DNA from: a virus
Virus record (IMG/VR): IMGVR_UViG_3300020438_000019
Coordinates: 16,894-80,893 of that record
DNA length: 64,000 nt
Strand: one strand, 5' to 3'
Shown: one piece after another, positions 1-64,000 of the stretch
Numbering within the stretch: position 1 is the first letter of the stretch
Layout of the letters: every line of letters begins with the position of its first letter
The notes under the pieces: model-generated
Databases searched by the model: none
Seen by the model: only the letters and a program-made list of their open reading frames with translations
What the model was told of the DNA's origin: nothing
Program-made: the position numbers and the translations under genes

Positions 1-540
1 GAAGGATCTGGAGACTTCCCAGTTGATAATGACTTCCGTAGAATCGGACTTATTAAAGATCCACTGCAGTGGGGATCAACAAACTTTGCTACTGCAAACA
101 CCCTTTCTGGTGTATACGCCGTAAGAGTTAATGGAACTGGTCTTACTAGTTCTTCTTTCGGAAAAGATAATACAATCACACAAACTTTAAATGGTGGTGC
201 TGGAACTGCTAAAGGAACCGTTGTTTCTTGGACTGCAGATGGTAATGGTAATGGTGGTATTCTTAAGTACTTCCAATCACCTAAAGCACATACTGATAAT
301 GGAGTAGTAAGAGCATTTGAAAATAATTCAAGTTCTGCTATCGTTGATGGTGGTACTTCTGTATCAGTTAACCCTGATAGCACATACTCATCAACTACCG
401 AAGGCGTAACATTTGCAAGTGGTTTGGCGAATCCAGAGATAAAGAACAACTCTGGAGAACTCGTATACATAGAGAACAGGAGACTGATTACAAGAGCTGC
501 TGACCAAATAGAGGACATCAAGCTCGTAATCGAATTCTAA
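1..540 (+). CDS. gp8: Baseplate wedge protein gp8, C-terminal part
   Basis: The frame is open from base 1 and ends at TAA 538-540, so only the last 179 residues are present. The C-terminus (around IENRRLITRAADQIEDIK) is what I recall for gp8 of marine T4-like phages, where gp8 bridges wedge subunits in the baseplate outside the tail tube. The visible part contains a Gly/Thr/Asn-rich stretch (roughly residues 50-120 of the fragment) that looks like an extra beta-rich insertion compared with T4 gp8. It lies just upstream of a DUF4815 structural gene, the usual marine T4-like order. The call rests on the C-terminal motif and position; a different baseplate protein is possible. Confidence 0.7.
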   Translation, partial: EGSGDFPVDNDFRRIGLIKDPLQWGSTNFATANTLSGVYAVRVNGTGLTSSSFGKDNTITQTLNGGAGTAKGTVVSWTADGNGNGGILKYFQSPKAHTDNGVVRAFENNSSSAIVDGGTSVSVNPDSTYSSTTEGVTFASGLANPEIKNNSGELVYIENRRLITRAADQIEDIKLVIEF

Positions 541-566
541 TCTTCCATGTTAGCTAATGGTTTACG

Positions 567-3500
567 ATGCCACAAAAGACGAATCTAAATGTAAGTCCAT
601 ACTATGATGACTACAGTGCGTCTAAGAATTTTTATCGACTTCTTTTTCGACCTGGATACTCAATACAAGCGAGAGAACTAACTCAACTTCAATCTGTACT
701 CCAAAATCAGATTGAATCTATTGGACGTAAACAATTTAAACAAGGTGATCTAGTTATTCCTGGTGAAGTAGGATTAAACAATAAACTAGATTACGTTAAA
801 CTTTCTTCTGTTACTGAAGTTGCAGTATCAGAGGGAGGTAATATTGTCTTCAAAAAGTATGATATTAAACAACTAGTAGGTCAGACGTTAAAGGGCATCA
901 CATCTGGCGTTACTGGTACAGTTGTATCCACTAGATATAGTACCACTACAACTGCAGACACACTATATGTAAACTATACTAGTAGTGGTAATTCTAATAA
1001 TGAGTCTACTTTTAGACAAGGTGAGACTCTAGAAGTTGTTGCTGGAGTAAATACTCCACTTATGGTAGTTGGAACTGATGGAAGTGTTCTACCTACATCT
1101 ATTACTTTAAAGGATCCTGATACTGATGTAGAGACCTCTATCACCAGTCCAGCAATGGGCTTTGCTTCTGCTGTACAAGTGGAAGAAGGTATTTACTTCG
1201 TTAATGGTCATTTTGTTCGTAATGATTCTGATCTTATAATTCTAGAACCATATATTGATACTCCATCTGCTAAAGTTGGATTTAAGATCACAGAGGCTTT
1301 AATCACTCCTGAAGAGGATGGAACACTCTATGATCAGGCAAGAGGATTTGCAAACTTTAGTGCTCCTGGTGCTCATCGTCTATCGATCACTCTAGGATTA
1401 GCTAAGTATGAGTATAATGCTTCTACAGATAGCAACTTCATACAACTTCTAACTGTTAAGAGGGGATCTGTACAGAAGAAGGTTAAACAAGCAGAATACA
1501 ATGTAATTGAAGAGACTCTAGCTAGAAGAACATATGATGAGTCTGGTGATTATGTTGTTGAAGCATTCCCAACAGAATTAAGAGAGTATTACCAGAAAGA
1601 CGGTAACAAAGGTCTTTATGGTGTAGGTGTTGATGGAACGGTTAATGGATTAACTGTTACTGAAGCATCACAAAAGATGATTGCAGCAGTAGGAGTTGGT
1701 AAAGCATATATTAAGGGTTATGAGATTGTTAATAAAGAGAGTAAGTATCTAACTGTTAACAAATCAAGAGAATCACTTGAGAGAGATAATATAACTCTTA
1801 AGCATAGTGGTCTTGCAAGCTTCTATCTAACTAACACTTATAATTCAGTTCCTTTAAATTCATTTGATGCTGAGTTAACATCATATCCAACATTATATCT
1901 TAATAGTACATTTGGTGATGGATCATTAGGTCTTAATGGTACAGAAGATAAAACTGATGGTAAGGTAATAGCTTCTCACAAGCAAACTCGTAATAGAAGA
2001 GCATTTACATCTGATGCTGATGTAGCAATCAAGACTGTACTTATTAATATTACATCAACTGCTGCTGGTACAACATTTAGCGAAATAGTACCAACTTCAT
2101 GGGAATCATCACATGGAAGTTTCTGGGTAAGAAAAGGTGGTTCTGGTAATGCTAATGAAGCAGTAGAAATTACATCTCTTGCTTATTCCAAATTTAGTGG
2201 TTCTAATGCAGACTTCCCAGCTTCGTTTAAAGGAAGTTCTTCTTATGTTGAATTCACTTTTATCGGACCAAGAGATATTGTTGATACACATTTGAGAGAT
2301 TTCACTACTGTTGATAGTGGTACTGATAATAGAACGAGACTTTATTTCTCAGAAAATGGAGCAGAGCAATCTACTTCAACTGATGTATTTGGTTACATAG
2401 TTTCTTACAGTGAGATGATTGTTCCTACAATTGGTCTTGCTAAGCCTAAGGACTTCCATTTACAAGAAAGAGGTGTTGGATTTAATCCAGATTCTGATAC
2501 TATTCTTTCTAAAGGAAGAATTGCTGGAACAAGTAAATACAATACGACTTTCAAGATGTCGTATTTCAACCCAACATTCTTAACTAAGATAACTGTAGAT
2601 AGTGATATACCAGCTCCTTCAGCAGGTAACATTCCATTCCAAGCTGGTACTTATATTACTGGTAGTAAGAGTGGTGCTTATGGAGTAATAGAAGGATCAC
2701 CAAACGGTCTTCTATCTTCTGGTAATAGAATTTATTGTAAGGTTCTTAATGGAGAGTTTGTTCAAGGAGAAACTATATTTGACGAGAAAGGAAATTCTCT
2801 AAGGATTGCTAGAGAGAATACTATATCCCATTTTGTAGTGGATCATAGAGGAAATAACTATGGTGCATTAGAGACCTTAATTGTAGATGGTGTATCATAT
2901 GATACATCTGTTATAACTTCTACGGTAGATTCTGCAGATGGTTATGCTGCAGCGTCTATTAAAAATAGAGATGCATTATCCAATGTCTACTCATCACCTC
3001 CATCAGTAGCTGTTAAGACTACTTCTACTAGTTTTGTTGCTGGTAATGAAGCAATAGTACGTGCTGTATTGTTTAAGAATGTCGTACAAACATACACACC
3101 ACAGAATGTTAAGTCTATGTGGGCCAGATTTGGTGTAGCACCTGTAGGAGCTTTAGCACCTAATCTATTCACTAGTGATGTTGAGTTGTTTAGAGAGAAG
3201 TATGTTACTAGTACTACTATAACTGACTTTAGTTTTAGTGGTGTAGAGGGCAACCAGTATATTGAGTGTACAGGTTTTGGTGGTGATGCATCGAAGAGTC
3301 TTGTACAAGGAGATTTGGTTCAGTTTAGTGATGCAAACAACAACCTTATTCAGGCAATAGTACAACAGGCAACATCACCACAAGGAACTAAGAAATCAAG
3401 AATATACTTAGATTCTTTACTTCCTTCTACTATAAGTAGTACAACTGTACTAAGAGTAAGACCAAAGATTGCAAATGGATCCAAATCTACTCTAATATTC

Positions 3501-6500
3501 CCAACTGGTAGTAAGCAAATTAAGTCATTAGTTAAAAATGTTGATGATACTGCTATTAAGTACTATCAAAGAAAAGATTTTGTACTAGATTCATCTTCTA
3601 CTGGTGGAACAGTAACATTTAAGGCACAGTTAGAATTTGGTACACAGAAATTTGTAGAGTTTAGAGAGACCAATTTTATTCTTACTGTTCTTAAGAAAGG
3701 AAATGCAACTGCTGTAGAAACTGGAGATATTGTATTCGTTCCATCTTCTGCTGTAGATGTTGCAACGTCTACTGATACTGCTAGTGGATTAACTGCTGGT
3801 AGCGTTAGTATAGCACTTCCTACTAATTATTTTGGTGCTCTTTCAGGTGGTACTGCTTATCCAACACTTAAGCTTACAGCAACATTAGAGATTACTAAGT
3901 CTAGACCTAGGTTGAAGACAATTGTTAAAAACAAGCAGATTGTTATTACTCCAGAAGGAGACAGGGTTCTTCCTCTAAGAGGACAGGATATCAATGCAAC
4001 TGAAATTAATGCAGTATCATATTCTGATGTTATTAAGCTTAACTATGTTTATGAAGGTTCCACAACTGCACCTCCAAATGTAGATACTGCTGGTAATCTA
4101 ATTAGCGGTACTGATGTAACTAGTAGATTCACATTTGATGATGGTCAACGTGATACTTTATATGATGTATCACGTATTGTTCTCAAACCTGGTTTTGATT
4201 TACCTAATGGTCAGTTATTAGCATCTTTTGATTACTTCGATCATTCACAAGGTGATTTCTGTGTGGTTGATTCTTATGTACATGAAGCAGGTGTTTCTGC
4301 TGATGATATTCCCACATTCAACTCATCTGTATATGGTATAACAAATCTCAGAGATGTTATTGACTTTAGACCAAAAGTTGATACTGAAGCTACCATCACT
4401 GGTTTCCAAGATAAGTCGATTTACACAGAGTCTTCTTTCAACGAATTTACTGGTAGTGGTGGTGTTGTTTCTAGTTGTCCAGCATCAGATTCAAATCTAC
4501 CTTACACTATATCATTCTATCAGAATCAATATCTTGATAGAATTGATGGTATCTTCTTGACTAAGAAAGGTGAATTTATAGTTAAGGAAGGTAACTCTTC
4601 ACTTAACCCATCAAGACCAGAGGGTATTGATGATGCTGTACCTTTAACTTATCTTTACATACCTGCATATACTACAACAAGTAATGATGTTCGTGTTATC
4701 CCTGTTGATAACAAGCGTTATACAATGCGTGATATCGGTAAGTTAGAGAAGCGTGTAGAAAGGTTAGAGTACTATACACTCCTCAGTGTTCTTGAGCAGC
4801 AAGCATTAAATATGCAGATCAAGGATGAAGTAGGACTTGAAAGATTCAAGAGTGGATTTGTTGTAGATAACTTTGAGACTCATAAGGTAGGTAACCTTAA
4901 GTCTATTGATTATAGGTGTTCTATTGATACAAAGCAATCTGTATTGAGAGCACAGTCTAAAGAAGACTCATTTGATCTTGTTGAGGTTAATACAAAAGAA
5001 GATGAAAGAGTAGTTTCTGGATATAGGAGATCTAGTGATGTTATTACTCTTCCATATTCTAATCTATCGTTATTAGATAATAGCTTTGCTACAAAGACTA
5101 TTAACCCAAACCCATTTGTTGTTATTCAATATGTTGGTGATGCATCCCTCGATACACCTGTAGATTCATGGTATGAGAATACTGATGCTCCTTTAATATC
5201 TGATAACAATACTTCACTCTATACTATATTCCTTGCTAAGGATAATGTACGTGATGCATACTCAAGCTTGTATAATTCTTATTCAGTAAACTGGGTTGGA
5301 TCAAATCAGAACTTCTTTAATATCGGACCTCTTTCTGATATTAACTCAGATCAAGTATCATCTACAGTTAAGATTGCTAATGTAGCAAGTTCATCTAATA
5401 TCAGTCCACAGAATAATGAGACTGGTAAAGGTATTAATACGAAGTTAGTTGGTGAGACTGCTGTTGCTACTTCATTGCAGCAATTTGCTAGATCTAAGGC
5501 AGTTAAGTTTACTGTTCGTAGGATGAAGCCTAATACAAAGATCTATCCTTTCATAGAGGGTAGGAGTGTTAGTAGATGGACTACTCCTGATCTAAGATTT
5601 ACAGGAATTCCTGGTAATTCATTATCAACATTTGGATCTGATATTATCACAGATGATGGTGGTAATGCTAGTGGTCTTATTATAATACCTAATGGTTATG
5701 CCCCAACACAAGGAACTACTTGGAATAACTATATCTACAATACAAGTTACGATACCACTTCTGAACAGTTACAATTCACAACTGGTGAGAAAACAATTAG
5801 ATTTACTTCGAGCTCTACAGATAGTAATAAAGACACTGTAGAAACATACACTGAAGTTAAGTACTACCCAACAGGTATACTACCTGCTAATCCTGGTAGT
5901 ATCGTTTCAACATTACCTGCATACCTTAAGTCTAACGAAGGTAAGCAGATTGTTGATCTTGATACAAGTACACAGAAGAAACCAAGTCCATTAGCACAAA
6001 CATTTAAGGTAGAAGGATATGATGGTGGTGTATTTGTTACTAGTTTGTATCTCTTCTTCAATAAAAAGGCATCTAAGGTTCCAGTAAGAACTTATATTAC
6101 TAATACAGTAAGTGGTAAGCCAGGAACTTATATTGTTCCTGGTACAGAGAAGACTATTTCTCCTGAAACCAAGTTAAAGTTTTATGTATCACAAGAAACA
6201 TCTCTTGAGGTTGGTGAAATTGTAACTGGACAAATATCAGGTGCTACTGGACCTATATTTAAAATATTTGATAGAACTGGTATTGAAGTATTACCAGGAG
6301 CTGCAGATAAGATTCCAGTATCAGCAGATCAGGTATATACACTAGTTCTTTCTAATAACAATGGTAATTCGTTCCAATCAGGGGAACAACTTATTGCTCC
6401 ATCAATAACTCTAGCGAATAATACAAATAACACTTCAATATCTGTTAGTATTGCTAAGGATTCTGGATCAGTTGTTGATCTTAAGGTCATTAGTGCTGGA

Positions 6501-8780
6501 TCTAATTATGATAGTGCAGCAATGACTATTGAGAGTCCACAGTTACCAGGTGGTACTACTGCAACTGGAACACTAGGAATATCTGGTGGTAAGTTATTCA
6601 ATTCTGAAGTTTCTATATCTGGTTCTGGATATACAAGTTCTCCATCTATTGTTATTGCTGGAACTGGTTCTGGTAATGCTGGTGCTGCTGTAGAAGCAGT
6701 TGTAGATATTGATACACCTGCAGTTAGAATGGGTGTAGCGACTAATTTGGTAACTGATGTTGCTGGTAGTGTATCAACTGATTTTGAATTTGATTATCCT
6801 GTATATTTACAGAATGATACAGAGTATGCTTTTGTTATCGAAACCGATTCTACAGATTATGAAGTATGGGCTTCTGAAGTTGGAGAACCTGCAGGTTCAG
6901 GAACTGTTACAGTACAACCTGGATTGGGATCTGTTTATAGATCACAGAATGTAGATTCTTGGACAGAGAACCTTAAGGAAGATATTAAGTTCCAGCTTAA
7001 CAGAGCAGAGTTTGATATTTCTAGGACTGCTAGTGTTATGTTAACAAACGATAACATAGGTTATGAAACTATGGATGCTAATTCCATACGTACAAGTGCT
7101 GAAGCAAGTAGTAGTGCAACTCTAGAAAGATTTAGAGGAAATAATAAGTATATTGAAGTTACACATAGAGATCACGGATTTGAAGATAGTGGTAAGTCAT
7201 TTGCATTCTTCAAGGGTCTTAAAGAGACTGGTGGTATCTCAGCATCTTCTATGAATACTACATTATTCACAGTTGAGAACTCTGGTATTGATTCATTTAA
7301 TATTGTATCTACAACTAATGCAAGCTCTAATGCTATTGGTGGTGGATCAGGTGGATTAATTTCTCTCAATAAGAAATTTGAGAAATTGTATGCTGATATT
7401 GGTTATCTATCATTCCCACAAACAAAAATAGAATCATCTGTTAAAACAACTAACATAGTTTCCGCAGATAGTGGTCCTGTTAATTATGGTTCTTATTCTC
7501 AATCTGATTATGAAAAAACATTTATTAAACAAGAACATTTCTTTATAAACCAGAAGGTGTTAGCTTCTAGAATTAATGCATTAAGAAATGATATTGCAAA
7601 TTCTTTAGTTTATAAGTTAGATCTTTCATCTACTCAATCAACACTATCTCCTATTATCGATCTTAGAACTAGTTCTGTTAAGACTATATCTAATAGGATC
7701 GAGAATCCTACTGGAAGTGAGAATAGGTATGGTAGACAGAATCAAATCGTAAAGCTTTATCCAATTGTTACATTTGCTATAACAGGTCATAGTGGTGCTG
7801 CTATAACAGTTCCTCAGGCTATCAATAGTACAACTGTAGCTGCTACATCAGAGGTTGCTGATATTGCTGGTGGTGCTGGTACTGTTATAGGTTGGGATAG
7901 TGGTACAAGTACAATGACTGTTCAGGTAACTAATGAAGGAACCTTTAAAGCAAGAGAAGTACTAACACTTGGAACTGATACATCTTTGAATTGTACAGTT
8001 ACAGATGCTGGATCCAGTCTTAAAACACCTACATTTACTGTAGGTACAACTGTTAATCGATACAACGAACAGCAAACAACAACTTCAGATACTACTGATG
8101 ATCTATATCTAGATAAGATTAGTGGTGTAGTTGTTGAATGGGATGCTAAGACTCAAGAACTAGTATTGTTTAATAATAAACAACCTATCAATGATGACTT
8201 TACTTCTAAAGTAACAGCACTTTCACCTTATGAAAGAAAGAAGGATCCAACAGATCAACAGAATGATATATTCAGGGTTACTGATCTACTTAGTTTTGTT
8301 GGTCAAGAAGCTAATACTGAAACTTGGTGGGAAGTAAAAACTGCAACATTACAAAATGGTGTGGGGTATGTTTCTGAAGATTCCTCTAAGAATACTTCTG
8401 GTGTTGCTAAGTATGTTACTAAGGAAATTGCTATAGAGAATCCAGGTACATCAATCGATGTTAAGCTTACTGCTAACTTAAGAAATATTGATGATATTAA
8501 AGTTCTTTATAAGATTAAGGAAGAATCAAGCGAAGTTAATTTTGATGATATTGAATGGAAGTTCTTTAATGAAGATGGTAAGGCTGATATTGAATTAGCT
8601 CCTACTCCAGAGAATGAAATATCTGGTCTCTTTGAGAAGCAAGATTCATATCAGGAGATTCCATTTAGTATCTCTAACTTACCTGAGTTTACTTCCTTTG
8701 CAGTTAAGGTTGTTATGAATTCTGATAATCCAGCATACGTACCTAAACTACAAGATATAAGAGCAGTAGCATCCTTCTAA
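567..8780 (+). CDS. Very large DUF4815-type virion structural (baseplate-associated) protein
   Basis: A 2737-residue protein. Its N-terminus (residues about 10-50, with KNFYRLLFRPGYSIQARELT) matches the DUF4815 signature found in large phage structural proteins. Directly after gp8 in this order it probably belongs to the baseplate or its periphery, in the place where T4 has its large wedge protein gp7; that equivalence is inference. Most of the chain is beta-rich, with Thr/Ser/Gly/Asn repeats. Residues about 1970-2045 hold a GSGY-type Gly-rich module also seen in gp14 and gp18. Around residue 2200 there is a HGF-type module common in phage fibres, followed by a helical stretch (about 2320-2360). 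ATG 567 has no clear Shine-Dalgarno. The next gene starts on the last base of its stop. Confidence 0.8.
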   Translation: MPQKTNLNVSPYYDDYSASKNFYRLLFRPGYSIQARELTQLQSVLQNQIESIGRKQFKQGDLVIPGEVGLNNKLDYVKLSSVTEVAVSEGGNIVFKKYDIKQLVGQTLKGITSGVTGTVVSTRYSTTTTADTLYVNYTSSGNSNNESTFRQGETLEVVAGVNTPLMVVGTDGSVLPTSITLKDPDTDVETSITSPAMGFASAVQVEEGIYFVNGHFVRNDSDLIILEPYIDTPSAKVGFKITEALITPEEDGTLYDQARGFANFSAPGAHRLSITLGLAKYEYNASTDSNFIQLLTVKRGSVQKKVKQAEYNVIEETLARRTYDESGDYVVEAFPTELREYYQKDGNKGLYGVGVDGTVNGLTVTEASQKMIAAVGVGKAYIKGYEIVNKESKYLTVNKSRESLERDNITLKHSGLASFYLTNTYNSVPLNSFDAELTSYPTLYLNSTFGDGSLGLNGTEDKTDGKVIASHKQTRNRRAFTSDADVAIKTVLINITSTAAGTTFSEIVPTSWESSHGSFWVRKGGSGNANEAVEITSLAYSKFSGSNADFPASFKGSSSYVEFTFIGPRDIVDTHLRDFTTVDSGTDNRTRLYFSENGAEQSTSTDVFGYIVSYSEMIVPTIGLAKPKDFHLQERGVGFNPDSDTILSKGRIAGTSKYNTTFKMSYFNPTFLTKITVDSDIPAPSAGNIPFQAGTYITGSKSGAYGVIEGSPNGLLSSGNRIYCKVLNGEFVQGETIFDEKGNSLRIARENTISHFVVDHRGNNYGALETLIVDGVSYDTSVITSTVDSADGYAAASIKNRDALSNVYSSPPSVAVKTTSTSFVAGNEAIVRAVLFKNVVQTYTPQNVKSMWARFGVAPVGALAPNLFTSDVELFREKYVTSTTITDFSFSGVEGNQYIECTGFGGDASKSLVQGDLVQFSDANNNLIQAIVQQATSPQGTKKSRIYLDSLLPSTISSTTVLRVRPKIANGSKSTLIFPTGSKQIKSLVKNVDDTAIKYYQRKDFVLDSSSTGGTVTFKAQLEFGTQKFVEFRETNFILTVLKKGNATAVETGDIVFVPSSAVDVATSTDTASGLTAGSVSIALPTNYFGALSGGTAYPTLKLTATLEITKSRPRLKTIVKNKQIVITPEGDRVLPLRGQDINATEINAVSYSDVIKLNYVYEGSTTAPPNVDTAGNLISGTDVTSRFTFDDGQRDTLYDVSRIVLKPGFDLPNGQLLASFDYFDHSQGDFCVVDSYVHEAGVSADDIPTFNSSVYGITNLRDVIDFRPKVDTEATITGFQDKSIYTESSFNEFTGSGGVVSSCPASDSNLPYTISFYQNQYLDRIDGIFLTKKGEFIVKEGNSSLNPSRPEGIDDAVPLTYLYIPAYTTTSNDVRVIPVDNKRYTMRDIGKLEKRVERLEYYTLLSVLEQQALNMQIKDEVGLERFKSGFVVDNFETHKVGNLKSIDYRCSIDTKQSVLRAQSKEDSFDLVEVNTKEDERVVSGYRRSSDVITLPYSNLSLLDNSFATKTINPNPFVVIQYVGDASLDTPVDSWYENTDAPLISDNNTSLYTIFLAKDNVRDAYSSLYNSYSVNWVGSNQNFFNIGPLSDINSDQVSSTVKIANVASSSNISPQNNETGKGINTKLVGETAVATSLQQFARSKAVKFTVRRMKPNTKIYPFIEGRSVSRWTTPDLRFTGIPGNSLSTFGSDIITDDGGNASGLIIIPNGYAPTQGTTWNNYIYNTSYDTTSEQLQFTTGEKTIRFTSSSTDSNKDTVETYTEVKYYPTGILPANPGSIVSTLPAYLKSNEGKQIVDLDTSTQKKPSPLAQTFKVEGYDGGVFVTSLYLFFNKKASKVPVRTYITNTVSGKPGTYIVPGTEKTISPETKLKFYVSQETSLEVGEIVTGQISGATGPIFKIFDRTGIEVLPGAADKIPVSADQVYTLVLSNNNGNSFQSGEQLIAPSITLANNTNNTSISVSIAKDSGSVVDLKVISAGSNYDSAAMTIESPQLPGGTTATGTLGISGGKLFNSEVSISGSGYTSSPSIVIAGTGSGNAGAAVEAVVDIDTPAVRMGVATNLVTDVAGSVSTDFEFDYPVYLQNDTEYAFVIETDSTDYEVWASEVGEPAGSGTVTVQPGLGSVYRSQNVDSWTENLKEDIKFQLNRAEFDISRTASVMLTNDNIGYETMDANSIRTSAEASSSATLERFRGNNKYIEVTHRDHGFEDSGKSFAFFKGLKETGGISASSMNTTLFTVENSGIDSFNIVSTTNASSNAIGGGSGGLISLNKKFEKLYADIGYLSFPQTKIESSVKTTNIVSADSGPVNYGSYSQSDYEKTFIKQEHFFINQKVLASRINALRNDIANSLVYKLDLSSTQSTLSPIIDLRTSSVKTISNRIENPTGSENRYGRQNQIVKLYPIVTFAITGHSGAAITVPQAINSTTVAATSEVADIAGGAGTVIGWDSGTSTMTVQVTNEGTFKAREVLTLGTDTSLNCTVTDAGSSLKTPTFTVGTTVNRYNEQQTTTSDTTDDLYLDKISGVVVEWDAKTQELVLFNNKQPINDDFTSKVTALSPYERKKDPTDQQNDIFRVTDLLSFVGQEANTETWWEVKTATLQNGVGYVSEDSSKNTSGVAKYVTKEIAIENPGTSIDVKLTANLRNIDDIKVLYKIKEESSEVNFDDIEWKFFNEDGKADIELAPTPENEISGLFEKQDSYQEIPFSISNLPEFTSFAVKVVMNSDNPAYVPKLQDIRAVASF

Positions 8781-8977
8781 TGGATATCCAAGTAGAAGGT
8801 GAGGACGGTCTTTATAGAGACTCGAAAACTGGTGCTATAATTAATAAGGATAAGAAAGCATTTGATCAGATTAGAGCAGCAAGAGCTCGGTCAAGATACT
8901 CTGATATTGAATTGCAGATGGTAAAATCCGAACTAGCTGAGCTAAAATCGATGATCCATGCTATAATAAATAAGTAA
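8780..8977 (+). CDS. Small conserved-looking helical protein
   Basis: A 65-residue protein of unknown function. The start ATG shares its A with the TAA stop of the DUF4815 gene (TAATG), pointing to coupled translation and to a link with that structural protein. The first 25 residues are polar (VEGEDGLYRDSKTGAIIN) and the rest is predicted helical, with heptad-like spacing in the last 25 residues (IELQMVKSELAELKSMI), so a short coiled coil is likely. Small proteins like this follow large structural genes in marine T4-like phages and may be chaperones or minor virion parts; that is inference. Confidence 0.7.
   Translation: MDIQVEGEDGLYRDSKTGAIINKDKKAFDQIRAARARSRYSDIELQMVKSELAELKSMIHAIINK
8965..8972 (+). 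promoter_or_regulatory. Candidate late promoter (AATAAATA)
   Basis: AATAAATA fits the NATAAATA late -10 box used with gp55-type sigma factors in marine T4-likes. It overlaps the end of the preceding gene and ends 20 bases before ATG 8993. It could be chance in AT-rich DNA. Confidence 0.4.
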
Positions 8978-8992
8978 GATCGATCACTTATC

Positions 8993-9235
8993 ATGACCCA
9001 AACACCAAATGCTGCTCCTATGGAACCAGCACAGTTGAGAGAAGAGTTTACTAAACAACTTTCTGATGCTAACGATAAAATTACTAAGGCAGAGACAGAA
9101 CTTATTCGTCTTAGAGAGTATCGCACAAAGCTTCAGGGTGGACTAGAAACCCTTGGTATTTTATCTGGTGAGGTTAATGCTGAACCACTACCAGTACCAG
9201 AAACGGAAACACCCGAAACACCTCCAACTGAATAA
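8993..9235 (+). CDS. Small coiled-coil protein
   Basis: An 80-residue protein. Residues about 12-55 are strongly helical and heptad-like (LREEFTKQLSDANDKITKAE onward), followed by a flexible Pro/Glu/Thr-rich tail (PVPETETPETPPTE). Function unknown. It lies between large structural genes and directly before a hairpin terminator whose left arm overlaps its stop codon, so it closes the transcription unit that starts upstream. A late-type motif stands 20 bases before the start. A role as a minor virion or assembly protein is inferred only from position. Confidence 0.7.
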   Translation: MTQTPNAAPMEPAQLREEFTKQLSDANDKITKAETELIRLREYRTKLQGGLETLGILSGEVNAEPLPVPETETPETPPTE

Positions 9236-9273
9236 CAAAGTTCCCCCTCGCTAAATAGTGAGGGGTTCTTTGT
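9235..9273 (+). terminator. Two-part hairpin terminator
   Basis: CCCCTCGC (9244-9251) pairs with GTGAGGGG (9258-9265) around a TAAATA loop. An outer arm, ACAAAG (9235-9240), pairs with CTTTGT (9268-9273). A short T-rich stretch follows on the right arm. The left arm starts on the last base of the preceding stop codon. The loop contains a late-promoter-like motif. Confidence 0.7.
9251..9257 (+). promoter_or_regulatory. Candidate late promoter, CTAAATA class, inside the terminator loop
   Basis: CTAAATA lies 23 bases before ATG 9281. The same heptamer stands before ATGs or other gene starts at 32142, 37497, 40139, 44967 and 49045, which supports a promoter role. It coincides with the loop of the terminator at 9235-9273. 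Confidence 0.4.
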
Positions 9274-9280
9274 ATGTACG

Positions 9281-9616
9281 ATGGCTGCTATACCAATAAA
9301 TTTAATTTGCGAGAAAGGAACTGACTTTAATGCAACCTTTAATATTCAGAATGAAGCGAATACAACACCGTTAAATTTAACTGGTTATAGTGCTGTAGCG
9401 AAATTGAAAAAGAGTTTTACTTCATCTACATCAACAGACTTTACAGTTGACTTTCCAGACAGATATAACGGACAATTATCAATAGCCCTTCCTAATGCTA
9501 CATCAACTACCTTAGAAGCTCGAAGGTATGTTTATGATATTCTCTTGACTGCACCTTCGGGTACTAAGTCTAGAGTTATTGAAGGAATACTAGAAGTAAC
9601 ACCTGGAGTTTCCTGA
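9281..9616 (+). CDS. Small beta-rich virion protein, fibre/baseplate-upper-protein-like
   Basis: A 111-residue all-beta protein. Its pattern (GTDFNATFNI, then LNLTGYSAVAKLKKS, then NGQLSIALP, then RYVYDILLT, then GILEVTPGV) is typical of small phage proteins with a BppU-N-like or Ig-like sandwich that attach fibres to a baseplate. This assignment is from pattern alone. The ATG has no evident Shine-Dalgarno but follows a late-type motif by 23 bases. Its stop TGA shares a base with the ATG of the next, fibre-like gene, so the two are probably made together and may interact. Confidence 0.7.
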   Translation: MAAIPINLICEKGTDFNATFNIQNEANTTPLNLTGYSAVAKLKKSFTSSTSTDFTVDFPDRYNGQLSIALPNATSTTLEARRYVYDILLTAPSGTKSRVIEGILEVTPGVS

Positions 9617-10320
9617 TGCCTACCTATAATGTATCAGTACAATCTCAAAACTATAATATAGTTTCTGAGGCTAAGAAGAAATTTGCAGTTGGTGTAAATT
9701 ATGATATTCCTGCAAAATATTTGCAGAATAACAATGAGGTTCTTGATGATTTCACTGCTCAGTTCGATGGAACTAAGACAGAGTTTGATCTAACAGAAGG
9801 AGGAACTCCATACTTTCCAACAAATGAAGGACAGTTGATTGTTTCTATCAATGGATTACTTCAACATCCAGGAGTAGATTATACTGTTAGTGGGAGTAAG
9901 ATAATATTCCCAACTCCACCTTCTGCTGGAGATAAACTTTTCACTGTTGCTCAATCAACAACTGCAGATCTTACCAGAACAATTAACTTTGTTTATGGTA
10001 GTGGTTCTGTAGATATGAACACTGGAGAAAAAGGTGAACTACAAATAGATGTAACTGGAAGAATCCAGTCGTGGACACTAACTTCTGATGTGGTTGGTAT
10101 TCTTATTATGGACGTACAGAAATGTACATTCAATGATTTTCCTAACTTCCAGACTATATGTGGTGGTGATAAACCAACCATTAATGGAAACTTGAAAGCA
10201 TCTGGTGATGTTTTAACTAATTGGGATCAAGATTTAATGGCTGGGGATATGCTACGGTTCCGAGTTGATCAGGTAAACCAGATCAGGAGATTTATGTTAT
10301 CTCTTAAAGTTTTCCTTTGA
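9616..10320 (+). CDS. Tail fibre-like virion protein
   Basis: A 234-residue protein with two recognisable phage-fibre parts. Residues about 45-120 hold the NGLLQHPGVDYTVSGSKI module common in fibres of T4-like and T7-like marine phages. Residues about 145-234 resemble a C-terminal fibre domain (GDKPTINGNLKASG, then MAGDMLRFRVDQ, then MLSLKVFL) that often closes adhesins. Residues 1-45 would attach it, perhaps to the 111-residue partner encoded just upstream, whose stop codon overlaps this start. It may help in host recognition, but the exact place on the virion cannot be read from the sequence. Confidence 0.75.
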   Translation: MPTYNVSVQSQNYNIVSEAKKKFAVGVNYDIPAKYLQNNNEVLDDFTAQFDGTKTEFDLTEGGTPYFPTNEGQLIVSINGLLQHPGVDYTVSGSKIIFPTPPSAGDKLFTVAQSTTADLTRTINFVYGSGSVDMNTGEKGELQIDVTGRIQSWTLTSDVVGILIMDVQKCTFNDFPNFQTICGGDKPTINGNLKASGDVLTNWDQDLMAGDMLRFRVDQVNQIRRFMLSLKVFL

Positions 10321-10352
10321 TAAATAATCGAGGAGCGATTATTTTATAAATA
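10319..10352 (+). promoter_or_regulatory. Late promoter region: GATAAATA, hairpin, TATAAATA
   Basis: The T4-type late box TATAAATA at 10345-10352 lies 42 bases before ATG 10395. Just upstream a perfect 9-bp stem, AAATAATCG (10322-10330) with CGATTATTT (10336-10344) and loop AGGAG, could end transcription from upstream. A second late-like box, GATAAATA, overlaps the preceding stop at 10319-10326. Confidence 0.7.
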
Positions 10353-10394
10353 AACGTAAGCAAGCAACACAAACGATTTTCGGAGACAAATTAA

Positions 10395-11420
10395 ATGGCA
10401 CTGCTAGTACCTAATATTGGCGAACTTGAGTCACTTCGTTATCTCGTTAACCAGAACAACTTCGTTTTGGATAGAGAGGATAATGCACCAAGGGATCTAA
10501 TTCTTAAGCTTTACACTACTGACACCACTCCTGCTGAAGCAGACGTGCCTAGTGTTACAGCATATTATGAACCATACCAAGATGGTAATACAAACAAGTA
10601 TGGACAAACTGTAAATACAGGGTATCCTCTTTGTATTAACAACCGTACAGAAGCAAGATACGATTATACTGATCAGTATGGTATTCTCCTAAATGGTGGG
10701 CAGTGGAAAATTAATCAAGATTCTACTGCTGGTGTTGTAACAACTGCTACTTATCCAGAACAGACTTTCACATTTGATGCTGCTGCTGGTAATGTCTACG
10801 GTTATTATATTGTAAGAGCAAATAACATGCCTCTTGCGATTCAAGGTGTTGCTGATGCTGCTTCAGGTGCTGCTGCTACTACTCTAACAAAGGGAGATAA
10901 CACAAACGTATGTATTGGAGTTATTGGTAACGACTATGTTACACTTCCTAACGTAGCTTCTGTAATGGATAACATTACAATCGGAATGGCTATTGGTGGT
11001 AACGCTGCTGTTCCTGCTGGTACAGTTATTGGTGGTATTGATCGTGCTCTTCGCCGTATCTACCTTGTAGATTCTGCTAATGTTTCTGTTGCTCTAACTG
11101 ATAACATTCAGGGTGCTACTGACCCAAGTATCACACTTGACTATACTTCAGTAACTGCTATTCAAGCTCACGGTTTACAACCAGGCGATGTTATTTACGT
11201 TGCACGTGGTACTTCAAACACTACAACTACTGAACAGACATATACAATCTTCAGTACACCTTCAACATCAACCTTCACTACAACTCCTGCATTGGATGGA
11301 ACTGGTAACCTAACTCTTTACAGCAGCATAATGTTCGCTGAAAGATTTACAAATGGTCCATACCCTATTCAGAACAACGGTGACCAAATTAAGGTTACAT
11401 TGAACATCAGTCTTGACTGA
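10395..11420 (+). CDS. Virion structural protein, unknown role
   Basis: A 341-residue protein. The start has a good Shine-Dalgarno (GGAG at 10382-10385, 9 bases away) and a consensus late promoter upstream, so it is probably abundant late in infection. The N-terminus (VPNIGELESLRYLVNQNNFV) is helical; the rest is beta-rich. It contains the AHGLQPGDVIYVARGTSN type module (residues about 255-275) that recurs in phage structural proteins, and a C-terminus rich in short strands. It forms its own unit, bounded by the late promoter and by the terminator at 11449-11485. I do not recognise a T4 equivalent; a fibre or baseplate decoration protein is the best guess. Confidence 0.75.
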   Translation: MALLVPNIGELESLRYLVNQNNFVLDREDNAPRDLILKLYTTDTTPAEADVPSVTAYYEPYQDGNTNKYGQTVNTGYPLCINNRTEARYDYTDQYGILLNGGQWKINQDSTAGVVTTATYPEQTFTFDAAAGNVYGYYIVRANNMPLAIQGVADAASGAAATTLTKGDNTNVCIGVIGNDYVTLPNVASVMDNITIGMAIGGNAAVPAGTVIGGIDRALRRIYLVDSANVSVALTDNIQGATDPSITLDYTSVTAIQAHGLQPGDVIYVARGTSNTTTTEQTYTIFSTPSTSTFTTTPALDGTGNLTLYSSIMFAERFTNGPYPIQNNGDQIKVTLNISLD

Positions 11421-11448
11421 TCATTTATACTATTAAGTATATCAGGAT

Positions 11449-11485
11449 GGGGGTTGGAGATATTCCACCCCCTTCTTATTGTTTT
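11449..11485 (+). terminator. Hairpin terminator
   Basis: GGGGGT plus GGA (one T bulged, 11449-11458) pairs with TCCACCCCC (11464-11472), followed by the T-rich run TTCTTATTGTTTT. It separates the 341-residue structural gene from the giant repeat gene. Confidence 0.8.
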
Positions 11486-11493
11486 CGTGAAGT

Positions 11494-14400
11494 ATGAACG
11501 AATACACCTACGATTCAAATACGATTTCTCTATATTCTACCGAAAGTTACGGCGATGTTACTGTCCTTAACGTAACGGATGATTATGGATCGATAGGTGA
11601 TGCTCCGACAAATTTAGAAGCAGAAAGTAATTTAAGTCAAGATAGTTTTGGAGAAGTCTCCATATCAGCAGATCATTACCCATTTGGAACAGCAACTATA
11701 TCTGGTGGATCACCAAGGGTAAGCTTCAGTCATGGTAATTTCGTTGCTGATGGAACTGCTCACCTCGCCTCTACCGCCTTAGAAGGCATCAGAAAGTTCT
11801 GGGTTGGTACTGGATCCCTATTTGAGATGGGTGGTGGTATGGAACGCAGCAGTGCGTTCTGGGTAGGTTCTGGTGGGATTACTGTATCTGGTACTTGTGA
11901 AGTAACAACAACATTAGATTGGAACGAATTCTTATTCGTACCATTCACTACAGAAGACTTGGGAGCTGTTGATGCAGTCCCAAGTCTTTTGGACTTTGGG
12001 GGTATACTAGATCCTAAAGATGGAGGAGAAGAATCTTGGGGATTTGTATACAATACGGATGATGTAAGAGGTGCAACATCATACCATAAGTTTAGTAATG
12101 CACCTTGGGCAGAATTTAATACTTATAGCTTTACTACAGACAGAACAGGTTCAGGTGGTCTATTTGCTGCAAGTGGTCTCTCGGAGACTAAGACCTCTAC
12201 AGAACTTGGAGATAAGACAACACTATTCAGTATAACTGGTGGAGAGATATACTCACAGACAAGTCGTGAGGTAATGTCTGGTAATGCTTCATTCGGAAGT
12301 GCTGGTGTTGAGAAGTTTGTACATGAGTTTAATGATGAGTCTGGATTTACACTAGACACAGCAGATTATGGATTAGTTTGGTATGGATTTAGTGAGACTG
12401 ATGATGATGGTAGTATTGCAGAACCTAAGTCAGGTGGTGAATATGATCATGGTGGAATTATATGGAATAACGTAGAGGCAAATACTGGTACATATGAATT
12501 GTATGGTCTCTATGATATCCAAGGAGATGGTACTTACGCTAGGTATTGGGATGGTGAAGGATCTATCCACATCACTGGACAAGACTTTACAACTAATTCA
12601 CCACATTGGACTGCATCTGGATCTTTATTCAGTGCTGGTGGTGCTGCTGAGTGTAGAACTGATACTATAGTTGGAAGTGATACAACTCTATTCACTTGGT
12701 CTGGTGCATACAGTGATCTTAAGTTCCAATATCATTGGACTGGATCTGGTTCTCTACCTGTAACTGGTGGTGTAGCAATACTAAGAACTTATGGATATGA
12801 TGATACTGCTACGATTGGATACAGTACTCAGAACTGGGGATCAATAACAGATAGTCCAGTTGATTCAGAGAATTGGGGTCTTGTTACTGAAGGATGGTTA
12901 TCAGAGAACTGGTGGTATGTCTGGCATGAGGGTGTTGCAACCTCAATGGGTGGATTTAAGGTTCGTACAGATCCTAAAGTTATTCATGATTCGACTCCAG
13001 AGAATTACTTTGATCCAACTAACCCAGGTCTTTCTGCTACCGAAGGTCACAACTTTGATACATATTCATTCACTTGGGGTCATGGGTTCGTACAAGGTGG
13101 TAATCTCTTCGGTATGGGAGGAGCTTCCGAGGCAGTTGGATATCAACCAGTTGAAGATATTGCACTGTTTACTTGGTCTGGTGCATATACTAACCTTCAA
13201 GCAACATTCAGAGAAATTGGATCTGGTTCTATATCGAGAATTGGTGGTGGAGCTGAGAGAGTCACCTTCGATTATAATGAATCATCTATTGTTCCATACT
13301 CATCAGATGATAATGGTCTGATAATAGATGCAGCAGTAGTAGTTGATCAAGGTAATGTTGCTGATATACAAGAAGGTGAAGATGATTATGGTTCTGTTCT
13401 TTATAGTTCTGTTGCATATCCTCTAGTTGGATCATATAGCATCACCAATCTACAGTTCTTTGGTGAGACTTATTCCTTCCAGAGAAGATACATTGCAGAT
13501 CCTGTATCCATATTCACTGCTCTTGGTGCTGTAGAGAGTAAGAGTACTACTGAGCTTGGTGAAGATACTTCATTAGGAGATCTTAGTGGTTCTGCTTCCC
13601 ATTATGTAATATTCAGGGAGACTGGTTCTGGTGCTATGTCCAGAATTGGTGGTGGAGTTGAGAGAGTTGTATTTGATTATAATGATAGTACAGTTGTACC
13701 ATACAGTAGTGAAGATAGTGGTCTTGTAATAGATGCTGCTACTACTGATGTTGATCTTGGTGATGTTACAGAAGTTCAGTATGGTGGTGAAGAGAATTAT
13801 GGTTTAGTTACTTACACTTCTACTGCTAATTCTGCACAGGGAACATTCACCGTCAGTCTCACAAGAGAATTGTGGACTCAGGAAGATATTGATAAGCTTA
13901 ATCCAGAATATACTACTAAACCATATGGTACATTCCCACAGGTAGGAGATGAGAAGACACAAGAAGAAGCAGGTCATCTTCGATTCATTCCTGTCTGGGG
14001 TCAAACTGGTTCTGGATCTCTATTCTCAGTTGGTGGTGCTTCTGAATCTGTAACGGTAGAACCAAATACAACTGGTATATTCCAGATGGTTGGTGGGGAT
14101 TACTATATCGGTAGTATGGTTGCAACCTTTGCCTTCCGTGAGGTTGGTTCTGGTTCTATGTCCAGAGTCGGTGGAGCTGCTGAGTCAGTAACATTCGATT
14201 ATAACGAGTCTTCTATTGTTACCTTTACTACTGAGGATGTAGGATTAGTAACAGATGCTACAAATTATCAAACTGATCATTTTGATGATGGTAGTGTAGC
14301 ACTTCCACAAGAAGCAGAGAATGATTATGGTTCAGTAATCTATGGTGAGACAGTATATCCTCTCACAGGATCTATTGATATATTCACTGCACCTGAATGG

Positions 14401-17400
14401 ATTGGTAACACATATAGATTTGTATGGAGAGCACCAGCTGGTAGTGGTGGAATACCAACTGTAGGTGGTGCTGCGGAATGTGTATCTACAACAGAACTTG
14501 GAGATTCTACAACACTATTCGATATCTACACTTCACCTGCAGGTATCGGTAACACCTATAGCTTCTGCTGGAATTACACTGGTTATGCATCAGTACCAAC
14601 TATCGGTGGTGCAGCTGAGTCTATAACATATGATTACAATGAGAATTCTATTGTTGTATTCACTACTGATGATAGTGGTCTTATAACAGATTCTGCTACT
14701 GTCTTTGACGATAGTACAGTTATAACTGCACCTCAGTCTGGTGGTGAATATGATTATGGTTGGGTATTCTGGACTAGCACAGTTCTTCCAGTTTCAGGAA
14801 CACTCCAATCTTCTGGTACTTCACCAAGTGCTACTGTATTCAGAGATCCTACACAGGGTGGATCACTATTCAGTGCTAGTGGAGCTAGTGAATGTGTTAG
14901 CACGACAGAACTTGGTGATGCTACAACACTATTTGATATCTACACTGCTCCAGCATACATTGGTAACACATATAGCTTCGTGTGGAATGCACCTCCAGGT
15001 ACAGGTGGATTATTCAGTCTTAATGGAGTTGCAGAATCTATATCATGGGCATATAACGAATCATCAATTATTCCATATGCAACAGTAGATAATGGATTGG
15101 TAGTTGATTCTGTAACTGTAGTTGATGACTATGGTTCAGTAATAGAATCTCAATATGGTGGAGAATATGATCAGGGACAGATTATATTCACATCTACTGC
15201 TACTCCATTCGGATCACTCAACTTAAGTCTAACAAGAGAACTGTGGACTCAGGCAGAGATTGATGAGTTACCTCCTACTTACGAGACAAAACCTTACGGT
15301 ACATTCCCAGTTGCAGGTCAAGAGAAGACTCAAGAAGAATCTGGTGATGTTAAGTACAAACCTATCTGGGGTCAGATTGGTGAAGGTTCTCTATATTCTG
15401 TAGGTGGTGCTGCTGAATGTATTGCTTATCAACCAACTGAGGATACAGCACTATTTGATATCTTCACTGCACCTCAATACATTGGTAACACTTACAGATA
15501 TGCATGGAGTTATGTTGGTTACTATAACTTACCTACTATTGGTGGTGCTGCTGAGTCAGTAACATTCGATTACAATGAATCTTCTATCAACGTATTCTCT
15601 GTTGATGATGAAGGTAACATTGTTGATAACGCAACAGTATTTGGTGAGTATGGCGACCTTAACATCCAACAAGGTGAAGATGATTACGGAACAGTAATTT
15701 GGACTTCTACAACATATCCTCTAACAGGAACACTCCAGACATCAGGTATTGGTTCAGAGTATGTTGTATTCAGAGATCCTACCACTGGTGGTTCTCTATT
15801 CAGTGCTGGTGGATCTGTCGAGAGTAAGACCTCTACTGAGTTTGGTGAAGATACATCACTTGGAGATCTTAGTGGTACTGGTATTCTATCCAAAACTAAG
15901 GATTGGGTTGGATCTGGATCACTATTTACTGCTCTTGGTGCTGCTGAGTCTGCAACATTCGATTACAACGAATCTTCCATCGTTACACACACAAGTGATG
16001 ACTATGGATTAATAGTAGATGCTTCTACTACCAATGTTGATCAAGGTAATGTTGCTGATATACAAGAGGGTGAAGATGATTACGGTTCAGTAATTTACAC
16101 TGAAACTGTCTATCCTACAACTGGATTAGTAACTCTTACTACTGCACCTCAGTTTATTAATAATACTTACAGCTTCTGTTGGAACTTTGTATCAGATGCT
16201 GGATCTCTATTCAGTGCTGGTGGTGCTGCTGAGTCTGCAACGGTTGATTGGGAATCAACAGGTCTCTTTGATGTCTTTACTGCATCTCAGTTTATTGGTA
16301 ACACATATAGCTTCGTATGGAATGCACCTCCAGGTACAGGTGGACTATTCTCTATTGGTGGTGCTGCTGAGTCTATTACATGGAACTATGCTCCTGGTCC
16401 AGTACTTCCATTCAGTACTACTGATTGGGGTGCAGTAGCTGATGCAACACATCCAACTAATGATGTAATCAATTACGGTGATCTTGGATTGTTCGATGAG
16501 GACACAGAAGATTACGGATTCGTAATTTACACATCTGAGACTGTTTCCAACTCTGGAACATATACCTTAAGTTTAACAAGAGCACTGTGGACTCAAGAAG
16601 AAATTGATGCACTTAACCCAGAGTATCTAACTGAGCCATATGGTACATTCCCACAGGTAGGGGATGAGAAGACTCAAGAAGAATCTGGTGATATTAAATA
16701 CGAACCATCTTACGCACATATTGGTGGCGGTACATTATTCACTGCTGGTGGTGCTGCTGAGGCTGCTGTCTATCAACCTACTGAGGATACTGTACTATTC
16801 ACTGCATTCACAGCACCTCAATTTATTGGTAACACCTATAGGTTTATTTGGAATGCACCTCCAGGCACAGGTGGATTGTTCAGTGTTGGTGGATGTGTAG
16901 AATCTAGATCTTATGTTTATAACGAATCTGGTGTTGTTACGTATGGTACTGTTGATTATGGATCAGTAACAGATCTAACACATCCAACCAATGATGCAAT
17001 CAATTATGGTGAGGTTGCACTACCTCAATCTGATGGTGAAGTAGACTACGGTTCCGTTCTCTACACCTCTACCACATATCCAACAACAGGTACTTACGTT
17101 GTTGATGGTGCTGTTACCCAGTCATTCAGTAAGGGTCTATACACTGGTGGTGGTTCTCTATTCGCTACAAGTGGTGCTGGTGAATGTGTATCTACTACTG
17201 AGTTTGGTGAGGATACATCACTTGGAGATCTTGGTGGTTCTGGTTCACAGTCACGTACTGTTGTTGAAATTGGATCTGGATCAATATTCAGAGCTGGTGG
17301 TGCTGCTGAGTGTAGGACATATGATTATGATCAGAGTGCTATCGTTGTATTCACATCAACTGATCATGGTCTAGTAGTAGACAGTGTAGTTACATCAGAT

Positions 17401-18750
17401 GATCAGGGTAGTGTTGATACTATTCAGTCTGGTGGTGAATATGATTATGGAACTGTACTTTACAGTGCTAATGCAATACCAGTAACAGGTACTTACGTTG
17501 TTGATGGTGCTGTATCTACTGCGTTTGTCTTTGGTAACTTTACTGGTTCTGGATCACTATTCACTGCTGGTGGTTCTGCTGAATCTTCAACATACTCACC
17601 TGAGAATGATACCTGTCTATATGATATCTTTACTGCTCCGCAGTTTATTGGTAACACATACAGCTTCGTATGGAATGCACCTCCAGGCACAGGTGGATTG
17701 TTTAGTGTTGGTGGATGTGTTGAAGTTAGAACATACGCTTACAATGAATCTGCTAGTCAGGCATTTAGCACTGAGGATAACGGTCTCATATCTGATGCTG
17801 TTACAACAACTGATGATCATGGTGACTTTGGATATGTTGGTGACGACACCGAGGATCATGGTCAGGTATGGTTGGGTGCTACCAATGGTGCTGCTGCAAA
17901 TGGATTCCTTACCTTCGGTGGTGAAGTATTCGAGATCTACAAACCAGCATATGCACATACTGGTGAAGGTTCATTATTTACTACTCTTGGTGCTGCAGAA
18001 TCCTTTACCACGACAGAGTTTGGAGAGGACACATCACTTGGTGATCTAAGTGGTACTCATTCTATAGTAAGAACATTCAGTGAGGTTGGAACTGGTTCTA
18101 TCTTTACTGTTGTTGGTGGTGCTGAGTCTAGAACCTACAACTATGATATCAACCTCACCGCCATAACATTCCAGGATGATAATGGTTCAATAACAGATAG
18201 TGCTACTACGATTGATGATCAAGGTACGGTTCATCCACCTCAAGACGGTGGCGAATACGATTATGGATCTATTTGGATTGGTCTTGGAAGTGAACTATGG
18301 AGATCTAGTGATACTGTATCTGCTTCTGGATTTGTTCATCTTGGTCTAATAAGTGATACCGTTGGTATTGCTAGAACATTTGGACACACTGCTTCTGGAT
18401 CACTATTTGCTACTGGTGGTGCAGCAGAGGTTGTTGTATACGATTACGAAGATACAACTCTATATGATATCTTCACTGCACCTCAATACATTGGTAACAC
18501 CTACAGCTTTAGTTGGCAGTACAGTGGATCTGGTAACATCAATTCACTTAATGGATGTGCAGAATCTAGAACATGGAATTATAGCGATACCTTACCATCT
18601 GCACTCGTTGTTGATGATGAAGGTAATGTCGTTGATGCTACAACAGTATTTGCTGATTACGGTGACCTTGGTGTTAGATGGGGTGGTGAAGAAGACTACG
18701 GTTCCAACAACACACTTGCACATCCTGGTCTCGCTGCATCTGGTACTTAC
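11494..18750 (+). repeat. Long-period coding repeats (about 420-450 bases each)
   Basis: Module cores recur near 11960, 12345, 12830, 13264, 13669, 14188, 14623, 15042, 15560, 15953, 16373, 16907, 17317, 17730, 18128 and 18565. Each pairs an acidic stretch (DxGxVxD ... GGExDYGxV) with Gly/Ser-rich GSGSLFxxGGAAE segments. Copies differ at many bases, so they are diverged, not recent copies. Confidence 0.85.
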
Positions 18751-21700
18751 ACAATTAGTGGTGTTGCAAATACTCCATTCGTCTGGAGAGAAGGATGTGA
18801 AGGTGGTACGTATCTAGTTTCTGGTGAAGGAATAGAGAGACCTACAACAGCTCTAACTGGTGAAGGTACTGCATACATTTACACTGCACCTCAGTTTGTT
18901 GGTAACACATATGCATTCACTTGGGGTCATGGATTTGTACAGTCTGGATCTCTATTCAGTGCTGGTGGTGCAGCTGAGTCTACTACAACCAACCCACCAG
19001 AGGATACATTACTCTACACATTTGCTGGTACTAGAGTATCAGAACTTCGTACATATGCTGAGTCTGGATCTGGTTCCATCACTCTATCTGGTTCAGGTTC
19101 CGAACTTTACACTGGTGCATTTGAAGGATCTGGTACTGTTACTCTATCTGGTACAGGTGCAGAGAGCAAGTCGTTTGCTAACTTTGACGGATCTGGTTCA
19201 CTATTCACTGCTGGTGGAGCAGTTGAAATGGTTGCTGTTCTTGAAGGTGGAATCGGTCTTTGGACTTACAGTGGTTCTGGTATCGAGAAGCATACAGAGA
19301 GATGGATCGGTTCTGGATCTGCAACTGTATCTGGTGCTGGTCTTGAGGTATATTCCAGAGGTACGGTTACTGGATCTGGTACGGTTACATTATCTGGTAC
19401 TAAGGCAGAAAGCTTTACTCCAGCACCTGAGATTGGAACTGGTTCTATCTTTACTATTGGTGGTGCTTCTGAGTCTGCGACTGTTGATTGGGAATCTACA
19501 GGTCTCTTCAATGTTATTGGTTCCACTCATTATAACTTCTCACTCAGACATATTGGTTCTGGTTCACTATTCACTTCCAGTGGTGCTGCTGAATCCACAA
19601 CTACCAATCCTCCAGAAAATACTGCACTATTCGCAGTTGGTGGTACTAAGGCAGAAAGCTTTACTCCTGCAACTCATGTTGGATCTGGATCTATCACTCT
19701 ATCTGGTGCTGGTTCTGAGAATTACACTGGTGCATGTACTGGTTCTGGTACTGCAACTATCACTGGTGAAGCAGATCTCATCTACCGTGTTAGATACTTT
19801 GGTTCTGGTTCACTATTCACTGCTGGTGGTGCTGCTGAATCTGTTACAACCAATCCACCTGATAGTACTTCACTCCATCAAATTAGTGGTACTAGAGTTG
19901 AGAAAGCAGTATTCAGAGAAATCGGATCTGGATCTATCAGTTTCTCTGGTACTTCTCCACTTACCCGTTACATTCCACATATCACTGGTAGTGGTACTTA
20001 CACAGTTGGTGGTGCATGTACATTCAAGGTTCGTTACATCCTTGGTGGTTCTGGTAACATCTCCACATTTGGTGGTTCTGCCGAGGCAGTTGGTACTAAT
20101 CCTCCAGAGGATATTGCACTATTCGTTTGGTCTGGTATTGGCGAGAGTCAATGGTCACCTTCTTGGGTTGGTCAAGGTTCTTACTTCACATCTGGAGAAA
20201 TCCCAGAACCACTTATCACGAAACACTGGACTGCATCTGGTTCACTGTTCTCAGTTGGTGGTGCTGCAGAAAGCTTCTCTGCAAATATCGATGGTATTGG
20301 TCTATACGATATCAGTGGTGCATACTCAGATCTCAAGGCAACATACAGAGAAATTGGATCTGGATCTCTTTGGACAGCAAGTGGAGCATCAGAGTCTGTT
20401 GGAACCAATCCTCCAGAAAGCACAGTACTATACACATATATTGGTGCTGGTATCGAGAAGCACACCGAGAGATGGATTGGTTCTGGATCTATCAGTCTTT
20501 CAGGTGCTGGAGTTGCATTCTATACACCACACATTACTGGTTCTGGATTTGCTACTCTATCTGGATCAGCACTCGAAAGTCAGACAGACGATTGGGTTGG
20601 ATCTGGATCACTATTTACTGCTGGTGGTTCTGCAGAATCTACAACTACAAATCCTCCAGAGGATACAGTTCTCTATACTTGGACAGGTGCTGGTACAGAG
20701 AAGCATACAGAGAACTGGGTTGGTTCTGGATCTACAACATTCTCTGGTGCAGTCTCCGATGTTCAAAGAACATTTGCAGAGACAGGATCTGGATCTCTAT
20801 TTACAGCTCTCGGTGCAGCAGAATCTATCTCCACAAGCGAGGTCAGCACTGGAATCTTCACAATCAATGGAGACGGTGCAGATTCAAGAGCAAGGATATT
20901 TGTTGGATCTGGTTCTATTACCATTTCTGGTACAGCAGCAGAAGCAACAGTTGTTCCTCTTTCTGGATCTGGTACTGCTACCTTCAGTGGAGAAGCATTT
21001 ATCAGATGGATCCCAAGTTGGATTGGTTCTGGTACAGCAACAATATATGGTCAAGTCACCGATGTTCAGATTACAAAACATTGGACTGGATCTGGATCCC
21101 TATTCACAGCAGGTGGTTCCGCAGAATCGATTACCACGAATCCTCCAGAGGATACGTTACTCTACACAGTTGCAGGTAATCTTGCTGAGAGCTTTACTCG
21201 TGCTCCATACATCGGATCTGGTACTGCTACCTTCAGTGGTGAATCTAAAAACATATTCACACCTAACAATATTGGTTCTGGTTCAATATATGTTGCTGGT
21301 ACTCTGGATGAAAGACAGACAGATCATTATCATGGATCTGGTACTGCTACAGTTAGTGGTGATTCTGATGACGCACGTGCAAGAGCATTTGAAGGATCTG
21401 GATCTCTATTCACTGCATCTGGAGCTGCTGAATCTACAACTGTTGATTACGAAGATACAACTCTATATGACATCTTCGGTCATGGTGCAGAAGCCTTTGT
21501 ACGTAAGGGATATGTCGGATCTGGTTCCTTCAGTGGTATTGGTGGAACAGTTACCGATGTTAAGCTTACACATGCTGATCCAGCAGGTGATGTTGACTAC
21601 GTTGTATCTGGTGAAGTTACAGATATCAAACGTACCTTCGGATACGTTGCACCTTACGGAACACTATTTGCCTTCGGTGGAGGAGTTGAATCTGCCACTG

Positions 21701-21861
21701 TTGACTATGAAAATATTCTTCTTACAACAATTGGTGGTAGTGCAGATGATAAATTCGTCAGATCTGCATACATTGGAGAGGGAACAATTACTCTCAGTGG
21801 AGAGTCCCTCAATGAGCTCAGAACATTCGAGCCACCATTCATGTTTGCAACGATAATATAA
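11494..21861 (+). CDS. Giant repeat-built structural or fibre protein (3455 residues)
   Basis: One uninterrupted frame of 3455 residues made almost entirely of tandem repeats. The first two thirds (to about 18.75 kb) repeat a module of roughly 140 residues with a core like DDNGLIIDA, then GGEYDYGSVIYTST, then GSGSLFSAGGAAES. About 16 or 17 copies can be counted, three of them carrying an extra WTQEEID insert. The last third uses a short unit of about 20 residues (GSGSxxxSGxxxE), often as pairs ending in TTNPPEDT. This looks like a long beta-structured fibre or whisker; secretion signals and enzymatic motifs are absent. The location after baseplate genes supports a virion role. No clear Shine-Dalgarno or late box is visible before ATG 11494, which is odd after a terminator. 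Confidence 0.75.
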   Translation: MNEYTYDSNTISLYSTESYGDVTVLNVTDDYGSIGDAPTNLEAESNLSQDSFGEVSISADHYPFGTATISGGSPRVSFSHGNFVADGTAHLASTALEGIRKFWVGTGSLFEMGGGMERSSAFWVGSGGITVSGTCEVTTTLDWNEFLFVPFTTEDLGAVDAVPSLLDFGGILDPKDGGEESWGFVYNTDDVRGATSYHKFSNAPWAEFNTYSFTTDRTGSGGLFAASGLSETKTSTELGDKTTLFSITGGEIYSQTSREVMSGNASFGSAGVEKFVHEFNDESGFTLDTADYGLVWYGFSETDDDGSIAEPKSGGEYDHGGIIWNNVEANTGTYELYGLYDIQGDGTYARYWDGEGSIHITGQDFTTNSPHWTASGSLFSAGGAAECRTDTIVGSDTTLFTWSGAYSDLKFQYHWTGSGSLPVTGGVAILRTYGYDDTATIGYSTQNWGSITDSPVDSENWGLVTEGWLSENWWYVWHEGVATSMGGFKVRTDPKVIHDSTPENYFDPTNPGLSATEGHNFDTYSFTWGHGFVQGGNLFGMGGASEAVGYQPVEDIALFTWSGAYTNLQATFREIGSGSISRIGGGAERVTFDYNESSIVPYSSDDNGLIIDAAVVVDQGNVADIQEGEDDYGSVLYSSVAYPLVGSYSITNLQFFGETYSFQRRYIADPVSIFTALGAVESKSTTELGEDTSLGDLSGSASHYVIFRETGSGAMSRIGGGVERVVFDYNDSTVVPYSSEDSGLVIDAATTDVDLGDVTEVQYGGEENYGLVTYTSTANSAQGTFTVSLTRELWTQEDIDKLNPEYTTKPYGTFPQVGDEKTQEEAGHLRFIPVWGQTGSGSLFSVGGASESVTVEPNTTGIFQMVGGDYYIGSMVATFAFREVGSGSMSRVGGAAESVTFDYNESSIVTFTTEDVGLVTDATNYQTDHFDDGSVALPQEAENDYGSVIYGETVYPLTGSIDIFTAPEWIGNTYRFVWRAPAGSGGIPTVGGAAECVSTTELGDSTTLFDIYTSPAGIGNTYSFCWNYTGYASVPTIGGAAESITYDYNENSIVVFTTDDSGLITDSATVFDDSTVITAPQSGGEYDYGWVFWTSTVLPVSGTLQSSGTSPSATVFRDPTQGGSLFSASGASECVSTTELGDATTLFDIYTAPAYIGNTYSFVWNAPPGTGGLFSLNGVAESISWAYNESSIIPYATVDNGLVVDSVTVVDDYGSVIESQYGGEYDQGQIIFTSTATPFGSLNLSLTRELWTQAEIDELPPTYETKPYGTFPVAGQEKTQEESGDVKYKPIWGQIGEGSLYSVGGAAECIAYQPTEDTALFDIFTAPQYIGNTYRYAWSYVGYYNLPTIGGAAESVTFDYNESSINVFSVDDEGNIVDNATVFGEYGDLNIQQGEDDYGTVIWTSTTYPLTGTLQTSGIGSEYVVFRDPTTGGSLFSAGGSVESKTSTEFGEDTSLGDLSGTGILSKTKDWVGSGSLFTALGAAESATFDYNESSIVTHTSDDYGLIVDASTTNVDQGNVADIQEGEDDYGSVIYTETVYPTTGLVTLTTAPQFINNTYSFCWNFVSDAGSLFSAGGAAESATVDWESTGLFDVFTASQFIGNTYSFVWNAPPGTGGLFSIGGAAESITWNYAPGPVLPFSTTDWGAVADATHPTNDVINYGDLGLFDEDTEDYGFVIYTSETVSNSGTYTLSLTRALWTQEEIDALNPEYLTEPYGTFPQVGDEKTQEESGDIKYEPSYAHIGGGTLFTAGGAAEAAVYQPTEDTVLFTAFTAPQFIGNTYRFIWNAPPGTGGLFSVGGCVESRSYVYNESGVVTYGTVDYGSVTDLTHPTNDAINYGEVALPQSDGEVDYGSVLYTSTTYPTTGTYVVDGAVTQSFSKGLYTGGGSLFATSGAGECVSTTEFGEDTSLGDLGGSGSQSRTVVEIGSGSIFRAGGAAECRTYDYDQSAIVVFTSTDHGLVVDSVVTSDDQGSVDTIQSGGEYDYGTVLYSANAIPVTGTYVVDGAVSTAFVFGNFTGSGSLFTAGGSAESSTYSPENDTCLYDIFTAPQFIGNTYSFVWNAPPGTGGLFSVGGCVEVRTYAYNESASQAFSTEDNGLISDAVTTTDDHGDFGYVGDDTEDHGQVWLGATNGAAANGFLTFGGEVFEIYKPAYAHTGEGSLFTTLGAAESFTTTEFGEDTSLGDLSGTHSIVRTFSEVGTGSIFTVVGGAESRTYNYDINLTAITFQDDNGSITDSATTIDDQGTVHPPQDGGEYDYGSIWIGLGSELWRSSDTVSASGFVHLGLISDTVGIARTFGHTASGSLFATGGAAEVVVYDYEDTTLYDIFTAPQYIGNTYSFSWQYSGSGNINSLNGCAESRTWNYSDTLPSALVVDDEGNVVDATTVFADYGDLGVRWGGEEDYGSNNTLAHPGLAASGTYTISGVANTPFVWREGCEGGTYLVSGEGIERPTTALTGEGTAYIYTAPQFVGNTYAFTWGHGFVQSGSLFSAGGAAESTTTNPPEDTLLYTFAGTRVSELRTYAESGSGSITLSGSGSELYTGAFEGSGTVTLSGTGAESKSFANFDGSGSLFTAGGAVEMVAVLEGGIGLWTYSGSGIEKHTERWIGSGSATVSGAGLEVYSRGTVTGSGTVTLSGTKAESFTPAPEIGTGSIFTIGGASESATVDWESTGLFNVIGSTHYNFSLRHIGSGSLFTSSGAAESTTTNPPENTALFAVGGTKAESFTPATHVGSGSITLSGAGSENYTGACTGSGTATITGEADLIYRVRYFGSGSLFTAGGAAESVTTNPPDSTSLHQISGTRVEKAVFREIGSGSISFSGTSPLTRYIPHITGSGTYTVGGACTFKVRYILGGSGNISTFGGSAEAVGTNPPEDIALFVWSGIGESQWSPSWVGQGSYFTSGEIPEPLITKHWTASGSLFSVGGAAESFSANIDGIGLYDISGAYSDLKATYREIGSGSLWTASGASESVGTNPPESTVLYTYIGAGIEKHTERWIGSGSISLSGAGVAFYTPHITGSGFATLSGSALESQTDDWVGSGSLFTAGGSAESTTTNPPEDTVLYTWTGAGTEKHTENWVGSGSTTFSGAVSDVQRTFAETGSGSLFTALGAAESISTSEVSTGIFTINGDGADSRARIFVGSGSITISGTAAEATVVPLSGSGTATFSGEAFIRWIPSWIGSGTATIYGQVTDVQITKHWTGSGSLFTAGGSAESITTNPPEDTLLYTVAGNLAESFTRAPYIGSGTATFSGESKNIFTPNNIGSGSIYVAGTLDERQTDHYHGSGTATVSGDSDDARARAFEGSGSLFTASGAAESTTVDYEDTTLYDIFGHGAEAFVRKGYVGSGSFSGIGGTVTDVKLTHADPAGDVDYVVSGEVTDIKRTFGYVAPYGTLFAFGGGVESATVDYENILLTTIGGSADDKFVRSAYIGEGTITLSGESLNELRTFEPPFMFATII
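18890..21800 (+). repeat. Short-period coding repeats (about 60 bases each)
   Basis: The unit encodes about 20 residues with GSG at its start and SG...E in its middle (for example GSGSITLSGSGSELYTG). Every second or third unit is the longer GSGSLFTAGGAAES plus TTNPPEDT form. The regular period suggests a beta-solenoid or stacked beta-hairpins. Confidence 0.85.
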
Positions 21862-21877
21862 CTGAAGATTTTGATGG

Positions 21878-21885
21878 TATAAATA
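21878..21885 (+). promoter_or_regulatory. Late promoter TATAAATA
   Basis: Exact T4-type late box, 27 bases before ATG 21913, in the gap after the giant repeat gene. Confidence 0.75.
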
Positions 21886-21912
21886 AAAGAAGCATAAATT
21901 CGAGGGAAAACT

Positions 21913-22122
21913 ATGACTAAGCAGGTACAGTTGAGACGGGGTACTACAGTACAACAGTCAACATTTACTGGAGCTCTTGGAGAATTGACCGTAGATACTA
22001 CGAAAATGACCCTTGTTCTCCATGACGGAGCAACTCAAGGAGGCATAGAATTTGCTCGAAGAGACGATGTTACTGCAGAAGTAACAACAAGTATGGGCAT
22101 GATGGCCGCCCTTGGTTGGTAA
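21913..22122 (+). CDS. Stand-alone Mtd_N-like (tropism determinant N-terminal) domain protein
   Basis: A 69-residue protein whose first 50 residues (QLRRGTTVQQSTFTGALGEL, then TTKMTLVLHDGATQGG) match the small beta domain at the N-terminus of the phage major tropism determinant and of many marine phage fibres. That domain normally joins a fibre to the tail. Here it stands alone, with only about 20 further residues. A strong Shine-Dalgarno (GAGG at 21902) and an exact late promoter precede it, and the 2039-residue fibre-like gene follows. It may be an adaptor for that protein, or the remnant of a longer fibre; the first is favoured by its clean signals. Confidence 0.75.
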   Translation: MTKQVQLRRGTTVQQSTFTGALGELTVDTTKMTLVLHDGATQGGIEFARRDDVTAEVTTSMGMMAALGW

Positions 22123-22149
22123 ACCAAAACCCATCAACATTAGATTTCA

Positions 22150-22157
22150 TATAAAAT
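22150..22157 (+). promoter_or_regulatory. Weak late-like box (TATAAAAT)
   Basis: TATAAAAT differs from the late consensus at the last two bases and lies 54 bases before ATG 22212. Possible but unproven promoter for the 2039-residue gene. Confidence 0.25.
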
Positions 22158-22211
22158 GATCTGCACTGAATTGATAACCACTCATAAACAATAAAAGGGG
22201 ACTAAAAGAAA

Positions 22212-25200
22212 ATGGCAAAAACCTTGCTCTTTGATGCTGTGTTTGACGCATCAGCAAGAACAGTAACTTTGCATGGTAATAAGCACCAGCGAAGAATGTT
22301 GTTGATAACTAACACAACGGATAACCAAATTATCTATAATTTTGCTGACCCTACCAGAACTGGTACGTTTAGCTACGATACAACAACTGATCATACAACG
22401 ATCACATTGCTGTATGATACGACATCAATGTCTGATTCAGACACTCTTCAAATTCTTGAAGAGGATGATGCTGTTAAGATGGAACCGTCTGAGACATTTG
22501 TTGACGCTGTATCGAAGTTCCGAGTATCAAATCCAGAAAACTTGGTTGATACCGACTTTGAGTATGGACCTCAGGCTTCTAAATGGGAAACTATTCAGAC
22601 GATCAATAACATTCCATCGTTCTTTGCATCTACTTCAGATACTACTATCCCCTTTATCTCGAAAGTAGAAGCTGTTCAGGGTAACGAGCTTATTACAGTT
22701 TCCACGAGTTATGATCACAACCTTACAAGTGGTGTTCCTATCACAGTTACAGGTCTTGCATCGGTTACTGCAGAAGGTACATATATCATTCAGGCTGTAC
22801 CTACAAGTACATCTTTCACATATAAAGCAAGATCAGCTCAACCAACAACTAGAGAATTGCAAGGTGTATATACATCTATTATTCCAGGTAAGTTCTTCCA
22901 AGGTTCTCAGATCAGTCTAGACCAATCAATTGGTATTGTGTCTGACCTTTACAACTATCAGGTTACTGTTGCTAGTATCATGAAACTTGTAGTTACAGCT
23001 GCACCTGGTCCTGAATGGGTAATTGGTACTGTGATTTCAGGTGTTGGTGGTGGTGTTGGTAAGATTCTTCGTATAGAAGGAGTTAATCTATACGTTTCTA
23101 CTATCGGTGGTGCATTCGTAGACGGAGAAGTTATTACTGGTACTGGTATTGATACCATAGGTGGAACAACAACACTTACTCTAGAAGCTAGTGGTGGTGT
23201 TAACGCAGATGGTAATAAGTATCTTATTGATACTACAGGTGATGGTTCTGGAGAACTTTATCCAGCTATCTCGATGACAAGAAAAGGTATCTATACTTTT
23301 GACCAGTCTGATACTAGTAATACTTCACACAATCTAAGATGGTCTACAACTGCTGATGGTACTCACGGTGGTGGTTCTGCTTATACAACATATGTTTATG
23401 AGCATGGAACTCCTGGACAAGCTGGTGCATACACAAGAATCTACGTTAACAACGATACTCCTGCGAACCTCTATTACTACTGTGTAAACCACGCTAATAT
23501 GGCTGGTAACGCAGGTGCATCTATATCAAATGTTGATGTTACTGATGTATCATACAACCCAATTACAGGTGATATGGTATTGACCATTGGTTCACATACT
23601 TTACTAACTGGTCAAAACATTAAGCTTAAGACAGAATCTATTAAACTGACTTGTGATTATCACGGAGACGGAAACACAACCGTTAAGTCATATCCTCGTG
23701 CTTCTGGTGCTTCTACCTCTAATGGTGCTGACTATGTTTACAACCAAGCAATTCCTATTATTGCTAAGACTGCAACAACAATTACAGTTAATGTAAACGG
23801 TGGTCAAGGTCCTGTTACAGATACTTCTACTCACGTACATAGTGGTGGAACTGCATCTGGTGCTGTTATTGCTGGAGTTAATGCTGGAATAGCAATGCTT
23901 GCTCCTACAACAAACTCTAAGGTTTATCTAACCACAGTTTCTGAGCACGGATTTGCTGATAACACAAACTTCTACTTCATTAACACTGTATCTCCTAAGA
24001 TACTTGAAGTTCAGGATCCTACTTCTACTGCTCCTGATGGTCAAGCATACGTTGATACTGTACTGCAAGCTACAGTTAATAGAGATACTGATATGACTCA
24101 GTATGATCCATATGATTATGAATCAACATATACTCTAGCATTTGATGAGTCACAAGTAGATTACGGTAATAATACGATCTCATTTGATAGTAACCATGAT
24201 CTCAAAGATGGATACTCTGTACTTTACTATCCGCCCCCAGGAGCACGTCCAATCGGTGATTGCCGTAGGATGCAGGTATACTGGATTGAAGCAGTAGACG
24301 CTACTACGATAGCTTTCCACCATTCTCAGAGAAGAAACTATGGTCGTGTTAATTTAAGTAATACTTATACTGGAACATGGGATGGTAACTGGTCATATGG
24401 TAAGCATAAGATTGGACTATGTTATACATGCTACAGAGAATATAAAGGTTGGCATGAATGGACTACAAGAATCTATACTTACTACTGGCAGTGGGGTTCA
24501 ACCTATTCAGGACATGACTTCGCACAAGTTAATGGTAGTTATGGATTAGGTCAGCAAAACTGGGAGTTGACAGCGTTCTTCTCTTGTTCAAGGCCAGAGC
24601 GTGGTGGATATGGAAACCAGCATTATTACTATTGCTGGCCATGGAGACACGCATTTGGAACTTATTGGAAAACTTACGGATATCATCTACAGAGTCTACC
24701 AAGGAGTTCAAGTGAGCGTTGGCAAGGTAGCTACGACTTTATAACAGATGACGGAAACCGTGGTGTTAACACTAATAACTATCATGACTACAGTTATGGT
24801 TATACTATTGGTGGACTAGGTGGTCACGGTGGTAGTAAGCACTATTGGACATCAAGCTTCTATGCTGAAGGATGGTCTGGTGGTAACTACATGAACATAC
24901 GTGGTAATGAGACATATTGGTGGTATTATCAGGGATGGTATTCTCAAACTATTAACCAGTACTTTAGAGATATCTCTACTGATGGTGGACATACTATGTT
25001 CTGGATTCTTCTTAAGAGGAATACTTCAACCAATGATAGTTTCTACTTCCCTAACCACGGATTTAGTAATAACCAATCCGTTACAATGTCATTCCCATCT
25101 GGCGGTGAAGTTTATTACTACTATGACCAATATGGTAATAGAACTAATACTTCTAGTGGTACATGGTACATTGATAGAATCGATAATAACAGATTCAGAA

Positions 25201-28200
25201 TCAAATCAAGTACTGGTGCTGAGCCAATGAGATTGGCTGGTGTAAATGGACAAATTAGATTTACTGCTATTCTTGATAACCCATACAAGAACACCATTTA
25301 TATTGCAACTAACCAGTTCTCTAACAACGAAGTTGTTAAGTATACAGGTACTGGTGGAGCTATTGGTAACCTAACAAGTGGTAACTCTTATTACATTAAG
25401 ACTATTACTGGAGATAGATTCCAATTAGCAAGTAGTGTTAATGGTACTCCGATTTCCTTTGGTAATGGTAATACTGGTGCTGGTATTCAAGAGTTTGAGA
25501 ACACAACTGCTGACTTCGGTGTTGTTGATGGTTCTTACACTACTGTTAAGGCAATCTCCGAGACAGAACTTGAAGTTTCAATTCCATTCAAAGTTCCACC
25601 TTCTGTAAAACAGTTTGATGGTTCTTCTAATGACGTTGATACTTCAGGAGACTGGATCAATATTAACAACCACTACTATGCTACTGGTACTAGAGTTATC
25701 TACGATAACAATGGTAACAGCACTATCGGTGGTTTGAGTCACAATAAGGACTACTATGTGGTTGTTATTGATAACGCTCACTTCAAGCTTACTGAGTCAC
25801 TAGCAGATGCACTTGCTAGTACTAACATTGTAGACATCACAGGAACCTCTTCTGGATTCCACCAGTTGATCTCTGCTGCACTATCTGGTGAAGTTGGAGG
25901 AACAGGTACAGTTGCTGTTCAAAGTGGAATAAGAAGAGTCACAGGTACTAATGCTGCCTTCCAGAGATTCTTCAAGATTGGTGATACAATCAAGATTGTT
26001 AACACAACAGGTGGTACACCTGGTGTTATTGAAGGACATACAATTACTGCTATTACTGATGATGACAACTTGATCGTTGATACACCTTGGACATTCAGTC
26101 AGTCTGGTACTAACTACATGATTCCTTCTTACATCTATGTAAGACCTGATGGATTCTTCTTACACAGACCGTTTGACGGTGGTATGGAAATCGGTACTTC
26201 TAAGTCTCCGAACTCCAGAATCTCCAGACAGACTCGTAAGTACTTCCGTTACCAGTCAGGTAAAGGTATTCAGACCTCACTTGCGATTAACTTCACACCA
26301 CAGATTCCAATTATCAACTTAACATTTGCGACATCTGGTTCACAACAGATTCAATCATGTTCAGGTACAATTGATACGAATGTTCTAACAGTTGCTGATA
26401 GTTCAGTACTTGTTGTTAACATGCCCGTAACTGGTACTGGTGTTGCAACTGATAGTTTTGGTAACCCAGTTAAAATTGCTGAGATTGTTGATGCTACAAC
26501 AGTTCAACTCTCTGCACTACTAACTGCAACAATCAGTTCTGAGAATCTTACATTCGAGCCAGTTATAACTGCAGAATGTACAACAACTAAACCACACCAG
26601 TTGAGTGCTGGACTTAACATTAAGGTTATTGATTGTGATACTCCAGAGTTTAACACTGGTGCTAAGGCAACTAACGTATTAGCAGTTAATGATGAATTTA
26701 GATTCACATACCTATTACAAGAAACTCCTTCACAGTCTGTTGGTGCTGGATTCCCAACACTAGCTGTTCTATCTTGGAACGACTGTGCTGTACGTGCTGG
26801 TATGTTTGATGATCAGAACGGATTCTTCTATGAGATGGATGGTCAAACGATCAACTGTTGCCGTAGAAGCTCAGTACAACAGCTTCCAGGAACTGTTAGT
26901 GTAACCAAAGGTTCACAGATCATTACTGGTACTGATACTAAGTTTACATCACAGTTACTTCCGAAGGACATGATTGTTGTTCGTGGTATGAGTTATAAGG
27001 TCGTTAAGGTCGCTAACAATACTCAGATCACAGTTCAACCATCTTACCGTGGTACAACTAACGAAGATGTTATCATGACGAAGACAATCGATACTAAGGT
27101 TGCGAAAGCAAACTGGAATATCGACACTGGAGATGGACTTGGTAAGTCTGCTTACATCTTGGATGTTTCTAAGATCCAGATGTGCTACATGGATTACTCT
27201 TGGTATGGTGCTGGTAAGATCCGCTTTGGATTTAAAGATCAGCATGGACATGTTAAGTACTTCCATGAGTTCAAGCACAACAACAAACTAACTGAATCTT
27301 ACTTCCGTTCAGGTAACCTACCTGCTCGTTACGAGATTGAGAATGGTGATGAACCTACCTACGTAGGAACTCTGTTCCACTGGGGTACATCGGTTATCAT
27401 GGATGGTACATTCCAGGATGACGAAGCGTATCTATTCACTGCGTCTGGTATTACTCACAAGTATACCAACAGTTCTGCTAACGCTGCTCAGACAAATGGA
27501 AACTCTGCTATTGTTGAGGAAAGAGTCAACTGGTACTATAGAAGATACTTTATCAGAATCCCATTTGATAATGGTTCTTATGGATCAGTTCTAACGATTA
27601 ACACTAACATCTATGAAGCTTCTGTTTCTAACGGATACTTCCAAGATGGTAGGGTGATCGATACTAGATCATATCAGTCAGGATCTACCTATTACGTATA
27701 CATCAAGTATGTCGAAGGTACATCTGACTACTTCCCAAGAAACTACTACTCCGCAATCAACTCAACCCTAGGTAACCCTGCTGTTCCTAGCAGTACTACC
27801 TTCTCAGTTGGTGCTCCAGCTGGTAACGAGAACTTGATTCCTGTTGATATGCCTCTAATTTCAATTAGATTGGCTCCATCAGTTGACTCCTCGATTACTG
27901 GAGCATTAGGAGATAGAGAGATTATCAACCGAATGCAACTTAAGCTTGACTCGATTGGTATCTTGACTACACACGAGACAGAGATTAGTCTAAGACTGAA
28001 CCCTTCTCTAAGTACGGATACATTCGAGAATGTTGAGAACCCATCACTATGTCAATTGGTTAGACACAGTTCATCTGATACCCTTGCCTCTGGTTCAACG
28101 ATTCTATCGTTCAGAGCATCTGGTTCTGGTGCTGGTCAAACTGCATCAACTAACTTCGACCTATCGAAGATTAGTGCGTTGGGTAACTCGATCTTAGGTG

Positions 28201-28331
28201 GTGACGGTATCTATCCAAATGGACCTGACCTTCTAACAGTGGTAGGAAACATAGTTGACTCTTCTGGAGTTAATCTATCCAACCCTTACTCAATATCTGC
28301 TAGAATTACATGGCAGGAATCACAAGCATAA
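22212..28331 (+). CDS. Large fibre-like virion structural protein with aromatic-rich insert
   Basis: A 2039-residue protein with a good Shine-Dalgarno (AAGGGGA before ATG 22212). It carries repeated short phage modules built around a His-Gly or His-Asn turn, such as SYDHNLTSGVPITVTGL, GSHTLLTGQNIKL, SEHGFADNTNFYFI and NHYYATGTRVIYDN, which are known from large structural proteins of marine T4-likes. Residues about 685-936 form an insert of very different composition, rich in Trp, Tyr, His, Gly and Cys. The C-terminal third (from about residue 1350) is less repetitive and looks like a conserved fold (RPDGFFLHRPFDGGMEIG). It probably forms a large fibre or adhesin; no enzymatic motif was seen. 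Alternative: baseplate-associated spike. Confidence 0.75.
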   Translation: MAKTLLFDAVFDASARTVTLHGNKHQRRMLLITNTTDNQIIYNFADPTRTGTFSYDTTTDHTTITLLYDTTSMSDSDTLQILEEDDAVKMEPSETFVDAVSKFRVSNPENLVDTDFEYGPQASKWETIQTINNIPSFFASTSDTTIPFISKVEAVQGNELITVSTSYDHNLTSGVPITVTGLASVTAEGTYIIQAVPTSTSFTYKARSAQPTTRELQGVYTSIIPGKFFQGSQISLDQSIGIVSDLYNYQVTVASIMKLVVTAAPGPEWVIGTVISGVGGGVGKILRIEGVNLYVSTIGGAFVDGEVITGTGIDTIGGTTTLTLEASGGVNADGNKYLIDTTGDGSGELYPAISMTRKGIYTFDQSDTSNTSHNLRWSTTADGTHGGGSAYTTYVYEHGTPGQAGAYTRIYVNNDTPANLYYYCVNHANMAGNAGASISNVDVTDVSYNPITGDMVLTIGSHTLLTGQNIKLKTESIKLTCDYHGDGNTTVKSYPRASGASTSNGADYVYNQAIPIIAKTATTITVNVNGGQGPVTDTSTHVHSGGTASGAVIAGVNAGIAMLAPTTNSKVYLTTVSEHGFADNTNFYFINTVSPKILEVQDPTSTAPDGQAYVDTVLQATVNRDTDMTQYDPYDYESTYTLAFDESQVDYGNNTISFDSNHDLKDGYSVLYYPPPGARPIGDCRRMQVYWIEAVDATTIAFHHSQRRNYGRVNLSNTYTGTWDGNWSYGKHKIGLCYTCYREYKGWHEWTTRIYTYYWQWGSTYSGHDFAQVNGSYGLGQQNWELTAFFSCSRPERGGYGNQHYYYCWPWRHAFGTYWKTYGYHLQSLPRSSSERWQGSYDFITDDGNRGVNTNNYHDYSYGYTIGGLGGHGGSKHYWTSSFYAEGWSGGNYMNIRGNETYWWYYQGWYSQTINQYFRDISTDGGHTMFWILLKRNTSTNDSFYFPNHGFSNNQSVTMSFPSGGEVYYYYDQYGNRTNTSSGTWYIDRIDNNRFRIKSSTGAEPMRLAGVNGQIRFTAILDNPYKNTIYIATNQFSNNEVVKYTGTGGAIGNLTSGNSYYIKTITGDRFQLASSVNGTPISFGNGNTGAGIQEFENTTADFGVVDGSYTTVKAISETELEVSIPFKVPPSVKQFDGSSNDVDTSGDWININNHYYATGTRVIYDNNGNSTIGGLSHNKDYYVVVIDNAHFKLTESLADALASTNIVDITGTSSGFHQLISAALSGEVGGTGTVAVQSGIRRVTGTNAAFQRFFKIGDTIKIVNTTGGTPGVIEGHTITAITDDDNLIVDTPWTFSQSGTNYMIPSYIYVRPDGFFLHRPFDGGMEIGTSKSPNSRISRQTRKYFRYQSGKGIQTSLAINFTPQIPIINLTFATSGSQQIQSCSGTIDTNVLTVADSSVLVVNMPVTGTGVATDSFGNPVKIAEIVDATTVQLSALLTATISSENLTFEPVITAECTTTKPHQLSAGLNIKVIDCDTPEFNTGAKATNVLAVNDEFRFTYLLQETPSQSVGAGFPTLAVLSWNDCAVRAGMFDDQNGFFYEMDGQTINCCRRSSVQQLPGTVSVTKGSQIITGTDTKFTSQLLPKDMIVVRGMSYKVVKVANNTQITVQPSYRGTTNEDVIMTKTIDTKVAKANWNIDTGDGLGKSAYILDVSKIQMCYMDYSWYGAGKIRFGFKDQHGHVKYFHEFKHNNKLTESYFRSGNLPARYEIENGDEPTYVGTLFHWGTSVIMDGTFQDDEAYLFTASGITHKYTNSSANAAQTNGNSAIVEERVNWYYRRYFIRIPFDNGSYGSVLTINTNIYEASVSNGYFQDGRVIDTRSYQSGSTYYVYIKYVEGTSDYFPRNYYSAINSTLGNPAVPSSTTFSVGAPAGNENLIPVDMPLISIRLAPSVDSSITGALGDREIINRMQLKLDSIGILTTHETEISLRLNPSLSTDTFENVENPSLCQLVRHSSSDTLASGSTILSFRASGSGAGQTASTNFDLSKISALGNSILGGDGIYPNGPDLLTVVGNIVDSSGVNLSNPYSISARITWQESQA

Positions 28332-28350
28332 TCTATAAGGAGATACTAAA

Positions 28351-28641
28351 ATGAGTTACACATCAAGAGGACTAGACGGACAGGGTGTTGCTGGCACCCT
28401 GGCCAGTTTAAAAGTAGCACTCGAAGACATGACCCCTGCAAGGTGGGAATGGCACGTTGAGCAAGACGAAGCTACTAGAGTTGCAGACGAAGCTTATTGG
28501 AACAAAGTTGAAAATGAGTGGATTGCATACAAGATAAATTGTGGGGATCTAAATTTTCCACAAATGAGACAAGGTTTTGACTTGTATAACAAGTACGCAC
28601 CAAAGAAACATGCACTAGAGTGGAAAGCAATCACAGGGTAA
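28351..28641 (+). CDS. Small protein of unknown function
   Basis: A 96-residue protein with a strong Shine-Dalgarno (AAGGAGA, 7-8 bases before ATG 28351). It is rich in Trp, Glu and Lys and probably helical (residues 35-95, with WEWHVEQDEATRVADEAYW). Its position just after the 2039-residue fibre-like gene and before a terminator suggests it is the last gene of the late unit and may be a fibre chaperone or assembly factor. That role is inference; I do not recognise the family. Confidence 0.7.
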   Translation: MSYTSRGLDGQGVAGTLASLKVALEDMTPARWEWHVEQDEATRVADEAYWNKVENEWIAYKINCGDLNFPQMRQGFDLYNKYAPKKHALEWKAITG

Positions 28642-28652
28642 TAAAAAAGAAT

Positions 28653-28688
28653 AAAAAAAAGGAGGGGATAAAACCCCTCCTTTTTATT
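28653..28688. terminator. Bidirectional terminator between converging genes
   Basis: GGAGGGG (28661-28667) pairs with CCCCTCC (28674-28680). A-run 28653-28660 and T-run 28681-28685 flank the stem, so it can stop transcription from both sides. The T-run overlaps the stop codon of the minus-strand gene. Confidence 0.9.
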
Positions 28689-29532
28689 TGATTACTCCTA
28701 CCAGAGAGTATCTAACACCTTTCTCTTTATCTGCATCATATGATATACAATGCCATCTATTACCTCTGTACATAGAGCACATATTTCTCTCTGCTTTAAT
28801 AAAGGCATACCTTTCAAATCTAGGTAATGGTTCATCTGCAGTGTCTCCAATATAATATACCCAATCAGATATATCAGTTCCTTCTATAGGATTCTTACTC
28901 CACTGTTTTCCATTTGCCCCAACGAACTCATACTTATTACGATATTCCTCACAAGCTATTCTTGATTTTCCAAGTTGTAATGAATTATAAAATGCCTTCC
29001 CATCGGAGGTTACAAATCTTAAAAAGGATGTACCAGTATTATCACATTGAGTAAGATACATGTTACATGCTAGTGAGAATGGATCTATATGTGGAAGCCA
29101 ATTGTTCTGGCAAGATTTCATTCCAGGATAACAGGTATTTGTATAGTAGTTGAATCGAACTTGTTCTCTTTCGTACTTATGCAACCCAGTCGTTTTCCCT
29201 AGCTCGTAAATTTCATCACACAACTTTCTTGCTAATTTTGATTCCAATGGTTGTTGAAACCCAGGAGCATTACTAGCCATGTAGGTGAATCTATCTTTTA
29301 TTATACTTTCTGTCTTATCCTCAGAAGGTATATGTTTTAAGAAGTCTATAATTTCATTCGGTCTTTTGAAGAAGTCTTGAATAACAACATGTTTCAGACC
29401 AGTCTCTTCATCTTTATTATTTTCTATTTCTAGATCATCATTGAGCTCAAATATACTATCTAAATCTCTACTTGTATATCGATTAAATTCCGATATATCT
29501 AGTTTGTCTTTAGTATAATCTCTCATAATCAA
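28684..29532 (-). CDS. Putative 2-oxoglutarate/Fe(II) oxygenase-like protein
   Basis: A 282-residue protein, last gene of the minus-strand cassette. The order H148-x-D150 (in WLPHIDPF), then H261 (RWHCIS) and R274 (GVRYS) matches the metal- and 2-oxoglutarate-binding set of the Fe(II) dioxygenase double-stranded beta-helix, with a CNMYL strand after the first motif. It may correspond to the DUF6445-like phage proteins, which I cannot confirm. Substrate unknown. The start ATG overlaps the stop of the upstream gene by four bases (29529-29532), and that neighbour looks like a diverged relative. The first 45 residues are acidic and may be disordered. A non-enzymatic beta-helix protein is possible. 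Confidence 0.65.
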   Translation of the reverse strand: MIMRDYTKDKLDISEFNRYTSRDLDSIFELNDDLEIENNKDEETGLKHVVIQDFFKRPNEIIDFLKHIPSEDKTESIIKDRFTYMASNAPGFQQPLESKLARKLCDEIYELGKTTGLHKYEREQVRFNYYTNTCYPGMKSCQNNWLPHIDPFSLACNMYLTQCDNTGTSFLRFVTSDGKAFYNSLQLGKSRIACEEYRNKYEFVGANGKQWSKNPIEGTDISDWVYYIGDTADEPLPRFERYAFIKAERNMCSMYRGNRWHCISYDADKEKGVRYSLVGVIK

Positions 29533-30440
29533 TAGTCACTATCCCATTGCTGTGGAGCTTGTTCTCCTGGTAGTTGTTGCTGTTGTTCTGGCATTTGGTT
29601 TTGTGCCTCTGGATCACCTTGTTGTTGACCTTGAGAAATAATGATATTGGTGTTAAACATATATCTTTCAACTCCCTCAAGACCATTATAGTCATGAGTC
29701 ATCCATTTACCAGCTTTAAAGATAACCATTCTATTTTTCTTTGCTTCTACAAATCTAGTTTTATCGTAGTACTTTGTATCTTCGTATGGTTTAAATGTTT
29801 CTAGTTCTGGTTGGATGGTTACAAAAACATTTAAGTAATCTTTGAGTGTACCTTGGAGTTCTCTATCCTCAATTTTTGAAAGATCTTCTATCTCTTTAAA
29901 TCTTTGACCTTCAAACATAAGATCATAAAAAGATATACCATTTTCAGGATCTATATCATCACCTAAAAATACATTACATGAATACTCAAAATCTAACACA
30001 GGAGCTGGCCATTGTGCACGTTTGTGTATGGTCATATTATCATGTTGTAGATTGCAAGTTACCAATCCACTTCTAGAGAGACTACTCATATAAGCTTTGT
30101 CCTTCAAGTATTCATTAACTTGATGTGGAACAAATTCTGCTTCTATTAGTACCTTGTAAAGATCTTGAAACCATACATCGAAGTATTGGTTTGGAAGTAG
30201 TTGTGTTATACCATTGGGAGTTTTGAACTCAGGCTTATCATTGTTTAGATGCATCATCCTTTTAAGTTCATCAGCACTGTCTGCAGGAAACTTTACAAGG
30301 AAATCAAAAACAGCATCTGGGTCTGTAAAGACATCATCTACAACTACATAGTCACCCATGTCTTGTATATCAATATCTTCATTGATGTCTATTAATTGGT
30401 GAAAATCACACTGGTCTAACTGAGATCGTATATTACTCAT
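29529..30440 (-). CDS. Diverged relative of the oxygenase-like neighbour, with Gln-rich tail
   Basis: A 303-residue protein. Its middle (RSGLVTCNLQHDNMTIHK, then SCNVFLGDD) and its C-terminal core (RMVIFKAGKWMTHDYNG, then RYMFNTNII) follow the same order as the next gene (CNMYL, then GNRWHCISYD, then RYSLVGVI). The clear HxD motif of that neighbour is replaced by a stretch reading WPAPVLDF, so the metal site may be lost or rearranged. The last 35 residues are a Gln/Pro-rich tail. It overlaps the upstream gene by eight bases and the downstream gene by four, so the three are one operon. An ancestral duplication followed by loss of activity is the inference. Confidence 0.6.
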   Translation of the reverse strand: MSNIRSQLDQCDFHQLIDINEDIDIQDMGDYVVVDDVFTDPDAVFDFLVKFPADSADELKRMMHLNNDKPEFKTPNGITQLLPNQYFDVWFQDLYKVLIEAEFVPHQVNEYLKDKAYMSSLSRSGLVTCNLQHDNMTIHKRAQWPAPVLDFEYSCNVFLGDDIDPENGISFYDLMFEGQRFKEIEDLSKIEDRELQGTLKDYLNVFVTIQPELETFKPYEDTKYYDKTRFVEAKKNRMVIFKAGKWMTHDYNGLEGVERYMFNTNIIISQGQQQGDPEAQNQMPEQQQQLPGEQAPQQWDSDY

Positions 30441-30924
30441 TTGTACTCATTTCAAAGTTTTGATCTAATTTTTCTCCTTGAGTTGCAAGACTAGTTGGAC
30501 TTGCCATACCTTGAGCACCAGCATCATCTGCTGCTTGATTAGGGTCTTGACTGACTACAGTCTCCTTCATAACAGGATCTAAATGAACTGTATTCTCTGA
30601 TTGATATCTAGCAACAACATCTAAGTATGCTGCTACAATATCTGAATGAGGTTCATACACTACTCTAACAAAGTTATAAGTGAATTGGAAATCTCTATCT
30701 GCAGACATAGGAGCCCAAAATCTAAATCCAATATCACCTTGAGGTATAGCAGACGGTTCAGGAGCAGCTTCATTCAGATTCTGAGTACTACCAGGCGTAA
30801 AATCTATAGTGTAAGGAGCTTCTACTTTGTATCCCAAAGCTTCATCCTTCTCTTTATCCATTACTTCTTTGATATCACCGATGACTGTTTCACCAGTTTC
30901 CAATACCAATAACTTTATACTCAT
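30433..30924 (-). CDS. LSm-like small protein
   Basis: A 163-residue protein, first gene of the minus-strand cassette. The N-terminus (IKLLVLETGETVIGDI) reads like a first Sm strand pair, and after a Pro-rich loop comes another beta part (FRFWAPMSADRDFQFTYNFV). The final 45 residues are Gln/Asp/Ser-rich and probably disordered. A second protein of similar start is encoded at 51480-51899 (ATIKLSSGEEIISRV). Small proteins of this shape occur widely in marine T4-likes without a known role; RNA binding would follow if the Sm fold is real. A sigma70-type promoter lies 25 bases upstream of the start. Confidence 0.6.
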   Translation of the reverse strand: MSIKLLVLETGETVIGDIKEVMDKEKDEALGYKVEAPYTIDFTPGSTQNLNEAAPEPSAIPQGDIGFRFWAPMSADRDFQFTYNFVRVVYEPHSDIVAAYLDVVARYQSENTVHLDPVMKETVVSQDPNQAADDAGAQGMASPTSLATQGEKLDQNFEMSTNE

Positions 30925-30948
30925 TTTACTTATTCCACATGTGTTATA

Positions 30949-30977
30949 ATTGTACAGTATAACCCGTCTTATGTCAA
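30949..30977 (-). promoter_or_regulatory. sigma70-type early promoter for the minus-strand cassette
   Basis: Read on the minus strand: TTGACA (30977-30972), a 17-base spacer, TACAAT (30954-30949), then about 24 bases to ATG 30924. The -35 is an exact consensus and the -10 has five of six matches. No late box faces this way. Confidence 0.75.
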
Positions 30978-30990
30978 GTTGTCTTATGAC

Positions 30991-30998
30991 GATAAATA
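30991..30998 (+). promoter_or_regulatory. Late promoter GATAAATA, divergent from the early promoter
   Basis: NATAAATA-type late box 31 bases before ATG 31030, about 14 bases from the -35 of the opposite early promoter. Confidence 0.6.
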
Positions 30999-31029
30999 TG
31001 TTATACTAGAGTTATTTAGATCTGAAAAA

Positions 31030-31485
31030 ATGAGCGAATCTGGAAAAGGCTTTGCGGATACTACACCAAAAGAGATATCCCCTGATGTGATATATGTTGA
31101 TGAGAAAGGTAAACCTACATCTTATGGACATAAAACAAGTGTTTTAAAACAGCATCCTGATAGGGAAACCCCACCTCTACTGAAAGACATTCCTTTATAT
31201 GAGTTGGTACAAAAGATTGAGAAGAAGCACGGATATAATTTGAATATGGTTGTCGAAGCTTTCTTGAAGAATCAATCAGAAGAGAATGAGCATGTTCGTG
31301 ATAGTGATATTCTAGAAGATGGTATGGTAAGAGCTGATGAAATATATTGGTATTGTGAATTCCAAGAGCAAAAGAAAATCTTTGATCACATTGCTGCTGT
31401 TGAAGCATGGTTCTTAGAAGAAGTAGTATACAATCCTGAAATCCCATATACAGCACCAGAGGAACCAGTTAGTAATGAAGCATGA
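31030..31485 (+). CDS. Conserved-looking protein before the neck genes, unknown function
   Basis: A 151-residue protein starting MSESGKGFAD. ATG 31030 is preferred to an upstream TTG at 30979, because the late box at 30991-30998 would start transcription downstream of that TTG. Residues 65-150 are helical and acidic (IPLYELVQKIEKKHGYNL, then VRDSDILEDGMVRADEIYWY). The first 60 residues are polar and carry a DVIYVDEKGKPTSYG strand pair. No catalytic motif was recognised. It overlaps the following oxygenase-like gene by 11 bases and heads the unit leading to the neck genes. Confidence 0.7.
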   Translation: MSESGKGFADTTPKEISPDVIYVDEKGKPTSYGHKTSVLKQHPDRETPPLLKDIPLYELVQKIEKKHGYNLNMVVEAFLKNQSEENEHVRDSDILEDGMVRADEIYWYCEFQEQKKIFDHIAAVEAWFLEEVVYNPEIPYTAPEEPVSNEA

Positions 31486-32107
31486 TTTAACAAAGGAAGC
31501 ACAAATACATGAGGTATTTCCTAAACTAGTTTGTCGCCATGATAACATAGGTCTGGACTTGATTCCAGACATGCTTGAGATGATGGAAGATATTAAAGAT
31601 CAGACTGCTGGTAATTCAGCTCTTAATGTAAATTCGTCTCATACAACTATAGAAACTCTTCATAGACTACCTGTATTTAAAGATCTAAGTAACGAAATTA
31701 TTAGGGTTGCTAGGGGATTTATGCATGAATATGGTTATGAGGATAAGAGAATAGCTGACCTATTCATGGCTGGTATGTGGTTTAACCATTCAAATAAAGG
31801 AAATTTTATCTTCCCTCATATCCATCATGGAGGATTTCTTTCATGTGCTTATTATTTAAAAGCAAATCCAGAAAGACATAATATTGTTTTTTATGATTTT
31901 ACTAAGAACATATCGGAAGACCCTTATTCATATAATGATCTGAGCTCAGAAGTTTTCTCTATACCATGTAAACCTGGTAGACTCTTAATATTTCATTCAG
32001 ATTTTCCTCATGGTGTCCCTTTGCAAGAACATGAAGAAGAAAAAATCGTTGTATCAACCAATATGATACTGAGAAATGTACCTAGTTGGGAAGGTAGAGC
32101 TGCTTGA
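31475..32107 (+). CDS. 2-oxoglutarate/Fe(II) oxygenase family protein
   Basis: A 210-residue protein resembling the phage 2OG-Fe(II) oxygenase family (2OG-FeII_Oxy_5 type). H115-x-H117 in FPHIHHGGFLSCAYYL is the proximal metal motif, H179 in FHSDFPHG the distal ligand, and the closing strand is IVVSTNMILRN. The Arg that usually follows the distal His is not obvious (Lys190 may serve). Such enzymes hydroxylate or demethylate an unknown substrate, perhaps virion proteins or nucleic acid. It sits just before neck gene 13, where marine T4-likes often carry a gene of this family. No Shine-Dalgarno is clear; translation may be coupled to the gene upstream. Confidence 0.75.
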   Translation: MKHDLTKEAQIHEVFPKLVCRHDNIGLDLIPDMLEMMEDIKDQTAGNSALNVNSSHTTIETLHRLPVFKDLSNEIIRVARGFMHEYGYEDKRIADLFMAGMWFNHSNKGNFIFPHIHHGGFLSCAYYLKANPERHNIVFYDFTKNISEDPYSYNDLSSEVFSIPCKPGRLLIFHSDFPHGVPLQEHEEEKIVVSTNMILRNVPSWEGRAA

Positions 32108-32109
32108 AG

Positions 32110-32138
32110 CTAAATACCATTAGGAAACTATTGGTATT
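32110..32138 (+). promoter_or_regulatory. CTAAATA box with hairpin before gp13
   Basis: CTAAATA at 32110-32116 is 25 bases before ATG 32142. AATACCA (32113-32119) pairs with TGGTATT (32132-32138), so the box overlaps the 5' foot of a 7-bp stem. Confidence 0.4.
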
Positions 32139-32141
32139 CGT

Positions 32142-32978
32142 ATGGCTGCTCCTAGCACGAAGGCTGAGTTTAAAGATTACTGTCTGAGACAGTTAGGTGC
32201 TCCAGTCTTAGAAATTAATTTAGATGATGATCAGATTGATGATCGGATAGATGATGCTCTCCAATATTTCCACGAGAGGCATTATGATGGATCTGAGAGG
32301 ATGTATCTTAAGCATAAGTTTACAGAAGCAGACGTAACTAGATTCAACGAGGAGAACGAAGTTCAGTCTACTACTGATCCAGACGGAGCAGGTTGGGAAA
32401 ATAGAAAGAATTTTTTAGAGATACCAGAACATATATTTGGTGTCTCTAAAGTTTATGGTATCAGTTCAAGCTTTGTTCGTAATAGTTTGTTTGGACTAAA
32501 CAACCAGTATTATTTGATGGACTTGTTTTCCTATACTTCAGGAACAGGTCTTGCTTTTGGTGGTGTTGATATGGTCAACTACTACATGGTTAAGCAACAC
32601 TTTGAGACCATTGATATGATTATCAATACAGGATCTTTAGTAAGTTATAGATTTAATACTAGAGCAGATAGACTGTACATTGATATTGATCCAGATAGAA
32701 TAGTTAAGGATCAAATGCTGATTATAGATTGTGAGAGGGCATTAGATCCAGCAACATATACACAGGTCTGGGATGACTTCTTCCTTAAGAAGTATGCTAC
32801 TGCATTGCTCAAGAGACAATGGGGACAGAACTTAATTAAGTTTAATGGTGTCCAACTTCCTGGTGGAGTTTCCATCAATGGAATGCAAATCTACAAGGAA
32901 GGACAGCAAGAAATAGATGAGCTTATGGAGAAGTCCCTCAGCACATTTGAGTTACCACCTCTGGATATGATAGGATGA
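32142..32978 (+). CDS. gp13: Neck protein gp13
   Basis: A 278-residue protein matching T4 gp13 (about 309 residues), which with gp14 forms the neck that closes the packaged head and joins it to the tail. Family features seen are the N-terminal helical segment (FKDYCLRQLGAPVLEINLDD, then IDDRIDDALQYFHERHYDG) and the conserved middle to C-terminus (LYIDIDPDRIVKDQMLIIDC, then WDDFFLKKYATALLKRQWG). The start ATG follows a CTAAATA box. Its stop overlaps the start of gp14 by four bases (ATGA), as expected for subunits of one collar. Position before 14-15-16 agrees with all T4-likes. Confidence 0.9.
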   Translation: MAAPSTKAEFKDYCLRQLGAPVLEINLDDDQIDDRIDDALQYFHERHYDGSERMYLKHKFTEADVTRFNEENEVQSTTDPDGAGWENRKNFLEIPEHIFGVSKVYGISSSFVRNSLFGLNNQYYLMDLFSYTSGTGLAFGGVDMVNYYMVKQHFETIDMIINTGSLVSYRFNTRADRLYIDIDPDRIVKDQMLIIDCERALDPATYTQVWDDFFLKKYATALLKRQWGQNLIKFNGVQLPGGVSINGMQIYKEGQQEIDELMEKSLSTFELPPLDMIG

Positions 32979-34387
32979 AGAAGGTATACTTTCCTCAACA
33001 CGGTGGTGTTACCACTGAACAGAATCTTGTACAGGACTTGGTTGATGAACAAATCAAGTTGTTTGGTACTGATGTGTTTTATATTCCTAGGAAGATGCTT
33101 AGGGATAAGACTCTCGGTGAGGTAGTACATTCCGAATACAACCAAGCATATATGATAGAGATGCTCTTGGTTAATGTAGAAGGATTTGGTTCTCCATCTG
33201 AATTTATCAGTCAGTTTGGTGTAAGGATTACTGATGAGATTAAGTTCATTCTCTCCAAGAGAAGATGGGAACAGTCTGTAGTACCTTCTGTAGGTCTTAC
33301 TATTACTGATAGACCTAATGAAGGAGACTTAATATACTACCCATTAACAGAGAACGCATACGAGATTAAGTTTGTTGAGAGAGAAACTCCTTTCTATCAG
33401 TTAGGAAAACTCTATTACTATGAGATCACTGCTGAGATCTACGAGCAGGGTTCTGATGAGTTTGATACTGGTATTGCAGAGATTGATGAGATAGAGTTAG
33501 AGAACACATTTGTTACTACACTATCCCTAAGTGCACCACGTACTACTGCTACTATGACTAGTTCTATTGTAGGTGGTGTGTTGGATAACATATCCATCAC
33601 TGCTGGTGGTAGTGGATATAAGACTGCACCTGTAATTACAGTATCAGATCCACCTGATGTTGCTGGAGGAGATGTACCTGCTACTGCTACATGTACAGTA
33701 TTGAATGGTGCTGTTAATGCTTTTACTATTACTCAACCTGGTAGTGGATATACTACTGCACCTACAATAACTGTTGCAGCACCTGAACTATCTGTTGATT
33801 TCCAAGCAAGAGAATATATTGTTGCTGGTAACTTCCAGAATCAAGGTGGTGATAGAATCTGGGCAGCACAAGGAGATGGTCAGATATTTGTAGAACATGC
33901 TTCTAATTTTGATCCAAACTTTGCTACAACAACTTTAGTTAAATACTTCTTCTGGAAGTTTGAAGATCTTAGGTTGAAGTATCGTTACACATATACTGGT
34001 GAGACTCCATCAACAACTAAGGGTGAGTTCTATTACGATTCTGCTAACAGCAGATATGTTATTAACGCATATGAGACTACAACTACTAGTGGTCAGAGAG
34101 CTCAGTTGTTTGATCTTGCTACCAATACTATAGGTGAGGTTTCTGGTTGGAATGGAGGAACCTTAGAGCTTGCTATGATGAATAAGTCTGGTGACTTCCT
34201 AGATGGTGACTTGATTAGAGGGGTAGATTCTAATGCCCTATATACATTAGGATCCTTTAGTACGATTGATAATACTAATTCTGAGTATGATCAGAATAAA
34301 GCAATTGAAACAGGTGCTGATGAATTAATTGATTGGGGTGAAGACAACCCCTTTGGTGAGTTTGGTAATTTTACAGGTAGCTTCTGA
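32975..34387 (+). CDS. gp14: Neck protein gp14 with Gly-rich insertion
   Basis: A 470-residue version of T4 gp14 (256 residues). The conserved ends are recognisable: residues 1-140 (QNLVQDLVDEQIKLFGTDVF, then FILSKRRWEQS) and the segment near 145-165 (KFVERETPFYQLGKLYYYE). The extra length comes from a central insertion, residues about 182-272, with two GSGYxTAPxITV repeats, and from added beta segments after it. The same repeat type is found in gp18 and in the DUF4815 protein. With gp13 it forms the neck. It is linked to gp13 and gp15 by short start/stop overlaps. Confidence 0.88.
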   Translation: MKKVYFPQHGGVTTEQNLVQDLVDEQIKLFGTDVFYIPRKMLRDKTLGEVVHSEYNQAYMIEMLLVNVEGFGSPSEFISQFGVRITDEIKFILSKRRWEQSVVPSVGLTITDRPNEGDLIYYPLTENAYEIKFVERETPFYQLGKLYYYEITAEIYEQGSDEFDTGIAEIDEIELENTFVTTLSLSAPRTTATMTSSIVGGVLDNISITAGGSGYKTAPVITVSDPPDVAGGDVPATATCTVLNGAVNAFTITQPGSGYTTAPTITVAAPELSVDFQAREYIVAGNFQNQGGDRIWAAQGDGQIFVEHASNFDPNFATTTLVKYFFWKFEDLRLKYRYTYTGETPSTTKGEFYYDSANSRYVINAYETTTTSGQRAQLFDLATNTIGEVSGWNGGTLELAMMNKSGDFLDGDLIRGVDSNALYTLGSFSTIDNTNSEYDQNKAIETGADELIDWGEDNPFGEFGNFTGSF

Positions 34388-35187
34388 TGTTAGGAACACA
34401 TTTTTATAACGAAACAATTCGTAGAACCGTTGTAGGGTTCGGTACTCTTTTTAATAATATAGAAATTAAAAAGAAAGACCCACTCAACAATGAGGTGATA
34501 GAAACTGAGAAAGTAGCATTAGGTTATGGTCCTAAGAATAAGTTTCTTTATCGTTTATTTGAAAACCCTAAGACCCAAAAGGTTGCTATTACTATGCCTC
34601 GAATGTATTTCGAGATGACTGGTATTGATTACGATTCAGCAAGAAAGACTAGTCCAGTAAGAAAATATAAAAATGTTGTACAGGGTGATGGTAAAGAGGT
34701 AAGGGTACAGTATGTACCAGTACCATACACTCTAGGATTTGAACTTGGAATACTGTCTAAGGATCAAGATACAGGACTACAAATACTTGAACAGATATTA
34801 CCATACTTCCAACCAGCTTTTAATATCACTCTGAACATGGTTCCTGATATGAGTGAGAAGAAAGACGTTGCTATCACTCTCAACTCAATTAATATGGAAG
34901 ATGAGTGGGATGATAGTTTCTTAGAACGTAGGTTGGTAGTATATACATTACAATTTACTGCTAAGACATTCCTATATGGTCCTTACAACAAGGCAGATAT
35001 TATTCGTAAGGCAACTGTATATGAGTCTATTGGTGATAATGCAGTTGGTAGACGTGCTGTTAAGATGGAATACACACCTAAAGCTAAGACAGATAAGAAC
35101 CTAGATGGACAGGTTGATGCTAATGATGATATACTAGTAACACCTGATGATGATTTTGGATTTAATAGTGGGTTTGAAATATTATGA
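34387..35187 (+). CDS. gp15: Tail completion and sheath stabiliser gp15
   Basis: A 266-residue protein matching T4 gp15 (272 residues), the hexameric terminator that caps the tail and binds the neck. The N-terminal region (HFYNETIRRTVVGFGTLFNN), the central PRMYFEMTGIDYD and the strand-rich part (VQYVPVPYTLGFELGILS) are typical. The C-terminal 40 residues are acidic, with an EF-hand-like DKNLDGQVDANDD loop that could bind calcium; that is an observation, not a known trait of T4 gp15. The start shares a base with the gp14 stop, and its stop overlaps gp16. Confidence 0.9.
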   Translation: MLGTHFYNETIRRTVVGFGTLFNNIEIKKKDPLNNEVIETEKVALGYGPKNKFLYRLFENPKTQKVAITMPRMYFEMTGIDYDSARKTSPVRKYKNVVQGDGKEVRVQYVPVPYTLGFELGILSKDQDTGLQILEQILPYFQPAFNITLNMVPDMSEKKDVAITLNSINMEDEWDDSFLERRLVVYTLQFTAKTFLYGPYNKADIIRKATVYESIGDNAVGRRAVKMEYTPKAKTDKNLDGQVDANDDILVTPDDDFGFNSGFEIL

Positions 35188-35606
35188 GCGATCAAATATT
35201 TGAAAAGAACATGGAAGAGATCTTTGATGTTGATGTATCCAACACACCCGAAGGTGGTTGTGCTAAACGTAAGGATCAAATCAGAGATGTCTCAGAGGAC
35301 AGAGATAAAGACTATGAATATACCAGAGGGGAATTGTATAGTCTTATAGATCAAGGTCAGGAGGCGGTCAGAGGGGCGTTAGAGGTCGCACAGGAGTCAG
35401 GGCATCCAAGAGCATATGAAGTTGCTACAAACGCTATGAAGCAGGTAGCAGACATGACTGATAAACTCATGGATCTACAGAAGAAAGTTAAGGATCTAGA
35501 TGAGGATAAGAAAGGTCCAAGTAAGGTTACAAACAATGCTATGTTTGTAGGTTCCACAGCAGAGCTTCAGAAGATGTTAAAACAAATGAATGGTGGTAAA
35601 CGATAA
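35184..35606 (+). CDS. gp16: Terminase small subunit gp16
   Basis: A 140-residue protein, shorter than T4 gp16 (164). It has the acidic N-terminus, the central helical coiled-coil pair (YTRGELYSLIDQGQEAVRGA, then AYEVATNAMKQVADMTDKLM) and the C-terminal motif NNAMFVGSTAELQKMLKQ that marks this subunit in T4-likes. It regulates gp17 and helps recognise concatemeric DNA for packaging. It overlaps gp15 by four bases. Unusually for T4, the large subunit does not follow directly; about 2.5 kb of accessory genes lie between. Confidence 0.9.
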   Translation: MSDQIFEKNMEEIFDVDVSNTPEGGCAKRKDQIRDVSEDRDKDYEYTRGELYSLIDQGQEAVRGALEVAQESGHPRAYEVATNAMKQVADMTDKLMDLQKKVKDLDEDKKGPSKVTNNAMFVGSTAELQKMLKQMNGGKR

Positions 35607-35621
35607 CAAATATATTATATT

Positions 35622-36320
35622 ATGAATCAATTGGAAGCATTAAATCCTTGGCCGACAATCTTTAAGAAAAAATACGACTTTGATTTTGAGAATAAGTTAA
35701 AGACTAAGGTCGTAGATTCTCTTAAAGCAGCAGATGGGTTTATAAAATCAATGGATATACCGACACCAGAAAAATCTGGTGGTGTTACTTCTGTTGTTTT
35801 GTCTCAGAATCCACAACATCCTCAGCCTCATGAATGGCCAGAGTTTGTTCAGTTTGAACAATTCGTTATGCGATCTACAGTTGAGGTACTACGCAAATGG
35901 CATTGTGATCCTGGTGTTGAAAGAGCAGTCATGAAATCATGGATTAATGTCCACCCTCAAGGAGCTTATACCGAAGAACATAATCATCAGGGAGTTCTTA
36001 TGGCTGTTGCTGCTTATTTACATGTTCCAAAGAACGGTGGAAATCTTTTAGTAAAGAATCCATTAACTTCTTATAAGTTTGGAGAACCAATACATCGTCA
36101 ATATTTTAGTGAGTCTGAAGGAAGAGATGGATTGGAATGGACACAAATACCTGTTGAGACAGGAGATGTGTTATTCTTTCCAGGATGGTTAACCCATAAG
36201 ACACAGAAAAATCTGGCCAAAGAAAATAGATTTGTTATGTCTTGGAATGTATCGTATGCAACTGATGCTCAAATGGAAGTAGCCTATAGGAATAAATATT
36301 CAAGGAGACCTAATGGTTAA
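35622..36320 (+). CDS. 2-oxoglutarate/Fe(II) oxygenase family protein
   Basis: A 232-residue protein of the phage 2OG-Fe(II) oxygenase family. H120-x-H122 lies in YTEEHNHQGVLMAVAAYLHV, the distal H192 in FFPGWLTHKTQ, and R203 in the closing strand NRFVMSWNVSY. All ligands expected of the beta-helix active site are therefore present, with a second His in place of the acidic residue. The substrate is unknown. It is the first gene of the accessory block that separates gp16 from gp17. No strong Shine-Dalgarno precedes ATG 35622; a very small gene overlaps its end. Confidence 0.8.
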   Translation: MNQLEALNPWPTIFKKKYDFDFENKLKTKVVDSLKAADGFIKSMDIPTPEKSGGVTSVVLSQNPQHPQPHEWPEFVQFEQFVMRSTVEVLRKWHCDPGVERAVMKSWINVHPQGAYTEEHNHQGVLMAVAAYLHVPKNGGNLLVKNPLTSYKFGEPIHRQYFSESEGRDGLEWTQIPVETGDVLFFPGWLTHKTQKNLAKENRFVMSWNVSYATDAQMEVAYRNKYSRRPNG

Positions 36321-36399
36321 CGATTCAACACGTACCCCTGCACCTTACCAGAGGTATGATATAACTAATAATGCAGTCAAGGACTATCATGCAGTTTAA
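36313..36399 (+). CDS. Very small gene (28 codons)
   Basis: Encodes MVNDSTRTPAPYQRYD followed by 12 residues. AAGGAG at 36302-36307, five bases before ATG 36313, is a strong ribosome binding site, which is the main reason for calling it. It overlaps the end of the oxygenase-like gene and the start of the next small gene. The peptide is polar with no motif. It may be a real small protein or a device for coupling translation. Confidence 0.45.
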   Translation: MVNDSTRTPAPYQRYDITNNAVKDYHAV

Positions 36400-36556
36400 C
36401 GAACGAGAGATGAACCGTATTTTACTAGCGGTTGAACACTACAGAAATTGTGTTCAATCTAAACCAGATGAGTACGATAAAATCATCGATAAGCTACATT
36501 CCTACGAAAAGGAATATGAATGTCCAGATTGTGTCCTATGTACAATTCACCAATGA
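36389..36556 (+). CDS. Small Cys-cluster protein
   Basis: A 55-residue protein starting MQFNEREMNR. ATG 36389 is chosen over ATG 36371 because a Shine-Dalgarno-like AAGGA lies just before it. It is helical for 40 residues (RILLAVEHYRNCVQSKPDEY) and ends in ECPDCVLC, a C-x2-C-x2-C cluster that could bind zinc, though a single cluster with few partners suggests dimer or partner binding. Function unknown. The next gene starts on its stop codon (ATGA). Confidence 0.6.
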   Translation: MQFNEREMNRILLAVEHYRNCVQSKPDEYDKIIDKLHSYEKEYECPDCVLCTIHQ

Positions 36557-36714
36557 AACATTACACCGTTGGTTACCATGACTATGAGTTACACACTCAT
36601 GAAATCTGCGAGTATGCAGATGATTCTTATGAAGCAGGTAAAGATGCTATAGAAGATGTTCCTTATCTTCATGACCATCCAAACGCAATAGATTATATTT
36701 TACTAGATGCCTGA
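36553..36714 (+). CDS. Small acidic protein
   Basis: A 53-residue protein (MKHYTVGYHDYELHTHEICE onward). ATG 36553 overlaps the upstream stop as ATGA; the longer reading from 36520 is less likely. The protein has a beta start (HYTVGYHDYELHTH) and an acidic helical part ending AIDYILLDA. It resembles short proteins encoded beside Ycf35-type genes in marine phages, which is a loose impression. No function can be given. Confidence 0.55.
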   Translation: MKHYTVGYHDYELHTHEICEYADDSYEAGKDAIEDVPYLHDHPNAIDYILLDA

Positions 36715-36919
36715 GCAACAAAAACTTAAATTTTCTATCAGACAAGACGGTACTGTAACTGAAGAAGTTATCGGTACTGTCCGTTCTGAATGTATTTCAT
36801 TGACAGAACAGATTGAGGAAAAGCTTGGAGTCTTACAGACTCGCCAATTTAAACCCGAATTTTATTCTAACAATGTCGCACTTCAGCACAATCAAAACAA
36901 AATTGAAGAACAAACCTGA
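36707..36919 (+). CDS. DUF2997-like protein
   Basis: A 70-residue protein matching the DUF2997 pattern: KLKFSIRQDGTVTEEVIGT, then a conserved Cys in RSECISLTEQIEEKLGVL. In cyanobacteria such a gene is often paired with the Ycf35/DUF1257 gene, and the same pair occurs here in the same order. The role is unknown; the pairing suggests the two proteins act together. It overlaps the gene before it by eight bases and the gene after it by 47, the latter in a different frame. Confidence 0.75.
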   Translation: MPEQQKLKFSIRQDGTVTEEVIGTVRSECISLTEQIEEKLGVLQTRQFKPEFYSNNVALQHNQNKIEEQT

Positions 36920-37256
36920 ACTCATAGAAGCACTTCTGCTTCTTCAGTATGATGTACAGGAAGATCAAGAGTTAATAAATCCATTAGACCATCAACATGA
37001 AAAGGTAAAGGTTGATGTTGCTATAGGGAATGATATTGGATTTCGTAGAAATTCAGAAGGTGTATATGAGTTGGTGGCTGATATACAAACTTGGAAGGAT
37101 CCAGTTCCACCAAAGAGATTTGTAGATAAGGTTACTCAGCAATATGCTAGAATGACTGTACATAATACAGTTAAGGATATGGGATTTCAAGTAGAAGAAG
37201 AATGGGAGATGGATGATGGATCAATAGAATTAGTTGTTAATAGATGGGTGGGGTAA
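36873..37256 (+). CDS. Ycf35/DUF1257-like protein
   Basis: A 127-residue protein starting MSHFSTIKTKLKNKPELIEA, the hallmark of the Ycf35 (DUF1257) family found in cyanobacteria, red-algal plastids and cyanophages. ATG 36873 is chosen because this is where the family's conserved N-terminus begins, although the frame is open further upstream. The C-terminus (TVKDMGFQVEEEWEMDDGSI) also fits. Function unknown; it is often next to DUF2997 and occurs in host genomes, so it is probably host-derived. Its presence is one of the best signs that the host is a cyanobacterium. Confidence 0.85.
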   Translation: MSHFSTIKTKLKNKPELIEALLLLQYDVQEDQELINPLDHQHEKVKVDVAIGNDIGFRRNSEGVYELVADIQTWKDPVPPKRFVDKVTQQYARMTVHNTVKDMGFQVEEEWEMDDGSIELVVNRWVG

Positions 37257-37263
37257 TCCACTT

Positions 37264-37449
37264 ATGTCCGAGGTCGTATGGTCAATAAATATTATGATAG
37301 GTATCCTACTGCTTGCGGTGGGATATGTTATTTACTGGGTCTTTAAGTACGATGATTGGAATCCTAACCCCGTTGTTCATAGTGACATCGCCGTTCAATC
37401 CGAACACAATGATTCAGGAGATGAGGAATCATCAGTCGGAACTGAATAG
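37264..37449 (+). CDS. Small single-pass membrane protein
   Basis: A 61-residue protein starting MSEVVWSINI. Residues about 6-28 (NIMIGILLLAVGYVIYWVF) form one transmembrane helix, followed by a polar acidic tail of about 33 residues (DSGDEESSVGTE at the end). The likely topology is helix in the inner membrane; the side of the tail is unclear. No Shine-Dalgarno is strong. Another open frame overlaps it from 37313, and I consider that a shadow. A role in lysis or superinfection is possible for such proteins, but nothing here shows it. Confidence 0.55.
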   Translation: MSEVVWSINIMIGILLLAVGYVIYWVFKYDDWNPNPVVHSDIAVQSEHNDSGDEESSVGTE

Positions 37450-37468
37450 AACTCCTATACAGGAGATG

Positions 37469-37475
37469 CTAAATA
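37469..37475 (+). promoter_or_regulatory. CTAAATA box before the nuclease gene
   Basis: CTAAATA lies 21 bases before ATG 37497, a distance like that of the other CTAAATA sites. Confidence 0.35.
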
Positions 37476-37496
37476 ATACACTTGAAGAATTTGAAT

Positions 37497-37952
37497 ATGG
37501 GGAAACTGACACCACCAAGCAGGAAGAGCTGCTACAACTTCCGAGTGATAAAGATCAACCGAGTATTAGACGGAGACACGATAGATGTCACGATAGATCT
37601 TGGTTTCGATTTATTCAAAAAAGAACGGGTAAGGATTGCAGGGGTTGACACACCTGAGAAAAGAACACGCAATCTAGAGGAGAAAGCACTTGGAATCGAT
37701 GCAACAGAATGGCTCAAAGGGCAACTCACAGATACTATTAAGGGTGATGACGAACTGGTTATTAGGACTGAGCTTGTTGGTGGGGTCGGTAAGTATGGTC
37801 GCCTTTTGGGCTGGTTATACATTGGGGAGTCAAACATCTCAATCAACGAGCAAATGATTACCGAAGGGTATGCTTGGGAGTATGATGGTGGTAAGAAACA
37901 AAAAGACTTTGAAGAATTGAGAGAGATAAGGAGAGAACATGGAACTCTCTGA
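37497..37952 (+). CDS. Staphylococcal-nuclease-like (TNase) endonuclease
   Basis: A 151-residue protein of the thermonuclease family. It has the Asp of the calcium site in VLDGDTIDVTIDLG, the catalytic Arg and Glu in RVRIAGVDTPEKR, and the second catalytic Arg in GKYGRLLGWLYI. It would cut DNA or RNA with a calcium ion. ATG 37497 is chosen over a TTG at 37482. No signal peptide is seen, so it acts inside the cell, perhaps in host DNA breakdown. It overlaps the NifU-like gene by 14 bases. Similar nucleases are common in cyanophages. Confidence 0.85.
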   Translation: MGKLTPPSRKSCYNFRVIKINRVLDGDTIDVTIDLGFDLFKKERVRIAGVDTPEKRTRNLEEKALGIDATEWLKGQLTDTIKGDDELVIRTELVGGVGKYGRLLGWLYIGESNISINEQMITEGYAWEYDGGKKQKDFEELREIRREHGTL

Positions 37953-38169
37953 AGAAAACGTACTCATAGTATTAGAGGAAATCATTCCTTATATTGAAGC
38001 TGATGGTGGATACCTTCAACTATATGATATAGAGGATGGATATGTTAAAGTAAAGTTAGGTGGTGCATGTGAGACATGTGCTATGAGTACTATGACTTTG
38101 AAGCAAGGTATCGAACGTAAGCTGATGGAAGAGATTCCAGATGTTAAAGGAGTTGTGCAGGTATTATAA
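37939..38169 (+). CDS. NifU C-terminal (Nfu-type) iron-sulfur scaffold protein
   Basis: A 76-residue protein that is a single Nfu domain. It has VLEEIIPYIEADGGYLQLYD at residues 8-30 and the C-x2-C cluster ligand motif in GGACETCAMSTMTLKQGIE. Such proteins carry and pass on 4Fe-4S clusters; in cyanobacteria Nfu serves photosystem I, so a phage copy may support host electron transport or an Fe-S enzyme during infection (inference). A Shine-Dalgarno (AGGAGA) precedes ATG 37939. Its stop overlaps the start of gp17 (TAATG). Confidence 0.88.
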   Translation: MELSEENVLIVLEEIIPYIEADGGYLQLYDIEDGYVKVKLGGACETCAMSTMTLKQGIERKLMEEIPDVKGVVQVL

Positions 38170-39821
38170 TGGCTCAACAAACTGAAGTATATCTTGGTAA
38201 CCCCAACCTGAAGAAGGCAGGTACTGAGATACAATTTACAAAAGAGCAAGTAGAGGAATGGATCAAGTGTAAACAAGATCCACTCTATTTTGCATGTACT
38301 TACATGCAGATCATTAACTTGGATGAAGGTCTCGTACCTTTTGAAATGTATGATTTTCAAAAGAAGATCTTAATGGATTTCCATGAGAACAGATTCAACA
38401 TTGCAAAACTCCCTCGGCAGACAGGTAAGAGTACGACTGTCGTGGCTTACCTTCTACACTACGCTATTTTCAATGATAGTGTTAATATCGGTATCCTCGC
38501 TAACAAAGCAAGTACTGCTAGGGAACTCCTTGGAAGACTCCAACTAGCATATGAGAACTTGCCTAAATGGATACAACATGGAATACTAGTATGGAACAAA
38601 GGTAATGTCGAACTCGAAAATGGATCAAAGATACTGGCTGCTTCTACGTCTGCAAGTGCTGTCCGAGGCATGTCGTTCAATATCCTCTTCCTCGATGAGT
38701 TCGCTTTCGTTCCGAACCATGTTGCAGAACAATTCTTTGCATCTGTTTATCCTACTATTACTTCTGGTAAGTCAACGAAAGTCATAATCATATCTACACC
38801 TAATGGTATGAACCACTTCTATAAGACGTGGGAGGATGCTAGGAATGGTAAAAATGGTTATACTACCAACGAAGTTCATTGGTCTCAAGTACCAGGCAGA
38901 GATGCTAAGTGGAAAGAAGAGACATTACGAAACACATCTAAGAGACAGTTCGCACAAGAGTTTGAGTGTGACTTCCTTGGATCTGCTGATACATTAATAT
39001 CACCAGCAAAATTACAATCTATCCCATTTGAAGAACCTATAGTAAGCAATGCAGGACTTGACATATACGAACGAGTGCAAGAAGATCATGAATACATTAT
39101 TACTGTGGACGTTGCCAGAGGAATTGGTGGCGACTATAGTGCTTTCATCGTGTTTGATATCACCACTCTCCCGTATCAAATTGTTGCCAAATACCGTGAT
39201 AATGAGATTAAGCCTGTCTTGTTTCCTTCGGTCATCTTCTCAGTAGCAAAGAATTATAATCTCCCATACATCCTAGTAGAGATAAACGACATTGGTGATA
39301 GTATAGCAGCAACATTAAACTATGACCTTGAGTATCCTAACGTACTCATGTGTGCTATGAGAGGTAGAGCAGGTCAGATAGTAGGTCAGGGGTTCTCAGG
39401 TAACAAGACACAGTTAGGTGTTAAGATGAGCATCACTGTAAAGAAACTAGGGTGTGCTAACCTCAAAGCAATACTAGAAGAAGATAAATTAGTCTTTAAA
39501 GATTTTCATATACTACAAGAGCTTACAACTTTCATTCAAAGAAAGCAAGCTTGGGAAGCTGATGAAGGATATCATGATGACTTAGTAATGTGTATGGTAC
39601 TCTTCTCTTGGTTAGTCATGCAAGACTATTTCAAGGAGATGACTGATCAAGATGTTCGTAGAAGAATATATGAGGAACAACGTAATCAGATAGAACAGGA
39701 CATGGCTCCATTTGGATTTATTGATGATGGACTAGGTGATGATTCATTTGTAGAGGATGGATCTATTTGGGAATATGGTACGACACAAGAAGATGTAACT
39801 TACATGCTTCCTGATAGGTAA
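38169..39821 (+). CDS. gp17: Terminase large subunit gp17
   Basis: A 550-residue packaging motor (T4 gp17: 610). The ATPase domain has Walker A RQTGKST at residues 83-89 and Walker B LFLDEFAF at about 173-180, then a C-motif region ending in IISTPNGMNHFY. The nuclease domain has the RNase-H-like first acidic strand TVDVARGIGGDYS (about 312-324) and the last acidic pair in YHDDLVMCMVLF (about 469-480). It translocates DNA into the head and cuts it when full, with gp16 and portal gp20. It is coupled to the Nfu gene by a shared base, not to gp16. Confidence 0.95.
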   Translation: MAQQTEVYLGNPNLKKAGTEIQFTKEQVEEWIKCKQDPLYFACTYMQIINLDEGLVPFEMYDFQKKILMDFHENRFNIAKLPRQTGKSTTVVAYLLHYAIFNDSVNIGILANKASTARELLGRLQLAYENLPKWIQHGILVWNKGNVELENGSKILAASTSASAVRGMSFNILFLDEFAFVPNHVAEQFFASVYPTITSGKSTKVIIISTPNGMNHFYKTWEDARNGKNGYTTNEVHWSQVPGRDAKWKEETLRNTSKRQFAQEFECDFLGSADTLISPAKLQSIPFEEPIVSNAGLDIYERVQEDHEYIITVDVARGIGGDYSAFIVFDITTLPYQIVAKYRDNEIKPVLFPSVIFSVAKNYNLPYILVEINDIGDSIAATLNYDLEYPNVLMCAMRGRAGQIVGQGFSGNKTQLGVKMSITVKKLGCANLKAILEEDKLVFKDFHILQELTTFIQRKQAWEADEGYHDDLVMCMVLFSWLVMQDYFKEMTDQDVRRRIYEEQRNQIEQDMAPFGFIDDGLGDDSFVEDGSIWEYGTTQEDVTYMLPDR

Positions 39822-40051
39822 TGGATTTAGAACAGCAGTTTGATTTAGAACATTTGCTGTTTAAGCAAAGGAAATGTAGATCTTGTGGAAGGACAAAAGA
39901 TCTATTGGATGATTTTTATTTGATTAGAAAGAATAGAAGTAGGTTGGCTTCCTCATATTCATATGAATGTAAGGTGTGTACAGTCGAAAGAGTAGTGAAA
40001 ACCAGAAAGAATAAGAACCCACATAAGGATTGGATGTATCCAGACTGGTAG
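39821..40051 (+). CDS. Small zinc-ribbon-like protein
   Basis: A 76-residue basic protein with CRSCGRTK near residue 19 and CKVCTVER near residue 50: two C-x2-C pairs about 30 residues apart, a typical zinc-ribbon or treble-clef pattern. It may bind nucleic acid. Small genes of this kind sit between gp17 and gp18 in some marine T4-likes. The frame starts on the last base of the gp17 stop (TAATG). Function unknown; an HNH-type remnant is possible but no HNH catalytic histidine is present. Confidence 0.7.
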   Translation: MDLEQQFDLEHLLFKQRKCRSCGRTKDLLDDFYLIRKNRSRLASSYSYECKVCTVERVVKTRKNKNPHKDWMYPDW

Positions 40052-40088
40052 TTCATGCATTGCTTCCCCATTGAAGAGTTGCTATTTT

Positions 40089-40095
40089 CTAAATA
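40089..40095 (+). promoter_or_regulatory. CTAAATA box before the sheath gene
   Basis: CTAAATA ends 43 bases before ATG 40139, in the 87-base gap after the zinc-ribbon gene. No TATAAATA box is present, although the sheath must be highly expressed; this supports a promoter role for this class. Confidence 0.45.
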
Positions 40096-40138
40096 ACTAT
40101 AGACAATTTTAGCGATCATTTATCGGGAGTAACTAAAC

Positions 40139-42580
40139 ATGGCAAGTCAAATCTCGCCTGGTGTTATTGTCAAGGAAAGAGACCTCACAACTGGTACTGT
40201 TGTTAACGCTGCTTCAAATACTGCTGCAGTAGTTTCAACATTCAGTAAAGGTCCAGTCGGACAAATCACCACGATAGCTTCACAGAGAGAATTAGTAGAT
40301 ACATTTGGATCACCAGGTGATGCAAATGCTGACGATTTCTTTGTAGCCTCAGAATTTTTAAACTACGGTGGTCGCCTTTCAGTGGTAAGAGCAGAAACAG
40401 GAGCAGTTAACGCTGGTGCTACTGCAATTATTAAGAATAAGGTAGACTACGAATCACGCATAGAAGGAACATCTCCAGCATGGAAATGGGCAGCTCAAAC
40501 TCCAGGTATTTGGGGTAACGACTTTGATGTTGTTGTAGCAGACCGTGGTGCTGATCAGTATGTTACTTTTGCTTCTGCACCTGCAGGAATTGCAGCTGGA
40601 ACAAACTTAGCGTTTAGTTCTGGTAAAGCTGCCGAGGTTCTTTCTTGGGATGCTGGATCATTAACTGGTGCTGTTATACTAGATGATCCTACAGTTCGTG
40701 TTACTTCTGCTGATACTCTCGACACTCCCGACACAGGTCGAGTAAGTGGTGTAACAGTTAACAATGCTGGTACTGGATACACAACAGCAACATCTCTTGC
40801 TACTACAGGTGGTGCTGGATCTGGTGCTAAGGTAGACATTACAGTAACAACTGGTAACCCAGAAGGTTTAACAGTATCTGCTGGTGGTTCAACATACGGT
40901 GCTACAGGTACTGCAGTTGCTACTACAGGTGGTAATGGAACAGGTCTTACACTTGACTTTACTTCTACTGGTGGTGTTGTTGATAGCGTAAGTGTTGCTG
41001 TTGCTGGTGACGGTCAATATCAAGTTAATGATGTAGTTACAATTACTGGTGGTGGTAACAACGCACAAGTAACTATTACATCTGTAAGAGGAGCAATTGC
41101 TACTGTTGCTGTTACTGGTGGTGATCCTGGTATTGGATATGCTGTTGGTGATACACTATCAGTTACTCAGTCTGGTGCATCTTCAGGTACAGTAGATGTT
41201 TCTTCAGTTCAGGATACAACAATCGCTGTTACAGTAGAAGACTGGTGGACTAATACAAACACAGACGGTACTAAGTCTGGTGCTGACGATGGTAAGATTA
41301 AACTATCTGCTATCGGTCCTCGTCCTGGTACTTCCGCATTTGCTGCAAACTTAGGACTATCTTATGACGAAGTTCATATTGGTGTTGTAGAGAGATCATC
41401 TAAGAGTGTTGTAGAAAGACTACAATATCTTTCTAAGTTCAGTGATGGTAAAACATCAGAAGGAGCTTCTTCTTACTACCCAACATATATTAAGGAAGTT
41501 TCTCAATACGTTTACTTCGGTGATCACGTAACTGCTGCACACAATCCTACCACTGCTGGTGCTGGACTTGCTGCTGGTACTGCTGCTACTGCTGGAACTT
41601 CTGGTCAGAAACTACAACTCTTCGGTGTTGTTAATACATCACTTGCTGGTGGTACTGATGACTATGCATATACAACTGCAGAGTTTAGTACAGGTCTTCA
41701 AGAGTTCAATGATACAGAAACAGTTGATGTTGACTTCATCCTTATGGGTGGTTCAATGGGAACTGAAGCAGATTCTAAGTTGAAAGCTGCTGCATGTATC
41801 ACTACTGCTAACCTAAGAAAAGATGCTGTTGCATTTGTTTCTGCACACAAAGGTGCTCAGGTTTCTGGAACTGTTGCTCTTTCAAGAAAAGATCAGAAGG
41901 ATAACACAGTTAACTTCTTCTCAACATTAAGTTCTTCTTCATACGCAGTATTTGATAGCGGTTATAAGTATTTCTATGATCGTTTCAATGATAAGTATCG
42001 TTATGTTCCTTGCAACGGAGATGTTGCTGGTCTATGTGTTGCAACTTCTACAACACTTGATGACTGGTTCTCACCTGCAGGACTTACACGAGGTGGAGTA
42101 CGTAATGCTATTAAACTAGCATACAACCCAACTTCAGCAGATAGAGATGAACTTTATCAGAATAGAATCAATCCAATTGTTTCTTTCCCTGGTCAAGGCA
42201 TCACACTATTTGGTGATAAGACTGCACTATCTTCACCTTCTGCATTCGACAGAATTAATGTTCGTAGACTCTTCATCAATATTGAGGAGAGAGCAGAAGC
42301 ACTTGCTAAGGCAGTTATATTTGAACAAAATGATGAGACTACAAGAGCTGGTTTCAATAATGCACTTTCTTCTTACCTTTCTGAGGTACAAGCTGGAAGG
42401 GGCGTTACAGATTTCCAAGTAGTATGTGATGAGTCAAATAATACACCTAGTGTTATTGACCGTAATGAATTTGTCGCTGAGGTTTACATCAAGCCTACAC
42501 GCTCTATCAACTACATTACATTATCATTTGTCGCTACGAGATCTGGAGTTTCCTTCAGCGAAGTCGTAGGTCGTTCTTAA
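40139..42580 (+). CDS. gp18: Tail sheath protein gp18
   Basis: An 813-residue contractile sheath protein (T4 gp18: 659). The N-terminus SQISPGVIVKERDLTTGTVV is the typical arm that links sheath subunits. The C-terminal part (INPIVSFPGQGITLFGDKTA, then FDRINVRRLFINIEERAEAL, ending with INYITLSFVATRSGVSFSEV) is the conserved core. Residues about 200-360 are an insertion of Gly-rich GTGY/GDGQY-type repeats that should project from the sheath surface. A GGGAG Shine-Dalgarno lies nine bases before ATG 40139. It surrounds the gp19 tube, whose gene follows. Confidence 0.95.
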   Translation: MASQISPGVIVKERDLTTGTVVNAASNTAAVVSTFSKGPVGQITTIASQRELVDTFGSPGDANADDFFVASEFLNYGGRLSVVRAETGAVNAGATAIIKNKVDYESRIEGTSPAWKWAAQTPGIWGNDFDVVVADRGADQYVTFASAPAGIAAGTNLAFSSGKAAEVLSWDAGSLTGAVILDDPTVRVTSADTLDTPDTGRVSGVTVNNAGTGYTTATSLATTGGAGSGAKVDITVTTGNPEGLTVSAGGSTYGATGTAVATTGGNGTGLTLDFTSTGGVVDSVSVAVAGDGQYQVNDVVTITGGGNNAQVTITSVRGAIATVAVTGGDPGIGYAVGDTLSVTQSGASSGTVDVSSVQDTTIAVTVEDWWTNTNTDGTKSGADDGKIKLSAIGPRPGTSAFAANLGLSYDEVHIGVVERSSKSVVERLQYLSKFSDGKTSEGASSYYPTYIKEVSQYVYFGDHVTAAHNPTTAGAGLAAGTAATAGTSGQKLQLFGVVNTSLAGGTDDYAYTTAEFSTGLQEFNDTETVDVDFILMGGSMGTEADSKLKAAACITTANLRKDAVAFVSAHKGAQVSGTVALSRKDQKDNTVNFFSTLSSSSYAVFDSGYKYFYDRFNDKYRYVPCNGDVAGLCVATSTTLDDWFSPAGLTRGGVRNAIKLAYNPTSADRDELYQNRINPIVSFPGQGITLFGDKTALSSPSAFDRINVRRLFINIEERAEALAKAVIFEQNDETTRAGFNNALSSYLSEVQAGRGVTDFQVVCDESNNTPSVIDRNEFVAEVYIKPTRSINYITLSFVATRSGVSFSEVVGRS

Positions 42581-42615
42581 CCCATAACCACAAACTCGTA
42601 GGAAGGTAATTTAAA

Positions 42616-43239
42616 ATGGCTATTAATTCAAACGTATCACAGTTTCTTAGCAAGATCAAACAGGGTGTTAAACCCAATATGTATCAGGTCAGTGTTAACT
42701 GGCCTAGTGAGCTTGATCAAGGAAAAGGAGCTACAGATAAAGATCTAGTAAACATTCTTTGTAAGTCTGCAGCACTCCCTGCATCTAACTTAGGTGTTAT
42801 CGAAGTCCCATTCAGAGGACGCACAGTAAAAATCGCAGGTGATCGCACCTTCGATACATGGTCTACAACATTCATCAATGATGAAGATATGAAGATTCGT
42901 GCTTATTTTGAAGAGTGGTTGGCTAAGATCAACTCTCATGAAAATAATGCATCTCCATTATTCAGACCAACAAGTAATTCTGAAGGTTACATGGCTAACC
43001 TTTCAGTTACACAACTTGAAAAGAATGCAACTACTGGTACTGTTTCTGGTGGTGGTATCAGAGAGTATACACTCTGGCATGCATTCCCAACTAGTGTTTC
43101 ACAAATCGATCTAGCTTACGATAGCAACGATCAGGTTTCTGAATTCTCAGTTGAGTTCCAACTATCATACTGGACAGCAGAGGCAAAGTCACAAGCTGAG
43201 TCATCTCCTCCAGATATCAAAGAAACCGTCTCGGCTTAA
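42616..43239 (+). CDS. gp19: Tail tube protein gp19
   Basis: A 207-residue protein matching T4 gp19 (163 residues), the subunit of the inner tube through which DNA passes. Conserved segments are MYQVSVNWPSELDQGKG, CKSAALPASNLGVIEVPFRG, DRTFDTWSTTFINDEDMKI and the C-terminal strand SEFSVEFQLSYW. The Shine-Dalgarno is AGGAAGG before ATG 42616. No separate late box is visible, so it is likely read through from gp18. Confidence 0.95.
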   Translation: MAINSNVSQFLSKIKQGVKPNMYQVSVNWPSELDQGKGATDKDLVNILCKSAALPASNLGVIEVPFRGRTVKIAGDRTFDTWSTTFINDEDMKIRAYFEEWLAKINSHENNASPLFRPTSNSEGYMANLSVTQLEKNATTGTVSGGGIREYTLWHAFPTSVSQIDLAYDSNDQVSEFSVEFQLSYWTAEAKSQAESSPPDIKETVSA

Positions 43240-43243
43240 CTGG

Positions 43244-43251
43244 TATAAATA
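43244..43251 (+). promoter_or_regulatory. Late promoter TATAAATA before the portal gene
   Basis: Exact late box 26 bases before ATG 43278, immediately after the gp19 stop. Confidence 0.75.
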
Positions 43252-43277
43252 GTATAGTTGGTTAGACGAATAATATA

Positions 43278-44957
43278 ATGAGTCAACTATTTGGATTCCA
43301 AATTAACAAGAAAGGGGAACGGAAGGGTCAATCTCCCGTTCCTCCAAATGCTGAAGACGGCGTTGCCGTAGCAGCAGGTGGTTATTTTGGCACATATGTT
43401 GAAACTGATGCACAGGCAAGGAACGAGTTTGATCTCATAAAAAGGTATAGGGACATGTCCCTTCACCCAGAATGTGATTCAGCTGTTGATGATATTGTTA
43501 ACGAGTTTGTGGTTAATGACCTTAACGATACCTGTGTACAAATTGATTTAACAAATTTGGAAGTGGGAGCTTCTGTAAAGAAAAGGATCCGAGAAGAGTT
43601 TGATTACATCAAGCGTCTTCTCGGTTTTGATATGAAAGCCCATGAAATTATACGTAATTGGTATGTAGATGGTAGGGCATATTATCACAAAGTAATAGAT
43701 TTAGCGAAACCAACAGAAGGAATTACTGAGCTTCGCTACATTGACCCAATGAAAATAAGAAGGGTCAGACAAAAAATTAAGAAGGTAGAAGATCCAACAA
43801 CTGTACGTGGTACTGCCCTTGAACATGAGTGGGGAGACTACGTAGATTATTATATCTACAACCCACAAGGTTTTGGTAGACAGTCTTCAATGGTTGGTAC
43901 TGGAGATTTTACTGGTAACCAAGGAATTAGATTAGCATTTGATTCTGTTACATTTAGCCATTCTGGATTGATGGACATGAACAGAAGGATGCATCTTAGT
44001 TTCTTGCATAAAGGAATTAAAGGTCTCAATCAATTAAGAATGATTGAAGATGCATTGGTCATCTACAGATTATCAAGAGCACCAGAAAGAAGAATTTTTT
44101 ATATTGATGTAGGTAACCTTCCAAAGGTTAAAGCGGAGCAATATCTACGTGATGTAATGTCTCGTTATAGAAACAAGCTTGTCTATGATTCACAGACAGG
44201 TGAGATACGTGATGATAAAAAGCATATGAGTATGCTTGAAGACTTCTGGTTACCTCGTAGAGAAGGTGGTAGAGGAACTGAAATTACTACTCTTCCTGGA
44301 GGACAAAACCTTGGTGAACTTAAAGACGTTGAATACTTTAAGAAGAAGTTATATAACTCACTTAACCTTCCACCATCTCGCCTTACTGACGATAACAAAG
44401 GTTTTAATCTCGGTAAGACTACGGAAGTTCTTAGAGACGAACTCAAGTTTACTAAGTTCATTGGAAGACTACGCAAAAGATTTAGTTTCCTCTTCCAAGA
44501 CATTCTTAAGACTCAACTAATTCTTAAAGGAGTTATTGCTCCTGAAGATTGGGATGATATGCAGGAGCATATCCAGTATGATTACATACACGACAATCAT
44601 TTCAATGAATTAAAAGAGCTTGAGATGGAAACTCAAAGGATTGCTCTAGTAACACAGATGGATCCTTATGTGGGTAAATATTATTCTGTTGATTATATTC
44701 GCCGTAATGTTCTTGGTCACAAAGAAACAGATATTAAGGAACAAGATAAGCAGATGAAGAAGGAGATTGAACTAGGTCTCGTTATGGATCCAGTCGATAT
44801 GAATACATTCGATACAATGGACCGCCAGAACGATGCCTTTGCTCCAGAGATCGAAGCACAAAATGCGGAAGATGATCAGAAGAGAGACATGGAAATGGCT
44901 AAGCAACAAGCAAAGCTTAAACCTGCTCCAACCAAAACCACTAGTAATACTAAATAA
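43278..44957 (+). CDS. gp20: Portal protein gp20
   Basis: A 559-residue portal (T4 gp20: 524). Conserved features include LIKRYRDMSLHPECDSAVDD near residue 60, the WYVDGRAYYHKVID stretch, and RAPERRIFYIDVGNLPKVKA in the middle, a segment used for cyanophage diversity surveys. The dodecamer forms the vertex for DNA packaging and nucleates prohead assembly with the scaffold. The last 25 residues are Lys/Gln-rich. The gene ends on a CTAAATA box that precedes the gp67-like gene. Confidence 0.95.
   Translation: MSQLFGFQINKKGERKGQSPVPPNAEDGVAVAAGGYFGTYVETDAQARNEFDLIKRYRDMSLHPECDSAVDDIVNEFVVNDLNDTCVQIDLTNLEVGASVKKRIREEFDYIKRLLGFDMKAHEIIRNWYVDGRAYYHKVIDLAKPTEGITELRYIDPMKIRRVRQKIKKVEDPTTVRGTALEHEWGDYVDYYIYNPQGFGRQSSMVGTGDFTGNQGIRLAFDSVTFSHSGLMDMNRRMHLSFLHKGIKGLNQLRMIEDALVIYRLSRAPERRIFYIDVGNLPKVKAEQYLRDVMSRYRNKLVYDSQTGEIRDDKKHMSMLEDFWLPRREGGRGTEITTLPGGQNLGELKDVEYFKKKLYNSLNLPPSRLTDDNKGFNLGKTTEVLRDELKFTKFIGRLRKRFSFLFQDILKTQLILKGVIAPEDWDDMQEHIQYDYIHDNHFNELKELEMETQRIALVTQMDPYVGKYYSVDYIRRNVLGHKETDIKEQDKQMKKEIELGLVMDPVDMNTFDTMDRQNDAFAPEIEAQNAEDDQKRDMEMAKQQAKLKPAPTKTTSNTK
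44950..44956 (+). promoter_or_regulatory. CTAAATA box overlapping the portal stop
   Basis: CTAAATA ends ten bases before ATG 44967, which is too close for a normal leader, so it may instead serve gp21 at 45154. Confidence 0.3.
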
Positions 44958-44966
44958 AAGATAGTC

Positions 44967-45179
44967 ATGGAACAATCGAATCCCAACGCTGAAGTTCTTT
45001 CAGTAGTTGATACAATCAAAGACGGCAAAAGAGCTGATGCTTTAGATGCTGTTAATGATATATTATTCTCACGTGCTGCCGATGCAATTAAAAGCTATAA
45101 GCAAGTCGTGGCCAAGACTTTTTTTGATGAACCACAGGTAGAGGAGCCATCCAATGAAACTGATAACGGAACAGATTGA
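44967..45179 (+). CDS. gp67: Prohead core protein gp67-like
   Basis: A 70-residue protein between portal and protease, the place of T4 gp67 (PIP, 80 residues). It shares the pattern of a short helix-loop-helix (VVDTIKDGKRADALDAVNDI, then AIKSYKQVVAKTFFD) and an acidic tail (EEPSNETDNGTD). In T4 gp67 is a core component cut by gp21 during maturation. The match is by order and shape. It overlaps gp21 by 26 bases. Confidence 0.7.
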   Translation: MEQSNPNAEVLSVVDTIKDGKRADALDAVNDILFSRAADAIKSYKQVVAKTFFDEPQVEEPSNETDNGTD

Positions 45180-45798
45180 AGATGTAAAAGTCATCACTGA
45201 AGGTAAAGGCGATGATAAAAAATTATACATCGAAGGTGTTTTCCTACAAGCAGAACTTAAGAATAGAAATGGTAGAGTATACCCTTTCAAAGTTCTTGAA
45301 ACTGAAGTAGGTAGATATAATGAAGAATACGTTAAAACAAAACGTGCTCTTGGTGAGTTGGGTCATCCTGATGGTCCTACTGTTAACCTTGACCGTGTTT
45401 CCCACAGAATCACATCGCTTACTGCTGAAGGTTCTAACTTCATCGGAAAAGCCCAGATCTTAGACACACCAATGGGTAAGATCGCTAAGTCTCTTTTAGG
45501 AGAGGGTGTTCAATTGGGTGTATCATCTAGAGGAATGGGTAGCATCAACAAACAAGAAGATGCTAATTATGTAATGGATGACTTCATGTTAGCAACAGCA
45601 GCAGATATAGTTGCTGATCCTTCCGCACCTGATGCATTTGTTAATGGTATCATGGAAGGTAAAGAGTGGGTTTGGAACAACGGTATTCTTAAGGAGACCG
45701 AAGTTGCTAAATACCAGAGTTATGTGAGCAAGTCTACTCACAGAAATCTTGAGGAAAGGACACTTAAAGTGTTTGAGCATTTCCTTTCAGGATTGTAA
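45154..45798 (+). CDS. gp21: Prohead maturation protease gp21
   Basis: A 214-residue serine protease (T4 gp21: 212). The catalytic His is H71 in LGELGHPDGP and the Ser lies in LGVSSRGMGS (residues 121-130), followed by a conserved Asp-rich part DFMLATAADIVADPSAPDAF. It cleaves scaffold, core and capsid proteins before DNA packaging. A Shine-Dalgarno (AGAGGAG at 45139) precedes the ATG, which lies within the gp67-like gene. Confidence 0.93.
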   Translation: MKLITEQIEDVKVITEGKGDDKKLYIEGVFLQAELKNRNGRVYPFKVLETEVGRYNEEYVKTKRALGELGHPDGPTVNLDRVSHRITSLTAEGSNFIGKAQILDTPMGKIAKSLLGEGVQLGVSSRGMGSINKQEDANYVMDDFMLATAADIVADPSAPDAFVNGIMEGKEWVWNNGILKETEVAKYQSYVSKSTHRNLEERTLKVFEHFLSGL

Positions 45799-45801
45799 AT
45801 C

Positions 45802-45809
45802 TATAAATA
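45802..45809 (+). promoter_or_regulatory. Late promoter TATAAATA before gp22
   Basis: Exact late box 38 bases before ATG 45848, just after the gp21 stop. Confidence 0.75.
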
Positions 45810-45847
45810 AACTTAGACTTATTGTACGAATCTTAGGGGAAACTCAA

Positions 45848-47008
45848 ATGTCAGATATGTTAAACGAAAAGTTTGCGGAATTCGTTAGTGAGAATGAAAA
45901 AGTTCTTTCTGAGGCTGGACAAGATCCAATGCCTAGTGTTTCTGCGGCTGTTCTTCCATCAAACCCACCAGCACCTGGTGCGGTAACAGGTGAACCCAAG
46001 AGGGATTCCCACAAAGATCCACAACCTAGTGTTGGGACAGATGCTGCTACTGCAGGTCAGTCAATAACCGACAATGGTGGACCAAGACCTGATGGAAATG
46101 ATGCAGGTGAAGATAATCCAGGTGCTAAGGCTGCTGCCCCCGTTGGAGCCAAAGGAGCACAATCAGATGGTACAGCACAAACCGCAAGTATAAATGATGC
46201 TGGTGATCAAGGAACAACACCTACTGTAGGTGCTGATGTTGCTTATGGTACTACTACTGGACCTGACGTACAATATCCTATTAAGCCTTCATTCGAGGAA
46301 GTTGACGTAGCTGACGATGTTAAAGCTCTCCTTGAAGGTACAGAACTCTCTGAAGAGTTTGCTGAGAAAGCCAAGACAATCTTCGAGGCTGCTATCAAGT
46401 CAAAACTTACAGAAGAGCATACAAAGCTTGTAGAACACTTTGCTAAAGAATCTGCTGAGAAAATTGAGTCTGCTAAGGCAGAACTTGCAGAGGAAGTTAA
46501 TGGCACAGTTAACTACGCCATCGGTAGATGGGTTGAAGAGAACCAAATCGCCCTAGACCGTGGTATAAAGAATGAGATTACAGAAGACTTTATTTCAGGT
46601 CTGAAGAATCTCTTTGAAGAGCACTACATTTCTATCCCCGATGAGAAAGTCGATGTGGTAGAAGGTATGGCTGAACAAATTCGTAAAATGGAAGAACGCC
46701 TTGACGAACAGGTCAAGTCTAATGTGAAACTTCAAACTCGTCTAGATGAGAACACAAAGAAAGTTATTCTGAACACTGTGTCAGAAGGATTGGTGGATAC
46801 TCAGAAAGACAAACTAGCTGCACTTGCAGAAGGTATTGAGTTTACTTCAGAGGAAGAGTATTCCAAGAAGATCAGTACTCTCAAGGAAAGTTATTTCAAA
46901 GGAGATGCTCCTAAGATAACATCCGCAGCAGATGAAACACCTGTCGAAGAAGTTGCAACTACACCAGCTATGAACGCTTATGTAGACGCTCTTAGTCGTT
47001 GGGAATAA
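45848..47008 (+). CDS. gp22: Prohead scaffolding protein gp22
   Basis: A 386-residue scaffold (T4 gp22: 269). ATG 45848 is chosen: AGGGGA lies eight bases upstream and the late box at 45802 would exclude the earlier frame start. Residues about 25-150 are Pro/Gly/Ala/Asp-rich and probably unstructured, longer than in T4. Residues 160-350 are acidic and helical with coiled-coil character (FAKESAEKIESAKAELAEEV, then MAEQIRKMEERLDEQVKS). The protein forms the core around which gp23 assembles and is degraded by gp21. The C-terminus (MNAYVDALSRWE) is typical. Confidence 0.92.
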   Translation: MSDMLNEKFAEFVSENEKVLSEAGQDPMPSVSAAVLPSNPPAPGAVTGEPKRDSHKDPQPSVGTDAATAGQSITDNGGPRPDGNDAGEDNPGAKAAAPVGAKGAQSDGTAQTASINDAGDQGTTPTVGADVAYGTTTGPDVQYPIKPSFEEVDVADDVKALLEGTELSEEFAEKAKTIFEAAIKSKLTEEHTKLVEHFAKESAEKIESAKAELAEEVNGTVNYAIGRWVEENQIALDRGIKNEITEDFISGLKNLFEEHYISIPDEKVDVVEGMAEQIRKMEERLDEQVKSNVKLQTRLDENTKKVILNTVSEGLVDTQKDKLAALAEGIEFTSEEEYSKKISTLKESYFKGDAPKITSAADETPVEEVATTPAMNAYVDALSRWE

Positions 47009-47009
47009 T

Positions 47010-47017
47010 TATAAAAA
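47010..47017 (+). promoter_or_regulatory. Degenerate late box (TATAAAAA) before the capsid gene
   Basis: TATAAAAA has one mismatch to TATAAATA and ends 28 bases before ATG 47046. As gp23 is the most abundant virion protein, a promoter here is expected. Confidence 0.5.
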
Positions 47018-47045
47018 CACATCTAACTTTTAGAGGATTAATCGC

Positions 47046-48452
47046 ATGTTTAATGCAAAAGCTCTAACAGAAAAGTGGGATCCTGTTCTTAGTCACGAAG
47101 GTAGTTCTACCATCAAAGACAATTATAAGAAAGCAGTTACTGCAGTTCTATTAGAAAACCAAGAAAGATTCCTTCGTGAAGAGAAAGGAATGCTTCAAGA
47201 AGTCGCCGTGAACGCTCTCGGTGCAAGTACTGTATCCCCTGCTGGATCAGCACTCGGTAACGCCAATACAGCTGGACTAGCTGGTTTCGACCCAGTTCTC
47301 ATCAGCTTGATTAGACGTTCAATGCCTAACCTAGTTGCTTATGATATCTGTGGTGTCCAGCCTATGTCTGGTCCTACTGGATTGATCTTTGCAATGAGAT
47401 CTCGTTACGAGAATCAAGGTGGAGAGGAAGCTCTATTCAACGAAGCAGATACAGGATTCACTGCTGCTGGCGATGCATCTGCTGGTGCATACACACCTAG
47501 AACAGGTGCTGGTGTTGGTGGAGACTCAGAAGGTAACAACCCTTCACTGCTTAACGATAGTTCTCCTGGAACTTATGAAGTAGCTTCTGGAATGAGCAGA
47601 GAATCACTCGAAACAATGGGTGAGTCTGGAAATCTGTTCCGTGAGATGTCATTCAGCATTGAGAAGACTTCTGTGACTGCTAAGTCCAGAGCCCTCAAGG
47701 CAGAGTACACCTTAGAACTAGCTCAAGACTTGAAAGCTATTCATGGATTAGATGCCGAGCAAGAACTTGCTAACATCCTATCTTCTGAAGTGCTTGCTGA
47801 AATCAACCGTGAGGTTGTTCGTAGAGTCTATAGCGTTGCTAAGAAAGGTGCTGCTAATAACGTAGCAACTGCTGGTGTATTCGATCTAGACGTTGATTCA
47901 AACGGTAGATGGTCAGTTGAGAAATTCAAAGGACTCCTATTCCAAATCGAGAGAGATTGTAACGCAATCGCACAAGAGACTCGTAGAGGAAAGGGTAACT
48001 TCTTGATGTGTTCTGCTGACGTTGCTAGTGCTCTAGCAATGGCTGGTGTACTTGACTATAGTTCTGGTTTAACTGGTGCTGGTGGTCCTTCCATCGGTGA
48101 AGTTGATGATACTGGAAATCTTCTAGTTGGTACAATCAACGGACGCATTAAGGTCTACGTTGACCCATATGCTGCTAATCTATCTGATAAGCACTACTAT
48201 GTTGTTGGTTATAAGGGAACTTCTCCTTATGACGCTGGACTGTTCTACTGCCCATATGTACCTCTACAAATGGTTCGTAGTATTGATCCAAACAACTTCC
48301 AACCCAAGATTGGATTCAAGACACGTTATGGTATGGTTTCAAACCCATTCGTTACTACTAACGGTGCATACAACGGTACTCCTGATGGAGAGACCCTCAC
48401 CGCTAATGCTAACATGTACTACAGACGTGTACAAGTTACTAACCTCATGTAA
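47046..48452 (+). CDS. gp23: Major capsid protein gp23
   Basis: A 468-residue HK97-fold capsid protein (T4 gp23: 521). It shows the N-terminal delta-like segment removed by gp21, then LISLIRRSMPNLVAYDICGV, the GPTGLIFAMRSRY strand used in gp23 surveys, SFSIEKTSVTAKSRALKAEY and the C-terminal YYVVGYKGTSPYDAGLFYCP. A Shine-Dalgarno-like AGAGGA precedes the start. A strong terminator follows, ending the head unit. Confidence 0.96.
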   Translation: MFNAKALTEKWDPVLSHEGSSTIKDNYKKAVTAVLLENQERFLREEKGMLQEVAVNALGASTVSPAGSALGNANTAGLAGFDPVLISLIRRSMPNLVAYDICGVQPMSGPTGLIFAMRSRYENQGGEEALFNEADTGFTAAGDASAGAYTPRTGAGVGGDSEGNNPSLLNDSSPGTYEVASGMSRESLETMGESGNLFREMSFSIEKTSVTAKSRALKAEYTLELAQDLKAIHGLDAEQELANILSSEVLAEINREVVRRVYSVAKKGAANNVATAGVFDLDVDSNGRWSVEKFKGLLFQIERDCNAIAQETRRGKGNFLMCSADVASALAMAGVLDYSSGLTGAGGPSIGEVDDTGNLLVGTINGRIKVYVDPYAANLSDKHYYVVGYKGTSPYDAGLFYCPYVPLQMVRSIDPNNFQPKIGFKTRYGMVSNPFVTTNGAYNGTPDGETLTANANMYYRRVQVTNLM

Positions 48453-48474
48453 ATCGAGGTTACGATACTCATAC

Positions 48475-48499
48475 AAAGCACCCGAAAGGGTGCTTTTTT
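48475..48499 (+). terminator. Rho-independent terminator after gp23
   Basis: AAAGCACCC (48475-48483) pairs with GGGTGCTTT (48488-48496) around a GAAA tetraloop, followed by more T residues. Confidence 0.95.
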
Positions 48500-48500
48500 A

Positions 48501-48530
48501 TTGGCTATATAATTGAATACATGTTATAAT
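48501..48530 (+). promoter_or_regulatory. Candidate sigma70-type promoter
   Basis: TTGGCT (48501-48506), an 18-base spacer, and a perfect TATAAT (48525-48530). It lies just after the gp23 terminator and would start transcription about at ATG 48536. Confidence 0.5.
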
Positions 48531-48535
48531 ATATT

Positions 48536-48673
48536 ATGCAGAAAAGTTTTATGCAATACCTTATATGGTCTTCTATAGTATACCAACTAGAGAAGGCAGG
48601 TGATACACATTCACTATATTACAACAATGCATATGCAACTATGAAAGCACACGAACCACTGCCTTCTACATAA
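48536..48673 (+). CDS. Small protein of unknown function
   Basis: A 45-residue protein (MQKSFMQYLIWSSIVYQLEK at the start). If the promoter at 48501-48530 is used, the message would begin at or after this ATG, so the in-frame ATG at 48551 (MQYLIW) could be the real start, or the message could be leaderless. The N-terminal 15-20 residues are hydrophobic. The stop shares its last base with the next start. No family recognised. Confidence 0.5.
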   Translation: MQKSFMQYLIWSSIVYQLEKAGDTHSLYYNNAYATMKAHEPLPST

Positions 48674-48837
48674 TGAACGGAAGACTATCCAAAGTCGATA
48701 TGACGGCTAGGTTATTGAAACTTAAACACGATATAGATACAAAGATGTATCAGCCTAAATGGACATCAATAGAAAGGTGGTCAGCACAACAGGCTCTAAA
48801 TAGTGCATTAGACATACTAGACGAATATCATTACTAA
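48673..48837 (+). CDS. Small helical protein
   Basis: A 54-residue protein (MNGRLSKVDMTARLLKLKHD onward), basic and helical, ending QALNSALDILDEYHY. A similar small protein is, as I recall, found near gp23 and gp3 in other marine T4-likes. It is joined at both ends to neighbours by TAATG overlaps, so the three small genes form one translationally coupled group. Function unknown. Confidence 0.65.
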   Translation: MNGRLSKVDMTARLLKLKHDIDTKMYQPKWTSIERWSAQQALNSALDILDEYHY

Positions 48838-49022
48838 TGTTAGAGAAGATACTACTCTTCGCTTCACCTATAGTATCTGCTGCTACCATTGCCTCAGTTA
48901 TTGCTGTTAATAGTTGGAAGAAGAAAAAACCACCAAAGATTAACATCACATGGGATGACGATGATGATGATGACTATACTGGTGGACCTGGAGAAGGACC
49001 ATATTGGTGGTATACTAAATAA
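48837..49022 (+). CDS. Small membrane protein with acidic tail
   Basis: A 61-residue protein. Residues 5-25 (ILLFASPIVSAATIASVIAV) are hydrophobic enough for one membrane helix, followed by KKKKPPK and an acidic run of seven Asp (WDDDDDDDY). The positive patch after the helix suggests the tail is in the cytoplasm. It starts on the last base of the previous stop. The role is unknown; small holin-like proteins can look like this, but the sequence gives no proof. Confidence 0.6.
   Translation: MLEKILLFASPIVSAATIASVIAVNSWKKKKPPKINITWDDDDDDDYTGGPGEGPYWWYTK
49015..49021 (+). promoter_or_regulatory. CTAAATA box before gp3
   Basis: CTAAATA overlaps the upstream stop codon and ends 23 bases before GTG 49045. 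Confidence 0.4.
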
Positions 49023-49044
49023 AGTATAGCTTGGGAAGTTGACC

Positions 49045-49563
49045 GTGGCCTCTGATTGGTATAAAGAGCAACTAACAAATAGAAACTATCTTTCACCTCT
49101 TGGTTTCCAATTAGAATTGGAACTTTTTAAAGGGGTGGATTTCTTTTGTCAGGCAGCGAATATACCAGATATTCAAATGCCTGTTACAGAAGTACCTTCA
49201 AGGTTCCGTGATCTACCTATCATACCTGGTGGTGGAGTTACCTTTGGTGATTTTCAGGTGAGGTTCATCATAGATGAGTCTCTAGTTAACTACAACTCAA
49301 TCCATAAATGGATTCGTGGTAATGGTAATGCTGGTTCTAGTGAAGCAGTTCCAGATAATCCAGAGTACAGTAGAGGTCAGTTGTTAGTTACCACTTCAAA
49401 TTTCAACACAAACTTTATTGTTAATTTTACAGGACTATTTCCAGTCGCTCTTACAGGAGTGGACTTTGATGCATCATTAGACCAACAGGAATATTTGACT
49501 GCAGATGTTACTTTTAAGTATCATTTCTATACTATAACTGATCGATCATTAAATGAACTTTGA
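49045..49563 (+). CDS. gp3: Tail tube terminator gp3
   Basis: A 172-residue protein (T4 gp3: 176) that caps the tail tube when it has reached full length and is followed by gp15. The family pattern includes GFQLELELFKGVDFFCQAAN, FGDFQVRFIIDESLVNYNSI and a strand-rich C-terminus (YLTADVTFKYHFYTI), which resembles the tube protein fold. GTG 49045 is preferred over TTG 49039; a GGGAAG sits just before. It overlaps uvsY by 11 bases, an arrangement I recall from other marine T4-likes. Confidence 0.85.
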   Translation: MASDWYKEQLTNRNYLSPLGFQLELELFKGVDFFCQAANIPDIQMPVTEVPSRFRDLPIIPGGGVTFGDFQVRFIIDESLVNYNSIHKWIRGNGNAGSSEAVPDNPEYSRGQLLVTTSNFNTNFIVNFTGLFPVALTGVDFDASLDQQEYLTADVTFKYHFYTITDRSLNEL

Positions 49564-50029
49564 AACTCTTCGTAATCGCTTTGATACAATTAGATCTGAA
49601 TGGGAAGTTGATAGTGAAGTAGACTTCCAATTTAAAGATAAAGCATATAGTACTGACTTGGGGAAGTTAGCATTAGAAATCCCCTTTCAGCATAATAAAT
49701 ATTTAAACCATTACATTGACTTACAACAGATCAAAACATCTTTAGAATTTGAGGTTCGTAAATTAGTCAAGGATAAAAAAGAATACTACGGTGGCGAAGC
49801 AGATGCTAAAACATATGCTGAGAAACCTTTTGGTACTCATATAAAAACTCAAGATAAGATGAAGACTTATATTGAGGCAGACACTGATGTTATCAATGTC
49901 GAAGCAAAGGTAAAGTATGTTGACCAGATGCTTTATTTTCTTGACTCTGTTATGAGACAGGTATCTAATAGAGGTTTCCAGATCAAGTCAGCAATTGAAT
50001 GGGAAAAATTTATCAATGGTACTGACTAA
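49553..50029 (+). CDS. uvsY: Recombination mediator UvsY
   Basis: A 158-residue protein (T4 UvsY: 137). It shares the order KLVKDKKEYYGGEADAKTY, then MKTYIEADTDVINVEAKVKY, then RQVSNRGFQIKSAIEWEKF with T4 UvsY. UvsY loads the UvsX recombinase onto single-stranded DNA coated with gp32. UvsX is not in the window. It is mostly helical. The gene overlaps gp3, and its stop shares a base with the uvsW start. Confidence 0.88.
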   Translation: MNFETLRNRFDTIRSEWEVDSEVDFQFKDKAYSTDLGKLALEIPFQHNKYLNHYIDLQQIKTSLEFEVRKLVKDKKEYYGGEADAKTYAEKPFGTHIKTQDKMKTYIEADTDVINVEAKVKYVDQMLYFLDSVMRQVSNRGFQIKSAIEWEKFINGTD

Positions 50030-51483
50030 TGACTGATATAGTTGTTAAGAAAAAGAACGAGGTATACATTAAGGTTGAGGGTGATGCACACGTTCACCAT
50101 GAGTTAGCAGATTATTTTTCATTTGAAGTACCTGAAGCAAAATTCCTAAAAAGAAATCCCAAGTACAAGTACTGGGATGGAATGATACGTCTGTATTCAC
50201 CTGCAACAGGTGAGTTGTATGGTGGTTTGTATGACCATCTAAGTCTATGGGCTAGTGAACACAACTATAATATCTTTCAAGATTTTAATGATAGGTATGG
50301 TTCTGTAAAAGAAGTTAATACTTTTGTTTCTCCACCTGCTGTTAAGGTATTCATGGATAAGATATCCAAGGTCATGCCTAGACCATACCAATACAAAGCA
50401 GTCTATGATGCAATAAGAAACAATAGAAAGTTATTTCTTTCTCCTACGGGATCTGGGAAGTCTCTTATGATCTACTCCATAGTCAGATACTATGCTGCCA
50501 CCTCCAAGAAGATACTTATAATCGTCCCAACTACTTCCCTTGTTGAGCAGATGGTCAGCGACTTCGTTGACTACGGATGGGATGCTGAGTCTCATATTCA
50601 TAAAATATATGGTGGTAAGGATAAAAATACAGATAAAGATATCATCATATCTACATGGCAGTCAATCTACAAGTTTCCTAAGAGGTACTTTGATGACTTT
50701 GATTGTGTGATTGGAGACGAAGCACATTTGTTTAAGAGTAAATCCCTTACAGGGATCATGACCAAGTTACACAACGCTAAGTATAGATTTGGGTTCACTG
50801 GTACTTTAAACGGTACACAGACCCATAAGTGGGTCTTAGAAGGTCTTTTTGGTGCATGTGAGCAGGTGACTAAGACAGATGAACTGATTAAGTCTGGTTA
50901 TCTTTCCAAGTTTAGGATAAAAGTCCTTCTTTGTAAACACAACCCACAGCATTTCGACACATATCAAGATGAGATGGAGTATCTTGTTAGTCACAAGGGT
51001 AGGAATAACCTCATCAAGAATCTAGTTAAAGATATAGATGGTAACACCCTTGTCTTATTTAATTATATCGAAAAACATGGCGAACCGTTGTATGAATTGA
51101 TAAATAATTCTATAGATCCTAATAGGAAACTATTCTTTGTGCATGGTGGTACTGATGTACAGGACAGAGAAGAAGTTAGACAACTTACAGAGGAGCAGGA
51201 AAATGCGGTTATCATTGCGAGCTATGGTACTTTTAGTACTGGGATTAACATTAAGCGGTTGCACAACATTATTTTCGCCTCCCCCTCCAAGTCCAGGATT
51301 AGGAATCTCCAGTCCATCGGCAGGGTCTTAAGGAAAGGAGAAGGTAAAGAGATAGCAACACTATATGATATTGGTGATGATATAGGTGGACAGAACTACA
51401 CCCTTAAGCATCTGAATGAGAGAGTAAACATTTATTTGGAAGAAAACTTTAAACATGAAACTATAAAGGTAAATCTACGATGA
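50029..51483 (+). CDS. uvsW: Helicase UvsW
   Basis: A 484-residue SF2 helicase (T4 UvsW: 503). Walker A LSPTGSGKS is at residues 137-145, DEAH at 230-233, the FGFTGTL motif III near 262, and motif VI is LQSIGRVLRKGEGK near 425. The N-terminal 100 residues hold a small beta domain (VEGDAHVHHELADYF, then KYKYWDGMIRLY). UvsW remodels branched and R-loop DNA, turning off origin-dependent replication when late genes are expressed. A different-frame lipoprotein-like ORF lies inside it at 51203-51331. Confidence 0.95.
   Translation: MTDIVVKKKNEVYIKVEGDAHVHHELADYFSFEVPEAKFLKRNPKYKYWDGMIRLYSPATGELYGGLYDHLSLWASEHNYNIFQDFNDRYGSVKEVNTFVSPPAVKVFMDKISKVMPRPYQYKAVYDAIRNNRKLFLSPTGSGKSLMIYSIVRYYAATSKKILIIVPTTSLVEQMVSDFVDYGWDAESHIHKIYGGKDKNTDKDIIISTWQSIYKFPKRYFDDFDCVIGDEAHLFKSKSLTGIMTKLHNAKYRFGFTGTLNGTQTHKWVLEGLFGACEQVTKTDELIKSGYLSKFRIKVLLCKHNPQHFDTYQDEMEYLVSHKGRNNLIKNLVKDIDGNTLVLFNYIEKHGEPLYELINNSIDPNRKLFFVHGGTDVQDREEVRQLTEEQENAVIIASYGTFSTGINIKRLHNIIFASPSKSRIRNLQSIGRVLRKGEGKEIATLYDIGDDIGGQNYTLKHLNERVNIYLEENFKHETIKVNLR
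51203..51331 (+). CDS. Possible embedded lipoprotein (Rz1-like spanin) inside uvsW
   Basis: A 42-codon frame in the +1 register of uvsW. GAGGAG (51190-51195) lies seven bases before ATG 51203. The peptide has a basic start (MRLSLR), a hydrophobic core (AMVLLVLGLTL), a lipobox LSGC at residues 17-20, and a short Pro-rich mature tail (TTLFSPPPPSPGLG). This is the form of Rz1-type outer-membrane spanins, which are usually embedded in another gene. In the uvsW frame the same bases code for conserved motif V/VI. It may be chance; no inner-membrane partner is identified. Confidence 0.35.
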   Translation: MRLSLRAMVLLVLGLTLSGCTTLFSPPPPSPGLGISSPSAGS

Positions 51484-51899
51484 TGGAAGAAGAATTTTTC
51501 GCCACGATTAAACTATCTTCAGGAGAAGAGATCATATCTAGGGTAGCTTATGTACCTGATGATGAGATGGTCATCATTCATGATCCTTTAAAGGTAGAAC
51601 ATATTACTCATCAAAAGAAAAAAGTAACAGTAGAAGGATTCCATCTTACTGAATGGATGCATTCTACTTTTGATGATATGTTTTTTATACCTAAAACTCA
51701 GATACTTACTATGACTGAGTGTGATAAAAAGGTTGTAGCATTTTATATAAAATGTTTATCAGATAATAAAAAAGCAAAAGACTTAGCAAGATTCCAGAAC
51801 CAAACCAAGAATGGTAATCCACAAAAAGTACTACCTGGTTACATAGGATCAGTTAAACAATCTAGAATTATGTTGGAGAAGATATTCAAAACCAGTTAA
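51480..51899 (+). CDS. LSm-like protein of unknown function
   Basis: A 139-residue protein. Residues 5-45 (ATIKLSSGEEIISRVAYV, then DDEMVIIHDPLKVEHI) have the strand order of an Sm-like domain, and a second beta part follows (FHLTEWMHSTFDDMFFIPKT). The last 30 residues are basic. It starts inside the uvsW stop (ATGA). The N-terminus resembles that of the minus-strand protein at 30433-30924, so they may be distant paralogues. RNA binding is possible; no evidence beyond the pattern. Confidence 0.65.
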   Translation: MMEEEFFATIKLSSGEEIISRVAYVPDDEMVIIHDPLKVEHITHQKKKVTVEGFHLTEWMHSTFDDMFFIPKTQILTMTECDKKVVAFYIKCLSDNKKAKDLARFQNQTKNGNPQKVLPGYIGSVKQSRIMLEKIFKTS

Positions 51900-51924
51900 T
51901 AGATACTTTATGAGTTTCAACCTC

Positions 51925-51942
51925 GTACAATGTTGATTGTAC
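51925..51942 (+). other. Hairpin in the 149-base gap before gp55
   Basis: GTACAAT (51925-51931) pairs with ATTGTAC (51936-51942) around GTTG. No T-run follows, so it is not a standard terminator. The next 30 bases are a G-rich patch (51950-51977). Confidence 0.45.
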
Positions 51943-51998
51943 TGGTAATGGTGGGGGTAAGTCAAGGGGTCGGACGGTTTTGTTACGAAACTTAAACA

Positions 51999-52027
51999 TT
52001 GCCTTTTGGAACACATTATGCTATACT
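51999..52027 (+). promoter_or_regulatory. sigma70-type promoter before gp55
   Basis: TTGCCT (51999-52004), a 17-base spacer and TATACT (52022-52027), then 21 bases to ATG 52049. Early expression of the late sigma factor would be expected. Confidence 0.6.
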
Positions 52028-52048
52028 TCTTATAGGCAAAGGAATAAT

Positions 52049-52537
52049 ATGGCCAAAAGAGCAAAGACCGAGTACTATGTAAACAACAAAGAACTCCTAG
52101 AAGCGATGACTATCTATCGTGAGAGAGTCATCTATTCACGTGAGCATGAGAAGGACAAACCACGAGTACCCAATTACATAGGAGAGTGCTTTCTAAAGAT
52201 TGCTACCCACCTATCATACAAGCCTAACTTCGTCAACTACCCTTTCAGGGAAGACATGATCTGTGATGGTATAGAGAACTGTCTACAATATATTGATAAC
52301 TTTGATCCTGAGAAATCTAAGAATCCTTTTGCATACTTTACTCAGATTATATACTATGCATTCCTGAGACGCATACAGAAGGAGAAGAAGCAATTGGAAA
52401 TCAAACAAAAAATCCTAGACCATTCTGATTCTGCTACAGTAATGCATGTAGATGATACTGGTGTTATAGGTCTTAACGCATCTAAATCTGATATGAATAG
52501 TATTAAAGAAAACATCGAGATTAAAATGAACCGCTAA
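52049..52537 (+). CDS. gp55: Late sigma factor gp55
   Basis: A 162-residue sigma-family protein (T4 gp55: 185). It shows the sigma2-like core ENCLQYIDNFDPEKSKNPFA, then YFTQIIYYAFLRRIQKEKKQ, which contacts core RNA polymerase and the late -10 box. ATG 52049 with AAAGGA upstream is preferred over the frame start at 51980, since the promoter at 51999-52027 would exclude it. With sliding clamp gp45 it drives transcription from the TATAAATA-type sites described here. The next gene starts on its stop (TAATG). Confidence 0.93.
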   Translation: MAKRAKTEYYVNNKELLEAMTIYRERVIYSREHEKDKPRVPNYIGECFLKIATHLSYKPNFVNYPFREDMICDGIENCLQYIDNFDPEKSKNPFAYFTQIIYYAFLRRIQKEKKQLEIKQKILDHSDSATVMHVDDTGVIGLNASKSDMNSIKENIEIKMNR

Positions 52538-52701
52538 TGGATGAAGATCATTTGCCTCCACATCTGAATGATTTATGGGAAGACATGGATCGTTTGAATG
52601 CAATGTATGAAGAACTCATGTGGGATCACGAAGTTGCATTAGAATTTATAGCAGACTATAAAAACAATCGTATTATTATAAAACCATATGGAACTCCTTG
52701 A
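52537..52701 (+). CDS. Small acidic protein
   Basis: A 54-residue protein (MDEDHLPPHLNDLWEDMDRL onward), acidic and helical, ending in a basic strand NNRIIIKPYGTP. It starts on the last base of the gp55 stop, so it is translationally coupled to it. No family recognised. It may be one of the small early proteins of unknown role. Confidence 0.6.
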   Translation: MDEDHLPPHLNDLWEDMDRLNAMYEELMWDHEVALEFIADYKNNRIIIKPYGTP

Positions 52702-52760
52702 AGTACAACTAGCAGTAGTACAAAAGATGAGACAATTATATCCAGATACCAGAGCAGTAT

Positions 52761-52940
52761 ATGAAATTAACACAAGACGTTATAGACAAGATTCAAGAAG
52801 CCATGCTTCATACCAAAATGAATGGTGATATGAACTGGGTAGATGGTGATGAGATTGATGTGTGTCTTGCTGGAGCATTTGCTGGTGATAAATTTATTTC
52901 AATTATAAACAGAACACGTAGCAATACTACTAAAAAATGA
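52761..52940 (+). CDS. Small protein of unknown function
   Basis: A 59-residue protein (MKLTQDVIDKIQEAMLHTKM, then GDEIDVCLAGAFAGDKFISI). It appears globular: a helix, then a strand-rich end. It overlaps gp47 by four bases (ATGA). Another frame at 52688-52828 overlaps it heavily; the one given here is preferred because it runs straight to the ATGA junction and has a more protein-like composition. I recall similar proteins next to gp47 in marine phages. Confidence 0.65.
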   Translation: MKLTQDVIDKIQEAMLHTKMNGDMNWVDGDEIDVCLAGAFAGDKFISIINRTRSNTTKK

Positions 52941-53977
52941 AGCTTGCTATCATCACAGACCAGCACCTAGATGGTCGCAAGGGTTCATTACCATTCTGGA
53001 ATTTTTTCCAACGATTTTATGATGAGATATTTTTCCCTACTCTTGAACGAGAGGGCATCACTACAGTCCTTGATCTGGGTGATACATTTGATAACAGAAA
53101 GTCTTTGGATTTTAATACTTTTGCAAGGATTAAGACTAACTATTTCGACAGACTTAGAGCATATGATGTACACATGATTCTAGGGAATCATACGACATAC
53201 TATAAGAATAGTAGTCATATCAATTCCCCTGAGTTGTTGTTAGAACAGTACGAGAATATTAAGATCTATAGTGAACCACATGAGCTTTCATTTGATAGCA
53301 AGAACTTTCTATTGTTACCTTGGATTAATACTGCTAATGTAGATAGATCCGAATGGTTTATAAACAATAGTAATGCTGATATATGTGCTGGACATCTAGA
53401 GATAGATGGGTTTGAGGTTACGCCTGGTATGCATTTTGATGGTGGACGTACTATAAAAGAGTTTAATAGATTTGATCGTGTATGGTCAGGTCACTTCCAT
53501 CATAGATCTAAGAGGAATAATGTCCAGTACTTAGGTAATCCATATCAGATGTTCTGGAATGATTACAAGGATCAGAGAGGATTTCATATCTATGATACAG
53601 AGACTGATAGGTTGAGGTTCATTAAGAATCCATTTGAAATCTTCAGTAAGATATACTATAATGATATCGAGAATGATTATAGTAAGTTTGATACTGAGAT
53701 GTATTCTGATCAGTTTATAAAATTGATCGTAGAAGAGAAAACCAATTACTCACAGTTTGATTCTGTTTTAGATAAGCTATACCAGACAGGAGTTCATGAT
53801 GTTAAGATCGTAGAAACCCTTGTAGACACTGACTTGGATGAAGATGTTGAGATCAATGTTAAGGATACTCTAACTCTTCTCAATGAATATATTGATGAAG
53901 CAGAGATAGCAGTAGACAAAACCGATCTAAAAAAATTGATGCAATCTCTATACATAGAGTCATGCGAGGTCGTATGA
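52937..53977 (+). CDS. gp47: Recombination nuclease subunit gp47
   Basis: A 346-residue Mre11-type nuclease (T4 gp47: 339). The phosphoesterase motifs are TDQHLDGRKG (residues 7-16), DLGDTFDNRKS (about 46-56), MILGNHTTYYK (about 80-90), and GHLEIDG, then WSGHFHHRS for the final metal ligands. With gp46 it resects DNA ends for recombination-dependent replication and breaks down host DNA. It overlaps the previous gene by four bases and the DUF3110 gene likewise. Confidence 0.95.
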   Translation: MKLAIITDQHLDGRKGSLPFWNFFQRFYDEIFFPTLEREGITTVLDLGDTFDNRKSLDFNTFARIKTNYFDRLRAYDVHMILGNHTTYYKNSSHINSPELLLEQYENIKIYSEPHELSFDSKNFLLLPWINTANVDRSEWFINNSNADICAGHLEIDGFEVTPGMHFDGGRTIKEFNRFDRVWSGHFHHRSKRNNVQYLGNPYQMFWNDYKDQRGFHIYDTETDRLRFIKNPFEIFSKIYYNDIENDYSKFDTEMYSDQFIKLIVEEKTNYSQFDSVLDKLYQTGVHDVKIVETLVDTDLDEDVEINVKDTLTLLNEYIDEAEIAVDKTDLKKLMQSLYIESCEVV

Positions 53978-54246
53978 ACATGTTTATCCTCACCCTAGCT
54001 GGTCAACCACAACAAGTCTTCTCTGTAACTGGAGATGATATGGAACAGGTTGTGCCTATGTTTGAGGCAGAGGAAGATGCTGAGAGATATGTTTTTCTTG
54101 TTGATGAGATAAATGATCCAATGACTCCTGAGCTTGATGTTGAGGAAGTTGACGGAGATGCTATAATGAAAGCTTGTGACCATCAAGAAACAAATTATGT
54201 CGTCTTTTCTAAAAATGATTTGATTATTCCACCACGTATTATATGA
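53974..54246 (+). CDS. DUF3110-like protein
   Basis: A 90-residue protein (MNMFILTLAGQPQQVFSV, then FEAEEDAERYVFLVDE, then ending LIIPPRII). This is the DUF3110 pattern, found in cyanobacteria, plants and cyanophages. ATG 53974 is chosen over 53962 because it forms the usual ATGA overlap with gp47. The role is unknown. It is inserted between the two subunits of the 46/47 nuclease, a place also reported in my memory for other cyanophages. It supports a cyanobacterial host. Confidence 0.8.
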   Translation: MNMFILTLAGQPQQVFSVTGDDMEQVVPMFEAEEDAERYVFLVDEINDPMTPELDVEEVDGDAIMKACDHQETNYVVFSKNDLIIPPRII

Positions 54247-55958
54247 TTATATTTGAGAAGGTTCGTTGGAAGAATTTCCTTAGTACTGGAAATACCTATT
54301 CTGAAATTGATTTAACTAGAGCTAAAACTAATCTTATCGTTGGACATAACGGTGCAGGTAAGTCAACCATCTTAGATGCGTTGACCTTTGCTTTGTTTGG
54401 AAGAGGGTTTCGTAAGATTAGTAAATCTGCATTGGTTAATAGTATCAATGAGAAGGATTGTATTGCTGAAGTAGAGTTTCATATTGGTAACAATAAGTAT
54501 ACAGTTGTACGTGGTATTAAACCTAACAAGTTTATCATCTACATGAATGGTCAACCTTTAGATCAGGATCATACAGTAGCAATACAACAGAAGAATCTAG
54601 AACAGAACATACTACGAATGTCGTACAAGTCATTCACACAGGTTGTGATACTTGGATCATCTACGTTTGTTCCTTTCATGCGATTACCTGGTGCACAACG
54701 TAGAGAGATCATTGAGGATATCTTAGACATCCAGATCTTCTCTGTTATGAATGATGTTTTACGTGTTAAGGTTAGAGAGAATAAAGAAGAACTGCTGAGC
54801 TTAGAAGGTCAATTTGAAATACAGAGACAGAGGATTGAACTTCAAAAGAATTATATGTATGAGATAGAGAAGAAGACACAGAGTGAGATTGATAGAAAGA
54901 AAGAAAAGATAGAAGAACTTAATGTAGATGAGAAAGTTTCTCTGGATGCAATAGAGGTTCAGAATACAGAAGCTGCTAGATTGCAATTAGAACTACAGGA
55001 ACTAGCAGATGTATCTAAGAAGTTAAAGAAACTTTATTCATTTAGAACAAAGGTATCACAGAAGATTAAAAGTTGTCATAAGGAGCATAAGTTCTTTCAA
55101 GATAATCATGTATGTCCTACTTGTACACAGGATCTATCTGAAGAATTTAGAGCAGTAAAGATAGAAGAAGGTAACACTGAGATAGGTGAGCTTGAAGGTG
55201 GGTTTAAAGAATTAGAAACTGCTATCATAGATGAGGAGAATAGAGAAACTAAATTCACTGAACTCAGTGGTAAGGTTATTGATATCAATTCAAAGATTAG
55301 TCAATTCAATTTTCAAATTAATACCGTAAGAAATACTATTAAAGATATTGAGAATGAGATAGATGATCTTACTAAGGACTCTGCAAATAAGAAAGCAGAG
55401 TTTGAGAAACTTAAGAGTCTTATAGAAACTGGTAATACTACTAAACAATCCATTGCTTCTACTAAGAAGGATAAAGATACATTACATGTTGCTGGACAGT
55501 TATTAAAGGACAGTGGTATCAAGACTAGAATCATTAAGACATACCTTCCTACAATGAATAAACTGATCAATCAGTATCTACAAGGTATGGACTTCTATGT
55601 TAACTTTACTTTAGATGAGAACTTTGAGGAGACTATTAAGTCTAGATATAGAGATGTGTTTTCATACGAGTCATTCAGTGAAGGAGAAAAGGCACGTATT
55701 GATATAGCACTTCTGCTTACTTGGCGTAGCGTTGCTAAGCTTAAGAATAGCGTAGACACTAATCTTCTTATACTCGATGAAATCTTTGACGGCTCGCTTG
55801 ATCAATCTGGTTCTTCTGACCTTGGCTGGATCCTACGTAATTTCGATGATAGCACAAATGTATTCGTGATATCTCATAAAGAGTCTATGACTGATAAGTT
55901 CCAAAGAACTCTTACTGTAGAGAAACCTAAGAACTATAGCATGATCAATGAATATTAA
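54243..55958 (+). CDS. gp46: Recombination nuclease subunit gp46
   Basis: A 571-residue Rad50/SbcC-type ATPase (T4 gp46: 560). Walker A GHNGAGKSTILDALTF is at about residues 34-49. Two long coiled-coil arms flank a zinc hook with C-x2-C in HVCPTCTQD (about residue 290). The signature motif SFSEGEKARIDIALLL is near 477 and Walker B LLILDEIFDGSLD near 508. It works with gp47. It overlaps DUF3110 by four bases (ATGA) and the next gene by 11. Confidence 0.95.
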   Translation: MIIFEKVRWKNFLSTGNTYSEIDLTRAKTNLIVGHNGAGKSTILDALTFALFGRGFRKISKSALVNSINEKDCIAEVEFHIGNNKYTVVRGIKPNKFIIYMNGQPLDQDHTVAIQQKNLEQNILRMSYKSFTQVVILGSSTFVPFMRLPGAQRREIIEDILDIQIFSVMNDVLRVKVRENKEELLSLEGQFEIQRQRIELQKNYMYEIEKKTQSEIDRKKEKIEELNVDEKVSLDAIEVQNTEAARLQLELQELADVSKKLKKLYSFRTKVSQKIKSCHKEHKFFQDNHVCPTCTQDLSEEFRAVKIEEGNTEIGELEGGFKELETAIIDEENRETKFTELSGKVIDINSKISQFNFQINTVRNTIKDIENEIDDLTKDSANKKAEFEKLKSLIETGNTTKQSIASTKKDKDTLHVAGQLLKDSGIKTRIIKTYLPTMNKLINQYLQGMDFYVNFTLDENFEETIKSRYRDVFSYESFSEGEKARIDIALLLTWRSVAKLKNSVDTNLLILDEIFDGSLDQSGSSDLGWILRNFDDSTNVFVISHKESMTDKFQRTLTVEKPKNYSMINEY

Positions 55959-56583
55959 TTTTCAACCATTCTTTTGTTCTGGTTATGTGCAGACACATAT
56001 GTCTCCTGAACACAGAAAAGAATTAGATGATATTATTATCAATTCTGATAGAAGCATACAGGCTGCTACTGCTGGTGTACAGGATGATTGTTTTAATATA
56101 CCAGAAGCTTCCAGTTTACTGAGACCATATGTTGTAGGTCTTGCTAATGCTTATCGTGTTCAGTATAAGGACTATACTGATGAGTATGAGACAGAGATGG
56201 CTAAGGTAATGCATCCACATATAGGTTTTGAGAATCTAAAGATGGATGACCCTTGGGTTAACATCACTTCAAAGAACCTATATAACCCACCACACAATCA
56301 CTATGGGATCTATAGCTATATTATTTTTCATAAGATACCATTCACCTTAGAAGAAGAAAGAAGTCTTCCTTTTCATAGAAATACTTCTAAACAATCTTTT
56401 CCAGGATGTCCATACTTTATACACCCTACTCATTATGGTGGTGTGTATGTACAGAACGTGGCTGTTGACAAGGGAGCAGAAGGTGCTATCATACTATTCC
56501 CTTCTAGGATCCATCATGGGGTCAATCCATTTCATAGTACAGATGAGAACAGGATCACCATTGCTGGTAATGTGACGGTCTAG
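55948..56583 (+). CDS. 2-oxoglutarate/Fe(II) oxygenase family protein
   Basis: A 211-residue protein. H116-x-H118 in NPPHNHYGIYSYIIF is the proximal metal motif, H189 or H190 in FPSRIHHGVNPF the distal one, and R202 in NRITIAGNVTV the 2-oxoglutarate Arg. The layout is that of other phage 2OG-Fe(II) oxygenases, but its N-terminal half differs from the copies at 31475 and 35622. It overlaps gp46 by 11 bases, so it would be expressed with the recombination genes and not with the late genes. Substrate unknown. Confidence 0.78.
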   Translation: MNINFQPFFCSGYVQTHMSPEHRKELDDIIINSDRSIQAATAGVQDDCFNIPEASSLLRPYVVGLANAYRVQYKDYTDEYETEMAKVMHPHIGFENLKMDDPWVNITSKNLYNPPHNHYGIYSYIIFHKIPFTLEEERSLPFHRNTSKQSFPGCPYFIHPTHYGGVYVQNVAVDKGAEGAIILFPSRIHHGVNPFHSTDENRITIAGNVTV

Positions 56584-56588
56584 AAAGT

Positions 56589-56628
56589 GGACACTATTGG
56601 TTGAAGTGTCCCTAAGATCATGTATTAT
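56589..56628 (+). promoter_or_regulatory. Hairpin and candidate early promoter before the metallopeptidase gene
   Basis: GGACACT (56589-56595) pairs with AGTGTCC (56605-56611). TTGAAG (56601-56606), a 16-base spacer and TATTAT (56623-56628) form a possible sigma70 promoter 22 bases before ATG 56651. The -35 overlaps the right arm of the hairpin. Confidence 0.45.
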
Positions 56629-56650
56629 AGGTACATAAGACACGAACAGC

Positions 56651-58876
56651 ATGACTCTACAGCACGAAATCAAAGGAAACCTTGCTAGACTGCTTGCTAC
56701 TGAGAACCTTATAGTAGAGCACAACAGCACTTGTACAACAGCATCATTTGATGTACAGAGAAGAGTACTTGAACTACCACAGTGGGACTTCGCTACAAAC
56801 ACTGTGTATGATCTTCTAGTAGGTCACGAGGTAGGACATGCATTATATACACCCAACTATGATTGGACACAGGATGCAGACTGCCCTAAAGATTATATCA
56901 ATGTGATTGAGGATGTACGCATCGAGAAATTGATGAAGCGTAAGTATCCTGGTCTCACTAAGACTTTTGCTAGAGGTTATGCAGAGCTTGATGATAGAGA
57001 TTTCTTTGAGATTGGTGGTGAGAATTTAAAGACCTTCATCTTAATTGATCGCATCAATCTTAATGCTAAGGTTGGTGCTACTGCTATGATTCCATTTACA
57101 GCAGAAGAAATGGTCTTTGTTCTTAAAGCAGAATCTGCAGAAACATTTGAAGAAGTTATTGAGATTGCAAAGGAAGTATATGCTTATCAGAAGCAGATGG
57201 AAGAGAATGCTGCAAAAGAATCTCTACCTAACAATTCATCTAAAGAAGGAACTGGTGAGTTAGAGAATCAGCAGTCAGAAGCAACACCCGAAACTGAAGA
57301 GACTGATCAAACTTCTTCTGATGGAAGTGGTGATGATGAAGAGGAAGGTGAAGGTGATGATGATTCTACAGAAGGATCTAATAGAGGTGGTGATCACAAC
57401 TCAGAGCAATCACGTACACAGAAAGCATTTGATGAGCAAACCAAAAAATTAAATGCAAACAAATATAACAGTCGTACAATATCTTATGTTGAGTTACCTA
57501 AAAACCTTAACATAGACAATATTGTTGTTGACTGGACTGAAGTACATGACTGGATTGATTCTACTAGAAAAGAGTTCGTAGCAAGTTCTGATCATCTTAA
57601 AGAATTTGTATCTAAGAATGTACCAGAACATAAAGGTAGTGTAGAATCTTTTGTCTACAGCTCACCTGATCAAGAGTATCGTAAGTTTCGTAAACAATCA
57701 CAAAAAGAGGTTAACTATCTTGTTAAAGAATTTGAATGCAGAAAGTCTGCCAGTGCTTATGCTCGTGCTGCTACTTCTAGGACTGGAGTACTGGACACAG
57801 CAAGGTTACACACTTACAAGTATAACGAAGACCTTTTCAAGAAGATAACAGTCTTACCTGATGGTAAGAATCATGGTCTCTTATTTGTTTTAGATTGGAG
57901 TGGATCTATGGCTCCTACACTCTATTCAACTGTTAAGCAGTTATTAAATCTTACTGCTTTCTGTAAGAAAGTTCAGATTCCATTTGAAGTTTATGCTTTC
58001 ACAAATGAGTGGAGAATAGTTAATAGAATTAAAAACAATCCTAATACTCAACCTGGTAATTACAGATGGGAGAGAGACAATGAGGAGGTTGCACCTGTAA
58101 TAGGAGAAATCTATGTTGATAGTAATAACTTCAACATGGTCAATCTTATCTCATCACGTAGTAATGCACGTAACTATGAGAGACAGTGCATCAATCTTTG
58201 GAGAGAAGCTTGGCTCTATAGAGGTCATAGAAATAGTTTCTACTCACCAACAATGGGATTAGAACTATCTGGTACTCCATTGAATGAAGCAATTGTTTCA
58301 CTCAATAGCATCATACCAACATTCAAGCAAGAGAATGATCTAGAGAAAGTTAATGTATGCGTTCTTACTGATGGTGAGAGTAGCATGATAACTTATGGTA
58401 GAAAAACTTATAGTTACGATGGAGAAGATGAAAGAGTATCTTGCTCTAGAATGGGTGAGGTTAATGCTTTACGTGATCGCAAGACTGGTAGAGTCTATCC
58501 TCAATTCCGTGACTCTTATTCAGAAGTAACAACGACTTTGATAACTCAAGTTAAAGATCGTAATCCTGGTGTTAACATAGTAGGGTTTAGAATCCTTCCT
58601 GGTGGACACTTACAAAGTTTTGTACATCGTTACAGTACTACAAACTACTATGATATACAAAAGCAATGGAGAAAGGATAAGGCAGTTGTTATTCCTAATC
58701 CTATGGGATTCACTGAACTCTATGCCCTTCAAGATAAAGCTTTAGAAAATGAAGTTGAATTTGAAGTTAAGGAGAATGCTAAGAAAGCAGATATCTCTAG
58801 AGCATTCAAGAAGATGTTAGGTAGTAAGACCAACAACAAGAAGATCCTAAGTTCATTCATAGGGATGGTCAGTTAA
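56651..58876 (+). CDS. Metallopeptidase/VWA-domain protein (CobT-like partner of CobS)
   Basis: A 741-residue protein. Residues 56-66 (DLLVGHEVGHA) contain HEVGH, a zinc-peptidase HExxH motif with an acidic NVIEDVRIEKL 20 residues later as the likely third ligand. Residues about 194-256 are a highly acidic linker (DDEEEGEGDDDSTEG). From about 410 there is a von Willebrand A domain: MIDAS DWSGSM (about 415-420), the T-position near SGTPLNEA and LTDGES (about 573). Cyanophages carry such a gene next to cobS. CobT of aerobic cobalamin synthesis has the acidic linker and VWA domain but, to my knowledge, no zinc motif, so another role (AAA+-driven protease or remodeller) seems likelier. Confidence 0.85.
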   Translation: MTLQHEIKGNLARLLATENLIVEHNSTCTTASFDVQRRVLELPQWDFATNTVYDLLVGHEVGHALYTPNYDWTQDADCPKDYINVIEDVRIEKLMKRKYPGLTKTFARGYAELDDRDFFEIGGENLKTFILIDRINLNAKVGATAMIPFTAEEMVFVLKAESAETFEEVIEIAKEVYAYQKQMEENAAKESLPNNSSKEGTGELENQQSEATPETEETDQTSSDGSGDDEEEGEGDDDSTEGSNRGGDHNSEQSRTQKAFDEQTKKLNANKYNSRTISYVELPKNLNIDNIVVDWTEVHDWIDSTRKEFVASSDHLKEFVSKNVPEHKGSVESFVYSSPDQEYRKFRKQSQKEVNYLVKEFECRKSASAYARAATSRTGVLDTARLHTYKYNEDLFKKITVLPDGKNHGLLFVLDWSGSMAPTLYSTVKQLLNLTAFCKKVQIPFEVYAFTNEWRIVNRIKNNPNTQPGNYRWERDNEEVAPVIGEIYVDSNNFNMVNLISSRSNARNYERQCINLWREAWLYRGHRNSFYSPTMGLELSGTPLNEAIVSLNSIIPTFKQENDLEKVNVCVLTDGESSMITYGRKTYSYDGEDERVSCSRMGEVNALRDRKTGRVYPQFRDSYSEVTTTLITQVKDRNPGVNIVGFRILPGGHLQSFVHRYSTTNYYDIQKQWRKDKAVVIPNPMGFTELYALQDKALENEVEFEVKENAKKADISRAFKKMLGSKTNNKKILSSFIGMVS

Positions 58877-58947
58877 CAAACTGTCCTCCCTTCCCCCACA
58901 AATCCAAACAATCCATTATACTTATAACATACAGAACAAAATCCAAA

Positions 58948-60039
58948 ATGCCTTTCGCACCTTCACCAGTAACCACAGAAGACATCAAGGGTTACTTACA
59001 AGAAAAATTCGGAACAGAGATCAATGCATCTCAGTTACGTCAAGCTGCTGCTCACTTTGATCTAGGTTATCAAACTGTTAGCAAGCGTCTTAAAAATTTT
59101 AAAACTGGTCTCGGTAAGTGGAACCTTACTGTTGCTGAGAAGTTGGAGAGAGTCTATGAGGGACTACCAGCAACACCAGCAGTAGAGCAGAATCTAGTTC
59201 CACAAAAAGATCCAAACTATGTACCTTTTGGTAACTACTCTGATGTAAAGAGAATCATCAGTTCCAAGATGTTCTATCCTACTTTCATTACTGGACTCTC
59301 TGGTAATGGTAAGACACTTAGTGTAGAGCAAGCATGTTCTCAGTTGGGTAGAGAGTTGGTTAGAGTAAATATTACAATAGAAACAGATGAAGATGATCTC
59401 ATTGGTGGGTTCCGTCTTGTTGACGGTGCAACCGTCTGGCACGATGGTCCAGTTATTCAAGCTCTCAACAGAGGAGCTATCTTGCTCCTTGACGAAATCG
59501 ACCTTGCCTCAAACAAAATCCTCTGCCTTCAATCAATCCTTGAAGGAAAAGGTGTTTTCCTTAAAAAGGTGGGAAGATTCGTTCAACCAAAATCAGGATT
59601 CAACATCATCGCAACAGCAAACACAAAAGGTAAGGGTTCAGATGATGGACGTTTTATTGGAACTAACGTGCTCAACGAAGCCTTCCTTGAGCGATTCGCC
59701 TTAACCTTTGAGCAAGAGTATCCTACTCCTAAGACTGAGCAAAAGATCCTTGAGAAAGTATCTGCTAACTTAGGTGTACTTGATGAAGAGTTCTGCGAGA
59801 ATCTTGCTAACTGGTCTGATATCATCCGTAGAACATTCCGTGATGGTGGTATCGATGAGGTTATTTCAACACGTAGATTGGTACACATCATTCGTGCCTT
59901 TGCAATCTGGAACAATCGTGTTAAAGCGATCCAGGTATGTGTAAATAGATTTGATGAAGAGACTAAGCAGTCCTTCGTTGATCTATACGATAAGATTGAT
60001 GCTAAAGTAGATCTAGAGGAGGAAACCGATGGCGAGTAA
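58948..60039 (+). CDS. cobS: MoxR/CobS-type AAA+ ATPase
   Basis: A 363-residue AAA+ protein. The N-terminal 80 residues look like a helix-turn-helix or CobS-type N-domain (INASQLRQAAAHFDLGYQTV). Walker A GLSGNGKT is at about 116-123, Walker B ILLLDEIDL at 177-185, sensor IIATANTKGKG at about 220, and arginine-finger region NEAFLERFALTF near 245. The usual annotation is CobS, a cobaltochelatase subunit; the neighbouring VWA protein is the expected partner for either CobS or MoxR types. No CobN is in the window. The next gene overlaps its end and has a strong Shine-Dalgarno (AGGAGG) within it. Confidence 0.88.
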   Translation: MPFAPSPVTTEDIKGYLQEKFGTEINASQLRQAAAHFDLGYQTVSKRLKNFKTGLGKWNLTVAEKLERVYEGLPATPAVEQNLVPQKDPNYVPFGNYSDVKRIISSKMFYPTFITGLSGNGKTLSVEQACSQLGRELVRVNITIETDEDDLIGGFRLVDGATVWHDGPVIQALNRGAILLLDEIDLASNKILCLQSILEGKGVFLKKVGRFVQPKSGFNIIATANTKGKGSDDGRFIGTNVLNEAFLERFALTFEQEYPTPKTEQKILEKVSANLGVLDEEFCENLANWSDIIRRTFRDGGIDEVISTRRLVHIIRAFAIWNNRVKAIQVCVNRFDEETKQSFVDLYDKIDAKVDLEEETDGE

Positions 60040-60208
60040 AAACGGATACCTAGGACATTGGGCTACCTTAAATGATGGTAGGTCTGGAATGATTTTGGAA
60101 GGGGTGGGAACTCCTTCCAGTCCTTTACATAAAATTAAGCTAAAAAGTCTTGACGGAATCGAATTTGAATGTTATCATGATAAGATACAATACGTATGGA
60201 ATCGTTGA
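60029..60208 (+). CDS. Small SH3-like protein
   Basis: A 59-residue protein (MASKNGYLGHWATLNDGRSG onward, ending HDKIQYVWNR). Composition and strand pattern suggest a small beta barrel, with ATLNDGRSGMILEG as a turn-rich start. AGGAGG at 60017-60022 is a near-perfect ribosome binding site seven bases before the ATG. It overlaps cobS by 11 bases and the next gene by 13. Known function: none that I can name. Confidence 0.65.
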   Translation: MASKNGYLGHWATLNDGRSGMILEGVGTPSSPLHKIKLKSLDGIEFECYHDKIQYVWNR

Positions 60209-60513
60209 AATACAATGAAAAGGAGATCTTGCAAGAGGTCTCAGATTATATAACCCAGACATACAGGGGTCACTACTCAGCAGGTAATGTTCAAACACTT
60301 GACCTGATTGACTCAGTAGGTGACGCAGAAGCATTCTGTAGGTCTAACATATTGAAATATGCTTCACGGTATGATAGGAAGGGTACAGCACGTAAGGACA
60401 TCATTAAGATTATCCACTATGCTGTATTACTTTGTCACTTCAATGATAAACGTGCAGCATCAGATGCTGCCCAGACAGGGACTACCGCTTTTTCCGTAGA
60501 TTATGACAAGTAA
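60196..60513 (+). CDS. DUF3310 family protein
   Basis: A 105-residue protein with the DUF3310 signature: YITQTYRGHYSAGNVQTLDL, then CRSNILKYASRYDRKG, then KDIIKIIHYAVLL. This family is common in phages, often next to nucleotide metabolism genes, and may be a small nucleotide-binding protein; the function is not established. It overlaps gp45 by 11 bases, so it belongs to the early replication unit. ATG 60196 has no clear Shine-Dalgarno and is probably reached by coupling. Confidence 0.85.
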   Translation: MESLKYNEKEILQEVSDYITQTYRGHYSAGNVQTLDLIDSVGDAEAFCRSNILKYASRYDRKGTARKDIIKIIHYAVLLCHFNDKRAASDAAQTGTTAFSVDYDK

Positions 60514-61198
60514 AGTACATTTATCAGAGCTTACGTTCTCAGTCCTTGAGAACTTCTCAACAATTAATTCCTCTATAGTATTCAAGAAGGGGAACATCAT
60601 CAAGACTATCTCTAATGCAGAGAACATCTTAGCAGAGTATGAGTGTGAGGAATACTTCCCACAAGACTTTGCAATCTATGACTTAAGTCAGTTTCTATCT
60701 GGTTTAAGAATCTTAGATGATCCAACTCTAGAGTTTGGTAATGATGACTATGTTGTTCTTCGTGGTAATAACATAGCAATCAAATACTATTACAGTGATC
60801 CAGAGATTACCCTTAAGGTTGCTCCTGATAAGTCTGTTAGATTTCCTGGTTCAAACATTGGGTTTGACTTAGATAAGTCTTTGCTTAATAAGGGATTGAA
60901 TATCTCAGGTAAGTTTGGTTTCAGGGATCTATCATTCTGTAGTGATGGTACTGCTGCTTTCATTAACTTCTCTGATAAGGATATGGACACCAGTAACTCA
61001 TGTAGATTTGATCTACCTAATGCTACCACTACAGGTGAGTATGATCTCAACATGAAGGTTGATAACTTACGTGTATATAATAAGGCATCCTATAGGGTAG
61101 CTGTATCAGAACAACTATTATCCGAATGGGTTGTTAGTGATTGGGAGGGATCTCAGGATGTTAACTTAAAGTATTACGTTGCTTTAGAACCACAATGA
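60503..61198 (+). CDS. gp45: DNA polymerase sliding clamp gp45
   Basis: A 231-residue clamp (T4 gp45: 228). The pattern KVHLSELTFSVLENFSTINS, then FAIYDLSQFLSGLRILDDP, then RFDLPNATTTGEYDLNMKVD fits. The trimer encircles DNA, holds gp43 polymerase, and serves as mobile activator of late transcription with gp55 (and gp33). gp33 was not recognised in the window. It overlaps the gene on each side. Confidence 0.93.
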   Translation: MTSKVHLSELTFSVLENFSTINSSIVFKKGNIIKTISNAENILAEYECEEYFPQDFAIYDLSQFLSGLRILDDPTLEFGNDDYVVLRGNNIAIKYYYSDPEITLKVAPDKSVRFPGSNIGFDLDKSLLNKGLNISGKFGFRDLSFCSDGTAAFINFSDKDMDTSNSCRFDLPNATTTGEYDLNMKVDNLRVYNKASYRVAVSEQLLSEWVVSDWEGSQDVNLKYYVALEPQ

Positions 61199-61386
61199 GT
61201 GAAAAGAAGTTAATCATTAACATATCATTTACTAAACAAGAAGCAGATCTTCTTAAGATATTGGATGAGCTTGTTAAGTATGATCTTGCTAGTAATAGAT
61301 CCGCCTGGTTTAAAGACCAGATTCGTAATCGATACCACGAGATGAGATCGAGTGGTGTTATTCAAATGGAACCTGATGAAAACTGA
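61195..61386 (+). CDS. Small ribbon-helix-helix-like protein
   Basis: A 63-residue basic protein: a strand (KLIINISFTKQ), a helix (ADLLKILDELVKYDL), and a second helix beginning SNRSAWFKDQIRNRY. This order is like CopG/MetJ-type RHH DNA-binding proteins, where the first strand pairs in a dimer. A regulatory role, for example on phage promoters or RNA, is inferred. It overlaps gp45 by four bases and gp44 by 11. T4 has no gene here. Confidence 0.6.
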   Translation: MSEKKLIINISFTKQEADLLKILDELVKYDLASNRSAWFKDQIRNRYHEMRSSGVIQMEPDEN

Positions 61387-62320
61387 ATTCCTTTGGGTTG
61401 AGAAATACCGACCCAAGACTATTGATGATTGTATCCTACCAGATGGTTTAAAGAAATCTTTTCTTGGGTTTCTAGATCAAGGTGAGATTCCTAACCTTTT
61501 ATTATCTGGTAGTGCTGGTATAGGTAAGACCACAGTAGCTCGAGCTTTGTGTGATCAGTTAGGTGCTTCTTACATTATTATTAATGGATCAGACGAGGGT
61601 AGATCAATTGATACTATCCGAACTAGAGTAAAGCAATTTGCTACTACAGTCTCTTTGACCTCTACAAAGACTCACAAGGTGGTCATACTGGATGAGGCAG
61701 ACAATATGACTCAAGATGTTCAGATGATCCTTAGAGCAGCAATAGAGGAGTATCATAAGAACTGTAGGTTTATCTTTACTTGTAACTTTGTTAATCGTTT
61801 GATAGATCCTATCAAATCTAGATGCACTGTTATTGATTTCAAGATTAGTAATGCTGAGAAGACAGAACTAAGCTCTCAGTTCTTTGAGAGACTTAGAGAG
61901 ATACTTAAAGGTGAGTCTGTAGAGTCTAGTGATAAGGTTACTGCTAAACTGATTAAGAGATATTATCCTGACTGGAGAAGGTTACTTAATGAGACACAGA
62001 GACATGCAGCTAAGGGTAAGATAGAGGCAGATATCCTAACAGATATAGCAGACATCAATGCTTATGATCTCATTAAAGCAATGAAGGATCGTAATTATAA
62101 GTTGGTCAAGGAGTGGGTAACTCAACACATGGATCATGATCCCCATCACATTATGAGAAGGATCTATGATACAATGTATGAACATGCTACTGGTCGTTCT
62201 GTACCAAACATTGTTATTATTATAGCAAAGTATCAGTATCAGATAAACTTTGTTGCTGACCAAGAGATTAATACTCTAGCATGTTTAACTGAGATTATGT
62301 TGGGAGTGGAGTGGAAATGA
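61376..62320 (+). CDS. gp44: Clamp loader ATPase gp44
   Basis: A 314-residue AAA+ protein (T4 gp44: 319). MKTEFLWVEKYRPKTIDDCI is the typical start, and ATG 61376 is chosen for this reason. Walker A GSAGIGKTT is at about 45-53, Walker B VVILDEADN at about 102-110, and the SRC motif DPIKSRCTV at about 143-151. It opens gp45 with gp62. The gp62 gene, which normally follows, is not in this window; a Dam-type methylase begins on its stop codon (ATGA). Confidence 0.94.
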   Translation: MKTEFLWVEKYRPKTIDDCILPDGLKKSFLGFLDQGEIPNLLLSGSAGIGKTTVARALCDQLGASYIIINGSDEGRSIDTIRTRVKQFATTVSLTSTKTHKVVILDEADNMTQDVQMILRAAIEEYHKNCRFIFTCNFVNRLIDPIKSRCTVIDFKISNAEKTELSSQFFERLREILKGESVESSDKVTAKLIKRYYPDWRRLLNETQRHAAKGKIEADILTDIADINAYDLIKAMKDRNYKLVKEWVTQHMDHDPHHIMRRIYDTMYEHATGRSVPNIVIIIAKYQYQINFVADQEINTLACLTEIMLGVEWK

Positions 62321-63162
62321 TTACAAGTAAATCTTTAAAGACACCGTTAAGATATCCAGGTGGTAAGTCTAGAGCAATATCTAAACTGTTCCAGTTCTTC
62401 CCTGATCTTAAAGACTATAAAGAATATCGTGAACCATTTATAGGTGGTGGTTCTGTAGCATTAGAAGTTACAAAAAGATATCCTCACATTAAAGTGTGGG
62501 TTAATGATCTATACGAACCATTGTATAATTTCTGGTCTGAGTTACAACATAATGGACATCAACTTCAAGGAGAGCTTGATAGTCTAAAAGGTGTTCATTG
62601 CAATCAAGACTCAGCAAGATGTTTATTTCAAGAAATGAAGGAGTTTATTAATGATCCAGAAAAATCGAACTTTGATCGTGCCATCGCTTTTTATATCGTT
62701 AACAAGTGTTCCTTTAGTGGTCTTACTGAGTCTTCTTCCTTCAGCCCACAAGCGTCAGATTCAAACTTCTCCATTAGAGGTATCAGAAGACTCCACGAGT
62801 ACTCAGAACTCATCCAAGACTGGATTATAACCAGTCATTCTTATGAGAGCTTGTTGGTAAAGGATTGGGATAAGAAGGGTCACTTTATATACATGGATCC
62901 ACCATATGATATCAAAGATAATCTCTATGGTAAGAAGGGTGGAATGCACAAGTCATTTGATCATGACCAGTTTGCAAAGAACTGTGATGAGTATACTTCC
63001 AACATGTTAATATCTTATAACTCTGACCAGATTGTTAAGGATCGTTTCAAAGAGTGGACAGTTGGAGAATTTGCACATACTTACACCATGAGGTCTGTGG
63101 GATGCTATAATACAGATCAAGCATCAAGGAAGGAACTAGTCCTTACAAATTATGAAGTGTGA
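62317..63162 (+). CDS. dam: Dam-type N6-adenine DNA methyltransferase
   Basis: A 281-residue D12-class methylase. It has PLRYPGGKSRAI at about residues 9-20 (motif X), EPFIGGGSVAL at 38-48 (SAM-binding motif I) and the catalytic DPPYD at 194-198. The expected site is GATC. ATG 62317 is chosen over GTG 62311 because it gives the usual ATGA overlap with the gp44 stop. It may protect phage DNA from host enzymes or mark it. The position next to gp44 is unusual for T4, where dam lies elsewhere. Confidence 0.92.
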   Translation: MITSKSLKTPLRYPGGKSRAISKLFQFFPDLKDYKEYREPFIGGGSVALEVTKRYPHIKVWVNDLYEPLYNFWSELQHNGHQLQGELDSLKGVHCNQDSARCLFQEMKEFINDPEKSNFDRAIAFYIVNKCSFSGLTESSSFSPQASDSNFSIRGIRRLHEYSELIQDWIITSHSYESLLVKDWDKKGHFIYMDPPYDIKDNLYGKKGGMHKSFDHDQFAKNCDEYTSNMLISYNSDQIVKDRFKEWTVGEFAHTYTMRSVGCYNTDQASRKELVLTNYEV

Positions 63163-63295
63163 AGTCAAACTCTATGTCGCTGGAACAGTCTTTAGTGAGA
63201 CTGTGATCGCTAGAAACTATGAGGAAGCTAGGCAAGTAGCATTGGCTAGAAATCCTAATGCAAAAGTTATGTCTGTTAACGCAGTTTTCAACTAA
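63152..63295 (+). CDS. Small protein of unknown function
   Basis: A 47-residue protein (MKCEVKLYVAGTVFSETVIA, then NYEEARQVALARNPNAKVMS). It looks like a single beta-beta-alpha unit (two strands, a helix, a strand). Similar proteins are common in marine T4-likes. It overlaps the methylase by 11 bases and shares a base with the next start. Too short to be in a standard ORF list. Confidence 0.65.
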   Translation: MKCEVKLYVAGTVFSETVIARNYEEARQVALARNPNAKVMSVNAVFN

Positions 63296-63459
63296 TGTCT
63301 GAAGTTATTATTACTGAAGAGAAAGAACCTCTATCTGTTGTTGTCCCTATAGATGACATGCGAGAGATCATCCAGCAATTATGGAAGTCTCGTGACACTG
63401 AACCTAAGTGCGGCAAATTATACCATAAGTATAAGGAGTTAATCACATGGGAAAAATAG
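63295..63459 (+). CDS. Small protein of unknown function
   Basis: A 54-residue protein (MSEVIITEEKEPLSVVVPID, then DMREIIQQLWKSRDTE). It begins on the last base of the previous stop (TAATG). Its C-terminal part (KCGKLYHKYKELITWEK) is basic and helical. It overlaps the following gene by 13 bases and contains that gene's ribosome binding site (AAGGAG near 63433). No family recognised. Confidence 0.55.
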   Translation: MSEVIITEEKEPLSVVVPIDDMREIIQQLWKSRDTEPKCGKLYHKYKELITWEK

Positions 63460-63677
63460 ACACTCAGGGTATGAGTGGCGAGACAGTTGAAGGATGTAAG
63501 GATAATGTTTATCCTCATGATGAGAATGGTGAACCAATCTATCCATCCTATACCCCAACACCATTGCCTTTGATTGAACCAAAGCTCAGAGAGGAACTCA
63601 AAGATTTAATCAATGAGGTTCTTGATGAGAGAGAACATCAAAGAAAACTTAATGGTCCTTATGATGTCTATGATTGA
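63447..63677 (+). CDS. Small acidic protein
   Basis: A 76-residue protein (MGKIDTQGMSGETVEGCKDN onward). It has a Pro-rich middle (YPSYTPTPLPLIEPK) and an acidic helical end (LREELKDLINEVLDEREHQR). AAGGAG lies nine bases before ATG 63447. Function unknown; it may be a binding partner of a larger protein, but the sequence does not show which. Confidence 0.6.
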   Translation: MGKIDTQGMSGETVEGCKDNVYPHDENGEPIYPSYTPTPLPLIEPKLREELKDLINEVLDEREHQRKLNGPYDVYD

Positions 63678-63948
63678 GAAAGGAGATAAGATAGTTAAGA
63701 TGGTTCTGTTAAGTCCACACGAGGCAGACCACTTATTCAAAAAGGAAGATGGTACATTCTATTGGTGTCATCATAGAAAGAGTGGAGACACTTATTCTAT
63801 ACCTGAGATACAATTAGAAATGTTCCCACCTGAACCACCTAAGAAAAATGAAGTAGGTACAGATGCACCACATCATAATATCTTAGAGAAATACTATGGT
63901 AAAGATTGGAAACCCATACCACAAGAAGGATTGGAGGATCATTACTAA
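63664..63948 (+). CDS. Small protein of unknown function
   Basis: A 94-residue protein. Several in-frame ATGs (63661, 63664, 63670) could be the start; none has a clear Shine-Dalgarno, so the choice is arbitrary. The core is KIVKMVLLSPHEADHLFKKE, then GTFYWCHHRKSGDTYSIPEI, then a Pro-rich C-terminus. The WCHHRKSGDTYSIPEIQ part could be a metal or partner-binding loop, but there is no known motif. It shares a base with the start of purN. Confidence 0.5.
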   Translation: MSMIEKGDKIVKMVLLSPHEADHLFKKEDGTFYWCHHRKSGDTYSIPEIQLEMFPPEPPKKNEVGTDAPHHNILEKYYGKDWKPIPQEGLEDHY

Positions 63949-64000
63949 TGAGATTAGGAATTATGTGTTCTGGAAACGGAACCAACTTCGAGAACTTAGT
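63948..64000 (+). CDS. purN: Phosphoribosylglycinamide formyltransferase PurN, N-terminal fragment
   Basis: Only 17 residues are in the window: MRLGIMCSGNGTNFENL. The SGNGTNF element is the family's N-terminal phosphate-binding motif (usually SGxGSN). PurN carries out a step of purine synthesis, and marine cyanophages often carry it. GGAGG at 63932 is the likely ribosome binding site. The rest lies beyond the window, so completeness cannot be judged. Confidence 0.75.
   Translation, partial: MRLGIMCSGNGTNFENL

Follow-up and report, generated by a model that had tools for sequence, protein, structure and literature searches.

An apparent lipoprotein gene overprinted on uvsW in a subset of marine cyanophages, probably acting as an o-spanin

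The Rz1 lipoprotein of phage lambda is encoded in an embedded +1 frame and combines a 19-residue signal sequence with a Cys at position 20 and a Pro-rich domain (PMC5295617). The o-spanin PseT.2 of T4 is larger, structured and devoid of a Pro-rich region (PMC6139136). A survey of 677 phages found 91 without spanin, 20 of which infect Prochlorococcus or Synechococcus; P-SSM7 and most of the cyanomyoviruses examined are listed as spanin-less, and fragile host outer membranes are one explanation offered for such phages (PMC6139136). Here we describe a 42-codon frame within the helicase gene uvsW of a marine cyanophage. It shares with lambda Rz1 the layout of a small +1-frame lipoprotein inside another gene, the 19-residue signal, Cys20, a Pro-rich mature domain and an expected late expression. 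In contrast to Rz1, its host gene is a DNA-repair helicase and not an i-spanin gene, its mature part counts 23-31 residues across alleles instead of 40, a partner was not found, and there is no significant sequence homology. With the T4 spanins PseT.2/PseT.3 it has in common a T4-like phage background and a location outside a lysis cassette, but it is smaller than PseT.2, it is Pro-rich, and no match between the two was found. Unimolecular spanins such as T1 gp11 also have an outer-membrane lipoprotein anchor; the embedded peptide, however, has no hydrophobic segment C-terminal to its Cys, thus lacking their C-terminal transmembrane domain, and is far too short to cross the periplasm.

The window, that is the whole stretch of DNA analysed, comprises 64,000 nt of the record IMGVR_UViG_3300020438_000019 (record positions 16,894-80,893), and positions given below count within it. 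The features of the locus are collected in Table 1. The neighbours of uvsW are uvsY-like, GC139-type and gp55 genes. The segment of uvsW that lies under the embedded frame encodes an almost invariant protein sequence including helicase motifs V/VI. All the features that the sequence-only reading had listed for the frame (register, ATG, a ribosome site 7 nt upstream, signal peptide, LSGC lipobox, Pro-rich tail) are present in the sequence; 6 of the 22 residues following Cys20 are Pro. In a six-frame scan of the window and of the whole 80.9 kb record, this was the sole ORF combining a signal peptide with a lipobox. Its counterpart is likewise unique of its type in the single-cell record AG-345-O18 (74 kb), and in P-SSM7 (182 kb) the embedded ORF alone passes a strict signal-peptide/lipobox scan. 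Synonymous shuffling of the window genes gave an expectation of 0.03 lipoprotein-like ORFs per window, and none of 20,000 synonymous shuffles of the uvsW segment reproduced the ORF.

Table 1. Features of the uvsW locus, in window positions.
Feature	Position	Strand	Remarks
uvsW helicase gene (host frame), 484 aa	50029..51483	+	PHROG phrog_16 DNA helicase, 2e-122; Pfam matches ResIII, DEAD, UvsW_N, Helicase_C
GATAAATA, T4-type late promoter-like octamer (NATAAATA) inside uvsW	51099..51106	+	matches the T4 late promoter core
Recombined tract bringing the class I allele (approximate)	51100..51390	+	synonymous divergence low to L007, high to L002
Shine-Dalgarno-like GAGGAG	51190..51195	+	spacing of 7 nt to the ATG of the embedded ORF
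Embedded putative lipoprotein ORF, 42 codons + TAA	51203..51331	+	+1 frame of uvsW; ATG 51203-51205, TAA 51329-51331; translation MRLSLRAMVLLVLGLTLSGCTTLFSPPPPSPGLGISSPSAGS
Predicted signal peptide, 19 residues	51203..51259	+	purifying selection against +1-disruptive synonymous changes, codons 397-404
G/C-ending codon run in the uvsW frame, codons 405-421	51244..51294	+	coincides with the lipobox and Pro-rich stretch
Lipobox LSGC	51251..51262	+	Cys20 (predicted acylated) at 51260-51262
Mature domain, 23 residues, Pro-rich (PPPPSP)	51260..51328	+	Pro count averages 3.93 in unbiased class I alleles, against 0.23 after codon shuffling
Gene 3' of uvsW	51480..51899	+	'methylamine utilization' annotation in relatives; same predicted late transcript; no i-spanin

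In order to compare this region among relatives, we gathered 386 uvsW segments, 332 of them distinct, by two DNA-pattern scans, three protein-guided scans and phage-collection records. Alleles carrying a +1 lipobox Gly-Cys, as defined by codons 409-411 only, were named class I (154 of the 332 distinct segments); 44 of them were found without codon-specific patterns and are referred to as unbiased. Class II alleles encode nearly the same protein sequence in this region. Class I alleles come from metagenomic contigs, marine single cells and the isolate P-SSM7; isolates that carry the ORF are few, and among named records it was read directly in P-SSM7 and in the single cells AG-341-P01, AG-345-F15, AG-345-O18 and AG-345-P14, and closely matching DNA is present in the single-cell record AG-345-D19. 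The predicted product has 42-53 residues across class I, with a mature part that is often Pro-rich, and the tail is 22 or 29-30 residues long in 152 of the 154 alleles. In the window, the third positions of the uvsW frame at about 51280-51334 are 50% C and 33% G, as compared with 19% each in the whole gene. The sequence-only reading took such a run of G/C-ending codons as a sign of constraint from the second frame, and the comparison of alleles bears this out: the run is limited to class I, over the lipobox and Pro-rich stretch, where GC3 at codons 405-421 is 0.777 (class II 0.315; rest of the gene 0.213).

Loss of the Cys codon in close relatives with an intact uvsW had been named beforehand as evidence against a gene, and taken literally that loss is seen. 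In the nearest uvsW genes (L002-L005, 83-89% nucleotide identity) the ATG and the hydrophobic stretch are kept, but the embedded frame has Phe instead of Cys, few Pro and no stop codon at the position seen in the window. Our first view was accordingly that the lipoprotein look arose by chance, and it was dropped once the mosaic structure of uvsW and the frame-specific selection described below became apparent. Up to about codon 355 the window gene resembles L002, whereas between about codons 360 and 450 it is closer to L007, a gene with the lipoprotein frame; the edges of this tract are approximate since divergence was scored in 30-codon bins, and upstream of about codon 360 the divergence pattern is reversed. 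The nearest relative by gene is thus not the nearest relative of the embedded segment, and on this mosaic pattern the window copy of the ORF came in by recombination. Another recombined tract, judging from its identity, is found at codons 120-149 (50389-50478, Walker A region), which show zero codon differences with L012/L013 despite an overall identity of 76% between the genes. Among the unbiased alleles, the Cys is found in 46 of 62 with an intact h-region and in 17 of 158 without; it is absent from several h-intact lineages, among them the nearest relatives of the window. Losses of the Leu-G codon (6 lost and 6 kept) were not clearly less frequent than those at control Leu sites (56 lost and 20 kept), these being small numbers. 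From the distribution of alleles, the embedded gene is patchy among relatives and would come and go as uvsW alleles recombine; recombination and patchy presence explain the absence of the Cys in L002-L005 without refuting the gene. Retention of the start, which the earlier reading also asked after, holds within class I, as does that of the ribosome site and the open frame.

We then analysed which synonymous changes of uvsW are tolerated in the +1 frame. Changes synonymous in uvsW were counted by parsimony on trees over codons 397-404, where the +1 signal peptide has its hydrophobic core; a change was called disruptive when it introduced a charged or polar residue, Pro or a stop in the +1 frame, and identical amino acids at other positions of these genes served to derive the expected values. 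In class I, only 7 of 128 changes were disruptive vs 41.7 expected, whereas class II showed 117 of 280 vs 117.2 expected (Fisher 1e-15 between classes); these counts come from parsimony on partly recombining sequences and from related, non-independent alleles, class I being defined partly by its Cys codon. A blind sliding scan of 407 windows along uvsW, with a separate tree and controls, had its lowest class I value precisely at codon 397 (7 disruptive changes where 55.8 were expected; z -9.7), where the +2 frame gave z -0.6 and class II z -1.8. The 44 unbiased alleles alone again had their minimum at codon 397 (z -5.5). The stop codons follow the same pattern. No +1 stop-creating event occurred before codon 433 in class I; at sites 393-395 there were 0 of 46 such events vs 25 of 91 in class II, and at sites 413, 423 and 429, 0 of 42 vs 23 of 83. 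Class II is itself partly depleted of stops in this region (16 per 30 codons where 44.6 were expected), so that only the difference between classes counts. Beyond stops, the tail is weakly constrained in class I (142 vs 161 expected), and individual Pro are weakly conserved and often lost. Synonymous diversity, which had been expected to drop over the frame, shows a modest dip, with windows at about 0.65-0.75 of the expected value. A plain synonymous-diversity test alone would miss the gene, because the signal lies in which synonymous codons are allowed.

The translation start is conserved as well. A correctly spaced Shine-Dalgarno core followed by ATG is found in 43 of the 44 unbiased class I alleles, while codon shuffling predicts 8.5; in class II the corresponding numbers are 36 of 157 and 26.3 expected. 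Two start modules occur, each with its own ribosome site: GAGGA...ATG, placed 19 codons before the Cys, and AGGGAGATTACAGAAAATG, placed 22 codons before it and leading to MK[K/R/G/T]MQLLLPVM. P-SSM7 has ATA in place of the usual ATG, and an upstream ATG gives MKLIKLLSPVM.

These data bear on the view that there is no gene, the lipoprotein look being a chance by-product of the codons for helicase motifs V/VI within one haplotype recombining among phages. Such a by-product is conceivable in a near-invariant segment of a clearly mosaic gene, where the +1 frame becomes hydrophobic through T-ending codons and rich in Pro and Ser through C-ending ones. Yet the class I synonymous events are many, 128 in 8 codons, and are biased by +1 chemistry, a bias missing from class II despite its nearly identical protein sequence; the ribosome site with ATG, the stops and the GC3 pattern are specific to class I, and codon shuffles do not reproduce the ORF. 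We consider this explanation very unlikely. Owing to the frame-specific purifying selection, the conserved start and ribosome site and the lack of stops, the ORF is, with high confidence, a real lipoprotein gene overprinted on uvsW.

About 100 nt upstream of the embedded ORF, uvsW contains the octamer GATAAATA. Its codons are nearly fixed: Ile357 is ATA in 152 of 152 class I and 157 of 157 class II alleles, and Asn358 is AAT in 152 of 152 and 156 of 157. No further copy of the late-promoter octamer was found in codons 60-300 of all uvsW genes examined, and in the window the motif occurs on the coding strand only (11:0), mostly just before genes. This near-perfect conservation at synonymous sites extends to all cyanophage uvsW genes examined, with or without the lipoprotein ORF, and the octamer is the deepest synonymous dip in uvsW. 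Being equally conserved in class II, it would serve downstream genes too and not the embedded ORF alone. T4 uvsW is itself expressed from a late promoter (PMC3016281); in the window, a second NATAAATA at 49694-49701, inside the gene preceding uvsW (49553-50029) and 335 nt upstream of the uvsW start, is probably the late promoter of uvsW. The proximity of this true DNA element raises the alternative that the constraint acts on DNA or RNA, as a promoter, a hairpin or a recombination site, and not on a +1 peptide. The allowed variants nevertheless track the chemistry of the +1 residue and not base identity. In class I, Gly399 and Gly404 use GGC, GGG and GGT and never GGA, which would give a +1 Glu; Thr400 and Thr403 stay ACT (+1 Leu) with one exception among mapped changes; and Leu410, a site that served to define the class, accepts both TTG and CTG (19 changes), the Cys always being kept. 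As stops, start and ribosome site are in addition conserved together, a purely nucleic acid constraint appears extremely improbable.

What the overprinted gene does was addressed by homology searches. Searching phage records with the embedded peptide by tblastn returned little, given its short length and variability; Pfam gave no usable match, and literature searches brought up nothing pointing to a lipoprotein embedded in uvsW. Against PHROG, several Rz-like spanin families were among the best-scoring matches (E 0.0016-0.4, mostly via the signal peptide), while two Cys-less control peptides gave no spanin match. The main rival to an o-spanin role is another late envelope lipoprotein, either a superinfection-exclusion or receptor-masking protein of the T5 Llp type or an LptM-like late envelope factor. 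A gene that is present patchily, often lost and spread by recombination would suit such an accessory factor, and the failure to find an i-spanin is in line with it too. The peptide shares signal peptide and lipobox with LptM and other small outer-membrane lipoproteins, but the NCBIfam LptM match is weak (E 0.0064-0.15), below cut-off and confined to the signal peptide. The Pro-rich mature part, the late promoter and the repeated PHROG spanin matches point instead to lysis, and a receptor blocker would be expected to have a much longer mature part. We therefore regard a real lipoprotein other than a spanin as possible but rather unlikely.

The partner of an o-spanin would be an i-spanin, a type II membrane protein. 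None adjoins or overlaps the embedded ORF, uvsW being a helicase with no clear candidate nearby, and topology revealed no convincing i-spanin in the cyanophage genomes examined, among which AG-345-F15 was covered in part and the window record is incomplete. Since that record is a fragment, the lack of other lysis genes in it, remarked upon in the sequence-only reading, says little. An 87-residue protein of P-SSM7 (NC_015290 138046-138309), which has a single membrane segment at its N-terminus and a tail rich in Pro and is conserved in several cyanophages, is a weak candidate for the inner-membrane partner. Because an i-spanin was searched for near uvsW and not found, we describe the product as working like an o-spanin and not as a proven member of that group. 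The proposal of an Rz1-like lipoprotein gene thus stands as regards the overlapping gene, strongly supported by selection, start, ribosome site, stops and tail. Its o-spanin part is plausible: the geometry, the late promoter, the spanin-less status of P-SSM7 and the weak PHROG matches speak for it, the missing i-spanin against it.

We also considered whether every class II phage carries a separate o-spanin; this complementary distribution was not clean. Small separate lipoproteins are present in P-SSM4 and S-PM2; in P-SSM2 and P-HM2 nothing, or nothing but spurious ones, turned up. P-SSM4, listed as spanin-less, encodes at NC_006884 17030-17143 a small lipoprotein, MSFGVLLICFISFGINACTAPVTDPTPNPSTLWKLKKN, annotated as a hypothetical protein, overlapping cpeT and also present in P-SSM3 and P-RSM3; it looks like an o-spanin candidate. 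Apparently stand-alone lipobox proteins are found in S-PM2 (NC_006820 117831, about 131 residues) and AG-345-F15 (MH319749 101312, about 65 residues), cyanophages listed or expected to be without spanins. Syn33 (NC_015285 138236) and Syn9 (NC_008296 141541) have similar lipobox ORFs (..CILILSCSTISRPKPYS.. and ..CILILSCNTISRPRHSS.., respectively) at related genome positions, a pair that may represent another embedded lipoprotein or chance.

We infer that a subset of marine cyanophages carries an overprinted lipoprotein gene that most likely acts as an o-spanin, a statement that as a whole we hold to be probable. Late in infection, a gp55/gp33-type late RNA polymerase would read through uvsW or start at the internal GATAAATA, and ribosomes would start at the embedded Shine-Dalgarno-ATG. 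The product would be processed by Sec and lipoprotein signal peptidase to a lipopeptide of 23-31 residues, often Pro-rich, anchored in the outer membrane. This lipopeptide would most likely be the o-spanin (Rz1-like) half of outer-membrane disruption, acting with an inner-membrane partner encoded elsewhere. On balance, though with less assurance, we favour the broader idea that a large group of T4-like cyanophages has its missing outer-membrane lysis protein in an o-spanin overprinted on uvsW, with a late promoter within that gene, a partner elsewhere, and gain and loss by recombination. If the o-spanin role is true, this would to our knowledge be the first case of a spanin subunit nested in an unrelated gene.

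The embedded ORF is a clear natural example of how a core replication gene can be overprinted, one in which relatives show both gain and loss. Gene callers reject nested frames, so lysis genes can stay hidden inside unrelated genes. As P-SSM7 is on the spanin-less list and carries the ORF, it provides a direct, testable o-spanin candidate. If the product is an o-spanin, the way in which abundant ocean cyanophages burst their hosts becomes testable.
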